Under the pieces are notes generated by a model. The model made no database searches and was not told the origin of the DNA. It worked only from the letters and a program-made list of their open reading frames with translations. Source: a virus. Taken from it: a stretch of DNA of 39,081 bases. How positions within the stretch are numbered: the first letter of the stretch is position 1; each line of letters starts with the position of its first letter. The stretch is taken from IMG/VR virus record IMGVR_UViG_3300042376_001558, positions 1 to 39,081 of that record, one strand, 5' to 3'. Positions 1 to 39,081 of the stretch are shown one piece after another. Both the position numbers and the translations under genes were made by a program.

Positions 1-169
1 CCTCGCTGACGTACTGCGAGAACAGGGTGATTTCGAAGGTGCCGTCAGGCGTCTCGATCACCAGCTCCCGGTTGGTGCTGATCAACCCGTCAATGAGACC
101 GCTCTCCTTGACCGGGCCGATGCGGATCGAGGTGACCTGGTGGATGTTGAGGTTGAAGTTCTTGCTCAT
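1..169 (-). CDS. Unknown small phage protein, 3' part cut by window edge
   Basis: The visible part gives 56 residues beginning MSKNFNLNIHQVTSIRIG and continues past the left edge. The start is set by AGAAAGGAGAA at 174-184, which sits 4 nt before the ATG at 169-167. The residues alternate hydrophobic and polar (RELVIETPDGTFEITLF), which suggests a small beta-sheet protein. I recognise no family and assign no function. It is the last gene of the minus-strand early cluster visible here and is separated from its upstream neighbour by about 87 nt of noncoding DNA. Confidence 0.72.
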   Translation of the reverse strand, partial: MSKNFNLNIHQVTSIRIGPVKESGLIDGLISTNRELVIETPDGTFEITLFSQYVSE

Positions 170-191
170 GCTTTTCTCCTTTCTAAGTTGG

Positions 192-245
192 CGTAGTGAT
201 TTTACTAATCACGGCAAAAATTAATCTAGGTGTTTTCCCTACACC
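192..245 (-). promoter_or_regulatory. Noncoding leader with weak promoter-like box and two short hairpins
   Basis: This 170-256 gap holds no gene. On the minus strand a TAAAAT hexamer (204-199) could be a -10 box for the gene starting at 169, but I see no good -35. A GGTGT/ACACC stem (229-233 with 241-245) lies just after the lipoprotein gene, and a run of five T (minus strand, 220-216) follows about 9 nt later, which is too far for a strong intrinsic terminator. A second stem is GTGATT/AATCAC around 196-212. The region probably separates two transcripts, but each element is weak. Confidence 0.3.
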
Positions 246-256
246 ACGGCTTTCTC

Positions 257-634
257 TTACCTGATCTCAATGTCAGGGACAATGACCGAGGGCTTGAACA
301 CCACTCGGTAAAACGACGTGCTGACGTTCTTCGCATCGATCTGCTCGACAAAGAACGTGACGTTGTCGGACAGCCCCAAAAAATGCTTCTTGAACGCGCC
401 AGGCCCGGTCCTGCACGTCACAGACAAGAAGCCTGCTTTGTCGTTGTTGCCCAGGCTGCAGTAGCCTTCAATGGACAGCATGTAGTCGTTCGTGATGCCG
501 TTGTAGAAGATCACGCGGCGGGCAACTTCAAAGTTGTCCGCTGCCTTTGACACGTTGCGCGATGCCACGTCAGCGTCAGACTGGCAGCCAGCAAGAGCGG
601 CGGCCGCAAGTGCAATGAGAAGCGCCTTCTTCAT
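257..634 (-). CDS. Phage-encoded beta-sandwich-type lipoprotein
   Basis: This 125-residue protein starts with a textbook lipoprotein signal: MKK, a hydrophobic Ala/Leu stretch, then lipobox LAGC with Cys17 as the acylation site. Residue +2 is Gln, so outer-membrane sorting is expected in a Gram-negative host. The mature part contains RRVIFYNGITNDYMLSIEG and LSDNVTFFVEQ, segments I associate with a small lipoprotein family found in many unrelated phages and often labelled beta-sandwich lipoprotein. Two Cys (in YCSLGNN and VTCRTG) may form a disulphide. The ATG overlaps the upstream stop by one base (TGATG), implying coupled translation. Phage lipoproteins elsewhere (T5 Llp, for example) block superinfection by masking receptors. 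That role is inferred here and not shown. Confidence 0.88.
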   Translation of the reverse strand: MKKALLIALAAAALAGCQSDADVASRNVSKAADNFEVARRVIFYNGITNDYMLSIEGYCSLGNNDKAGFLSVTCRTGPGAFKKHFLGLSDNVTFFVEQIDAKNVSTSFYRVVFKPSVIVPDIEIR

Positions 635-801
635 CAGAACACCCCAAACCAAATGCCCGTGCCGTGCACGCATCCGACCGGAAAGAAAACAGCACCTGCG
701 ATGAGGAAGCCCCACTTGGCTGTGCTCAGGCAGGTGATGACGTGGGTGAACCAGGCCAGGACGACCCAGATCGCTGCGCCGATGGAGAGGAGCTCGCTCA
801 C
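634..801 (-). CDS. Small two-helix membrane protein (GTG start)
   Basis: This is a 55-residue gene with a GTG start at 801-799 overlapping the stop of its upstream neighbour (GTGA), and AAGGAG about 7 nt before it. The protein (SELLSIGAAIWVVLAWF...) has two hydrophobic segments, about residues 5-24 and 31-46, with a short polar turn at STAKWG. It is therefore probably a hairpin inner-membrane protein. It is followed directly by the lipoprotein (TGATG), so the two may act together at the envelope. The layout could suit an accessory lysis or exclusion protein, but there is no family match I can name. Confidence 0.7.
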   Translation of the reverse strand: MSELLSIGAAIWVVLAWFTHVITCLSTAKWGFLIAGAVFFPVGCVHGTGIWFGVF

Positions 802-1313
802 CGCTCCACTCCTTGCAACTCGTCGGCCACCAGTTGGGCGTAGCCGGCAATGTCAACCCAGCTATCAACGTGGTCCGGGTCGCCGTTGACGATGCGGCCG
901 ATCTTGTGGGCAATCATCTCCAAGGACTCCCACTGGCTATCGGTGAAGGTCTTGTTGTGCAGACGGGCATGCTCTGACATCGCACGCTTGATGTCCTGCG
1001 TGATCTTGGCGTGGCCAGAGAACTTGCCGTAGCGGTCGCCGCGCTCCGTGAGTATCGCGACGATGCCCCCGCCCTCGTGGACGGTCAGCGTGGTCGGTGC
1101 CTCTTCTTGCTGCACCGATGCCTCCACTGGGGCCTGTGCCGCCCCCTCTTGGGCAGCCTTTTCGGCTTGCTCCTTGATGTGCTTGAGCACCACGTAGACC
1201 ACGGGCGCTGAGACGCCAAACTTCGTGGCCACGTCCTTGGCCTTGGCGTTGGGGTTCTTGGCCAGGAACTCGCGGACCTGGGCGGTTTTGGATTTTGCTT
1301 TTGCAGTTTTCAC
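798..1313 (-). CDS. HTH-like N-terminus fused to DUF6378-like domain
   Basis: This is a 171-residue protein with a GTG start at 1313 preceded by AAGGAG. Residues 10-50 (VREFLAKNPNAKAKDVATKFGVSAPVVYVVLKHI) read as a winged-helix or HTH module of the kind that senses repeated motifs. An Ala/Gln/Glu-rich linker follows (about 50-75). The C-terminal part (RGDRYGKFSGHAKITQDIKR ... MIAHKIGRIVNGDPDHVDSW) matches from memory the phage domain DUF6378, an all-helical acidic/His-rich domain of unknown function common in phage genomes. DNA binding by the N-terminus is an inference. The gene is translationally coupled to the following membrane protein. Confidence 0.85.
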   Translation of the reverse strand: MKTAKAKSKTAQVREFLAKNPNAKAKDVATKFGVSAPVVYVVLKHIKEQAEKAAQEGAAQAPVEASVQQEEAPTTLTVHEGGGIVAILTERGDRYGKFSGHAKITQDIKRAMSEHARLHNKTFTDSQWESLEMIAHKIGRIVNGDPDHVDSWVDIAGYAQLVADELQGVER

Positions 1314-1339
1314 GGGGGTTCTCCTTAAGTGGTTGGAGG

Positions 1340-1579
1340 TCAGGGAAGAAGCTTGGCGACGTACGAGCCGGCCGCAAAGACGGCAAGTCCATAAACCAAG
1401 CAGAGGGAAAAGGTGGCCAAGGGGCGCTTCTTAGGGATGCCCAGCAGTCCTGCTTGCACGAGCTCCTCGTCGCTGTTGAGCTGCGGGAGAGGCTTGTTGT
1501 ATTGCAGGCCGATGAGTACCTTGCCGGTGTTGTAGTAACGCCCACTGGCAGCTAAGGCTTTAAAGACATCGGGGTTCAA
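1340..1579 (-). CDS. Small protein with C-terminal membrane segment (TTG start)
   Basis: The 79-residue protein starts at a TTG (1579-1577) that overlaps the preceding stop as TTGA, with GAGGAGG 7 nt upstream deciding the start. The N-terminal half is soluble and contains a Tyr/Asn-rich stretch (SGRYYNTGKVLIGLQYNKPL). Residues about 55-76 (LATFSLCLVYGLAVFAAGSYVA) form one transmembrane helix near the C-terminus. No family is recognised. A tail-anchored topology is likely. Confidence 0.75.
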   Translation of the reverse strand: MNPDVFKALAASGRYYNTGKVLIGLQYNKPLPQLNSDEELVQAGLLGIPKKRPLATFSLCLVYGLAVFAAGSYVAKLLP

Positions 1580-1719
1580 AACGGTGCCTCCTCAAGTTCT
1601 TCGACAGGCGCATCGGGGCGCTTCAAGAATTCTTCAGGTGCCTGCTCAGCAGGCATGACCCAACGGGTGCCATCCCACTGAGGAAATGGCCAGGGCCAGG
1701 GCTGTAACTTAGGGCTCAT
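1576..1719 (-). CDS. 47-residue Trp/Pro-rich protein
   Basis: The ATG at 1719-1717 follows the conserved ribosome site AGAAAGGAGAA (1725-1735). The 47-residue product has an unusual N-terminus rich in Trp and Pro (QPWPWPFPQWDGTRWV) and an acidic C-terminal half (PVEELEEAPF). It has no membrane segment and no known domain. Its stop overlaps the TTG start of the next gene, so it probably drives that gene's translation. The strong ribosome site and intact coupling argue that it is real despite its size. Confidence 0.68.
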   Translation of the reverse strand: MSPKLQPWPWPFPQWDGTRWVMPAEQAPEEFLKRPDAPVEELEEAPF

Positions 1720-1748
1720 CTTCTTTCTCCTTTCTGTTGGTGGAAACT

Positions 1749-1925
1749 CTATCTTAACGACTCTAATTCTTTTGTCAACTCCTCAACTCGTTTTTCTGCT
1801 TTCAGCCAAGCATCGCGCCATAGGCGGCTCTCGTCAATCCTATCTGCCGCGGCTTGAAGGTACGGCCTGATAAGTGAGTTCATTGGGTACTTGGCCAAGT
1901 CGCGCAGGACATCGGATAGCTTCAT
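1749..1925 (-). CDS. 58-residue helical protein, unknown
   Basis: It starts with ATG at 1925-1923 inside an ATGA overlap with the upstream stop and ends with a TAG. That genuine amber stop matters when judging the TAG in the helicase gene. The product (MKLSDVLRDLAKYPMNSLIR...) is charged and predicted helical, with a C-terminal heptad-like stretch (KAEKRVEELTKELESLR) that may form a short coiled coil. I recognise no family. Confidence 0.68.
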   Translation of the reverse strand: MKLSDVLRDLAKYPMNSLIRPYLQAAADRIDESRLWRDAWLKAEKRVEELTKELESLR

Positions 1926-2146
1926 GGCTGGGACTCAAGAAACTCTTCCTCCCAGAGCAGCTTCTGGGCCTCGGAGATGCTGTTGGTGATGTCGATGTAA
2001 CGCAGCTTGTTGCTCGGTCCAACCACCGGCAACACGACGCGTTTCAGGTGTAGCTCCGCAGGCATCTCCATGCCTGTGAGCCTAATCTCTTCCCAGAACT
2101 CAAAAGTGAGTTCTACGGGCAGGGATATTTCCGTCTGGTACTTCAT
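1922..2146 (-). CDS. 74-residue protein of unknown function
   Basis: The chosen start is the ATG at 2146-2144 (MKYQTEISLPVELTFEFWEE), with AGAAAGAGG upstream. An earlier in-frame ATG exists but would lie deep inside the upstream gene. Even with the shorter start the gene overlaps its upstream neighbour by 47 nt in another frame, an unusually long same-strand overlap. The product is acidic, with a beta-rich first half and a helical C-terminal end (ISEAQKLLWEEEFLES). There is no recognised domain. Confidence 0.65.
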   Translation of the reverse strand: MKYQTEISLPVELTFEFWEEIRLTGMEMPAELHLKRVVLPVVGPSNKLRYIDITNSISEAQKLLWEEEFLESQP

Positions 2147-2477
2147 CGGGGGCCTCTTTCTGTCTGTTCTCGTTGATGCGTTGAAGGGTGAGTGACTCTT
2201 TGTGTGCCTTCTCAAATGCCGGCTTGATCATGTCCACCAGCAGTGAGCTCTTGGTGGCCTTGTAGAACAAGCTCATTTCGTGAAGCATGAAGTACATGTC
2301 CTCCGGCACAGACACGCTGCGAAAGCGGCTGCCGGTGCGCTTGGAAGGCGACGCGCGCATCTCCTGCCAGCGGTCCTTCTTTGGGCGGCCGTTCTTCTTT
2401 GGGCGACCCCTCTTGCGCTTGCGCACGTAAGGCTCCGGATAGGCCGGAACCACTTTGTTTTTAACCCATGTAGGCAT
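2100..2477 (-). CDS. AT-hook and ribbon-helix-helix-like DNA-binding protein
   Basis: The start at 2477 follows AGAAAGGAGAA (2480-2490), giving 125 residues. Near residues 20-36 the protein carries a very basic stretch with two GRPKK units (RKRKRGRPKKNGRPKK), the hallmark of AT-hook minor-groove binding. Residues about 50-95 (RFRSVSVPEDMYFMLHEMSLFYKATKSSLLVDMI) have the strand-helix-helix pattern of Arc/MetJ-type ribbon-helix-helix proteins. A sequence-specific repressor or a DNA-architectural protein is the best guess. It is the first gene after the terminator that closes the replication operon, a plausible place for a regulator. Confidence 0.82.
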   Translation of the reverse strand: MPTWVKNKVVPAYPEPYVRKRKRGRPKKNGRPKKDRWQEMRASPSKRTGSRFRSVSVPEDMYFMLHEMSLFYKATKSSLLVDMIKPAFEKAHKESLTLQRINENRQKEAPDEVPDGNIPARRTHF

Positions 2478-2493
2478 GATTCTCCTTTCTGTG

Positions 2494-2522
2494 GAAAAAG
2501 AGGCCAGGCTCAAGGCCTGGCC
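2494..2522 (-). terminator. Rho-independent terminator after the DNA polymerase gene
   Basis: On the minus strand GGCCAGGC and GCCTGGCC form a perfect 8-bp GC-rich stem (2515-2522 with 2502-2509) with a 5-nt loop, followed immediately by TCTTTTTCC (2501-2493). It lies 49 nt after the polymerase stop and only a few bases before the ribosome site of the next gene. It should end the replication operon transcript. The next gene must then depend on partial read-through or on processed transcripts. Confidence 0.82.
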
Positions 2523-2570
2523 GAATTGAAGACTTCCCCTAAAGGGCAACTGCAAGAAGCCCTGGGAGAA

Positions 2571-4448
2571 TTATGCCGCGGCCCCCCAGCTCAGTCCAGT
2601 CTCAACGTCCACTCGGCTGGGCACTTCCAGGCTCACGGCCTTGGCCATGATGTCTGCAGCCTCGCGGGCCTCGTCGCGATTTCTGACCGACAAGGCGATC
2701 TCGTCGTGCACCTGCAGGCGGATGTCAAAGCCGGCCTTGGCCAGCGCCACCATGCCGGCCTTGGTCTGGTCGGCGGCAGACCCCTGGATGAGCCTGTTGA
2801 GGCCCTTGTAGGTGCCTGCACGCTTGATCCGTGAGCCGTATTCAATGATTGCCTGCTCGCGCGGCAGCGCCTTGTTCACGCCCCACTCCATCGGCTCCCA
2901 CAATGGGAAGCGGCATTTGCGGCCCAGGAGCGTACGGATCGCGCCGCCCGAAGCCGGGTGCTCGATGCGCTTCATCACCGCGTCCACGGTGCCCTTGAGG
3001 AAGGGGACCTTGCTGTGGAAGGTGGCGATCAGCTCGCTGGCCTCGTCTAGGGGCAGGTCCAGGCTGTTGGCCAGTTTGGCTTTGCCCATGCCGTACATCA
3101 GCCCCAGGCCGATCGTTTTGGCCGCCTTGCGCTTGATGCCGGCCATGTCCGCGACCATCTGGTGGAAGTCCGTGTCAGGGTTTTCCTTGTACGCGTTGGC
3201 CATCTTCTCGGCCCCCGGCAGGTCCAGCAGTGTGGCATAGTGCACCAGTAAGCGCGGCTCCTGCGAGGAGAAGTCGTTTGCCGCCCAAAGCTGGCCCTCC
3301 TCCGGCAGGAACAAGCCCCGCACCAGCGGGCCGATCACCTCGTGCCGGGCCGGCACCTGCTGCAAGTTGGGGTTGGCCGCTGACAGGCGCCCTGTGACCG
3401 TGCCGCCGTCCTCGTTGCGCATCTGGTTGAAGTGGGTGTGGATGCGCCCGTCCTTGGCGCTGTGGCGCAGGTAGGGCTCCAGGAACGTGCCGTGGGTCTT
3501 GTTGAGCTCCCGGGCCTCCACGATCATCTTGGCCATGGGGTGCTCGTGCGTGTCCAGGAAGCTCTTGGTGAAGCTCGGCGCGCCCTGGGCGGTGCGGGGG
3601 TACTGGATGCCCAGCTTGTCAAAGGCATGGGCAATGCTGGCCGCGGCCCAGATGTCCACCTTCACGCCGGCCTGGTTCTTGATGTACTTGAGGATGTCCT
3701 GCTCCTTGGTGCGCATCTCTTCCATCTTGGTCTCGCACTCAGCGCGATTGAAGCGGATGCCCTTGAGCGTGATGTCCACCAGCACCGGCAGCACCTCGGT
3801 CTCGAGCCGAAAGATGGACTCGACCTCGTCGGTGCGCATGAGGGCCTTAAAGTGGTGCCAGAGCTTGAGCGTCAGCGCAGCGTCCTGCTCCGCATACTCG
3901 CCCACGTGCATGGCCGGCAGCTTCCACAACTCCTTCTTGGCGTGCACGCCAAAGTCCTGCGCCGCCTCCTTCAAGCCCTGCTCGCTCTTGATCTCCTTGA
4001 GGTAGTCAAAGCCCAGGCTGTTCAAGGCGTAGCTGAAGCGGTTCTCGTCGAGCAGCGGCGCTGCCAGCATGGTGTCGTAGATCGTGCCGTTCACCTCGAA
4101 GCCGGAGGCTCTGAGCCAGCCGAGGTCGTAGGCGGCGTTGTGCATGATCTTGTCTGCTGGCGTCGCGAGTACATCTTGCACCCAGCGATCAACAATCCGG
4201 CGATCAAGGTTACCGCCACCGCCATGAGCAACAGGAAAATAGCCTGCCCAACCGTCGACGGCCACAGCGTAGCCCACAATGTAACCGTCGTTGCGAGGCC
4301 AGCCAGGGCCCATTGATTCCATGTTGGGATCACACGTTTCGAGGTCAATTGCAATCTCCTTTGCTTCACTCAGGTTGGGGAACGATTGAGGGGGCACCCA
4401 CTCGGAAATCCGTGGGAACATGGACATGGTCTTGGTGTCGCGCTTCAT
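2571..4448 (-). CDS. polA: Family A DNA polymerase with 3'-5' exonuclease
   Basis: The 625-residue phage replicative polymerase starts at 4448 in an ATGA overlap with the helicase stop, with AAGGA upstream. The exonuclease domain is intact: Exo I D35/E37 (AIDLET), Exo II N104/D108 (HNAAYD), Exo III Y185/D189 (YAEQD). Polymerase motif A is D392-E397-R399 (NDFSSQEPR), motif B spans R440, K444 and Y452, and motif C is H581-D582-E583 (QVHDE). No 5'-nuclease domain is present, as in phage enzymes. Counting from R440/K444/Y452, the residue equivalent to E. coli Phe762 is Leu448. The gene ends the replication operon. Confidence 0.97.
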   Translation of the reverse strand: MKRDTKTMSMFPRISEWVPPQSFPNLSEAKEIAIDLETCDPNMESMGPGWPRNDGYIVGYAVAVDGWAGYFPVAHGGGGNLDRRIVDRWVQDVLATPADKIMHNAAYDLGWLRASGFEVNGTIYDTMLAAPLLDENRFSYALNSLGFDYLKEIKSEQGLKEAAQDFGVHAKKELWKLPAMHVGEYAEQDAALTLKLWHHFKALMRTDEVESIFRLETEVLPVLVDITLKGIRFNRAECETKMEEMRTKEQDILKYIKNQAGVKVDIWAAASIAHAFDKLGIQYPRTAQGAPSFTKSFLDTHEHPMAKMIVEARELNKTHGTFLEPYLRHSAKDGRIHTHFNQMRNEDGGTVTGRLSAANPNLQQVPARHEVIGPLVRGLFLPEEGQLWAANDFSSQEPRLLVHYATLLDLPGAEKMANAYKENPDTDFHQMVADMAGIKRKAAKTIGLGLMYGMGKAKLANSLDLPLDEASELIATFHSKVPFLKGTVDAVMKRIEHPASGGAIRTLLGRKCRFPLWEPMEWGVNKALPREQAIIEYGSRIKRAGTYKGLNRLIQGSAADQTKAGMVALAKAGFDIRLQVHDEIALSVRNRDEAREAADIMAKAVSLEVPSRVDVETGLSWGAAA

Positions 4449-5992
4449 AGTCGAAATCCTTTTTGCTCGTTCTTGGGCAGGACAACATGCAGTGTCTGCT
4501 TGGCGCGGGTGATGCCCACGTACAGCAGCCGGTTGATGTCGTCGGAGTTCTTGTCGTAGTCCTTGGCGAACTTGGTGGACAGGTCCGTGAGCAGCAGGAC
4601 GTTGTCCGCCTCCCCGCCTTTGGCACCGTGGATCGTGGACAGCTTGATTGGCACGTGGCCCGTGAGCCGTGTGTTGCGGCGCAGGAGCGAGATCAGGTAG
4701 TCGCGCCGCTCTTCGCTGATCTTGGTCAGCGCCTTGTGCCAGATTTCTGTGGAAAGAAGCCCATGCTTTTCTTTCAACAGATCGAGCGTGTAGCTGGCGG
4801 TCGTGTCGGCCGTGCGCAGCATCTTGTGGCCGTGCTTGATGCAGCTGCTGTCGAGGTACTTGTAGACGTGCTTGACAACCGGGTAGGGCACCTCGCCGCC
4901 CTTGCGCAGCTTCTCCCAGCCCAGCACCGCGGTGAGCACTGCCTCGCTGACGCTGCGCTGGCCGTGGCGCTCGAACAGCAGGCCCTGGCTCTTGATCCAG
5001 TCGTGCATGTCGGTGAGCATGTAGTTGGTGCTGGCCAGGATGAGCCAGTTGCCGGCGGTGATGTCGACCTGCTGGAAGTCGTTGTAGTAGTGGACGCTGC
5101 CCGCCTCCTCGCGGGCCTTCCAGACCTTGGGCTGGCGCTTGCGGATGCGGTGCACCACGCGGTCGGCCAGGGCGTGCACCTTGGCCGGAACGCGGTAGGA
5201 CTGGTCGAGGACCTTGATCTGGCCCTTGAAGTTCAGGAAGCTGTCGACGTCTGCTCCGGCCCAGGTGTAGACGGCCTGGTCGTCGTCGCCTGCCAGAAAG
5301 CAGCGCTGGGCGCGCAGTGCCAACTGCTCGACCAGCCTCCATTGCAAACGTGAGAGGTCCTGCGCCTCGTCGATGATCAGGGATTCTAGGCGCGGCAGGC
5401 GCTCGGGGAACTGGCAGGCCTGCTCCAGCAGGTCGGTGAAGTCCAGCAGGTTACGGCTGGTCTTGTAGTGACGGTAGGCGCGCTCGACGTACTCGAAGTG
5501 GAACCACTCGATCTCCATCCGCGACTGGTTGTAGTGGGTGCGCAGGTCCAGGCCCTTGATCCGTGCGATGTTGATCTCGTTGAGGATGGGGTTGTCCACC
5601 TTCACAGCAAATTCTTCCTCGCCGCTTTCGATAGCAAGCTCAATGCCGGCTTCCTGGGCAAACTCCTTGTAGTGCTCAGGCGCCATCATGTCCTTGGTGC
5701 TGATGGCCAGGCACCGATACGCCAGGCTGTGCAGCGTGCGAAACCACGGGAAGTCCGTGTCGGGGCTCAGGTGCGGGAACTTCTGGATGGCCCTGTCGCG
5801 CGCTTCTGTGGCCGCTTTCTTGGTGAAGGCGAAGTAGCCGATCTGGCTCGGATGCACTGAGCGGCCCAGCTCTGTCTCTACGATGCTCAAGAGATAGGTT
5901 GTTTTACCTGACCCCAGCTACGGGGGGCCGAAGACTTTTACGATCTTCGGCCCCAACTCCTTCTCAGTTGTGCTCATGTGTTGCTTTTCCAT
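4445..5992 (-). CDS. UvrD/Rep-family SF1 helicase interrupted by an in-frame TAG in Walker A
   Basis: Downstream of the TAG every SF1A motif is present: Ia (YFAFTKKAATEA), Ic (RTLHSLAYR), II (LIIDEAQD), III (AGDDDQAVYTWAGAD), IV (QSYRVP), V (STIHGAKGGEAD) and VI (LLYVGITRAKQ). The reading frame upstream also fits: from ATG 5992 (or 5977) it reads ...KIVKVFGPP, then TAG CTG, then GSGKTTYLL. Removing the six bases 5915-5920 restores a perfect GPPGSGKTT P-loop. As written, translation stops at codon 25. The next possible start (TTG, 5890) would give 481 residues without the P-loop and so no ATPase. Both other frames close within 14 codons, so frameshifting cannot rescue it. Helicase unwinding with the neighbouring polymerase and primase is the expected role. 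Confidence 0.85.
5915..5920 (-). other. Six-base in-frame interruption (TAG CTG) of the helicase P-loop
   Basis: On the minus strand the codons read GGC CCC CCG TAG CTG GGG TCA GGT AAA. Without TAG CTG this is a canonical Walker A motif (GPPGSGK). The insertion is in frame, carries an amber stop, and would also break P-loop spacing if the TAG were decoded as an amino acid. Sequencing or assembly error next to the strong hairpin, a recent mutation, and real biology are all possible. Confidence 0.75.
5924..5954. repeat. Perfect 11-bp inverted repeat with 9-nt loop inside the helicase N-terminus
   Basis: GGGGCCGAAGA (5924-5934) and TCTTCGGCCCC (5944-5954) pair perfectly around the 9-nt loop CTTTTACGA. 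The hairpin is coding (LGPKIVKVFGP) and ends 3 bases before the in-frame TAG on the minus strand. It has no T-run and so is not an intrinsic terminator. In RNA it would be very stable. Confidence 0.85.
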
Positions 5993-5996
5993 GCCT

Positions 5997-6227
5997 TCAT
6001 TCCCACTCGTCCGCTGGCCACACCAACACCGGCGTGTGCTCGCCCACGTAGGCGCCCTCGATGTTGAACTCAATGAACTCGCGTGCCTCTTCGTGCGTCA
6101 TGCCCTGCTTGATCAGGTTCTCCCTGATCTGCTCGGCGTCGTACACCAGCGCGCTGCACAGGCCCTTGTCGCGCCAGACCATTGCGGGCCCGATGATGGC
6201 GTTGTCGTGTCCGTCGATCTTGAGCAT
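5997..6227 (-). CDS. Small conserved phage protein, unknown function
   Basis: This 76-residue protein (MLKIDGHDNAIIGPAMVWRD...) starts at 6227 in a TGATG overlap with the primase stop, with GAGGAG upstream. The segment MTHEEAREFIEFNIEGAYVG is one I associate with a small protein recurring in replication regions of diverse phages, always without known function. It is compact and acidic, with no membrane segment. It sits between primase and helicase, suggesting a replication-associated accessory. Its stop is 4 nt from the upstream helicase start candidate at 5992. Confidence 0.78.
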   Translation of the reverse strand: MLKIDGHDNAIIGPAMVWRDKGLCSALVYDAEQIRENLIKQGMTHEEAREFIEFNIEGAYVGEHTPVLVWPADEWE

Positions 6228-7759
6228 CAGAATGGACTCCTCTGGGTGCGTTGCTCGGGCGTTGCGAACGGGGCGTCTTGCCGGTCAAAGCGCGGGATGC
6301 GCCAGCAGCGCGCCGCTCTGTTCTTCAAGAAGAGGCTTATGGGCTCGCCCCCGAGGTCGCGGATGCGCTGGGCCATCTTGGGCGCGGTCATGCCCTTGAA
6401 GTTGTTGCGCACCAGGTGCGCTTCGAGGTCCTTCATGCGGAAGTAAGTCTTGGCCTCTTCGTCGTCCGTCCACGGCCGGCCCATGAGAATCTCATCGCGG
6501 TCCATGGCCTGTTGCAGGTGGGTGCAGAACTCTTCAAGCAAGTCGTTGAAGCGACCGGTGATGCTGGTGTCTTCGCTGGCCTCGGTGATCTGCTCAGTCT
6601 CGACCATCTCCTTGAGCAACGCGTTGAGGAGCTGCTCCCAGTCTTGCTTGCGCAGCGTGGGAGGCAGCAGGTTGATCTTCTCGACGCAGGCCTTCTGGAA
6701 GGCCGCCTGAGCAAACAGGCTCTCAGTGTCGAGCTCGATGCGCTTGCCGTTGATGTCGAGGAACCACAGGGGCGGCTCGCTGTTGTACTTGGACAGGGAA
6801 GACATCTGCGGGGCGTCTGGCCCGTGGGCCCCGATCCCATGCTTGCGTGTCCTGCATAGGCCGCTGTTGCAAAAGCTGTTGAGCGGCGCGTCCTTGCACT
6901 TGTAGCGGTAATCCTTTTTGTGGAGCTGCTTGATGATGATCTGCAGCTCGTTGTTGGGCAGCGGAGGCGCCACGTACTTGAAGTTGTGCTCGGACAGGGC
7001 GTTGTCCCAGTTCACTGGGTGCACCTTCTTGAGGTAGATGCCGATGTTGAAAAGCGCGTTGTTGCGTGTGCCCTCTGGCACGCCCTGCGCGCACAACGCT
7101 TGCAGGCATGGAGGGCCGTCTTTGATTGGGTGGTCAGCCTGCTTGGGCTGCTCGGGAAACTGAAGGTCTGTGGGCTGGACCCATTGGTCGTAAAGGCCGT
7201 AGAACTCTTCAAGGGTTGCTGCGGTGCCATCATCCTTGATGGCGTAGCGCATGGTCTGGTCGCTGCCGAAGTAGGGCAGGTTCAAGAAGTTGCCGGTGTC
7301 GCCGCGGTCGACCAGAATCTCTGACTGCTTGGGGAATATCTCGCGCCCTGCTTCACCCAGCAGCGCCGCTGCAGCCTTGAGGAACCGCTGCATCTCCGAG
7401 GCGGGGATGGGGTCCTTGATGAAGAGGAAGACGTGAGCGCCGCCGGACTTGCTGCGACACACCACCATGGGCAGTTCCAGGCTGCGGATTTTCTTTATGA
7501 GCCCGGCGTGGTCCAGCGGATACTGGTCAATGTCAATACAGCCCCAGATGCACGTGTTATCCGCCCTGATCGGAATAATCCCCAGACTCGGCTCAACGCC
7601 TTCGAGGTGTTTGGACCAGAGGTCGTCAGTCGGTGGCTTGCGCACCACGACGGCCTTGCCTGCCTGCTTTCCGTCCCCTCGTGAGGACTCGATTTTGTAT
7701 GTTCCATAGGCGATGTCCAGGCCGGAGAAGATCGCCTTGAACCTGGTGATGTCAGTCAT
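6227..7759 (-). CDS. AEP-superfamily DNA primase (TOTE-type primase domain)
   Basis: The 510-residue protein carries archaeo-eukaryotic primase motifs: D76/D78 in CIDIDQY (metal-binding DxD) and S105-GGA-H109 in CRSKSGGAHVFLF (the sxH motif), followed by a VDRGDTGNFLNLPYF segment. This pattern resembles the TOTE-type primase domain found in phages. A PriCT-like helical region follows (GVPEGTRNNALFNIGIYLKK), then a Cys cluster (YKCKDAPLNSFCNSGLCRTRK) that may bind zinc or an Fe-S cluster. The last 150 residues are helical and of unknown role. It likely makes primers for the polymerase in the same operon. The ribosome site (AGAAAGAAGAA) is weak. Confidence 0.87.
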   Translation of the reverse strand: MTDITRFKAIFSGLDIAYGTYKIESSRGDGKQAGKAVVVRKPPTDDLWSKHLEGVEPSLGIIPIRADNTCIWGCIDIDQYPLDHAGLIKKIRSLELPMVVCRSKSGGAHVFLFIKDPIPASEMQRFLKAAAALLGEAGREIFPKQSEILVDRGDTGNFLNLPYFGSDQTMRYAIKDDGTAATLEEFYGLYDQWVQPTDLQFPEQPKQADHPIKDGPPCLQALCAQGVPEGTRNNALFNIGIYLKKVHPVNWDNALSEHNFKYVAPPLPNNELQIIIKQLHKKDYRYKCKDAPLNSFCNSGLCRTRKHGIGAHGPDAPQMSSLSKYNSEPPLWFLDINGKRIELDTESLFAQAAFQKACVEKINLLPPTLRKQDWEQLLNALLKEMVETEQITEASEDTSITGRFNDLLEEFCTHLQQAMDRDEILMGRPWTDDEEAKTYFRMKDLEAHLVRNNFKGMTAPKMAQRIRDLGGEPISLFLKNRAARCWRIPRFDRQDAPFATPEQRTQRSPF

Positions 7760-7877
7760 TTCTTCTTTCTTGTGAGGAGGGGCCTACTCATGGCCAGGCG
7801 GGTACCCGTGTGTTGCCTCCTGGGAGCTACCCAGGATGACTCAACTATCAGTGACCCAGCCACTTTCGGCCCCAAAA
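7760..7877 (-). promoter_or_regulatory. 118-bp noncoding gap between SSB-like and primase genes, with palindromes
   Basis: This is the largest gap inside the replication operon. It holds CGGGTACCCG (7799-7808, perfect 10-bp palindrome) and TCCTGGG/CCCAGGA (7818-7824 with 7830-7836, 5-nt loop). No T-run follows either, so termination is unlikely. I find no convincing -35/-10 pair on the minus strand. It may regulate primase expression by RNA structure or protein binding, but that is inferred from position only. Confidence 0.35.
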
Positions 7878-8651
7878 TCAGAATGGAGCTGGCCCGTTGC
7901 CCGTGGCGCCCGACTCACTCTCGTGCTTGACCTTGACATCACCCGCGCCGACTGACTGCGCGAACGACTTGGCTGCGTTGTAGATGTCCGCACTGCCCAC
8001 ATCGCCAATGCGCTGAATCTCCCAGCCGAACCACTTGCCCTTGTCGTTGGACTCGGCCACGGTGGTCAGCATGTACGTCTGGCTGTACATCGGCGGCGTG
8101 AACAGACCATTCTTGCCCGACATCTTCACCGACTGCATCATGGAGTTCCACTTGCGGCTCTTCTTGAGCTGCGTGGACTTCATGGTGATGAGCGCCGGCT
8201 CTGGCACGCCAGCGGCATTGACCAGCATGACGTAGTAGTTGGCCGTGTTCTCGATGTAGTTCCCGTTGTCCAGGTAGTCCTTGTTGTCGCCAGGCTCCTT
8301 GTGAGTCTGCGCGAGGATGTCGCTGGTTGCGGGGTAGATGTGCACGGGTGCACCACTGCCCTGGCCGCGGGGTGCCCACTCAATGTACTGGCGCACGTAG
8401 GCGCACGGCACAACGGTGATGCCCTTCTTGCCGTCGTAGAGCTCGCCGGTCACCGAGTTGAGGATCATGCCCGGCAGTGCGCCGTCCACTTCCCCCACCT
8501 CAGGGCTGGTGCTGGTCAGCAGCCGCAGGAACGGCAGTGCATAGTCGTCCTGCGTCATGCCGTCAAAGCCGGCGCCAGCGTCCTGCTCCAGGTCGCTCAT
8601 GATTGCCAGTGCGGTGCTGGCCTTTTGTTCCGCGATCTCGTTCTTTGCCAT
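7878..8651 (-). CDS. Probable phage single-stranded DNA-binding protein
   Basis: This 257-residue protein starts at 8651 with AAGGAAA about 7 nt upstream. The fold-defining stretch (LPFLRLLTSTSPEVGEVDG, GALPGMILNSVTGELYDGKK, VVPCAYVRQYIEWAPRG) is shared with a phage family located beside polymerases and helicases and often predicted to bind ssDNA. The tail is low complexity and ends in PAPF, a terminal Pro-Phe reminiscent of SSB tails that recruit partners, but it lacks their dense acidic run. The assignment rests on remembered family resemblance and gene context, not on catalytic residues. A recombination annealing protein is an alternative. Confidence 0.7.
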   Translation of the reverse strand: MAKNEIAEQKASTALAIMSDLEQDAGAGFDGMTQDDYALPFLRLLTSTSPEVGEVDGALPGMILNSVTGELYDGKKGITVVPCAYVRQYIEWAPRGQGSGAPVHIYPATSDILAQTHKEPGDNKDYLDNGNYIENTANYYVMLVNAAGVPEPALITMKSTQLKKSRKWNSMMQSVKMSGKNGLFTPPMYSQTYMLTTVAESNDKGKWFGWEIQRIGDVGSADIYNAAKSFAQSVGAGDVKVKHESESGATGNGPAPF

Positions 8652-8667
8652 GATAAATTTCCTTGGT

Positions 8668-9222
8668 TCACTTGGTCTTGATGGTTGCTTTTTGGCCGAT
8701 GTACACGCCAAACAGCTCTGTGTCGACTTGGTCGCCCTTCTCGACACGCTCTTTCACCCAGGCCTTGAGGGTCTGGGGCTCGATCTTCTGTGCCTGCTCA
8801 GCAGGGTAGCCTTGCTGGCCCAGGAGACTCAGTAGACGAACGCAAAGCTCGTCTTCGTTGCGCCCAAAGCGGACGCTCACGGTGTTCTTGATCAGGTCAT
8901 CAAAGCCCCGATCGCGCAGCCATTGGAAGGCCTCTTCCTGCCGCGCCTTGGGGATGCTCGCGCTGTAGAAGGGCTTGATGTCAACGGTCGAGCCGTCGCC
9001 CATCACGAACTTCTTCATGCCTGCCTCGGCCATGGCCTCGGGGATCGTTTGCTCAGTGAGCTTGCGGTACTGCTCAGACTTTTCTGAGACGGTCTTCTCA
9101 AGGTCAGCAAGCTCTTTTTCAAGAAGCTTGGCTCGCTTTGCAAGGCCCGCGATGCCTGTTACCTGCTCGTCAGAAACTTGCAGAGCACCGGCATCTTCCT
9201 CAAATAAATTCGTAAGACTCAT
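8668..9222 (-). CDS. Conserved phage replication-region protein with coiled coil
   Basis: This 184-residue protein starts at 9222, preceded by AGAAAGGAGAA (9227-9237). Residues about 25-60 form a coiled coil (KRAKLLEKELADLEKTVSEK). A conserved central part follows (AGMKKFVMGDGSTVDIKPFY) and then a helical C-terminus (EEAFQWLRDRGFDDLIKNT). I have seen this architecture beside SSB-like genes in several phages, with no established function. It overlaps the preceding gene by 23 nt and precedes the SSB-like gene by 16 nt, so it belongs to the replication operon. A scaffold or partner of the SSB-like protein is possible. Confidence 0.8.
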   Translation of the reverse strand: MSLTNLFEEDAGALQVSDEQVTGIAGLAKRAKLLEKELADLEKTVSEKSEQYRKLTEQTIPEAMAEAGMKKFVMGDGSTVDIKPFYSASIPKARQEEAFQWLRDRGFDDLIKNTVSVRFGRNEDELCVRLLSLLGQQGYPAEQAQKIEPQTLKAWVKERVEKGDQVDTELFGVYIGQKATIKTK

Positions 9223-9544
9223 CAGATTCTCCTTTCTTGAAAAGATCAACCTCCAACGGGATGTAGCGTCTCTCACGCTTGTCCCACTTGAGGCACTTAA
9301 AGCGGCCGTTGTTCTTCGCGGCCGCCACTGCGCAGGTGATACCTATCGCAGACGGATCACCAATGAGGAGCAAGAAGTCCTCGTCGGTGAAGCGTTCGAG
9401 TTTGCGCTGAATGCGCCGCACTGTCGGGACGACAGAAAAGGCGATCTGCGCGTTGAATGGCAAGATGGTTTCGATTTGGCCGTAGTCCAAGGCGCTCGCA
9501 ATGTTGTGCTGCGAGGTCTCAGAGACGACATATACCTTTGGCAC
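9200..9544 (-). CDS. Small conserved phage protein, first gene of the replication operon
   Basis: The 114-residue protein uses a GTG start (9544-9542) with AGAAAGGAGAA (9550-9560) upstream. Its sequence (PKVYVVSETSQHNIASALDYG, FLLLIGDPSAIGITCAVAAA, GRFKCLKWDKRERRYIPLEV) belongs to a family frequent in aquatic-phage replication modules, annotated only as hypothetical. The LLLIGDP segment looks like a Rossmann-type strand-turn, but no Walker motif is present. It leads the operon and diverges from the SNF2 gene. Confidence 0.82.
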   Translation of the reverse strand: MPKVYVVSETSQHNIASALDYGQIETILPFNAQIAFSVVPTVRRIQRKLERFTDEDFLLLIGDPSAIGITCAVAAAKNNGRFKCLKWDKRERRYIPLEVDLFKKGESDESYEFI

Positions 9545-9628
9545 TTAATTTCTCCTTTCTGGAAATGAGCGACCAGTGTACACTCCCGGCAAGGGCCGCG
9601 CAAGCCCCCATCAAGAAAGTGAGAACAC
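9545..9628. promoter_or_regulatory. Divergent intergenic region with palindrome AGTGTACACT
   Basis: This 84-bp gap separates the minus-strand replication operon from the plus-strand SNF2 gene, so promoters for both are expected here. The palindrome AGTGTACACT (9575-9584) contains TACACT on both strands, a passable -10 box. For the minus strand TTGCGC lies exactly 17 nt upstream of TACACT (about 9604-9599), a reasonable -35. For the plus strand no good -35 is visible. The palindrome could equally be an operator half-site pair. Confidence 0.42.
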
Positions 9629-11080
9629 ATGGACCGATTCCTTGAGACCTACCCGTTCAAGAACAAGCCCTTCCTGCATCAGCAGGCCTACCTACAGCGC
9701 TTCTGGGACTCTCCGGTCGCAGCCCTGTTCGCGGACACAGGCACTGGCAAGAGCTTCATGCTCATCAACAATGCCTCGATGCTCTACGACAAAGGCAAGA
9801 TCAATGCGCTGTTGATCGTCGCACCCAAGGGCGTGTACCGCAACTGGTTGAAGGTGGAAATCCCCAAGCATCTGCCGGACCACATTGTGCATCGGATCGC
9901 CATCTGGTCCCCAAGCCCGCGCAAGGCCGAGGCCATGGCGCTCGACAGCCTCTTCGTCTCCACCGAGGACCTGAAGATTTTGATCATAAACGTCGAGGCG
10001 TTCAGCACGGCCAAGGGCACCGCCTTTGCCAAGCGGTTCCTGCTTGTGCACAACGCGATGATGGCCGTGGATGAGAGCACGACCATCAAGGGCCATACGG
10101 CGCAGCGCTCAAAGAACGCGGTAAAGGTCGGCATCGGCGCACGCTTCCGCCGCATCATGACAGGCTCCCCGGTAACCAAGAGCCCAATGGACCTGTATCA
10201 GCAGTGCGAGTTTCTGTCCCCGAACTGCCTGAACATCCACAGTTACTTTGCCTTTCAGTCCAGATACGCGGTCACCGTTGAGCGACAACTGGCATCCCAC
10301 TCATTCAAGCAGGTGGTGGGATATCGCAGGCTTGATGAACTCAAAGAGAAGCTCGACAGGTTCAGCTTCCGTGTCCGCAAAGACGAATGCTTCGACCTGC
10401 CGGACAAGGTGTTCCTCAAACGCGAGGTGGAGTTGACCTCCGAACAGCGCAGGGCCTACGATCAGATGGTGCTGGCGGCTCTTGCGACCTTTGATCAGGG
10501 CATCAGCACGACGGTAAACGTCCTGACACAGATCATGCGTTTACAACAGATTGTTTGTGGGCACGTGACGCTGGACACGGGCGAGGTGGTCACGCTCAAA
10601 AGCAACCGCATGGATGAGCTCTTGGCGGCCATTGAAGAGTCGGACGGCAAGATCATCATCTGGGCCAACTTCCGACACGACATTGAGGCGATCAATCTCG
10701 CGTTGCAAAAAGAATACGGGATGAACAGTGTTGCCACCTACTTTGGCGACACTACGGCCGAAGACCGCTCAGACATCGTGGACCGATTTCAAGACCCGAA
10801 CAGCGAGCTGCGATTTTTTGTGGGCCAGCCCCGCACTGGTGGCTATGGCCTGACGCTCACCGAGGCGCACACGATGATCTATTACTCCAACACGTACGAC
10901 TTGGAGATTCGCCTGCAGTCTGAGGCCCGCATTGACCGCTACGGCCAGAAGAACAAGATGACCTACATCGACTTGGCGTCCCCCGACACGGTGGACGAGA
11001 AGATCGTCGAGGCCTTGCAAAAGAAGATGAATATCGCCAACCTGATTCTTGGGGAGCATGCTCGGGAGTGGATCAAGTGA
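9629..11080 (+). CDS. SNF2-family (SF2) DEAD/H-like helicase/ATPase
   Basis: This 483-residue two-lobe SNF2-type ATPase has motif I A35-DTGTGKS-42, motif Ia (LLIVAPKGVYRNW), motif II V147-DEST (usual form DEAH), motif III (MTGSPVTKSP), and C-terminal motifs IV-VI (IIIWANFRHDIEAIN, QPRTGGYGLTLTEA, QSEARIDRYGQKN). SNF2 ATPases translocate on duplex DNA. Phage members are common near replication genes and may remodel replication or recombination intermediates. The start at 9629 has only a weak AAGTGAG site. It is the first gene of a three-gene plus-strand unit opposite to all other genes in the window. Confidence 0.94.
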   Translation: MDRFLETYPFKNKPFLHQQAYLQRFWDSPVAALFADTGTGKSFMLINNASMLYDKGKINALLIVAPKGVYRNWLKVEIPKHLPDHIVHRIAIWSPSPRKAEAMALDSLFVSTEDLKILIINVEAFSTAKGTAFAKRFLLVHNAMMAVDESTTIKGHTAQRSKNAVKVGIGARFRRIMTGSPVTKSPMDLYQQCEFLSPNCLNIHSYFAFQSRYAVTVERQLASHSFKQVVGYRRLDELKEKLDRFSFRVRKDECFDLPDKVFLKREVELTSEQRRAYDQMVLAALATFDQGISTTVNVLTQIMRLQQIVCGHVTLDTGEVVTLKSNRMDELLAAIEESDGKIIIWANFRHDIEAINLALQKEYGMNSVATYFGDTTAEDRSDIVDRFQDPNSELRFFVGQPRTGGYGLTLTEAHTMIYYSNTYDLEIRLQSEARIDRYGQKNKMTYIDLASPDTVDEKIVEALQKKMNIANLILGEHAREWIK

Positions 11081-11109
11081 CATGTGATAGGATGGGACTG
11101 TCACATGTC
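11079..11109. repeat. Inverted repeat GACATGTGA/TCACATGTC between SNF2 and HNH genes
   Basis: Arms of 9 bp (11079-11087 and 11101-11109) pair perfectly around a 13-nt spacer. The left arm overlaps the SNF2 stop codon and the right arm ends 5 nt before the TAGGAGG ribosome site of the HNH gene. It could fold in RNA just upstream of that site. There is no T-run, so it is not a typical terminator. It may be a control element or a footprint of HNH gene insertion. Confidence 0.6.
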
Positions 11110-11124
11110 TTCATAGGAGGCTTC

Positions 11125-11604
11125 ATGGCGGCCAAACACGGTCATACCCGCGCACGCAATGGCAAGTGGTCTAGCCTGTACATCAGGTTCATGAACATGA
11201 AGGCCCGTTGCGTGCGTCCGAGCGATCCAGACTACGTGCGATATGGGGCCAAGGGCATTACCGTTTGTGGCCGATGGTTGCACGGGGAGAAAGGCCTGAC
11301 GGGTTTTGAATGCTTCTTGCAGGACATGGGCGAGCCGCCCTTCGAAAAGGCCACCATAGATCGGATTGACAGCCGCCTGGGGTACAGCCCGGACAACTGT
11401 CGATGGGCGAGCTTTAAAGAGCAGGGCAATAACCGTCGGACCAACCGCTGGGTGGATATTGAGGGCGTTCGCAAGACCGTGACGCAGTGGTCCGAGGTCA
11501 GCGGTGTGGGACCCAAGACCATCTTGTATCGGCTTAATCGTGGCCTGCCCGCGCAGCAGGCGGTCTTTGAAAAACCATCCCGGCATAGGCACTTTAAGAC
11601 ATGA
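11125..11604 (+). CDS. HNH-type (possible homing) endonuclease
   Basis: This 159-residue protein starts at ATG 11125 with TAGGAGG upstream. The N-terminal part (KWSSLYIRFMNMKARCVRPS, YGAKGITVCGRWLHGE) and the core TIDRIDSRLGYSPDNCRWAS match the compact phage HNH-like nucleases whose active site is built around the Arg-Ile-Asp and Asn-Cys-Arg-Trp segments. The C-terminus (WSEVSGVGPKTILYRLNRG) resembles the helix-turn-helix modules that help homing nucleases recognise DNA. It is flanked by SNF2 and a RecB-like nuclease, and its stop overlaps the next start (ATGA). A free-standing homing gene inserted in the operon is likely. Inactivity cannot be excluded. Confidence 0.87.
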   Translation: MAAKHGHTRARNGKWSSLYIRFMNMKARCVRPSDPDYVRYGAKGITVCGRWLHGEKGLTGFECFLQDMGEPPFEKATIDRIDSRLGYSPDNCRWASFKEQGNNRRTNRWVDIEGVRKTVTQWSEVSGVGPKTILYRLNRGLPAQQAVFEKPSRHRHFKT

Positions 11605-12302
11605 CACTGATCCCCTGGGCAAACACCGCCGCGTACGAAAAACTCGAAAGAGTAGACACGTCGTCAGGACGTATCTATGTTCTGCCAAATGGTGAACACG
11701 TCCCGTCGGTGACGACCATCCTGGACCGCACCAAGGACAAGACCGCGCTCAAGGAGTGGGCCGATCGTGTGGGTCAGGCCGAGGCTGACAGGCAGAAGGA
11801 CCAGGCCTCCTACGTGGGCACGCACATGCACCTGGCGCTGGAGCACATCCTGAGCAGCGAGCCGTGGTCCGTGAGCCCTGACTGGCTGGCCATGAGGGGC
11901 TACGAGATGGCTTTTCGCCTGGCCAACAGGTACTTTGGCGCAATCTCCGAGATTCACGGCTCGGAGGTGTCACTGCACTACGGGCGCCAGTACGCCGGCA
12001 CGACCGACCTGGTGGCCACGTACCGGGGCAAGCTGGCCATCGTCGACTTCAAGCAGTCGGTCAAGCCCAAGCGGTACGAGTACATCACCGACTACTTCCA
12101 CCAGCTTGCGGCGTACGCGATCGCGCACGACCGCATGTACGACACGCAGATTGACTTCGGCGCTGTGCTGATTGCCGTGCAGGACGGCACGACTCAGGAG
12201 TTCACCACCACTGGCCGTGAATGGGCTGCATTCAAGGCTCAGTGGATGGAGAGGCTCACGTCGGCGGAGCGGGCTGCTGAGCAGCAGCCACCAGCGGGCT
12301 GA
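11601..12302 (+). CDS. PD-(D/E)XK exonuclease, RecB/Cas4-like
   Basis: This 233-residue protein starts in an ATGA overlap with the HNH gene. The nuclease core is legible: GTHMH at 73-77, an acidic strand around E122, D136 in AGTTDLVAT, D149 and K151 in AIVDFKQS (the D-x-K signature) and the downstream QxxxY helix Q168-Y172 (HQLAAYA). This is the RecB-like exonuclease fold used by phages for recombination or DNA processing. Its last 47 nt overlap, on the opposite strand, the end of the large virion gene, a tail-to-tail arrangement. It probably works with the SNF2 ATPase in the same unit. Confidence 0.9.
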   Translation: MTLIPWANTAAYEKLERVDTSSGRIYVLPNGEHVPSVTTILDRTKDKTALKEWADRVGQAEADRQKDQASYVGTHMHLALEHILSSEPWSVSPDWLAMRGYEMAFRLANRYFGAISEIHGSEVSLHYGRQYAGTTDLVATYRGKLAIVDFKQSVKPKRYEYITDYFHQLAAYAIAHDRMYDTQIDFGAVLIAVQDGTTQEFTTTGREWAAFKAQWMERLTSAERAAEQQPPAG

Positions 12303-15300
12303 CCGTGTCGAACGGGAAGAGCTGCTGGAACATCGACCGCGAGCTGGGGTTGGGTGCACCACCACCACCGCCCCCACCGCCTTGCGGCGCCTGGCCCTGC
12401 GGGCCCTTGGGCGGCAGCACGCCAGGCACCCCACGGGTGTTGGGGGCCACGGGCATCAGGCGCAACTGACGCGCTGCTTGGCCCTGCGGGGTGAAGATGG
12501 GCTGGACGGTGTCTCGCAGTTGCGAGGGCCGCGGTTCTTCAGGCGCGATGTAGTTCAGCGCAGGGGTCACCGCGGTACGGCCGACCGACACGCCCATGGC
12601 GCCCAGTTTGTCGAGCAGCCTGTTGGCAATGCTGGTCTGCTGCTTGGCTGTCTTGCCCTTTTCGAGCAGCAACGCCATCAGTTCTGGGTCCTTGGCGGCG
12701 TTCTCCATGACCTGGCGCACGGTCGCATTGGGCAGCGCGTCAAAGATTTGGCGGACAGCCTTGGAGCCGGCCGCGGCGGCGATCAGGGAGTTGCCTCCAG
12801 GGGTGATTGAAGTGCCGAGCTTAGAGCCCACAACCCGAAGCCCAAGCTCAGTGACGGCATCTGCCCCTTCAATGAGGTTGTCGATCGGGATGCCGTTATT
12901 GACCGCCGTCTCAACCTTCACCATCGGATTGATGAGCCGCTTGAGATTTTTGATGTCCGACAGAGACATGGCGCCACTCGCACGCATGATGTTGACGAGC
13001 GACGGCTGCGTACGCGACAGGGGCTCAAAGAGCGCGTCGTTGTAGGCGGAGATGCTGAACTTCCCCGACAGGCCGCCCGCCTTTGTGTAGGCGTAATCGA
13101 GCACCGTTGAACGCAGGCCATCCAGCGCGTCCGGGCCGCCCGCCTTGGCCAGTTGCGTGATCCGGGTAAAGCCCTTGACGGGGTTGCGACTGTTGATGAT
13201 GTCGCCGATGACGCGGGTGGGGTTCTCCGAAGACAGAACCTGCGCAAATGCTGTCTGGCCGAGGAGATTCTTCTCGATAACGCTGTTCTGGCTCTTAACT
13301 TGCAGCAGCAGGTTTTGCGCATGCGTGGCGTCGCGCAGATCGTCCATGATGCCCAGTTTGTTGAGCATGGTCTCGTTCTGCTGAGCAAAGCGCGTGAGCT
13401 TGGCCGTGTTCAACTGCTGGACGTAGGCGTTCTTGGTCTTGTCGTACACGGTCTCAATCGCGTCAGCGGCAAGAAGGCGCAGCACGCGGTTCTGTGCATC
13501 ACGAACTGACACGACGCCTGTATCAGACAGTTCGGCCATGGGCTTGAACATCTGCGCCTGAGGGCTGTTCTTGCCGAACTTGGTCACCGCTTCGTCGTAT
13601 TGCGTGCGGAGAAACTTCACGGCGTCTTCCACCTGCTCCATGCGCTGCATGGTGACGTCGGCATTGGAGCCGAATGCCCGGGAGACCAGAATCTCAGCAG
13701 GAATCTTCTCCGCCCCGCCACGGGCCTTGCCGCCGGTGATGGATGCAGTCTTTGCAAAGGTACGTGTAAAGGTGTCGTTCAGTGCGCTAGAGAAGGCGCG
13801 AGCCTGGTCAAGAATGGGGTTCTTGACCGTGCTCAAGTCGTCAAGCAGAGAGCTGGCAACCTTGGCGTACATCTCCGCGTTGGCTGGGTCATTGCGCGCT
13901 GCCTCCAACAGGTTGGAACGGTAGTTCACAAGCTCAGACAGCGGAACAGGCTTTGGTGTGGCGATAAAGGAGCCCGGCACCTTGCCGGTGTCCAAGAACT
14001 CTTGCGTGTTGCGCCCAAGCTTGTACTTCTGCACGGCAGCCTGGTCCAGGCCAAAGCTGTCCATGATCCTGCGGACCATGTCAGGGACAGCCTGGTCGTA
14101 GACCGCGTCACCGACCTCTGCTGCGCGGGCCAAGAACATGTCGGCCGTCTGCTTTGGCGCAAGGCTCGGTGCCACCAGCTTTACGTCCTGGAAGGTGACG
14201 GTCTTGGGGCGATCCTTGCCGTAGTCCCACCCGCTTTGCACCGTCGTCAGGGTCTTTTTCTGCACCGGCGTCGTCAACTGCCTGATGGCTTCGGTCCAAA
14301 GCTCGCGCTCCGCCATCCGTGCCTGGCTGAGTGCAAGTTCTGTTTCGGTCTTGATGATGTCGCCGATCTGGGCGCGGGCACCGGGCGTATCCTTGGTGAT
14401 CTGCGCAATCTTCATTGCAGAGTTGGCATCGGCCTGTGCCAGGCGCGCGTCCAACGCGGCGCGGAACCTGGTGTCACGAAGCTGAGCCGCCGCCCGCAGT
14501 GCGGCTGGGTTGCCCGTCATGGTCTGCAGGTTTTTGATGAGAAGCTCGTACGCCGCCATCGCGTCCTTGCCCTGCTTTGCCGTCTGCGCGCCAAACTGCT
14601 TGTGGAAGTCCCCCAGCGACTTCTCCAAGTCCATCAGAGTAGGACTGGCCGTCTTTTGCGCCGCGGTCGGAGCAACCCCTTGCGGCAACTGCTGCCGCAG
14701 CGCCGCGATCAGCGCCGCCGGGTCTTCCTTGTTTTTCTCCAAGGCATCGAGCAGGATGTTCACTGCCTTGTCTTCCATCCTGGCGGACTGCGTGGCTTTC
14801 GCCCCGCGAGCGTACTGAAGGCCTTGCTTGGTAAGGTTCACGCCCTCCACCAGCAGCCTGCCTGGAGAGAGAACCCCGGCCGTGACTTCTGCTCCTAGCC
14901 GTGCCCCCGTCTGACCAGGGAAAAACGCTTCAGCAGTGCCGCCCGCTACCCCCATAGCAGCGGCAGTGCCCGCCTCTGTTGCCATGAAAACACCCGGGCT
15001 TCGGCGGGCCGACTCTCCAACCGCGGACAAGAACCGAGAAACGCGGTTGCCCGTCATGTAAGGAATGCCGAATGCCGCTGGCGCAGTCGAAAGGGCAGAG
15101 CCAAAGGTCTTGCCGCCCTCGCGGTAGGGCACCAAATCGTCCCGCGGCACAGCCGGGAACCAGCGGTCAAGCTCCTGGCCAAACAAGTATCCTGCCCCAA
15201 TGCCGAAGAGGGTCGTGGCGACCGGATAGGCAGGTGTGAGCGGGCCCAAGACAGGCAACACGGCAGGTGCCGTTTTTATGCCGAATTGCGCACCCGCCAA

Positions 15301-15579
15301 GGCGCCAGCCGCAACAGGCATGTCACGACCTGCGCCTTGGAGAGTGCCAAGGGCGACCTGTTCCATGCGCTGAGACGCGGTTGGGCGAGCCTCTTCCAAC
15401 AGGGCATCCATCCCGGCGGAAAACTCGGTCGTTGGGGGCTCTTGAAAGGCTTTGAAGGGCTCGCTGATTGCCTTGGGCACGGGCACGCCCAAAACGCGGC
15501 TGCCTCCTTCAAACCTGGTGGGCACGTCCTCAAGAAGAGCATCCATTCCAGAAGCCGTCTTGTCTTTTTCGTCTGCCAT
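12256..15579 (-). CDS. Very large internal virion protein (probable DNA-ejection protein)
   Basis: This 1107-residue protein is Ala/Gln/Lys-rich and mostly helical. Residues about 75-190 include long Gly/Ala hydrophobic segments (AGALAGAQFGIKTAPAVLPV, VATTLFGIGAGYLFGQ). The long central part is charged helical (250-900). The C-terminus has Pro/Gly-rich linkers including eight consecutive Gly. A short motif GMDALLE occurs twice near the N-terminus (11-17 and 56-62). Size, composition and position as the last virion gene match podovirus internal or ejection proteins. No lysozyme or transglycosylase motif is visible. GGAG lies 8 nt before the ATG. Its 3' end overlaps the convergent nuclease gene. 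Confidence 0.82.
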   Translation of the reverse strand: MADEKDKTASGMDALLEDVPTRFEGGSRVLGVPVPKAISEPFKAFQEPPTTEFSAGMDALLEEARPTASQRMEQVALGTLQGAGRDMPVAAGALAGAQFGIKTAPAVLPVLGPLTPAYPVATTLFGIGAGYLFGQELDRWFPAVPRDDLVPYREGGKTFGSALSTAPAAFGIPYMTGNRVSRFLSAVGESARRSPGVFMATEAGTAAAMGVAGGTAEAFFPGQTGARLGAEVTAGVLSPGRLLVEGVNLTKQGLQYARGAKATQSARMEDKAVNILLDALEKNKEDPAALIAALRQQLPQGVAPTAAQKTASPTLMDLEKSLGDFHKQFGAQTAKQGKDAMAAYELLIKNLQTMTGNPAALRAAAQLRDTRFRAALDARLAQADANSAMKIAQITKDTPGARAQIGDIIKTETELALSQARMAERELWTEAIRQLTTPVQKKTLTTVQSGWDYGKDRPKTVTFQDVKLVAPSLAPKQTADMFLARAAEVGDAVYDQAVPDMVRRIMDSFGLDQAAVQKYKLGRNTQEFLDTGKVPGSFIATPKPVPLSELVNYRSNLLEAARNDPANAEMYAKVASSLLDDLSTVKNPILDQARAFSSALNDTFTRTFAKTASITGGKARGGAEKIPAEILVSRAFGSNADVTMQRMEQVEDAVKFLRTQYDEAVTKFGKNSPQAQMFKPMAELSDTGVVSVRDAQNRVLRLLAADAIETVYDKTKNAYVQQLNTAKLTRFAQQNETMLNKLGIMDDLRDATHAQNLLLQVKSQNSVIEKNLLGQTAFAQVLSSENPTRVIGDIINSRNPVKGFTRITQLAKAGGPDALDGLRSTVLDYAYTKAGGLSGKFSISAYNDALFEPLSRTQPSLVNIMRASGAMSLSDIKNLKRLINPMVKVETAVNNGIPIDNLIEGADAVTELGLRVVGSKLGTSITPGGNSLIAAAAGSKAVRQIFDALPNATVRQVMENAAKDPELMALLLEKGKTAKQQTSIANRLLDKLGAMGVSVGRTAVTPALNYIAPEEPRPSQLRDTVQPIFTPQGQAARQLRLMPVAPNTRGVPGVLPPKGPQGQAPQGGGGGGGGAPNPSSRSMFQQLFPFDTVSPLVAAAQQPAPPT

Positions 15580-15591
15580 GCTGCTGCTCCG

Positions 15592-17616
15592 TTACTGAGG
15601 GGCCCTGATGCGCTTCAAGGTCACGCCGTTCACAAGCACCTCTGTGCCGGGAGGATACCTGCGAATGTCTGCCTCAGAATATACAGCCGGAGGAAGCCCA
15701 AGCTGGCCCAGGAACTTCTGGTACTCCATGGCTTTTTCGCGCGCTTTGCCCTTGTCCTCTGGAGAGAGTCCAGAGTCGTCGGCCCCCATCTTCCGGTAGG
15801 ACGCGATCCCCTCGCGCAGGACTTGACCAAGGGCGATGAGACGCGTGCCGTACACGTCAGGGTCAGTCCACGCGCTTGGCTGGATCGCCATGACCTTGTC
15901 GATGTTTTTCTGTTCCCAGACACTGCCGGCCACGCTCTTGAGCATGGCCTCTTTCAAGCGCTCTGCCATAAGTTCAGCGTTCTTGCGTGCCAAAGTTACC
16001 GAGGATGCAGGGTCGCCCAGACCAGGGATGGCCGACACGCCGGCAACCGCCGCCGCGCCCGGGCCCGCCACATCAAACCGGGTGGCCCATAGCGTCATGG
16101 GCCGTGGTCCTTGAGCCGCGGCACCTGCTGCGGGCGCACCTGCAGCCGGAGCCGCCGGAGCCCCAGGCGCAGCGCCGGCGGGCACTGCCGCAGGAGCCGC
16201 GGCACCCGCTTCCGGAGCAGCAGGGCGAGCCCCTGCCGTGGGGTTCATCACCGGTTGCGGCACGGTTGGCAGACCCAGTCTCTTGCGGGCCGCCTCGGCC
16301 TGCGCGACGAAGTCGGGGAGCACGCCCGGCACCTGCACGATGCCTGGGATTCTCGTGACAGGGTCGACCTTGAGCTCTTGCCGTCCCAGTTTGAACTGCA
16401 TGATGGCAGAGGCCATCAGCTTGTCCTCTTCGGGCTTGGTCAGGCCTTGGGCGTACCTCTCCGTGAGGCCGGGCATGTTGACGACGTTCCACTGCCAGTC
16501 GCCCTTGCCCCAGATCGAGTCGCCCATCTTGAGCTTCTGAGCTTGAAGCTTGGCGTCAGCGCGCAGGACGTCCTTGAAGATGTCAGTCTTGCGCTTGAGC
16601 AGTTCGTTGTTCTGGGTGACGACCTGGTCAATGTCCTTCTCGCCCTGTTGAAGGGCCAGGACCTTGATCTGCCGGTCAATCTTGTCCATGGCCTCCAACT
16701 GCCTGCCAATCGCCGTCGGCAGCGTCTTGGTGGCCCCTGCCAGGCGCGAGAAGAAGCTGCCCTTGAGCGGGCGGCCTCCTTCGTCGACGTTGGCCGCAAA
16801 GCCAAAGGCCCGCTGGCCCAGCTCAAACAGCATCTGGGCTTCCGACAGCTTCCTGTCAGCGCCCAACGCCTTCTGGTACTCCGGCAGACGCGCCTCCATG
16901 GCCTTTGTCAGGGTTGGCACAGCGGCAGGGGACCGCGTCAGGAGCTTGTTCATTTCTGCTTTGGCACTGCTGACCATCGCAGGGTCGTACAGCATGTCCT
17001 CGTCTTCCCGAGCGGTACCGTCAGCAGGGGTCACGCCGCTCGGATTAGACCCCGCTTGAAAACGCTGGACGGGGCCGCCGCGGGCCATCTGCACGGGCGG
17101 CGGACCTTCTGCCGGGGGCGCGCCGGCGCCGCCCATCAGCGCCGCAATGCCGCCGTCTTGCGGGGGAGGCGCCATCTCTGCGCCCGGTGTGCCGGGGCCC
17201 ATGGGCGGTGCACCAGGAGGCGGGCCGCCAGGGGCTGCTCCTTGGGGCCCAGGAGGCGCCATCGGGGGCTGTGGCCCTTGGGCCATGGCTTGTGAAGGGG
17301 GCAGCGCGCCAATCCCGCCGCCTTGGGCGAGAATAGGCTGGAGCATCGCGAGCACGGACTCGGGGGTCTCCGTGGCAGCGGCGTAGCCGACCATGTCGGC
17401 CAGTTCGTCGCGGCGCGCGTCGATCGAGCGCATGTCCCCGCGCAGGTTGTTCATGAGGATTTCGGGGGAATCCGGACGGCGTTCGAGGTACTTGCCCTCG
17501 CCCTCATCCTGGTCTTCGCCCTCGCCCTCATCCTCGTCTTCGCTCATGGAGTCCATGAACCCCTGCATGATCCCGACGTTCTCGACGTCGTCGTCGCCCA
17601 TCATTTTTTCTTTCAT
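15592..17616 (-). CDS. Large acidic and Pro/Gly/Ala-rich virion protein
   Basis: The 674-residue product starts at 17616 after AAGGGG. The N-terminus holds a dense acidic tract at about residues 25-41 (EDEDEGEGEDQDEGEG), then a long Pro/Gly/Ala/Met linker (about 97-190). Next comes a short motif MARGGPVQRFQAGS of a kind seen in internal proteins of related podoviruses. A helical domain (about 210-440), a second Ala/Pro linker (about 455-505) and a helical C-terminal domain follow. No enzyme motif is visible. It lies between two other large virion proteins with 12-15 nt gaps, so it is probably a structural or ejected protein. Confidence 0.8.
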   Translation of the reverse strand: MKEKMMGDDDVENVGIMQGFMDSMSEDEDEGEGEDQDEGEGKYLERRPDSPEILMNNLRGDMRSIDARRDELADMVGYAAATETPESVLAMLQPILAQGGGIGALPPSQAMAQGPQPPMAPPGPQGAAPGGPPPGAPPMGPGTPGAEMAPPPQDGGIAALMGGAGAPPAEGPPPVQMARGGPVQRFQAGSNPSGVTPADGTAREDEDMLYDPAMVSSAKAEMNKLLTRSPAAVPTLTKAMEARLPEYQKALGADRKLSEAQMLFELGQRAFGFAANVDEGGRPLKGSFFSRLAGATKTLPTAIGRQLEAMDKIDRQIKVLALQQGEKDIDQVVTQNNELLKRKTDIFKDVLRADAKLQAQKLKMGDSIWGKGDWQWNVVNMPGLTERYAQGLTKPEEDKLMASAIMQFKLGRQELKVDPVTRIPGIVQVPGVLPDFVAQAEAARKRLGLPTVPQPVMNPTAGARPAAPEAGAAAPAAVPAGAAPGAPAAPAAGAPAAGAAAQGPRPMTLWATRFDVAGPGAAAVAGVSAIPGLGDPASSVTLARKNAELMAERLKEAMLKSVAGSVWEQKNIDKVMAIQPSAWTDPDVYGTRLIALGQVLREGIASYRKMGADDSGLSPEDKGKAREKAMEYQKFLGQLGLPPAVYSEADIRRYPPGTEVLVNGVTLKRIRAPQ

Positions 17617-17631
17617 GTTGACCCCTTACCT

Positions 17632-19578
17632 TCAACCAAAAAGTCCCATTTTCTTCGCCCCCGCGGCCGTCGCGAGCGCGCCCAAGCCGACGCCTACGGC
17701 TTGCTGGAACGGGCTGGCAGTCGGCTGGCTGGCCACCTGCGTCGACATCTGGCTCGACGGGGCACCCTTGTAGATGTCCGACAGGAAGCCTGCCTGCTGG
17801 TACGGGGCGTAAACCTTCTGCAACTGGTTGGCGCGCGCGGCGTCTGCCTTCTGCTGATCCAAGGCCTGCTGCGCCTGGCCGACGTTGTACAGGAAGTTGA
17901 TGTCGCCCTGTTGCAGCGCCTGCGCGGTCTGACCCAGCGCGCCTTGTTGCACGCCGAGTTGACCGAGTTGACCGGCCATCTGACCAAGGCCCTGGGCCTG
18001 AGCCTGGCCAATGCCAAACTGCTGCCCGGCCAACTGCCCGATGCCCTGGCCAAGGCCTTGGAACTGCTGGCCCTGCTGGCCGTAGATGTTGGCGATCTGG
18101 CCGCCCATCTGGCCGTACTGGCCCGCCTGCTGCGTCAGGAGGTTGGCGATGTTCTGGTTGATCGCCGCCTCTTGCCCGGCCAGCGCGCCTTGCTGCGAGG
18201 CCATGTTGCCATACTGCTGCCCTGCTTGGAGGAACTGGCCCGCGGCCCCCTGCCCAAGCTGCGCCTGCTGCACGCCCAACTGGCCCAAGCCCTGCCCGGC
18301 GGCAATCTGGTTCTGTGCCAGGTTGCCGTACAGCCCTGCCGCGCCCTGATTGAGGCCCGCTTGCTGCGCTGCAGCAGAAACCTGCCCCTGGCCCGCGGCC
18401 ATGAGTTGCTGGGCGGCATTCTGGCCAAGACCCGCCTGCTGGGCGGCAACCTGTGCTTGCTGCGTGCCAAGCTGGCCAATGCCCTGCCCGGCCTGCAGTT
18501 GGCGCTGTTGCTGCTGCTCAAACGTGGCCTGCGCCTGTGCCTGCGCCTGGGAGTACCCCTGGGACAGGAGGTTGGCAATTGTGCTGGCCTTCTGGTCCAT
18601 CAGATTGCGCTCCATCTCGGCGCGCTGTACACCCTCCCGCTCGCCGCCAAACGCACCCGCACGGACAGCCTGCGCGGCCAGCCCCTGCTGGGCGATCGCG
18701 CCCTGGCGGTTGATCTGGCGCATGGTCTCGTCGATCACCTGCTGCCGGTACGGGTCCATGAAGGACTGCGCAGACGACGGATCGTACGCCTGCTGCGCCC
18801 CGCCGAGCGTGCCGATGCCCTGGCTCAGCGCCTGCTCGGCCTGGCCAAAACCCGGCTGGTTGGTGGCCATTGCAGAGGCCAGAGCCCCGCCGTACATGGC
18901 GTTGACTCCCTGCTCCATTCCGGGGGCCTGCGCCGATCGCGCAGCCATCTGCTGGGCCGTGCTCAGGCCCCCAAGGCCCTGACCAATGGCCTCCGTGGCC
19001 GGCGCAAGGTTGGCCTGGCTGGACTGGGCCGCCATGTTCTGGGCCGTGGTCAGCGATCCGAGGCCCCTGCTGATGTCCTGGTAGGCCGGGTTGAACCGGG
19101 CGGACGTGTCGGAGGCCAAGGCCCGCTGGCCTGCCGTGCCCAGGTAGCCAAGCCCCTGGGAGATTGGGGCAAGGCCCGCTGCCATGTTGGCAGTGGCGCC
19201 CCCAGCTTGCTGCATGGCCCGCTGTGCGTCGGTGAACTGCGCCCGGGTGTCGGCGCCGCGCAGGATGTCAGCGGCCTCGGCCGTGGTGCCATAGGCCCCG
19301 CCCAGTGCCTGGTTGGCCGCCGTCATATAGGGGGTGAAGGCCCCCACCCCCAGGGCCGTTGCCGCGTTAATCGCGGTTGTCTGAGGGCCAGTAAACCCCT
19401 CTACTTGATAGGCGGGGAGCTGCTCGCCCAGCGGAGTACGCTGACCGATGACGTTGCCCTGGTCATCGATGATGTTGTTGTAGGCGAGTGCTTGGGCCTG
19501 CTGAAGGAGCTTGACCTTGTACGCCTCGATCTTCGGGTCTTCCCGGATAATTTGTTGGGTGACGGTCTGGTCTGACAT
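17632..19578 (-). CDS. Gln/Gly/Ala-rich repetitive internal virion protein
   Basis: This is a 648-residue protein. A conserved segment near residues 280-325 (DPYRQQVIDETMRQINRQGA, then RAGAFGGEREGVQRAEMERN) is followed by about 230 residues of degenerate repeats of the form GQGxGQLGxQQAQ, dominated by Gln, Gly and Ala and lacking Cys. This is typical of long, rod-like or ejected helical proteins. The C-terminus closes with ATAAGAKKMGLFG, an ending I associate with related podovirus internal proteins. It starts at 19578, almost abutting the upstream gene (3-nt gap). No catalytic motif is visible. Confidence 0.83.
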   Translation of the reverse strand: MSDQTVTQQIIREDPKIEAYKVKLLQQAQALAYNNIIDDQGNVIGQRTPLGEQLPAYQVEGFTGPQTTAINAATALGVGAFTPYMTAANQALGGAYGTTAEAADILRGADTRAQFTDAQRAMQQAGGATANMAAGLAPISQGLGYLGTAGQRALASDTSARFNPAYQDISRGLGSLTTAQNMAAQSSQANLAPATEAIGQGLGGLSTAQQMAARSAQAPGMEQGVNAMYGGALASAMATNQPGFGQAEQALSQGIGTLGGAQQAYDPSSAQSFMDPYRQQVIDETMRQINRQGAIAQQGLAAQAVRAGAFGGEREGVQRAEMERNLMDQKASTIANLLSQGYSQAQAQAQATFEQQQQRQLQAGQGIGQLGTQQAQVAAQQAGLGQNAAQQLMAAGQGQVSAAAQQAGLNQGAAGLYGNLAQNQIAAGQGLGQLGVQQAQLGQGAAGQFLQAGQQYGNMASQQGALAGQEAAINQNIANLLTQQAGQYGQMGGQIANIYGQQGQQFQGLGQGIGQLAGQQFGIGQAQAQGLGQMAGQLGQLGVQQGALGQTAQALQQGDINFLYNVGQAQQALDQQKADAARANQLQKVYAPYQQAGFLSDIYKGAPSSQMSTQVASQPTASPFQQAVGVGLGALATAAGAKKMGLFG

Positions 19579-19581
19579 GGG

Positions 19582-21876
19582 TTACGCCTTTACAGCTCCG
19601 CCTTCGAGCTTTTTCATGAGTTTGTACATGCGCGCAGCTCCCTTGCGTCGGCTGCCGCCCCCAGCGTTGCGCACCGCCCTGGCGGTGAAGACAAACTCGC
19701 CGTCCGACAGCATGGCCGGAATGGAGTCCGAAGTGCCGGTGCCCGGGCCGTTGATCGGGCCCGTCTTGCGCGGAAACTCCGTCGGCGTCGGCTGGCCGCC
19801 CTTTGCGAGCCTCTGCGGCTGACCGTACAACATGGGCACTCCGTACAGGCCCGCCATGTTGTAGGGCTGCGGTATCCCCGCGGGGCTACGGCTGAAACCT
19901 CCGGGGGCCGAGATTCCTGGGGCGCCCATTGGCGCCGGGGCATACCCAGAAGTTGGGATATCCACCATGGGCGGGCGCACCATAGGCGGCCTATAGCCAG
20001 AGTCCAGGCCCCCAGTGAACATACTGGGGTTATCCCTCATGTAGTCGATGCCGGTGTAGTCCCGATTGAAGGCTGGATTCGGGTCAGCAGGCGACGACTT
20101 CGTGCCCCCAAAAGCGGCCACGGTGCCGTAAGTCAGCGCAGCCGCCGGGCCATACTGGCGCAGGAGACTGACGTCGCTGGGCAGGCCCGGGCGGCTCGGC
20201 GAGATGTTCTCGCTGTAGAAGTCCTTGGCGTCTTGGGCCATGCGATCAAAAAAGCCCGGAGCATTTGTCGGAACAGGTGCCGATGCACTTGGAGCCGGTG
20301 CTCCCGGGGTCGCAGCGCTCGGAGCCGCTGCACTTGGCGCCGTTGCCCCCGGGGCCGCAGGCGCGGTACCCGCTGGCGCAACGCCAGGTCCAGCGGTAGG
20401 ATTAAATTCCAGCGGCGTCTGGGTGAACGTGCTCATTGGACTGGAGGTTGGCATCGAATAAGACCTGGCACCGCCGCCCATGTCGTAACTGTACTGGCCT
20501 GTGATCCTGCCAGGGTACGTCTCCTGCAGGCGTGCGAGGCGACCAATATCGCCTTGTTGCGCTGCCTGCTGCGCCATGACTTGAGGGTAGTCAGCTATCC
20601 CGCCAGGGACATCAGGTATGAACCTGGCCGCCTGAGCAGTGCCGCCATAGTTCAGCGACTCCACCGGAGACATGAGGTCTGCAGCGGTCCCGATAGGACC
20701 TGGAGCACCTGGTTGAGCGGCGTTTTGCGCCGCGATCTCGCCGCTCCTGAAGCCCTCTTGAGCTCTTTGGCGTATGTCTTCCGCGGTCACGCGACCTTCG
20801 TCCAACAGGCCAGTGTTGTTTCGCACGCCGGCCATAGCTGCTGCGGAAGCGCCGGACATCAGGCCCATGCGCAAGGCATCCTTTGTGCTCATGCCGCCAA
20901 GTTTGCCCACGCCAGCGCCAATGACGCCGGTAGCCAGCCCGGTATTCAAGGCAGAACCCGCAACGCCCGGCAGGTAATTGCCGACTGCCGCCATGGGGTT
21001 GGTGCCCATGACCGTCCCGCCACCACCGATGTAGCCCATGGCGCCGGAGATCAGAGCGTCCTTCATTGAGCCGCCGCCAAGGAGTGTGGCCCCCGCGCTG
21101 CCCAGGGCCGCCGCTCCGGCGGTAGTACTGGCCAGGCCAATGCCTGCTGGCCCGAGGACCGTGGCCAATGCAACGGTCAGCAGGATTCGACCGACGGGGG
21201 ACTTGGCGACCTTCTTGACGACGTTGACAACCGACTTGACAACGCCCTTGATTGCCTTGGCAACCTTCTTCAAGAAGAACTCAGGCATGCCCGTGTTCGG
21301 GTTGATCGTGCCTGCACCACCACGGCTCTTCAGAAGCTGCGCCTCCTCTGGGGTGATGTGCGCCAGCATGCTATCGCCACGGCGCCCCTGAGAGGCCAGA
21401 TACGAGGCAACATCGGCCAGGCCGCCTTGGGCCATGGGCATCGCTCCCATGCCCTCCATCGGAGGCTCCTCCATCATGGGGGCTTGCGCCCCCTGGATAG
21501 AGGTCATCTTCAACTCGTTGAGCACCGTCAGGACAGCGCCGAGGAACTCGGGGTCGTACTCTTCAGGGATGTCTTCGGGGTCGACAACGTCGTCGCGGAT
21601 GAGCTCCTCGCGCATCTGCTTGTAACGGTCAGGGCGTTGGGAGAGCTGCTCAAACACCTCGATGAGCTGCTCAAGCTCTGACGGGGTAAGCTCCAGCTCC
21701 TGCATGTTCTCACGCAGGGCCTGGCGGAGCATGTCCTGCTCCTCCGGCCGGGCCATCCCAAGGGCGGTTTGCGCAGCGTCGTACGCGTCAAAACTGGTCA
21801 CCGCAGGCATCTCAGATGCCTGGTCGTCCCGCATGCCTGCCCCTTGGGGCAGCGCCATGATGCCTTCATTCGCCAT
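19582..21876 (-). CDS. Large internal/tail virion protein with membrane-active segment
   Basis: The 764-residue protein has an acidic helical N-terminus (about 30-125), then the phage-conserved segment RRGDSMLAHITPEEAQLLKS ... INPNTGMPEFF (165-201). A Lys-rich amphipathic helix (203-226) and a hydrophobic stretch (230-249) that could enter membranes come next, followed by Gly/Ala/Pro-rich repeats. A widespread virion-protein C-terminal motif ends it (GTSDSIPAMLSDGEFVFTAR, then a Lys/Arg-rich tail). The start at 21876 uses GGAAAGGAC, which can pair with a complementary upstream sequence. It is the first gene of the large internal-protein group. A role in genome delivery is inferred. Confidence 0.83.
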   Translation of the reverse strand: MANEGIMALPQGAGMRDDQASEMPAVTSFDAYDAAQTALGMARPEEQDMLRQALRENMQELELTPSELEQLIEVFEQLSQRPDRYKQMREELIRDDVVDPEDIPEEYDPEFLGAVLTVLNELKMTSIQGAQAPMMEEPPMEGMGAMPMAQGGLADVASYLASQGRRGDSMLAHITPEEAQLLKSRGGAGTINPNTGMPEFFLKKVAKAIKGVVKSVVNVVKKVAKSPVGRILLTVALATVLGPAGIGLASTTAGAAALGSAGATLLGGGSMKDALISGAMGYIGGGGTVMGTNPMAAVGNYLPGVAGSALNTGLATGVIGAGVGKLGGMSTKDALRMGLMSGASAAAMAGVRNNTGLLDEGRVTAEDIRQRAQEGFRSGEIAAQNAAQPGAPGPIGTAADLMSPVESLNYGGTAQAARFIPDVPGGIADYPQVMAQQAAQQGDIGRLARLQETYPGRITGQYSYDMGGGARSYSMPTSSPMSTFTQTPLEFNPTAGPGVAPAGTAPAAPGATAPSAAAPSAATPGAPAPSASAPVPTNAPGFFDRMAQDAKDFYSENISPSRPGLPSDVSLLRQYGPAAALTYGTVAAFGGTKSSPADPNPAFNRDYTGIDYMRDNPSMFTGGLDSGYRPPMVRPPMVDIPTSGYAPAPMGAPGISAPGGFSRSPAGIPQPYNMAGLYGVPMLYGQPQRLAKGGQPTPTEFPRKTGPINGPGTGTSDSIPAMLSDGEFVFTARAVRNAGGGSRRKGAARMYKLMKKLEGGAVKA

Positions 21877-21880
21877 AGTT

Positions 21881-21935
21881 GTCCTTTCCGAGTGTGGCCA
21901 GTGGCCCTGCATGGGGCCGCGCGCCTGGAAAGGAC
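21881..21935 (-). promoter_or_regulatory. Leader hairpin that can sequester the ribosome binding site
   Basis: On the minus strand GTCCTTTCC (21935-21927) is the exact complement of GGAAAGGAC (21889-21881), which is the ribosome site 4 nt before the ATG at 21876. An inner stem GGCCC/GGGCC (loop CATGCA) lies between them and would bring the arms together. Folding would hide the ribosome site. This looks like translational control, possibly delaying synthesis of the internal proteins. Confidence 0.55.
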
Positions 21936-21950
21936 GCGAGATTTGACCCA

Positions 21951-21980
21951 ATTATCCGATATAGCTGGCCCGGTTGTCTA
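21951..21980 (-). promoter_or_regulatory. Candidate sigma-70-type promoter for the internal-protein genes
   Basis: TAGACA (21980-21975, -35, one mismatch to TTGACA) and GATAAT (21956-21951, -10, one mismatch to TATAAT) are separated by 18 nt on the minus strand. The gap is intergenic and upstream of the gene starting at 21876, leaving a leader of about 70 nt. It is the best promoter match I found in the virion half. Confidence 0.5.
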
Positions 21981-21984
21981 CGGG

Positions 21985-22311
21985 TCATAGCCGGTCGATT
22001 TCGAGGTATGACAGGTAAAAATGCACCCCCGCTATGCTGGAAGTGACCTGCAACTTGTCCCCCGCCTCCATGACACAAGGAATGCCGTTGAAGACGTCAA
22101 AGGTCGTGTTGACGGTCAGACTGCGATCCTTTTGCAGGTAGTAGGTGGTGCCGGTACCCACGTGGGTGACAGTGATTGAAGCGACGCCCGAACCAGCATT
22201 GGTGACCCGCAGGGAGCGGACAACCGCCGCGTTGGCCGCGGGCACTTCGTAGAGGTCCGTTGCCGTGGCTGCCGACGGGATGAGCGGTTTGCGAAAATAT
22301 TTATTGGCCAT
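21985..22311 (-). CDS. Small beta-rich virion protein
   Basis: This 108-residue protein (MANKYFRKPLIPSAATATDL...) starts at 22311 with GTGAGG upstream. It alternates strand-forming segments (VVRSLRVTN, ASITVTHVG, TTYYLQKD, GDKLQVTSS, VHFYLSYLEI), a pattern typical of a small beta-sandwich such as a decoration or tail-accessory protein. Proteins with this N-terminus occur beside tail genes in other phages, without known role. It is the last gene before the candidate promoter of the internal-protein block. Confidence 0.75.
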   Translation of the reverse strand: MANKYFRKPLIPSAATATDLYEVPAANAAVVRSLRVTNAGSGVASITVTHVGTGTTYYLQKDRSLTVNTTFDVFNGIPCVMEAGDKLQVTSSIAGVHFYLSYLEIDRL

Positions 22312-22318
22312 CTGTGCC

Positions 22319-23728
22319 TCACTGCGTCAAGTCAAAAAAGGACAGTGACCCCACAGCGTCACCAGTCGTAGCGCCAGAAACGGTCCGAATGGCCACCGTA
22401 TAGATGTCACTGACCCCTGCGATCGACGCGCCAAGCTGGAGATCAAAGTTGTAGGCTGAGGGAAGGGACGTATTGGAAACACCCGATGAACCCGAAGCGG
22501 TGACGTAGTCCGTCTGCACAATCGAGCCGCCCGTTGTTGCCGACGATGCGACGTCGAACTCAACGTTAGAATCTGTTGGCACAGCAGCCCAAGAAGACCC
22601 AGTCAGCGTCGGGTTCTTGATCAGCGCTACTTCATAGTTCTGGTTGGTTGTTGGCAGCACCTGCACGCGATTGGGTAGAACGACCGCTCCAAGCGCGGTC
22701 GATGCCAGTCGAATTGAAACGAGCGGCAAGAAGGTACCGCCAATGGTGCCCAAAATCGTAGTGCGTCGCGCCACGTGATCAATTGATGTCTGCTCAAAGC
22801 CGCCCTCGGACATGACAGAGCAGCAAATCTGAGTCAACGATGCTGCGACAGCCGCAGTTGTGGTTGTGATCTCATAGCGCACCGGCAAGATGGCGGTGGT
22901 CATGTAGACGGTAGTCCCAAACTCATTCGCAGTATCAAAGGTGTGGCAGACAATGTACTGGTTATCAATGATGAAACCGCAGCGCACAGAGCCAACGCCT
23001 AGCCACTCAAAGTCCATCCAAAGAATCTGGGGCTTGGTCAGGTCCAGGGTGATACCACTTGGGCCCGTGCCGTTAAGCTTGTCCCCGTTCCACGAAGACT
23101 GGGCCACGGCCCGCGCGTCACTCACGCCGCCCGATGTGTACGAGCGAACAACAAAGGAGTTGGTACCACCGGTGCGCCGGAAGAACACGCCGTTTTGCGT
23201 GTTGAAGTAGCCGACCTTCTGGTCCAAGTTGGCCGATGTTCCGTTGTCCATGAGGAAGGTTGCAAGTACCAACAGGCCTTTGCCAGGCTGATACGGGAAC
23301 GAGCGGAACGTCTGACGGACCACGGACCCCACGCCACCGGCAGTAACCGCCAGGCTGTTACTGGCCTGGTTGGTGTTGAATGTCAAAGAACCAGTGCCGG
23401 ATGTTGAGGTGTCAAACTGGTTGTCCGAGGCATACCTGTTTTGGCTGTCAAACAGCGTATAAGGTTGACTGACGCGCAGCCGCCCAAAAGCGTCGACATT
23501 GGTGCCCCCAATTGAAATGGGAACTGGCAAACCGGTTGTATCCATAAATCCTCCACCATCCCCGTACCAGGCATAGGCCGTGTCCTTGTCCTCCGTGACG
23601 ACCGGGGTGTAGGTGCTGTTAAGCTGAAAAATCACCTGCTCCAGCGATCGAATGAGCTGGTCGATCTGCCGCGGGTCATAGCCTTGCGTCGCCGCGTTGG
23701 GCAGACGGACGTTGGTGATTTTGCTCAT
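22319..23728 (-). CDS. Tail-associated structural protein
   Basis: The 469-residue protein starts at 23728 in an ATGA overlap with the tail hub gene. A short helical N-terminus (IDQLIRSLEQVIFQLNST) precedes a long beta-rich body. The motif AFGRLRVSQPYTLFDSQNRY is one I recognise from phage minor structural proteins encoded next to tail hubs. The Thr/Ser/Gly-rich composition suits an extracellular virion part. A tail-spike or hub-attached adhesin is likely. No enzyme motif is visible. Two adjacent Cys (QICCSV) are unusual. Confidence 0.76.
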   Translation of the reverse strand: MSKITNVRLPNAATQGYDPRQIDQLIRSLEQVIFQLNSTYTPVVTEDKDTAYAWYGDGGGFMDTTGLPVPISIGGTNVDAFGRLRVSQPYTLFDSQNRYASDNQFDTSTSGTGSLTFNTNQASNSLAVTAGGVGSVVRQTFRSFPYQPGKGLLVLATFLMDNGTSANLDQKVGYFNTQNGVFFRRTGGTNSFVVRSYTSGGVSDARAVAQSSWNGDKLNGTGPSGITLDLTKPQILWMDFEWLGVGSVRCGFIIDNQYIVCHTFDTANEFGTTVYMTTAILPVRYEITTTTAAVAASLTQICCSVMSEGGFEQTSIDHVARRTTILGTIGGTFLPLVSIRLASTALGAVVLPNRVQVLPTTNQNYEVALIKNPTLTGSSWAAVPTDSNVEFDVASSATTGGSIVQTDYVTASGSSGVSNTSLPSAYNFDLQLGASIAGVSDIYTVAIRTVSGATTGDAVGSLSFFDLTQ

Positions 23729-25578
23729 CGCAGGCCGTCCGGCTGAATGTCCACCCGCATCGTGCCAAAGCGCCAGTTTCCGCCCAGTTCATCGCTCTCA
23801 ATGCGAAGCTGAATTTGCCTTCCGCGCGCCCGCGTGTCCACCTTCTGCGTGCCAGGGGCGATCACATACGGGTCCAGGGAGCTGGGGCTTGCACTGGCCT
23901 GCGGGAACGGGCGCAGCAGCAGTCTGACGGTCAGGTTGCCGATCTGGTTCTTGAAGTCAGGGATAAACCGGCTCATCAAAAGCATCTGATCGCCATCGCC
24001 GATGTCAAAGTAGCCAGAGACGATGTAGGCGTTGATCGCAGCGTCAACCGCATCGTAGCCGTCTTCCTGGTTGTAGAGCCTGGTTCGCCCAGCCGTCAGG
24101 CCGTAGATGGTGCCATCGTACGTGGGCGCCTGCGTTCCAGCAGGGTCGTACGTAGAGGCGATGGGCTTGTCAAAAACGCTCATGTCCGCCCACGAGGTGC
24201 GCGGCATCGTGCCAATCGACCAGACGTTTTCCAAGTAGTTGTACGTCACGAACCGGTCCACGAAGTCACTCGTGAACGAGCAGTACCACCAGGTCACCTC
24301 GTTGAACTGCGCGTTAAGGCCCACGTGAGCCTGGAACCCCTGCACCAGGTTGATGTCCTTGAAGACGTAGTCCTGCACGGTACAGGGAATCTTCTTGACC
24401 GTGCCGTCGAACACGAAGAACGCATCACGGCCCATCCAATAGGCCACGCCATTGACGTCGATCGCTGCGTGAGGCGCGATGCACCCACAGTTCGCGCCAA
24501 GCTGCTGAAAACCAAACGTGTAGGGCGGCCCGACAAAGGTTTGACCGTGTAGTGAGGTGTCAGTGAAGATCAGAATCTGGCCACGAGAACGCAGTGCCGA
24601 CACGATGATGTTGCCGTCCGTGAGCCGTTGTCCGCCGGCCGTGTTCGTGGCGCTGGCCACAAAGTTGTTGATGTTCTCTTGGCTTGAAAAGCGCACGAAC
24701 ATCGGGTCCTGGGTGTTTGGAGAACCCAACGTGGTCTCCGTCCCAAAGCAGACCAGGTGCCGGTCAGGGGTGGACACCAGCGCGTACTTATTCTTCGTCG
24801 GAGCTCCTGCCACCAAAGTGGCCCGTGTTCCGAGGCCCGAGGCCGGAGACCACTCGTACACGGGCCCGTCGAGGACCTGAGCGATCAAGTTTTCCCCGTA
24901 CGTATCAAACTGCCAGACCCGGGGATAAAGCTCCGAAGCAGTAACAGGGCGCGGAGTGCCCCAAGTAAACCCGCCCCAGGTTCCAACGCCCCAGGCAAAG
25001 TCGGCGAAGCCTCTGTCAGAGCCCACATTGATCTGATACGCGGCATTGGCCGTTCCAGCTGTCCCACCTGAGGAAGCCTGCGTGGGCGACGTGATCAGAT
25101 AGGAGTTGAGGGTGAGGATTTCGACGATTTGAAACTGGTTCTGCAAAGAGGCATTAGGGATGCCCCCTGGATCGCCGGTAACGCTGGAGATTGTTACAAA
25201 GTCCCCCACGGTGGCGCCATGAGCCGGGTCATTCACCTGGACACTGGTGCTGCCAGCGGTGGTGGTAAATGTGATGCCGGTGGCCGAATCCCGGATAGGG
25301 GTTATGTCTGCCCACTGGCCGCCGTAGTACGCGTACAACTTGCGGTTTGTGCCAATCGCAGCATAAGGAGCTCCCTCGAGGGAGCTCCAAGTAAACACTT
25401 CGGACGTGGTTCCAATGAAATACGCCTCCCCGCCTTCAAAGTTGGTCCATCCCCCCAACTTTTCGGGCAGGCCATATCGGAATCTGACGTAGTCGCAGTC
25501 GACCCAGCCGCCTTCCGCGCCATATTCGGTGTTCTGCTTGTCGACACCAGGTTTTAGGAAGAGCCGGAGGAGCGACAT
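23725..25578 (-). CDS. P22 gp10-like tail hub / packaged-DNA stabilisation protein
   Basis: This 617-residue protein starts at ATG 25578, with AAAGG 7 nt upstream (preferred to the TTG two codons earlier). The N-terminus (FLKPGVDKQNTEYGAEGGWV) and C-terminus (RRIQ-like RGRQIQLRIESDELGGNWRF followed by MRVDIQPDGLR) match phage tail-nozzle proteins of the P22 gp10 type. Repeated aromatic-rich strands between them suggest a beta-propeller-like fold (WSSLEGAPYAAIGTNRKLYA, YNYLENVWSIGTMPRTSW). It should attach to the adaptor (gene at 37341-38006) and close the tail channel. Confidence 0.82.
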   Translation of the reverse strand: MSLLRLFLKPGVDKQNTEYGAEGGWVDCDYVRFRYGLPEKLGGWTNFEGGEAYFIGTTSEVFTWSSLEGAPYAAIGTNRKLYAYYGGQWADITPIRDSATGITFTTTAGSTSVQVNDPAHGATVGDFVTISSVTGDPGGIPNASLQNQFQIVEILTLNSYLITSPTQASSGGTAGTANAAYQINVGSDRGFADFAWGVGTWGGFTWGTPRPVTASELYPRVWQFDTYGENLIAQVLDGPVYEWSPASGLGTRATLVAGAPTKNKYALVSTPDRHLVCFGTETTLGSPNTQDPMFVRFSSQENINNFVASATNTAGGQRLTDGNIIVSALRSRGQILIFTDTSLHGQTFVGPPYTFGFQQLGANCGCIAPHAAIDVNGVAYWMGRDAFFVFDGTVKKIPCTVQDYVFKDINLVQGFQAHVGLNAQFNEVTWWYCSFTSDFVDRFVTYNYLENVWSIGTMPRTSWADMSVFDKPIASTYDPAGTQAPTYDGTIYGLTAGRTRLYNQEDGYDAVDAAINAYIVSGYFDIGDGDQMLLMSRFIPDFKNQIGNLTVRLLLRPFPQASASPSSLDPYVIAPGTQKVDTRARGRQIQLRIESDELGGNWRFGTMRVDIQPDGLR

Positions 25579-25580
25579 GA

Positions 25581-25742
25581 TCAACCTTTGCGTGCAGCAC
25601 GCATGTTGTCAACGAGGTTGGGGTAGGGACGACCAGCGGCTTTGGCCATTTTCTTGGCTGCTGTCTTCTTGGCCGGCGTCAGCGGCTTTGGTTTGCCCAG
25701 GCCCTTGGGCCGTTTCTTGTCCCATACGGGGGTGTTTTTCAT
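25581..25742 (-). CDS. Small very basic phage protein (53 aa)
   Basis: The ATG at 25742 follows AAGGAAA by 8 nt. The 53-residue product (MKNTPVWDKKRPKGLGKPKP ... GRPYPNLVDNMRAARKG) is rich in Lys, Ala and Pro. The Lys/Ala-rich middle (LTPAKKTAAKKMAKAAGRPY) could bind DNA or a membrane surface. Small proteins with this shape occur next to tail hub genes in related phages. The stop precedes the next ATG by only 2 nt. No function is known. Confidence 0.78.
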   Translation of the reverse strand: MKNTPVWDKKRPKGLGKPKPLTPAKKTAAKKMAKAAGRPYPNLVDNMRAARKG

Positions 25743-25756
25743 GGCGATTTCCTTGG

Positions 25757-26275
25757 TCAGGTTGACAAAAAGAGAGCGCGTTCTTCTCTGCGGCGGCGAT
25801 CCAGCCCGGCCAGCACTTTACCTCCAGCCTTGTTCCAGAGCAAGAAGGCGTCCGCCGCCGCTTCCCACTCTTGCCGGTTGGCCCTGATGCGGATTGTGCT
25901 GCGCTGGAGGTTGCCTAGCCCGAAATTAAAGGAAATACTGACCAGAGCGTCAAAGCGGCCTTGACTGCCAACACTGCCGGGAACAAGTCGAAGAACACCG
26001 CGTTCAAAAGACGCGACATCAGCCGCGAAGAGATTATCCGTTTCCTGTTTGCTCCAGACACGGTTGTCCTCCGGTTTGAGCGGGTACTCACTGCGGATCA
26101 TGGGGATGTCGGCCTTGGTCTTCCCTTCTGGCCGGAACATCGGCAGCTTGATCTGCTCTTGGTACAGCACATGGCCATAGCCAATTGTCCAGATGTGCGC
26201 TGGGCACAAATACGGGCGGTTTTTGTGCCCCTCGTACTTGTGCATCAAAGCAACGCCTGCTTTGCCCAGCTTCAC
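25757..26275 (-). CDS. GH24 lysozyme (endolysin) with E-C-T triad
   Basis: The 172-residue endolysin cleaves peptidoglycan for lysis. The catalytic region reads MHKYEGHKNRPYLCPAHIWT then IGYGH. Glu in YEG is the acid, Thr in WTIGYGH the third member, and the usual Asp 9 residues after Glu is Cys, a known variation in GH24 endolysins. The C-terminal part (DALVSISFNFGLGNLQRSTI, LLWNKAGGKVLAGLDRRRRE) matches the family. I chose the GTG at 26275 in a GTGA overlap with the holin stop, with GGAG 5 nt before it. No signal peptide or SAR helix is present, so holin holes should release it. Confidence 0.92.
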   Translation of the reverse strand: MKLGKAGVALMHKYEGHKNRPYLCPAHIWTIGYGHVLYQEQIKLPMFRPEGKTKADIPMIRSEYPLKPEDNRVWSKQETDNLFAADVASFERGVLRLVPGSVGSQGRFDALVSISFNFGLGNLQRSTIRIRANRQEWEAAADAFLLWNKAGGKVLAGLDRRRREERALFLST

Positions 26276-26775
26276 TTTTTGCTCCACTGACGAGAACCGA
26301 ACCAGAAGCCGATGATCCCGCCCAGCATGGCCATCTCGTCGCTGGAGAAGATCAGGCTGCTGTACTTGACCACATCGTCGATGCTGGTGATCAGCGTCGG
26401 GTGGTTCCACAGGTACACCGCCATGAAGGCGTTGATCAGGACAAGCTCGATCACAAAGATGTAGGTCACCGTCGGGCGCACAGTGCCGACGTAGGACGCG
26501 ACCCATTTGTGGGCCTTCTCCAGTACCTGCTCGTCATGCTTGAGCGCGGCCTCGGTCATCTGCGCCTCGGTCTGCATCATGACCTGATCGGTGCGGATTT
26601 CCTCGATCTTCTGCTGGGCGGCGTAGCCCTGGGCGGCCAGGGCAAGCTCCCGCTCGTTTTGGAGCCGCGCAAGGGCAAGCTCGTGCTTCTGGTCGCTCTT
26701 GTTCTGGAAAAACTCAAGCAGTTTGGGCAGGCCGCTGATCAGCAGGCCGCCGAGAGTCGAAATCAGTGAAAGCAT
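26272..26775 (-). CDS. Holin, 3-transmembrane family
   Basis: The 167-residue protein has a hydrophobic N-terminus (MLSLISTLGGLLISGLPKLL), a long charged coiled coil (about 25-90) and two transmembrane segments (VTYIFVIELVLINAFMAVYL, and MAMLGGIIGFWFGSRQW), with VRPTVTYIF resembling the conserved part of the GTA-type 3TM holin family. It overlaps the endolysin start (GTGA) and follows the preceding membrane protein by TAATG. It should make the inner-membrane lesion that lets the lysozyme out. Confidence 0.83.
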   Translation of the reverse strand: MLSLISTLGGLLISGLPKLLEFFQNKSDQKHELALARLQNERELALAAQGYAAQQKIEEIRTDQVMMQTEAQMTEAALKHDEQVLEKAHKWVASYVGTVRPTVTYIFVIELVLINAFMAVYLWNHPTLITSIDDVVKYSSLIFSSDEMAMLGGIIGFWFGSRQWSKK

Positions 26776-27389
26776 TACCCACCCCTTTTAGTTAACATGG
26801 CGCTGGCAATCTCCAGCATGAACTTGGTCTGGTCCAGGTTTGCCGGCTGCGCTGCCCAGCCAACTGTAACCTGTCCCACAAAACGATGCGAGTCCGGCGG
26901 GACGCTTACCCGGCAGGTATACGTCACGCCCTTCTCAAGATACCAAAGTCCCACCTCTGATTGAGCGTAACGATACTCGCCGCATGGAATCTCGTTGGTC
27001 ATCAGCTTGACCACGTCGGCGTTGTTCGACGAGTTGTGCGTGAATAGGCCAACGTCGATGTCCTCAATCGTCTTGTCTCGCCCATCCTTGGTGTAGGCTC
27101 TGTAGAGCGTCCGAGAGTTGAACAACGGGTTAACTTTGAAGACCGCCACCACCGTTGCACCAGTTTGCTTGAACAGCATGGTCGCCGCATCATCGGCACG
27201 CTCTGTTCGTATCTCCGGCAGTTTCTGTGACTCTTTGTATGCTTCGCGGATGAAGTCCTGACTCTCATACAGGGCGTAACCAACGAAGGCAATCACCGCC
27301 ATCAGGATCACCGCGAACAACTTAAACGGCGAATCCACATACCCCAGAATTTTGTCGAGGGTTGTGTTGGCGTTGAGCTTCTCGGTCAT
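26775..27389 (-). CDS. Single-pass membrane protein with periplasmic domain in lysis cassette
   Basis: The 204-residue protein has one transmembrane helix at about 22-41 (FKLFAVILMAVIAFVGYALY) after a charged cytoplasmic N-terminus, and a 160-residue mixed domain beyond it with two Cys (EIPCGEY, YTCRVSV) that could form a periplasmic disulphide. The topology resembles T4 T or RI lysis regulators, but I see no sequence similarity. Placement directly upstream of the holin (TAATG overlap) makes a lysis-timing or antiholin role plausible but unproven. Confidence 0.76.
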   Translation of the reverse strand: MTEKLNANTTLDKILGYVDSPFKLFAVILMAVIAFVGYALYESQDFIREAYKESQKLPEIRTERADDAATMLFKQTGATVVAVFKVNPLFNSRTLYRAYTKDGRDKTIEDIDVGLFTHNSSNNADVVKLMTNEIPCGEYRYAQSEVGLWYLEKGVTYTCRVSVPPDSHRFVGQVTVGWAAQPANLDQTKFMLEIASAMLTKRGG

Positions 27390-27865
27390 ATATGCCGCTG
27401 CCCCATCTCGACTATGAAGTAAACGGTCAGGCCGAGAACAAGTACTGACGTAAGGACGGCAATCGTGATCAAGATGATGTCGTCGATCTCGGACTGCCTG
27501 CGCTTTGCTTCTGCCTTGCGGTTACCTTCGGCGCGGGCTGCGTCAGCCTCCATCTGCTTGGCACGGGCCGTGATGCGCATCCACACGTCCATCTTATTGC
27601 TCTGGAAAAAGAGCATCTTCACCTGCTCTTCAAACTCCCTCGCCTGCTCCAGAGCAAGCTCAAGCTCCAGTGCTTTGCCAAGTGCCGACCCCTTAAACCC
27701 GCCCATCTTGGCCTTCTCTACAACCTCGATGGCCTGCGCCTTGGCGTCGAAATACTGACCCAACACCGGGCCCAAAGACTGCACATCCTGAACAGTCTTA
27801 ACTGCCTTTTTGACAAGGTTGACCGCCGATGAAACGGCGGCAAGGGCGGTGATCGGGTCGATCAT
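27386..27865 (-). CDS. Coiled-coil protein with C-terminal membrane anchor, lysis-linked
   Basis: This 159-residue protein starts at 27865 after AAGG. The N-terminus (MIDPITALAAVSSAVNLVKK) and central LGQYFDAKAQAIEVVEKAK ... GSALGKALELELAL segments belong to a small family common in podovirus structural and lysis regions. A long coiled coil (65-125) leads to a C-terminal transmembrane helix (ILITIAVLTSVLVLGLTVYF). It is coupled to the next gene by ATGA. An i-spanin-like role is conceivable, but the anchor is at the wrong end for classical Rz. Confidence 0.74.
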   Translation of the reverse strand: MIDPITALAAVSSAVNLVKKAVKTVQDVQSLGPVLGQYFDAKAQAIEVVEKAKMGGFKGSALGKALELELALEQAREFEEQVKMLFFQSNKMDVWMRITARAKQMEADAARAEGNRKAEAKRRQSEIDDIILITIAVLTSVLVLGLTVYFIVEMGQRHI

Positions 27866-27873
27866 CAGCTACC

Positions 27874-30246
27874 TTACTTGGCTTCCAGGGCCTCAATGCG
27901 AGCAGACAGTTCTTTAATTGCGTTGACCAAAACAGGAACTAGAGATTCCCCCCGATAACGCAACATCTCTGGGTCTTCAGCGTCAATAATGACAGGGTTA
28001 CTGCCCTCCAGTGCAAGAATGTCCTGCGCCTTAAAACCGTAACGAATAGGCCCGTGCGGGGTGGGGTCAGTGCGCGAAACAGCAAACTGGAATTGCGTTG
28101 GCTTCAATTGATTGACAAAAGCCAAACCATGAGGAATTGGAGCAAAATTAATCTTGTCCCGAGCATCTGACGTTATCGTCCAATTCACCTTAACATAGGC
28201 GTCCGTTACCGCCGACGAACCCATGCAAAACCGATCGCTCTCTGTTGTCGGATTAAATGTTGGGGAATAAGTGCCTGCTGAAGTCATGGCACCAATCATC
28301 GTATTGCCGCTGCCACTGCTCAGGTCGCGGAATGCGCTACGGCCAATACCTATGTTATAGCCGCCGCTTATGCCAAAGGGCATTGATCCATGCCCTATGG
28401 CAGTGTTGTTGCTGCTGCTAGCGGCTAAACCAAGCGCCGAATTGCCAACAGCGACGTTGTTTTCGCCGTCAATGTTTTGAGAAAGTGCGGAGACGCCAAT
28501 AGCGGTGTTGCTGCCACCTGTAGCGTTGCTAGAAAGTGCGGTAGAGCCAACCGCCACATTGAGAATGCCACTGGTGTTGGCAGAAAGCGCCGTATAGCCT
28601 ACAGCAGTGTTTTGCGCAGCAGTGTTGAGTTCAAGCGCCCGGGCTCCAACAGCGGTGTTGAAGTTGCTGGTAAGGTTGTCGCGGAGCGATGAGTACCCAA
28701 AAGCAGTGTTAGAGGAACCGGAAACATTCCGGTTCATTGCGTCTGAGCCCGTAGCTGTGTTGGATGCGCCGGTGGTGTTGTCCTCAAGTGCGTCCCTGCC
28801 AGTGGCAGTGTTGTTGTTCCCAGAGTCGTTGCTCTTAAGGGCCGAGGAACCAATAGCAGTGTTAGATGTGCCGGTGGTGTTAAGGTTGAGCGCCCCACTG
28901 CCTACGGCAGTGTTGTTGCTGGCAGTGTTACGGTTGAGCGCCGTATTGCCAACAGCAGTGTTAGCGACGCCAGTGAGGTTGTCGTTGAGCGCCGAAAAAC
29001 CAACAGCAGTGTTGGACGCACCACTGGTATTTAACCTAAGCGCCGAATTGCCAACAGCGGTGTTGTTGTTGCCCGTGGTGTTAGTATTAAGCGCCAAAAA
29101 ACCAACAGCAGTGTTAGTGCTTACGGACCCCGCGCCACGGCCAACTCTGACGCCGGAGACAGTTAGGGTAGTGCCGTTAAACTCCAAATTGCCACTAAGA
29201 GCAAATGAGGATGTGGTACCTGTGTAGAGGACTAGATTTTCAGTGAGGGGAGTCGTCAAGCCTGTGCCACCGTTGGGTACTGCTACAACCCCCGTTACGT
29301 TGGCCGCAGTCCCCGTGGTGTTTTGATTCAGGGTAGGAACGTCAGCCGCTTGGATTGCGGACATCACCACATTGGTTCCGTTTCCGCGCAAAAACTGCCC
29401 AGATGTCACGGCTCCTGCAAAAGTGTTCATCGCCCCTTGCGCTGTTGATTGCCCAGTGCCGCCGTTGGAAATTGCCAGCGTGCCAGACACATCGGTGGCC
29501 AGAGCTACCTGGGCTAGCGTAGAGTTCGTCCCGTCAGACCTGAGCACCCGGTTGGCCGTCTGCGCTCCCACCAAAGCATTGATCGCCGCCTGCTGGGTCG
29601 TTTGACCAGTACCGCCGTTGGCAATTGCCAGCGTGCCAGACACATCGGTGGCCAGAGCTACTTGGGCCAGCGTAGAGTTCGTCCCGTCAGACCTGAGCAC
29701 CCGGTTGGCCGTCTGAGTGCCCACCAAAGCATTGATCGCCGCCTGCTGGGTCGTCTGACCGGTGCCGCCGTTGGCGATGGCCACGGTCCCCGTCACGTTG
29801 CCGGCTTTCACGCTGTAGAAGCTCGTGCCGTCCGTGAAAATCATCACCCGATCGCCAGGGGCAATGGTGACGGATTGCGCGCCAGGCGGCGTGGTGATTG
29901 GAGGGCCAAGTGACAGCCAGTTGAAAACCGTTGCCGTGTATGCAGTGTCGTTCCAGATGATGTACTGCTTGGAGACCGGCGGCGCGTACACGGTGAATGC
30001 CGTGGTGACTGTGGTTGTCGTAAACCGCAGGATGGCGTACACCGCCTGGTTGGCGGACCCCGTTGCCGTAGGCCCGTTAAACGTGGTCAGTGCCTGGCCG
30101 GCAGAGGTGACCGACACCGTCTCATAGCCGGCAATCGCCCGATCGAAGACGTACGCGAAGTTGTTGTTGGTGATGGTGCCCCATGTATTGGCCTCTGTAC
30201 CGGGGGTGATCAGCTCTACACGAAGGCTCTGAGAATACGTGGGCAT
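27874..30246 (-). CDS. Tail fibre with repeat shaft and C-terminal S74 intramolecular chaperone
   Basis: This 790-residue fibre starts at 30246 after TAAGGA. The N-terminus (about 1-150) is a virion-attachment domain. Residues 151-201, 202-252 and 253-302 are 51-residue repeats with NGGTGQTT motifs. Residues about 375-660 are roughly 15 repeats of about 17 residues of the form NTAVGxxALxxNxTG, typical of trimeric beta shafts. Residues about 689-790 are a peptidase S74 chaperone: TSDARDK carries the cleavage Ser, and it ends with a coiled coil (IKELSARIEALE). The chaperone drives trimer folding and is then cut off. It binds the host surface. Confidence 0.92.
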   Translation of the reverse strand: MPTYSQSLRVELITPGTEANTWGTITNNNFAYVFDRAIAGYETVSVTSAGQALTTFNGPTATGSANQAVYAILRFTTTTVTTAFTVYAPPVSKQYIIWNDTAYTATVFNWLSLGPPITTPPGAQSVTIAPGDRVMIFTDGTSFYSVKAGNVTGTVAIANGGTGQTTQQAAINALVGTQTANRVLRSDGTNSTLAQVALATDVSGTLAIANGGTGQTTQQAAINALVGAQTANRVLRSDGTNSTLAQVALATDVSGTLAISNGGTGQSTAQGAMNTFAGAVTSGQFLRGNGTNVVMSAIQAADVPTLNQNTTGTAANVTGVVAVPNGGTGLTTPLTENLVLYTGTTSSFALSGNLEFNGTTLTVSGVRVGRGAGSVSTNTAVGFLALNTNTTGNNNTAVGNSALRLNTSGASNTAVGFSALNDNLTGVANTAVGNTALNRNTASNNTAVGSGALNLNTTGTSNTAIGSSALKSNDSGNNNTATGRDALEDNTTGASNTATGSDAMNRNVSGSSNTAFGYSSLRDNLTSNFNTAVGARALELNTAAQNTAVGYTALSANTSGILNVAVGSTALSSNATGGSNTAIGVSALSQNIDGENNVAVGNSALGLAASSSNNTAIGHGSMPFGISGGYNIGIGRSAFRDLSSGSGNTMIGAMTSAGTYSPTFNPTTESDRFCMGSSAVTDAYVKVNWTITSDARDKINFAPIPHGLAFVNQLKPTQFQFAVSRTDPTPHGPIRYGFKAQDILALEGSNPVIIDAEDPEMLRYRGESLVPVLVNAIKELSARIEALEAK
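29471..29776. repeat. Two tandem 153-bp copies inside the tail fibre gene
   Basis: Copies 29471-29623 and 29624-29776 differ at about 9 of 153 positions by my hand alignment. The period is 51 codons, matching two of the 51-residue repeats of the fibre shaft, and a third flanking copy is strongly diverged. This looks like a recent in-frame duplication. Confidence 0.85.
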
Positions 30247-30285
30247 GGTTGTTCCTTACGAGTTGCTGATATTTTGCCATCCGGA

Positions 30286-31155
30286 TCACTGGTTGTCATC
30301 TATGACTGACCACCCTGGGGCCTGGGGCGTGGCCACGTTTTGCCAATTGGCAGTCTGGTCATCAATAATTTTGATCCAACCGGCAACCCCAAAAGCGTCA
30401 TTAAGCGTGGCGTTCTCTGTCATCGCTACTTGGAACGCTGCCAGCACTGTGTTGGCATCAGCACTGTTGAGGTTTTCTGTGATTGAAAGAACAAAACCCC
30501 GTATGGCTGTGTTGGCATCGGCGCTGTTCAGGTTTTCTGTGACAGACTCAACAAACGCCTGAATAATTTCGTTCAGGTCTGCTACTGTGGTGCCTTCGGT
30601 GACTGCCTGAACAAACTGCGCCGCGATTGTGGGCACATCCTCTATGGTGATGCCCTCTGATATGGATTGGGCAAACTGGGACGCAACACTATTGGCGTCC
30701 GCCAGATCGACGTTTTCTTCTATGGTTTGCAAAAACGCAGATTGCTGCGTGCTGAAGTCGTCCAGCGTAAAGCCTTCTGTGCGGGCTTGCAAGAACTCAA
30801 AATACGTCTGTGCGGTGTCATCCACTAAAACGGTGTCTTCTGTTTTGGCGACAGCAAACTGCGCCGCAATTGTTTGGGCGTCTTGAATGCTTGAGTTTTC
30901 GGTGGCAGAAGCCAAAAAGCCAGCAAATGCCGCGCTGACATCAGCAGAGTTTAAATTCTCAATGACGCCGTCGTAGAAATCACCGGCTGTTGCATCCGTC
31001 TCATCTACCGTGATTGGTTCTGCTTGGCTTACAAGGTACGCTGATAGCTGTGTGCTGGCATCTTCAAGCTGAATACTTTCCACAATGGACAACACACTTA
31101 CCACCCCAGCAAGGGAGGCAAATGGTGTTTGGGAAAAGCTTGAGATGCCAAACAT
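30286..31155 (-). CDS. Tandem 20-residue-repeat virion protein
   Basis: This is a 289-residue protein. After an N-terminus MFGISSFSQTPFASLAG, twelve repeats follow the rule E-x5-D-x7-(F or Y)-x5. The repeat Glu residues are 26, 46, 66, 86, 106, 127, 147, 167, 187, 207, 227 and 247, so only one spacing is 21 instead of 20. The C-terminus switches to a Trp/Gln pattern (W260, W271, W282; DQ/PQ/NQ). Lack of Cys and many acidic residues suggest a surface-exposed shaft. The ATG at 31155 has no clear ribosome site. It lies between a beta-solenoid gene and the S74 fibre, so an adhesin role is likely. Confidence 0.78.
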   Translation of the reverse strand: MFGISSFSQTPFASLAGVVSVLSIVESIQLEDASTQLSAYLVSQAEPITVDETDATAGDFYDGVIENLNSADVSAAFAGFLASATENSSIQDAQTIAAQFAVAKTEDTVLVDDTAQTYFEFLQARTEGFTLDDFSTQQSAFLQTIEENVDLADANSVASQFAQSISEGITIEDVPTIAAQFVQAVTEGTTVADLNEIIQAFVESVTENLNSADANTAIRGFVLSITENLNSADANTVLAAFQVAMTENATLNDAFGVAGWIKIIDDQTANWQNVATPQAPGWSVIDDNQ

Positions 31156-31160
31156 GGTGG

Positions 31161-33296
31161 TTAATTAAACAGCATAAACATATTGCCACTGGCCAGTGAA
31201 AACCGCCATCCGGTGTTGTTGCCGTTATTCACATTTCCGCTTGTGAACAAAGAGTTCCATGTGGCCCCACCTGTGGCGTTGCTGTCTTGGATCGCTAAAT
31301 ACTGCGCGTTGACCGTGCCGGAAGCCTTTGACAAAGTGAACTGCGACCCCGGAGTGGCGCTGTTGATTGTTATTAAGTTGCCTGCGGTGCCAGCCAGACT
31401 AAAGTTGGACACGGTTTGTGTCGTACCGGCAGTGAAGGTCACCGTAGATGGCTGCACGGTGTCGGTGATGTCGTTGAACGTGTTAGACCCGGTGATGGTC
31501 AACGCGCCTGCACCGCCTTGGTTGAGGTTGTAGTAGGTCAAGCCGCCACCAGCAAAAGTCTTTGCTGAGGCAGAGGTCATGGTTATGGTAGATGTGCTTG
31601 GTGCAACAGTAAGCCCAGTGGTGGTAGCTGTATTCCATGCGGTTGCGCCAGAACCAGAAATTGTCCAAGTACCACTGCCCATGTTCAAGGTACGAGTGTT
31701 GCTGTTGCTTGAAGAAAAAGAACCTGCCGTTACATTGAAGTTTGCAGCGGTAAAAGTGCCCTCAGTGAGAGTGAGTGTGTTGGCAGACCCTAATGTCATC
31801 GCATCAGCAAGCGTTACGGTAATGCCCGAACCATTGACCGTTGTATTGTTAAGCGTCTTACCGTTGCTTGTAACTGTTGCTGACGCACGGAATGTTGGGC
31901 CAACGGATGTATATGTTCCACCAGAGGCCAGCGTCAAATTACCCGCCATGTTTAAGTTGCTTGCCGTTATAAAACTTGTGCTGCCGGTAAAATTTAAATT
32001 TTTAAACCAGCTTCCGGAATCAATAATAAAACCCCGTGACCCGGCATTTACTGTCAAGTCTGGTGCGTTTGAAGTTGTGCCGCCCGTGGTTCCAAAAGCT
32101 ACGCGGGCACCATCGTTTATAAAATTACCGCGCGTAAAGCCGCCAGTGCCCGTCCAAGAAAAGTTAGTGGCGTTAGCCATCACCAGAACGGAGGTAGATG
32201 CTAAAGTGGCAGTCAACGCAATATTGCCAGTGCCAAAATAGATTGAGCGAGTGTTTGAGTTGTTGGAACTAAAACCGCCAGCGCTTAAAGTAAAGTCAGA
32301 AAGATCAAGAGTGCCCGACGTGAGTGTGAAATAGTAAGTTGCATCCTGTGTCAATGCGCCATTAAGTGTGACGGTGCTGCCTGCGGCATCAATGCCTGCG
32401 GATTGAATTGTTTTACCTACGCTGGTAATTGTTGCGGGTGCACGAAAGGTTACGTTAAAGCTTGTATATGTGCCGCCTGAAGCAAGCGTCAGGTCGCCTG
32501 CCATGTTTAATGCAGCCGCAGTTACCGTTGATCCGTTGCCAGTAAAAATCACATTTTTGAAATAGCTGCCAGAAGTAATAGTCAGAGAAGATGATCCTGC
32601 GTTGACTGTTAAGTTTGGTGCGTTGGTAGTTGATCCCCCGGCAGTTGAGCCAAATTGCATTGTTGTTGAGTTTGTATTGCTTCGAGTAAACCCACCTGTG
32701 CCAGTAAATGTAAAGCCTGTGGCAGTTGCCATGGACAACACCGTAGCTCCGGCGGTCGAACTGGTCAACGCAATGTTGCCAGCGCCAAATGAAATTGCTC
32801 GGGTGTTTGAATTGCTAGAACTAAAGATGCCAGTGCTTAAAGTAAAGTCAGCAAGAGCAAGAGTGCCTCGAGTTAGCGTGGTGGTATTTGTAATACCTGT
32901 TGTCATTGCATCAGCAAGCGTAACAGTAATTCCAGTACCGTTAATTGTGATGGAGCCAAGCGTTTTACTAGCACTTGTTACCGTGGCAGTAGCGGTAATT
33001 GTGATCGTGCCCGTGTACGAAAAAGTCATACCCGCTACAAGCGTAATAGAGCCAGCCACGCTGATTGCCGCAGTACCCGCCAAAGTTCCAGTAAACCCAG
33101 TGCAAGTAATTGATTTGGCCCCCGTATTGCCAGTGCTTATGGTACAAGTTACAGCGCCAGAGGTGGCATCGAAAAACACATCGTCAGCCGATGTGGGCAC
33201 ACTTGCGCCACCGGCACCGCCTACCGTTGCGGCCCATTTAGTGCCAGCAGTGCCGTCCCAAGCCGCCGTGCCACCCCGCCAAAATCTGTCGGCCAT
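31161..33296 (-). CDS. Large beta-solenoid-type tail protein with 185-residue repeats
   Basis: The 711-residue protein starts at 33296 after CAGGAG. The N-terminal RFWRGGTAAWDGTAGTKWAA is one I associate with phage tail adhesins. The rest is Thr/Ser/Gly/Ala-rich with short strands. Three long repeats start near residues 111, 295 and 480 (KTLGSITINGTG, KTIQSAGIDAAG, KTLNNTTVNGSG), each with an FSSSNSNTR or close variant ending at 166, 350 or 535. It has few charged residues and no enzyme signature. A parallel beta-helix adhesin is most likely. Its DNA is visibly more AT-rich than the internal-protein genes. Confidence 0.82.
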   Translation of the reverse strand: MADRFWRGGTAAWDGTAGTKWAATVGGAGGASVPTSADDVFFDATSGAVTCTISTGNTGAKSITCTGFTGTLAGTAAISVAGSITLVAGMTFSYTGTITITATATVTSASKTLGSITINGTGITVTLADAMTTGITNTTTLTRGTLALADFTLSTGIFSSSNSNTRAISFGAGNIALTSSTAGATVLSMATATGFTFTGTGGFTRSNTNSTTMQFGSTAGGSTTNAPNLTVNAGSSSLTITSGSYFKNVIFTGNGSTVTAAALNMAGDLTLASGGTYTSFNVTFRAPATITSVGKTIQSAGIDAAGSTVTLNGALTQDATYYFTLTSGTLDLSDFTLSAGGFSSNNSNTRSIYFGTGNIALTATLASTSVLVMANATNFSWTGTGGFTRGNFINDGARVAFGTTGGTTSNAPDLTVNAGSRGFIIDSGSWFKNLNFTGSTSFITASNLNMAGNLTLASGGTYTSVGPTFRASATVTSNGKTLNNTTVNGSGITVTLADAMTLGSANTLTLTEGTFTAANFNVTAGSFSSSNSNTRTLNMGSGTWTISGSGATAWNTATTTGLTVAPSTSTITMTSASAKTFAGGGLTYYNLNQGGAGALTITGSNTFNDITDTVQPSTVTFTAGTTQTVSNFSLAGTAGNLITINSATPGSQFTLSKASGTVNAQYLAIQDSNATGGATWNSLFTSGNVNNGNNTGWRFSLASGNMFMLFN

Positions 33297-33299
33297 GCG

Positions 33300-33467
33300 T
33301 TACTCCTGTGGAGTTTCGACAACGGGATTGACCATTGCAAGCCAATTGGTCAGGCGCTCTTGCTTCATGGCCTCCAACTGCTCATCAGTCAAACCGTGGT
33401 CATCAGGCAGGTTCAAGGCATCGCAGAAAGAGCCAAACGGGGTGTCGAATTTGAAAATGATCTGCAT
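33300..33467 (-). CDS. 55-residue acidic protein between adhesin genes
   Basis: ATG 33467-33465 follows AAGGAGCAATC, an excellent ribosome site identical to the one before the gene starting at 35602. The product (MQIIFKFDTPFGSFCDALNL, then an acidic and helical part with LTDEQLEAMKQERLTNWLAM) is soluble and predicted alpha/beta. There is no known family. It precedes the beta-solenoid gene by 3 nt. A small fibre chaperone or assembly factor would fit the location, but that is a guess. Confidence 0.72.
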   Translation of the reverse strand: MQIIFKFDTPFGSFCDALNLPDDHGLTDEQLEAMKQERLTNWLAMVNPVVETPQE

Positions 33468-33476
33468 GATTGCTCC

Positions 33477-34985
33477 TTATGCTTGAGTGGTTACAGCGAC
33501 CACATCCCAGCGGGTGTTTGTCGAGTTGTAGATGCAGCCGACATAGAGCATCTTGTTGATGGTTGTGGTAGTCGGCAAAGTGGTGCCAATCACGGTGTAA
33601 GTGGCATTCCAAGTGATAGCTTGGGCAGTACCGTCGTCCAAAATTCTCAGGATCAGCTTGTTGCCGTCCACTGGGGTTCCAGTTGGTGCCGCTACCGTTA
33701 GAGCTTGATCTTGCGCGGTCAGATTGTATTGATCGAACGCGGAGATGTCAGGAGTCAGCGTAGCCGTTGCCGCAGAAGTTGAGGTGCGAGGATCAATGCG
33801 CTTGTTGGTCAGCGTGGCAGTGCCATTGATGGTCGTGAAGCCACCCGTTGCGTTGGCGTTGTTGCCAAGAGCAGTGACAACACCCGTGCCGGTGGTGGTC
33901 GTAGAAGGAGCAACGCCCGCCCCTCCACCAATGACCAAAGCGTTTGCAGACAGAAGGCCAGAGCTTGCCAGAGTTCCAGTGGCCGAGTAGTACAGAACGC
34001 CGCCAGAGGTTCCAGATGTCAGCCCCGTGCCGCCCGCTGCAACAGGCAGGGTGCCAGCTACAAGCGCAGATGCGCTCGTGGAGTACAGAGCGTTGTTTGC
34101 GCCAGCAAATGTGGTCAGGCCGGTGCCGCCGTAAGCAGGCTGAATCGTGCCACCTTGCCATGTGCCGTTTGAAATAACGGTTGTGCCCAAATCAAGAGCA
34201 TTGGTGCCCCATGTAACACCTTCAGGCAGGTAGCCGTGGATTTCCCATGTGCCACCAACAGTGGCATTTGATATGAGAACTGCATTAGCCGCCCCGCCCG
34301 TCGTAACCGTGCCAACAGTTGTGCCCGCATTGTTCTGGATGGTCAGCGTTCCGGTAGCGGCATTGTTGAACTGAAACGCAGTGGTGTCGGTCAGTGTGGT
34401 TGCATCAGGCAACCTGAATGTGTGATTTCCAGTGCCCGTCAACAACTGATTAAAGTCTGAGGCCGCCGTCAACGTGGTCACGCCGCCAGAAGCGGTAATG
34501 TTTTGCAACCCTTGGCTCAGGCGGTTTATCGTGATGTTTTCATTGGCATCGCGCAGCACAACCGAGTTGGCCCCGGAAGACGCGGTTACACCCGTGCCAC
34601 CATAAGCTACACCAACAGTAGACCCCTGCCATGTGCCAGAGGATACTGTGCCCAGCGCAGAGACATCGCCGGTTTCATTTAAATTAACTGACCGGCCAGA
34701 CGGGTACGTCACAAAGACGTTCACAGCGCCCGAGAAGGTCACCGCGCTGCCGGAGTTGCTTGATGCATAAACAGTGGTTCGGGTTAGCGTCGGCCCCGTG
34801 GTTGAATACGTGCCAAGCCCCACCTCCCAGTTGCCCGCGCCGTCAATGGCCGAGTAGTAGGTTGTGTTTGTATTGCCGATAACGGCAAACGATTGGAACC
34901 CCGGCACCGCACCCGTAAGAGTGAAGCTTACGGTAGTATTCGCCGTGGCCGTCTCTTGGACACGGTTTGCAAGGACCAGAGCCAT
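33477..34985 (-). CDS. Tail fibre/adhesin with NGGTG-type repeats
   Basis: The 502-residue protein starts at 34985 after AAAGGAG. The N-terminus (LANRVQETATANTTVSFTLT, then GAVPGFQSFAV and WEVGLGTYS) is a conserved phage fibre/baseplate-type module. The body contains YGGTG/GGTGLTS motifs (about 125, 275, 315) shared with the S74 fibre at 27874-30246, and a series of Thr/Ala-rich strands. No chaperone domain or enzyme site is visible. It likely forms part of the tail-fibre complex. Confidence 0.82.
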   Translation of the reverse strand: MALVLANRVQETATANTTVSFTLTGAVPGFQSFAVIGNTNTTYYSAIDGAGNWEVGLGTYSTTGPTLTRTTVYASSNSGSAVTFSGAVNVFVTYPSGRSVNLNETGDVSALGTVSSGTWQGSTVGVAYGGTGVTASSGANSVVLRDANENITINRLSQGLQNITASGGVTTLTAASDFNQLLTGTGNHTFRLPDATTLTDTTAFQFNNAATGTLTIQNNAGTTVGTVTTGGAANAVLISNATVGGTWEIHGYLPEGVTWGTNALDLGTTVISNGTWQGGTIQPAYGGTGLTTFAGANNALYSTSASALVAGTLPVAAGGTGLTSGTSGGVLYYSATGTLASSGLLSANALVIGGGAGVAPSTTTTGTGVVTALGNNANATGGFTTINGTATLTNKRIDPRTSTSAATATLTPDISAFDQYNLTAQDQALTVAAPTGTPVDGNKLILRILDDGTAQAITWNATYTVIGTTLPTTTTINKMLYVGCIYNSTNTRWDVVAVTTQA

Positions 34986-34996
34986 TTAAGACTCCT

Positions 34997-35602
34997 TTAA
35001 GAAGTTGCGGTGGTCGAGTAGGTAACGCTTACGGTGTCGCCTGCGGTGGTGACTTTGGCAGTGGCAAATGCGCCTGCGCTGTACAGAGTACCTGCCGGGC
35101 TGCTTTGAGTACTGACCGCGCCCGATCCGGTTACCAAGAAGCAGCCACCAACCGTGCCGCCCGCACCAGTGATGGTGTAGGTAATAGCCGCAGCAGCGCA
35201 AGTCGTCACATTCGACGGCGTGGTTCCAGTCGATGTAGAAGCAGTAAATACAGCCGTGCCGCGAACAGCAGAACCACCAACGGTATAGTTGGTGAACTCA
35301 GTCCATGTCTTTGAGCTTAACGTGTCCGCAGCAGCAAACGTCAATCCAGTACCAGAGATCAGGCCCAAGAACGGGCCAACAGTCGTATAGGTGCCAGAAG
35401 TGCGAAGCAACGTATCAAGCATCAATTGCTTGCCGCCTGCGTTGACCAGATTGGGAAACTCGTCTTCCCATTTGATGTTGCCGTCAGCATCTCGGCAGAC
35501 CACATGGTAGTGGCCTTCAATGCCAACGGATTCGTTGCCAGTGACGTTGGATTGCATGGTGACCTCCGCGTGATCGCCAAAGTTTGAAAGTTCGTTTGAC
35601 AT
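34997..35602 (-). CDS. Beta-rich structural protein, probable fibre component
   Basis: The 201-residue protein starts at 35602 after AAGGAGCAATC. Residues 25-60 (EGHYHVVCRDADGNIKWEDE, then FPNLVNAGGKQLMLDTLL) look like a baseplate- or fibre-attachment module of a type seen in other phages. The rest is Thr/Ser/Gly-rich strands with three Cys. It sits between two other beta-rich genes. No specific function is identified. Confidence 0.75.
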   Translation of the reverse strand: MSNELSNFGDHAEVTMQSNVTGNESVGIEGHYHVVCRDADGNIKWEDEFPNLVNAGGKQLMLDTLLRTSGTYTTVGPFLGLISGTGLTFAAADTLSSKTWTEFTNYTVGGSAVRGTAVFTASTSTGTTPSNVTTCAAAAITYTITGAGGTVGGCFLVTGSGAVSTQSSPAGTLYSAGAFATAKVTTAGDTVSVTYSTTATS

Positions 35603-35611
35603 GATTGCTCC

Positions 35612-36049
35612 TTAAACAAGTCGGATGAGAGCATTGGTTTGATCATCCGGGGGAAAAACAATGGTGAAAGTGCCATTGGTCGAAGCTTTCGCGCCACCAA
35701 AATCTAGAATGCACACCGCGGGGTTTCCAAGCGCGGAATCATTGTAGATCATGGCCCCGTACGCAGTAATGGTTGCACTGGTAAAGGACAGGTCAACGAA
35801 ATCGGTGATTGCAGTCGTCCCCGCCCCAAAAGGCGTGACATTGGTGAGGGTGCCGCCGCCCGCCGCATAGGTGCCTGAGTTGGGCACTTCCCCAACGCTC
35901 GTGTACGCGGTTGTCGATGCATTGAACGACGGGGTGTTGTCGTACAGAGCCAGCTTAAACGTGCTGCCGGTGCCTGTGGTGAAGTTGTGCACGGCCCTCA
36001 TGAGCTCCACTTTGAAGCTTGTGCACATGAAATTTCCATTGAAGGCCAT
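35612..36049 (-). CDS. Beta-rich virion protein of tail/head-accessory type
   Basis: The 145-residue protein (start 36049, GAGGGA upstream) has the segments FKLALYDNTPSFNASTTAYT, SVGEVPNSGTYAAGGGTLTN and SATITAYGAMIYND. From memory these match a small beta-sandwich family encoded beside adaptor and fibre genes in many phages. Composition and order suggest a structural protein. Attachment to fibre or capsid is undetermined. Confidence 0.76.
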   Translation of the reverse strand: MAFNGNFMCTSFKVELMRAVHNFTTGTGSTFKLALYDNTPSFNASTTAYTSVGEVPNSGTYAAGGGTLTNVTPFGAGTTAITDFVDLSFTSATITAYGAMIYNDSALGNPAVCILDFGGAKASTNGTFTIVFPPDDQTNALIRLV

Positions 36050-36051
36050 CG

Positions 36052-36339
36052 TCAGTCCCTCACCAAGTGGGCCAGGTCCAGGTGGCCGGCTTGTCGCAGA
36101 CGGCCCTGGATCGTCAACCGGTCCTGCTCAATGGCCTCGTGCATGTAGAACTCCACAACGGCCTTGATTCGCTCTTTGAACGCCCTGGCTTGCTCTCGAA
36201 CAGCCGGATGTGACTGATCACCCACAAAGATGATCTTGTCCGCAGCGCGTTGAGAAAGCTCCTCCACCGACCACCCACGGTTATGGGTGGTCTCCACTTG
36301 GACCGGGCTGACAAGGACCGTTGGTTGAACTGAGATCAT
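36052..36339 (-). CDS. Small conserved tail-region protein
   Basis: The 95-residue protein starts in an ATGA overlap at 36339 without its own clear ribosome site, so translational coupling is likely. The sequence (GWSVEELSQRAADKIIFVGD, PAVREQARAFKERIKAVVEF, YMHEAIEQDRLTIQGRLRQA) is helical and matches a family that recurs beside adaptor genes in aquatic podovirus-like genomes. No catalytic residues are evident. An assembly or adaptor-accessory role is inferred from position. Confidence 0.75.
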   Translation of the reverse strand: MISVQPTVLVSPVQVETTHNRGWSVEELSQRAADKIIFVGDQSHPAVREQARAFKERIKAVVEFYMHEAIEQDRLTIQGRLRQAGHLDLAHLVRD

Positions 36340-36992
36340 GGGCCAGGTGAATCAGATTTGAGAGGAATACGGATCATGCCATCACGGTACTCATCGCGGC
36401 GGCGGCGGCCTTGCTGCTCAACGCCCAGACCCTGCACAGCCTCTTTGTAGGACTGGCGGAAATACTGCATCATCTCCACCGGTCCCTTGGTGTAACTGTA
36501 CGCCTGAATCAGGCACGCGTACAGTAGCGCCTCCGGGGCGTTCGTGCTGATCCACGTAGTGGGGTTGCCCGACGACAACTGCGCCGGGCGATAGATGTAG
36601 CCCAACTCGACGTCGTAGCTTTGGGCAGGGGTGGGAGACACGTAGAAGGTGTTCTGATCCCAGACGGAGTAATATTTCGGCACCCCTGTCTCGGTACCGT
36701 CAGGCCAGTACTCCTTCATGAACGAGGTGTCCCTGAAGTCCAAGAAAATCTGGTTGTCATTGACTTTGACCATCAGGTAGCGATGAGTCAGGATGTCCGA
36801 TGGTGCGGTCAGAAACTTGTTTCCGGAAGTCAGGTTTCCAGCGGCTTCAAGCTTAAAAACGTCCAGGTCAATCTCGCGGAGAATCTGATTCTCCGCCATC
36901 GTGATAAACGTGTTGATGACGGCGCTCGAAAAGACGTTCGCCCCTACGTCGGTGTAGTTGCGGATGTTGGTGACAAGTTCGTCGTAGGTCAT
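36336..36992 (-). CDS. Head-to-tail adaptor protein
   Basis: This 218-residue protein starts at 36992 in an ATGA overlap. The helical N-terminal MTYDELVTNIRNYTDVGANV and FITMAENQILREIDLDVFKL segments, a beta insert (KYYSVWDQNTFYVSPTPAQS) and a C-terminal helix (GPVEMMQYFRQSYKEAVQGL) follow the layout of phage adaptor proteins that extend the portal ring. With the gp4-like protein just upstream it forms the connector region. Confidence 0.8.
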   Translation of the reverse strand: MTYDELVTNIRNYTDVGANVFSSAVINTFITMAENQILREIDLDVFKLEAAGNLTSGNKFLTAPSDILTHRYLMVKVNDNQIFLDFRDTSFMKEYWPDGTETGVPKYYSVWDQNTFYVSPTPAQSYDVELGYIYRPAQLSSGNPTTWISTNAPEALLYACLIQAYSYTKGPVEMMQYFRQSYKEAVQGLGVEQQGRRRRDEYRDGMIRIPLKSDSPGP

Positions 36993-37339
36993 GACACGCT
37001 CACTGTAACAGAGCCCACCACCGCTTGGGCTATCACAGGCTGGCCCTCAAGGTACGGGCGCATATCGTTGGTGCCACGGGCACTGCCAAAGCTCTGGAAA
37101 GCGGTAAAGCCTGGTGCGCCCACGAACACGGACACCGGCTCAATGCGATCGGGCCGCGGATCGCGCAGGGCTATCGCGTCGCCTCGGTACCGCAGAGGCT
37201 CAAGCTGCGGCTCCTTGGGCTCGTAATCATCCGGGCAGACCATGAACCCGCGCCAGTTCTTGCGCAGGGTGTTGTACGCGTACCGCTGGCCGCAGTAGTC
37301 GCACAAGCCATACGAGAACTTGCCGGATGCAAATGCCAT
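36989..37339 (-). CDS. Small protein with zinc-ribbon-like Cys pair
   Basis: The start is ATG 37339 (an earlier in-frame ATG would lie inside the previous gene), giving 116 residues. The N-terminus has LCDYCGQRYAYNTLRKNWRG followed by FMVCPDDYEP, so three Cys are visible (Cys-x2-Cys plus one), as in a reduced zinc ribbon; a fourth ligand is not obvious. The C-terminal half is beta-rich. A family with this pattern occurs between adaptor genes in related phages. It overlaps the next gene by ATGA. Confidence 0.78.
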   Translation of the reverse strand: MAFASGKFSYGLCDYCGQRYAYNTLRKNWRGFMVCPDDYEPKEPQLEPLRYRGDAIALRDPRPDRIEPVSVFVGAPGFTAFQSFGSARGTNDMRPYLEGQPVIAQAVVGSVTVSVS

Positions 37340-37340
37340 G

Positions 37341-38006
37341 TCATACCCCCATGTCCGGCACAAACTGGACGCTGGCGGTGTCGCGATCTTCCAAGGCAGC
37401 GCGCTGGAAGTCCTCTTCGTAGATCGCCTTCAACGCGGCACCACGGTCAGGGGCGAACTTCAGGGACAGGTAGTAGGACAAGCCAGACGCCAGGCAAGGC
37501 AGGAACCGGAAGTTGACGTCTGCGGTGTTGGTGTACGTCCCCGCATCCTGGATGCGCCGAATGCGGTAGTACACGAAGGTGTAGTTCTGGTCCGCCGCGG
37601 GGTAGAAAAACACTTTGGGCACGTTCGCACGCTGCACGTAGAACTGCGCAGGACGCGCCTGCGTGGTCTTGTCAGGCACATTGAGCCAGTCCTCTCGACT
37701 GATGCGCTCAATGTAGACGTCGGTGTTGATGCCTTGGTTGTTCTGCCGAATGATGGCTTCGAGCACGTTGACCGTGTCGGTCGGCAGGTTAATCTCGTTG
37801 ACCCCCTGGGTCAACGCGTAGGTCGCCTGCTCAATCGTCCACAGGTTCAACCCGCGATTGGCCCAGTCGAGGAATAGCAGGTTGAGCGAACGGCGAGCCG
37901 AGTTGAGCTGATAGCCGCTCGTTGTTCGAATGCCGCAGCGTTCAAACGCTTCCTCGACCAGGTCATCGATCGCTAGGTCGAAGGTGGTGGTGCCCGATGT
38001 GGCCAT
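37341..38006 (-). CDS. P22 gp4-like tail accessory/adaptor protein
   Basis: The 221-residue protein starts at 38006, overlapping the upstream stop (TAAATG). The diagnostic stretch is DLVEEAFERCGIRTTSGYQL followed by ARRSLNLLFLDWANRGLNLW, with the middle GVNEINLPTDTVNVLEAIIR and C-terminal LPCLASGLSYYLSLKF. This is the gp4-type (head completion) adaptor of P22-like tails, and it should bind the portal and receive the tail hub. It is among the firmest structural calls here. Confidence 0.86.
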   Translation of the reverse strand: MATSGTTTFDLAIDDLVEEAFERCGIRTTSGYQLNSARRSLNLLFLDWANRGLNLWTIEQATYALTQGVNEINLPTDTVNVLEAIIRQNNQGINTDVYIERISREDWLNVPDKTTQARPAQFYVQRANVPKVFFYPAADQNYTFVYYRIRRIQDAGTYTNTADVNFRFLPCLASGLSYYLSLKFAPDRGAALKAIYEEDFQRAALEDRDTASVQFVPDMGV

Positions 38007-38231
38007 TTAGCAGACCGCCCCGCCCTTTTTGTAGCCCTTGGTCATCATGCCGCCACCCATCTTGCCAACGGGCTTGCCCATGGCCATGCGCTTGTGCTGG
38101 TTCACAGCCCCGCCCTTTTTCATCATGACCGGGCCCGACTTTTTACTGGGCTCAGACGTCACGTGATTCTTCGCGCCGCTCATCACGGCCCCGCCGCCAC
38201 GAGTGGCGCAACCCATACCTTTTCCAGCCAT
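38007..38231 (-). CDS. Small Lys/Gly/Met-rich basic protein
   Basis: The 74-residue product starts at 38231 after AGGAG. It contains repeated KKGGAV units (MMKKGGAV, YKKGGAV) and many Met, Gly and Lys, with Cys only at positions 8 and 74. Low complexity and a strong positive charge suggest DNA or membrane binding. Similar KKGG proteins are frequent in phage virion regions and have no assigned function. It is followed immediately by the gp4-like gene. Confidence 0.76.
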   Translation of the reverse strand: MAGKGMGCATRGGGAVMSGAKNHVTSEPSKKSGPVMMKKGGAVNQHKRMAMGKPVGKMGGGMMTKGYKKGGAVC

Positions 38232-38233
38232 GA

Positions 38234-38431
38234 TCAGGCTCCTTTCTTCATTGCACGGCCTTTGACGTCGGCCGTTTTACGTTTCACGGCACGGCCCATC
38301 TTGTCGGCCATGTCGGAATTCTTCATCATCGAGCCGTCAGGCATCTTGTGCATGCCTGCCATGCCGCCCTTGGCCATCTTGTTCTTGGCGGCGCGCATTC
38401 CGCGCACCGGTAGAGCTTTTTTGGTTGCCAT
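38234..38431 (-). CDS. Small basic Lys/Met-rich protein
   Basis: The chosen ATG 38431 follows AGGATGAA and gives 65 residues (MATKKALPVRGMRAAKNKMA ... MKKGA). It resembles its downstream neighbour in composition (Lys, Met, Gly, Ala; KNKMAKGGMAGMHKMPDGSM), so the two may be diverged duplicates. No membrane segment is present. The stop is 2 nt before the next start. Confidence 0.74.
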   Translation of the reverse strand: MATKKALPVRGMRAAKNKMAKGGMAGMHKMPDGSMMKNSDMADKMGRAVKRKTADVKGRAMKKGA

Positions 38432-38432
38432 T

Positions 38433-38678
38433 TCATCCTGCCTTTCGGATTTCATCCAACTTTGCCTCAATCCTGTTGAACCGCTGGTCCACATGACTGA
38501 GGAACTTATCGAACCGGTCGTCGACTTCCTTGCGCGTGACATGGTCCCGAGCGACCTCTTCGCGGGTCTTGTTCAAGAGAATGCCCAGCCGGCCGATCTC
38601 ATCGAACTTCGCCTTCAACAAAAAGCCCATGATCCCGACAATCGCCGTCAAGACGACATTCCAAATCATCATCTCCAC
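38433..38678 (-). CDS. Small membrane protein with coiled coil
   Basis: This 81-residue protein uses a GTG at 38678 with GGAGG upstream; a later ATG (38669) is possible. An N-terminal transmembrane helix (IWNVVLTAIVGIMGFLLKAK) is followed by a charged coiled coil to the end (RKEVDDRFDKFLSHVDQRFN, then RIEAKLDEIRKAG). This layout is common in small phage proteins near portal and adaptor genes. A scaffold, spanin-like or membrane-recruiting role is possible. Confidence 0.74.
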   Translation of the reverse strand: MEMMIWNVVLTAIVGIMGFLLKAKFDEIGRLGILLNKTREEVARDHVTRKEVDDRFDKFLSHVDQRFNRIEAKLDEIRKAG

Positions 38679-38681
38679 GGC

Positions 38682-38969
38682 TCAGCACCTCCACCGCTTC
38701 CGCGCCTGGCGCAAGCGGCTGTTGGGGTCCTTTGCTGCGTCAGGGAACTGCTTCATCTGCCCCTCCGAACGCGCGCAGTACGACGCGCGCCGCTTTGCAT
38801 CCGCTGGCGACGGCTTCTTTTCTGTCACCGCTGTCTGCAGCTTGCTACCAGGGTTGGCCTTGCGATACGCAGCCACACCCTTTTTGGTCATGCCAGCACC
38901 TTGCTTGGTGGGTCGGAAGTTCCCCGACTTCACCGAAGTCTTGATGCCCATGCCCTTCTTGGTAGCCAT
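38682..38969 (-). CDS. Conserved basic phage protein, DUF6321-like
   Basis: This is a 95-residue protein. The pattern (GAGMTKKGVAAYRKANPGSK, RASYCARSEGQMKQFPDAAK, NSRLRQARKRWRC) matches what I remember as DUF6321, a small basic domain found in phage structural regions. Two Cys (residue about 65 and the last) and many Lys/Arg are notable. It starts in a TAATG overlap with the partial gene upstream. Its function is unknown. Confidence 0.78.
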   Translation of the reverse strand: MATKKGMGIKTSVKSGNFRPTKQGAGMTKKGVAAYRKANPGSKLQTAVTEKKPSPADAKRRASYCARSEGQMKQFPDAAKDPNSRLRQARKRWRC

Positions 38970-39081
38970 TACGCAAGTGCTCCACCTTCGAAGAGCAGCG
39001 TGACACTCGTGATCTCAGCCGAGCTGAGGTCGATGTAGATGCCGCTCTCGAACAGAATCCCCATGTCGGGGATGATGAGGT
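38969..39081 (-). CDS. C-terminal part of a small virion-region protein, cut by the window edge
   Basis: The last 36 residues are visible (LIIPDMGILFESGIYIDLSS ... LLFEGGALA) and end in TAA at 38969. The segment FESGIYIDLSSAEITSVTLLF is beta-rich and of a kind often found in small proteins encoded just after capsid genes in phages. The start lies beyond 39081. Terminase, portal and capsid genes are expected upstream of it (higher coordinates), but they are not in this window. Confidence 0.65.
   Translation of the reverse strand, partial: LIIPDMGILFESGIYIDLSSAEITSVTLLFEGGALA

Follow-up and report, generated by a model that had tools for sequence, protein, structure and literature searches.

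Hairpin-associated stop codons in the Walker A motif of phage P-loop NTPases as a probable class of in-frame ribosomal hops

RESULTS

An in-frame stop codon within the Walker A motif of a phage helicase. The window analyzed here, the whole 39,081-nucleotide stretch of viral DNA in IMG/VR record IMGVR_UViG_3300042376_001558, carries a helicase gene whose Walker A motif is split by a stop codon and one sense codon. Judged from sequence comparison, this insert is probably a programmed ribosomal stop-hop, that is, an in-frame bypass of 6 nt. A total of 74 distinct elements of this kind were found at 104 places on IMG/VR phage contigs, always at the same Walker A position and always with a sense codon, a stop, a re-pairable codon, and resumption of the same frame. 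Their conserved anatomy, their recurrence in groups of P-loop NTPases, their codon rules, their hairpin, and the purifying selection on the genes that carry them are described below. We consider it probable that they form a widespread natural class of hairpin-driven in-frame stop hops in phages, which originated or spread repeatedly among different P-loop NTPases (helicases, polynucleotide kinases, and an RNA ligase-kinase) with the use of tRNA-Pro and, once, tRNA-Ala, and which are placed in Walker A so that only a hopping ribosome would make active enzyme.

The helicase frame lies on the minus strand of the window. It is opened by an ATG at 5992, followed by a second in-frame ATG at 5977, and reads ...KELGPKIVKVFGPP up to a TAG at 5920-5918 and a CTG at 5917-5915, after which it continues with GSGKTTYLLSIVE... 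for 489 codons to a TGA at 4447-4445. The Walker A motif therefore reads GPP-TAG-CTG-GSGKTT. The initial annotation had described exactly this arrangement, an amber codon and a CTG in an otherwise open helicase frame, with six bases dividing a perfect P-loop into GPP and GSGKTT, and the sequence confirms both statements. The resumed frame (4445-5914) encodes a helicase body of the UvrD/Rep-type SF1A (PF00580, 4e-32; UvrD_C [PF13361], 7e-10) that matches phrog_1967 (1e-79). Both the N- and C-terminal UvrD domains are found, and Walker A is whole only when the insert is skipped. Its neighbors are a primase gene on the upstream side and, downstream, a DNA polymerase gene. A plain frameshift, which had already been dismissed in the initial annotation, was rejected, as both alternative frames shut within about 10 codons past the TAG. 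Genetic code 15, in which TAG is reassigned, was also rejected; TAA, TAG, and TGA all occur at the site among the elements, and the large ORFs of the window are open under table 11.

The leader ORF MSTTEKELGPKIVKVFGPP (5977-5921, minus strand) comprises 19 codons and encodes the N terminus through the first half of Walker A, with the ATG at 5992 as an alternative start. Leader and start are conserved in other stop-bearing relatives (MNTTYEELGPKIVKVFGPP and MNTSDKEMGPKIVKVFGPP). The hairpin that had been noted at the site is present and extends from 5954 to 5924, with the 5' arm GGGGCCGAAGAT (5954-5943), the loop CGTAAAA (5942-5936), and the 3' arm GTCTTCGGCCCC (5935-5924) forming a stem of 12 bp whose last pair is U-G. 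The 3' arm also codes for V-F-G-P, with GTC and GGC codons that differ from those of nonstop relatives. Just 5' of the hairpin is an AAGGAG (5962-5957) that is frequent in helicase-type elements and looks like a Shine-Dalgarno sequence where the start codon falls within the hairpin (L090, L099, and L058). The stem ends directly at the take-off codon CCG (5923-5921), the second Pro of GPP, which is followed by the stop TAG (5920-5918; TAA or TGA in relatives) and the landing codon CTG (5917-5915; CCN or CTN in helicase elements where the bases were free to vary). An element of identical sequence is present in a second contig, L105. No Rfam family was matched near the helicase gene, and a search for tRNA genes in the window found none, hence no suppressor tRNA there.

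Recurrence in helicases and other P-loop NTPases. A protein search without selection for stops gathered 80 viral loci, most of them with an uninterrupted GPPGSGKTT. Six were stop-bearing, with the insert at exactly the same place: L005 (CCT-TAG-CTT), L042 (CCT-TAA-CCG), L053 (CCT-TAA-CCA), L057 (CCA-TGA-CCA), L058 (CCG-TGA-CCA), and L061 (CCG-TGA-CCA). All six display a stop and a CYN codon together with a hairpin. A sense-codon insert at this site was found in none of the 80 loci, and the Walker A spacing GxxxxGK[ST] is exact in all nonstop relatives.

When viral contigs were scanned at the DNA level for GPP-stop-CNN-GxGKT, all 43 stretches recovered were genuine helicase Walker A motifs with an open frame downstream, and the landing codon was CCN or CTN in 43/43, although the scan left those two bases free. 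Helicase scans of viral contigs for a stop followed by A, G, or T yielded two chance matches and no genuine one, and the GPP-form pattern in bacterial and archaeal genomes gave five sites, all due to chance. The independent contigs from the first two pattern scans alone represent about 41 metagenome data sets, a recurrence well beyond what chance would give. After relaxation of the scan to GxP, with GKS allowed, the same element was found in further NTPases with unrelated sequences. These include AAA_33 ATPases (phrog_2071), a T4-type polynucleotide kinase with a phosphatase domain (L201; phrog_505), an RNA ligase-kinase-phosphoesterase (L175; phrog_8238), and another AAA_33 kinase (L182; phrog_6931); a Dda-like helicase (L216; phrog_325, 1e-73) also carries the element. 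Four chance matches without a significant hairpin and without a matching family (L134, L144, L179, and L200) were dropped by hand. Because GxGK[T/S] had to be intact to match the patterns, its preservation is in part a product of ascertainment; the scans beyond GPP helicases fixed CYN beforehand, so that the codon rule was freely tested in helicases only. Neither bias affects the stop-bearing loci of the unselected protein search.

A scan of the loci gathered here for a hairpin and X-stop-Y, without a P-loop requirement, gave coherent matches at Walker A only; this apparent restriction may be a search bias, as the public collection was scanned in P-loop contexts only. All elements are metagenomic. 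Isolated or deposited phages have P-loops without the insert at the 11 loci examined, and DNA searches with the element regions returned nothing relevant. No earlier report of such an element was found in the literature outside bioRxiv. Two gaps in deposited records were encountered. The record of Providencia phage Kokobel2 (L131:2001-2816) contains at its very end an unannotated helicase start, FGPPGTGKST, likely because the linear record was cut within the gene, and that of Pseudomonas phage XD2 (L164:601-966) contains an unannotated polynucleotide-kinase-like ATPase with RGLPGSGKS and no stop.

A hairpin that abuts the take-off codon. Among the 72 elements with enough upstream sequence, 66 have a hairpin with z < -2 (mononucleotide shuffles), and in 71 the stem ends 0 to 1 nt before the take-off codon. 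Only 1 of 48 nonstop relatives has a z value below -2, and the mean z is -0.1 in this group versus -5.0 in stop-bearing helicases. Between the take-off codon and 60 nt downstream, no structure was detected (mean z, -0.08). The hairpin is weak in a few elements (L113, L118, L173, L175, and L182). Its position tracks the stop and not the start codon; start codons can be found upstream of it, in an arm, or in the loop.

Stem sequences are diverse, with 23 distinct 8-nt 3' arms. The upstream sequence paired strongly with the arm of the same element in 90% of cases; when the arm was taken from a dissimilar element instead, strong pairing was seen in 10%, and 0/48 nonstop relatives showed it. In the kinase family, four pairs show compensatory changes on both sides, and the covariation score was reached by no shuffle. 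Covariation in the helicase clade is not significant; there the 3' arm, which encodes protein, is almost unchanged, and the stem varies little. GTC and GGC are used in helicase elements where the stem needs them, unlike in nonstop relatives.

Codon rules and a prediction for alanine. The constant anatomy of the elements is a hairpin, CCN, a stop, C[C/U]N, and then GGN. The take-off codons of the 74 elements are CCG (33), CCT (31), CCA (9), and GCC (1), the stops are TGA (28), TAA (27), and TAG (19), and the landing codons are CTA (24), CCA (19), CCG (11), CTG (10), CTT (6), CCT (3), and GTA (1). TGG never occurs as the skipped codon in genuine matches of the scans that allowed it. Take-off and landing codons have the same first base and C or U at the second, and they are fully identical in 10/74 elements. 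Their third bases correlate (permutation P = 0.001, with related sequences that are not independent); when CCA is the take-off codon, the landing codon always ends in A.

Pairing of a Pro anticodon (NGG) is possible with CCN and, via a middle G-U pair, with CUN but should not be expected with CAN or CGN, and landing codons of the latter two types are absent from the 43 helicase matches although they were allowed. Many landing codons are CUN, for which the middle-position G-U is the only way to pair with a Pro anticodon, and this counts against a hop. A third-base C at take-off or landing occurs in 0/73 Pro elements, while CCC is the equivalent codon in 17/51 nonstop helicases (Fisher P = 4.5e-5 for helicase elements). 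Weak pairing with CCC and a tendency to shift are properties of tRNA-Pro(UGG) (PMC4519876), and the absence of third-base C suggests that this tRNA is the one involved.

A rule set by re-pairing of the take-off tRNA predicts GYN as the landing codon for an Ala take-off codon. Three matches were returned when GxA-stop-GYN-GxGKT was scanned for, two due to chance and one genuine. The genuine match, L216, reads YVTIAGYA-TAG-GTA-GTGKTT with GCC as take-off codon, and its hairpin (z, -5.8) abuts this codon. In this single Ala case, the third base is mismatched at landing.

Selection and exchange. Between pairs of stop-bearing genes, the helicase body displays pN/pS values of 0.08 to 0.33 and the downstream frame is open, indicating that the full-length protein is under selection. 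This agrees with the view of the initial annotation that the helicase gene is functional. A tree built from 69 helicases requires nine or more changes of the stop state. The closest relative of the window, L001, shares 98% protein identity and has no stop. The DNA flanks of the two are mostly 95 to 100% identical, and the swapped stretch starts where the upstream gene ends and reaches about helicase codon 10 (compared at window positions 5977-5885). The pairs L042/L040 and L058/L060 are separated by similar swaps. The element appears to behave as an exchangeable cassette, because the start region is replaced between near-identical flanks. Separately, one stop-bearing helicase of 961 codons (L117:2385-5267, minus strand) has a match to an intein splicing domain (PF14890; E = 1e-7) that is below Pfam's curated cutoff and lies inside the helicase body; all that this match may indicate is that the helicase gene family attracts such elements.

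DISCUSSION

We infer from these observations that ribosomes hop over the insert and that the hairpin serves as the motor. A ribosome would read the short leader to Gly-Pro-Pro and pause there, its P site occupied by CCG with peptidyl-tRNA-Pro and its A site by UAG. Ribosomes move slowly through tandem proline and tend to drop off (PMC5009743), so that Pro-Pro before a stop should favor the pause. The hairpin would be melted by passage of the ribosome and could refold only as the mRNA emerges behind it, so that refolding would pull the message through and drive the six-base step. The peptidyl-tRNA would leave CCG and re-pair six bases on at CUG (CYN in general), and decoding would restart at GGG (Gly), leaving GPPGSGKTT as a continuous P-loop in the product. 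A ribosome that terminated, or that read through and added two residues, would make an inactive protein, and active enzyme would therefore arise from the hop alone. This raises the possibility that the element regulates (gates) enzyme activity. It may also shield the conserved P-loop site from homing endonucleases by altering the target, as has been proposed for gene 60.

Readthrough or suppression of the stop by a near-cognate or suppressor tRNA, which would place two extra residues in the P-loop, is unlikely. It would likewise proceed in frame to one long protein, and C after a stop makes for a leaky context; this context is present at the elements, where it is also explained by the landing codon. 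However, the two residues would break a spacing that all nonstop relatives keep exactly, all three stops are used at the site, the landing codon is matched to the anticodon used at take-off (Pro to CYN and, in one case, Ala to GYN) and not to an amino acid, and the window lacks a suppressor tRNA. Classical readthrough stimulators lie 3', whereas no 3' structure was seen here. Among the options offered in the initial annotation, suppressed or read-through translation came closest, in that recoding is supported, but ordinary readthrough leaves the two extra residues and the codon rules unexplained. The interpretation given there stands only in part, as the six-base hop, which does fit the codon rules, was not among its options.

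Loss of the six bases at the nucleic acid level before translation, by transcriptional slippage or hairpin-guided excision of RNA or DNA, is very unlikely. RNA polymerase or a processing enzyme could respond to a hairpin beside these bases, but the skipped triplet is always an in-frame stop, which is meaningless to a polymerase, the CYN wobble and third-base rules fit tRNA re-pairing, and we know of no such process that removes 6 nt. It is highly improbable, too, that no full-length enzyme is made, with termination after GPP freeing the leader and a P-loop-less helicase starting downstream to act as a regulator or dominant negative. Such a product had been suggested from the TTG at 5890, which is also the start that gene callers would choose, but this codon is not conserved in stop-bearing relatives (L042 and L005 differ), the GxGK[ST] half is kept after the insert, the closest relatives start at MNITKVFGPPGSGKTT, and the CYN codon and the tie between hairpin and stop would have no explanation. 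As for a sequencing or assembly artifact or a recent null mutation, both of which had been considered for the window, hairpins can provoke sequencing errors; the recurrence in about 41 data sets, with three stops and in several protein families, together with the conserved hairpin and the strong purifying selection, reduces the likelihood of either nearly to zero.

Stop-hopping as proposed here has partial precedents. In T4 gene 60, completion of a 5' stem-loop pulls the mRNA and starts bypass (PMC5009743). The phage elements share with gene 60 a take-off codon followed at once by a stop, a (here presumed) downstream resumption after re-pairing of peptidyl-tRNA, a 5' stem-loop near take-off that is thought to pull the mRNA (PMC5009743 and PMC11194080), and an insert tolerated in an ATPase subunit of phage DNA metabolism. 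They differ in that gene 60 has a 50-nt gap between identical GGA codons and a take-off stem-loop over the stop, whereas the phage elements skip 6 nt in frame with C[C/U]N as landing codon and have no structure covering the stop. Gene 60 also has a 46-residue nascent peptide, for which the phage leaders are too short; a long nascent-peptide signal (about 25 to 30 residues from the P site) is absent from the elements, whose leaders are as short as about 9 codons (MIYKIFGPP in L090). Unlike gene 60, the phage elements recur widely in different NTPases.

In one synthetic stop hop, the hopR tRNA-Val reads GUG-UAA-GUU. In synthetic stop hops in Escherichia coli (Weiss 1987, as summarized in PMC5009743), nine bases of codon-stop-cognate codon yield one amino acid, two residues fewer than readthrough, as proposed here for the phage elements. 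The synthetic hops involve reporter constructs or mutant tRNAs, whereas the phage elements are conserved, apparently programmed by a hairpin, and located at an active site. The byp elements of Magnusiomyces are mitochondrial and apparently independent of mRNA context (PMC5009743); the phage elements, in contrast, are linked to a hairpin and keep the frame, and in the loci examined they occur at Walker A only. A 2016 review stated that no natural in-frame stop hopping was known (PMC5009743).

T4 gene 60 and yeast mitochondria were the main basis of what was known about bypassing, and a large natural set of candidates can now be added. With so simple an anatomy (hairpin, codon, stop, and codon), the putative hop can be tested in a standard reporter. 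Such phage helicases and kinases are missed or truncated by current gene calling and would resemble pseudogenes or P-loop-less proteins. In the window, the start that gene callers would pick (TTG 5890) gives a gene at 4445-5890 that has lost the P-loop, and the annotations of other such phages may be likewise truncated. Elsewhere in the window, three long consecutive minus-strand ORFs (12256-19578; 1107, 674, and 648 aa) have no PHROG match and adjoin a tape-measure-like gene at 19582-21951.
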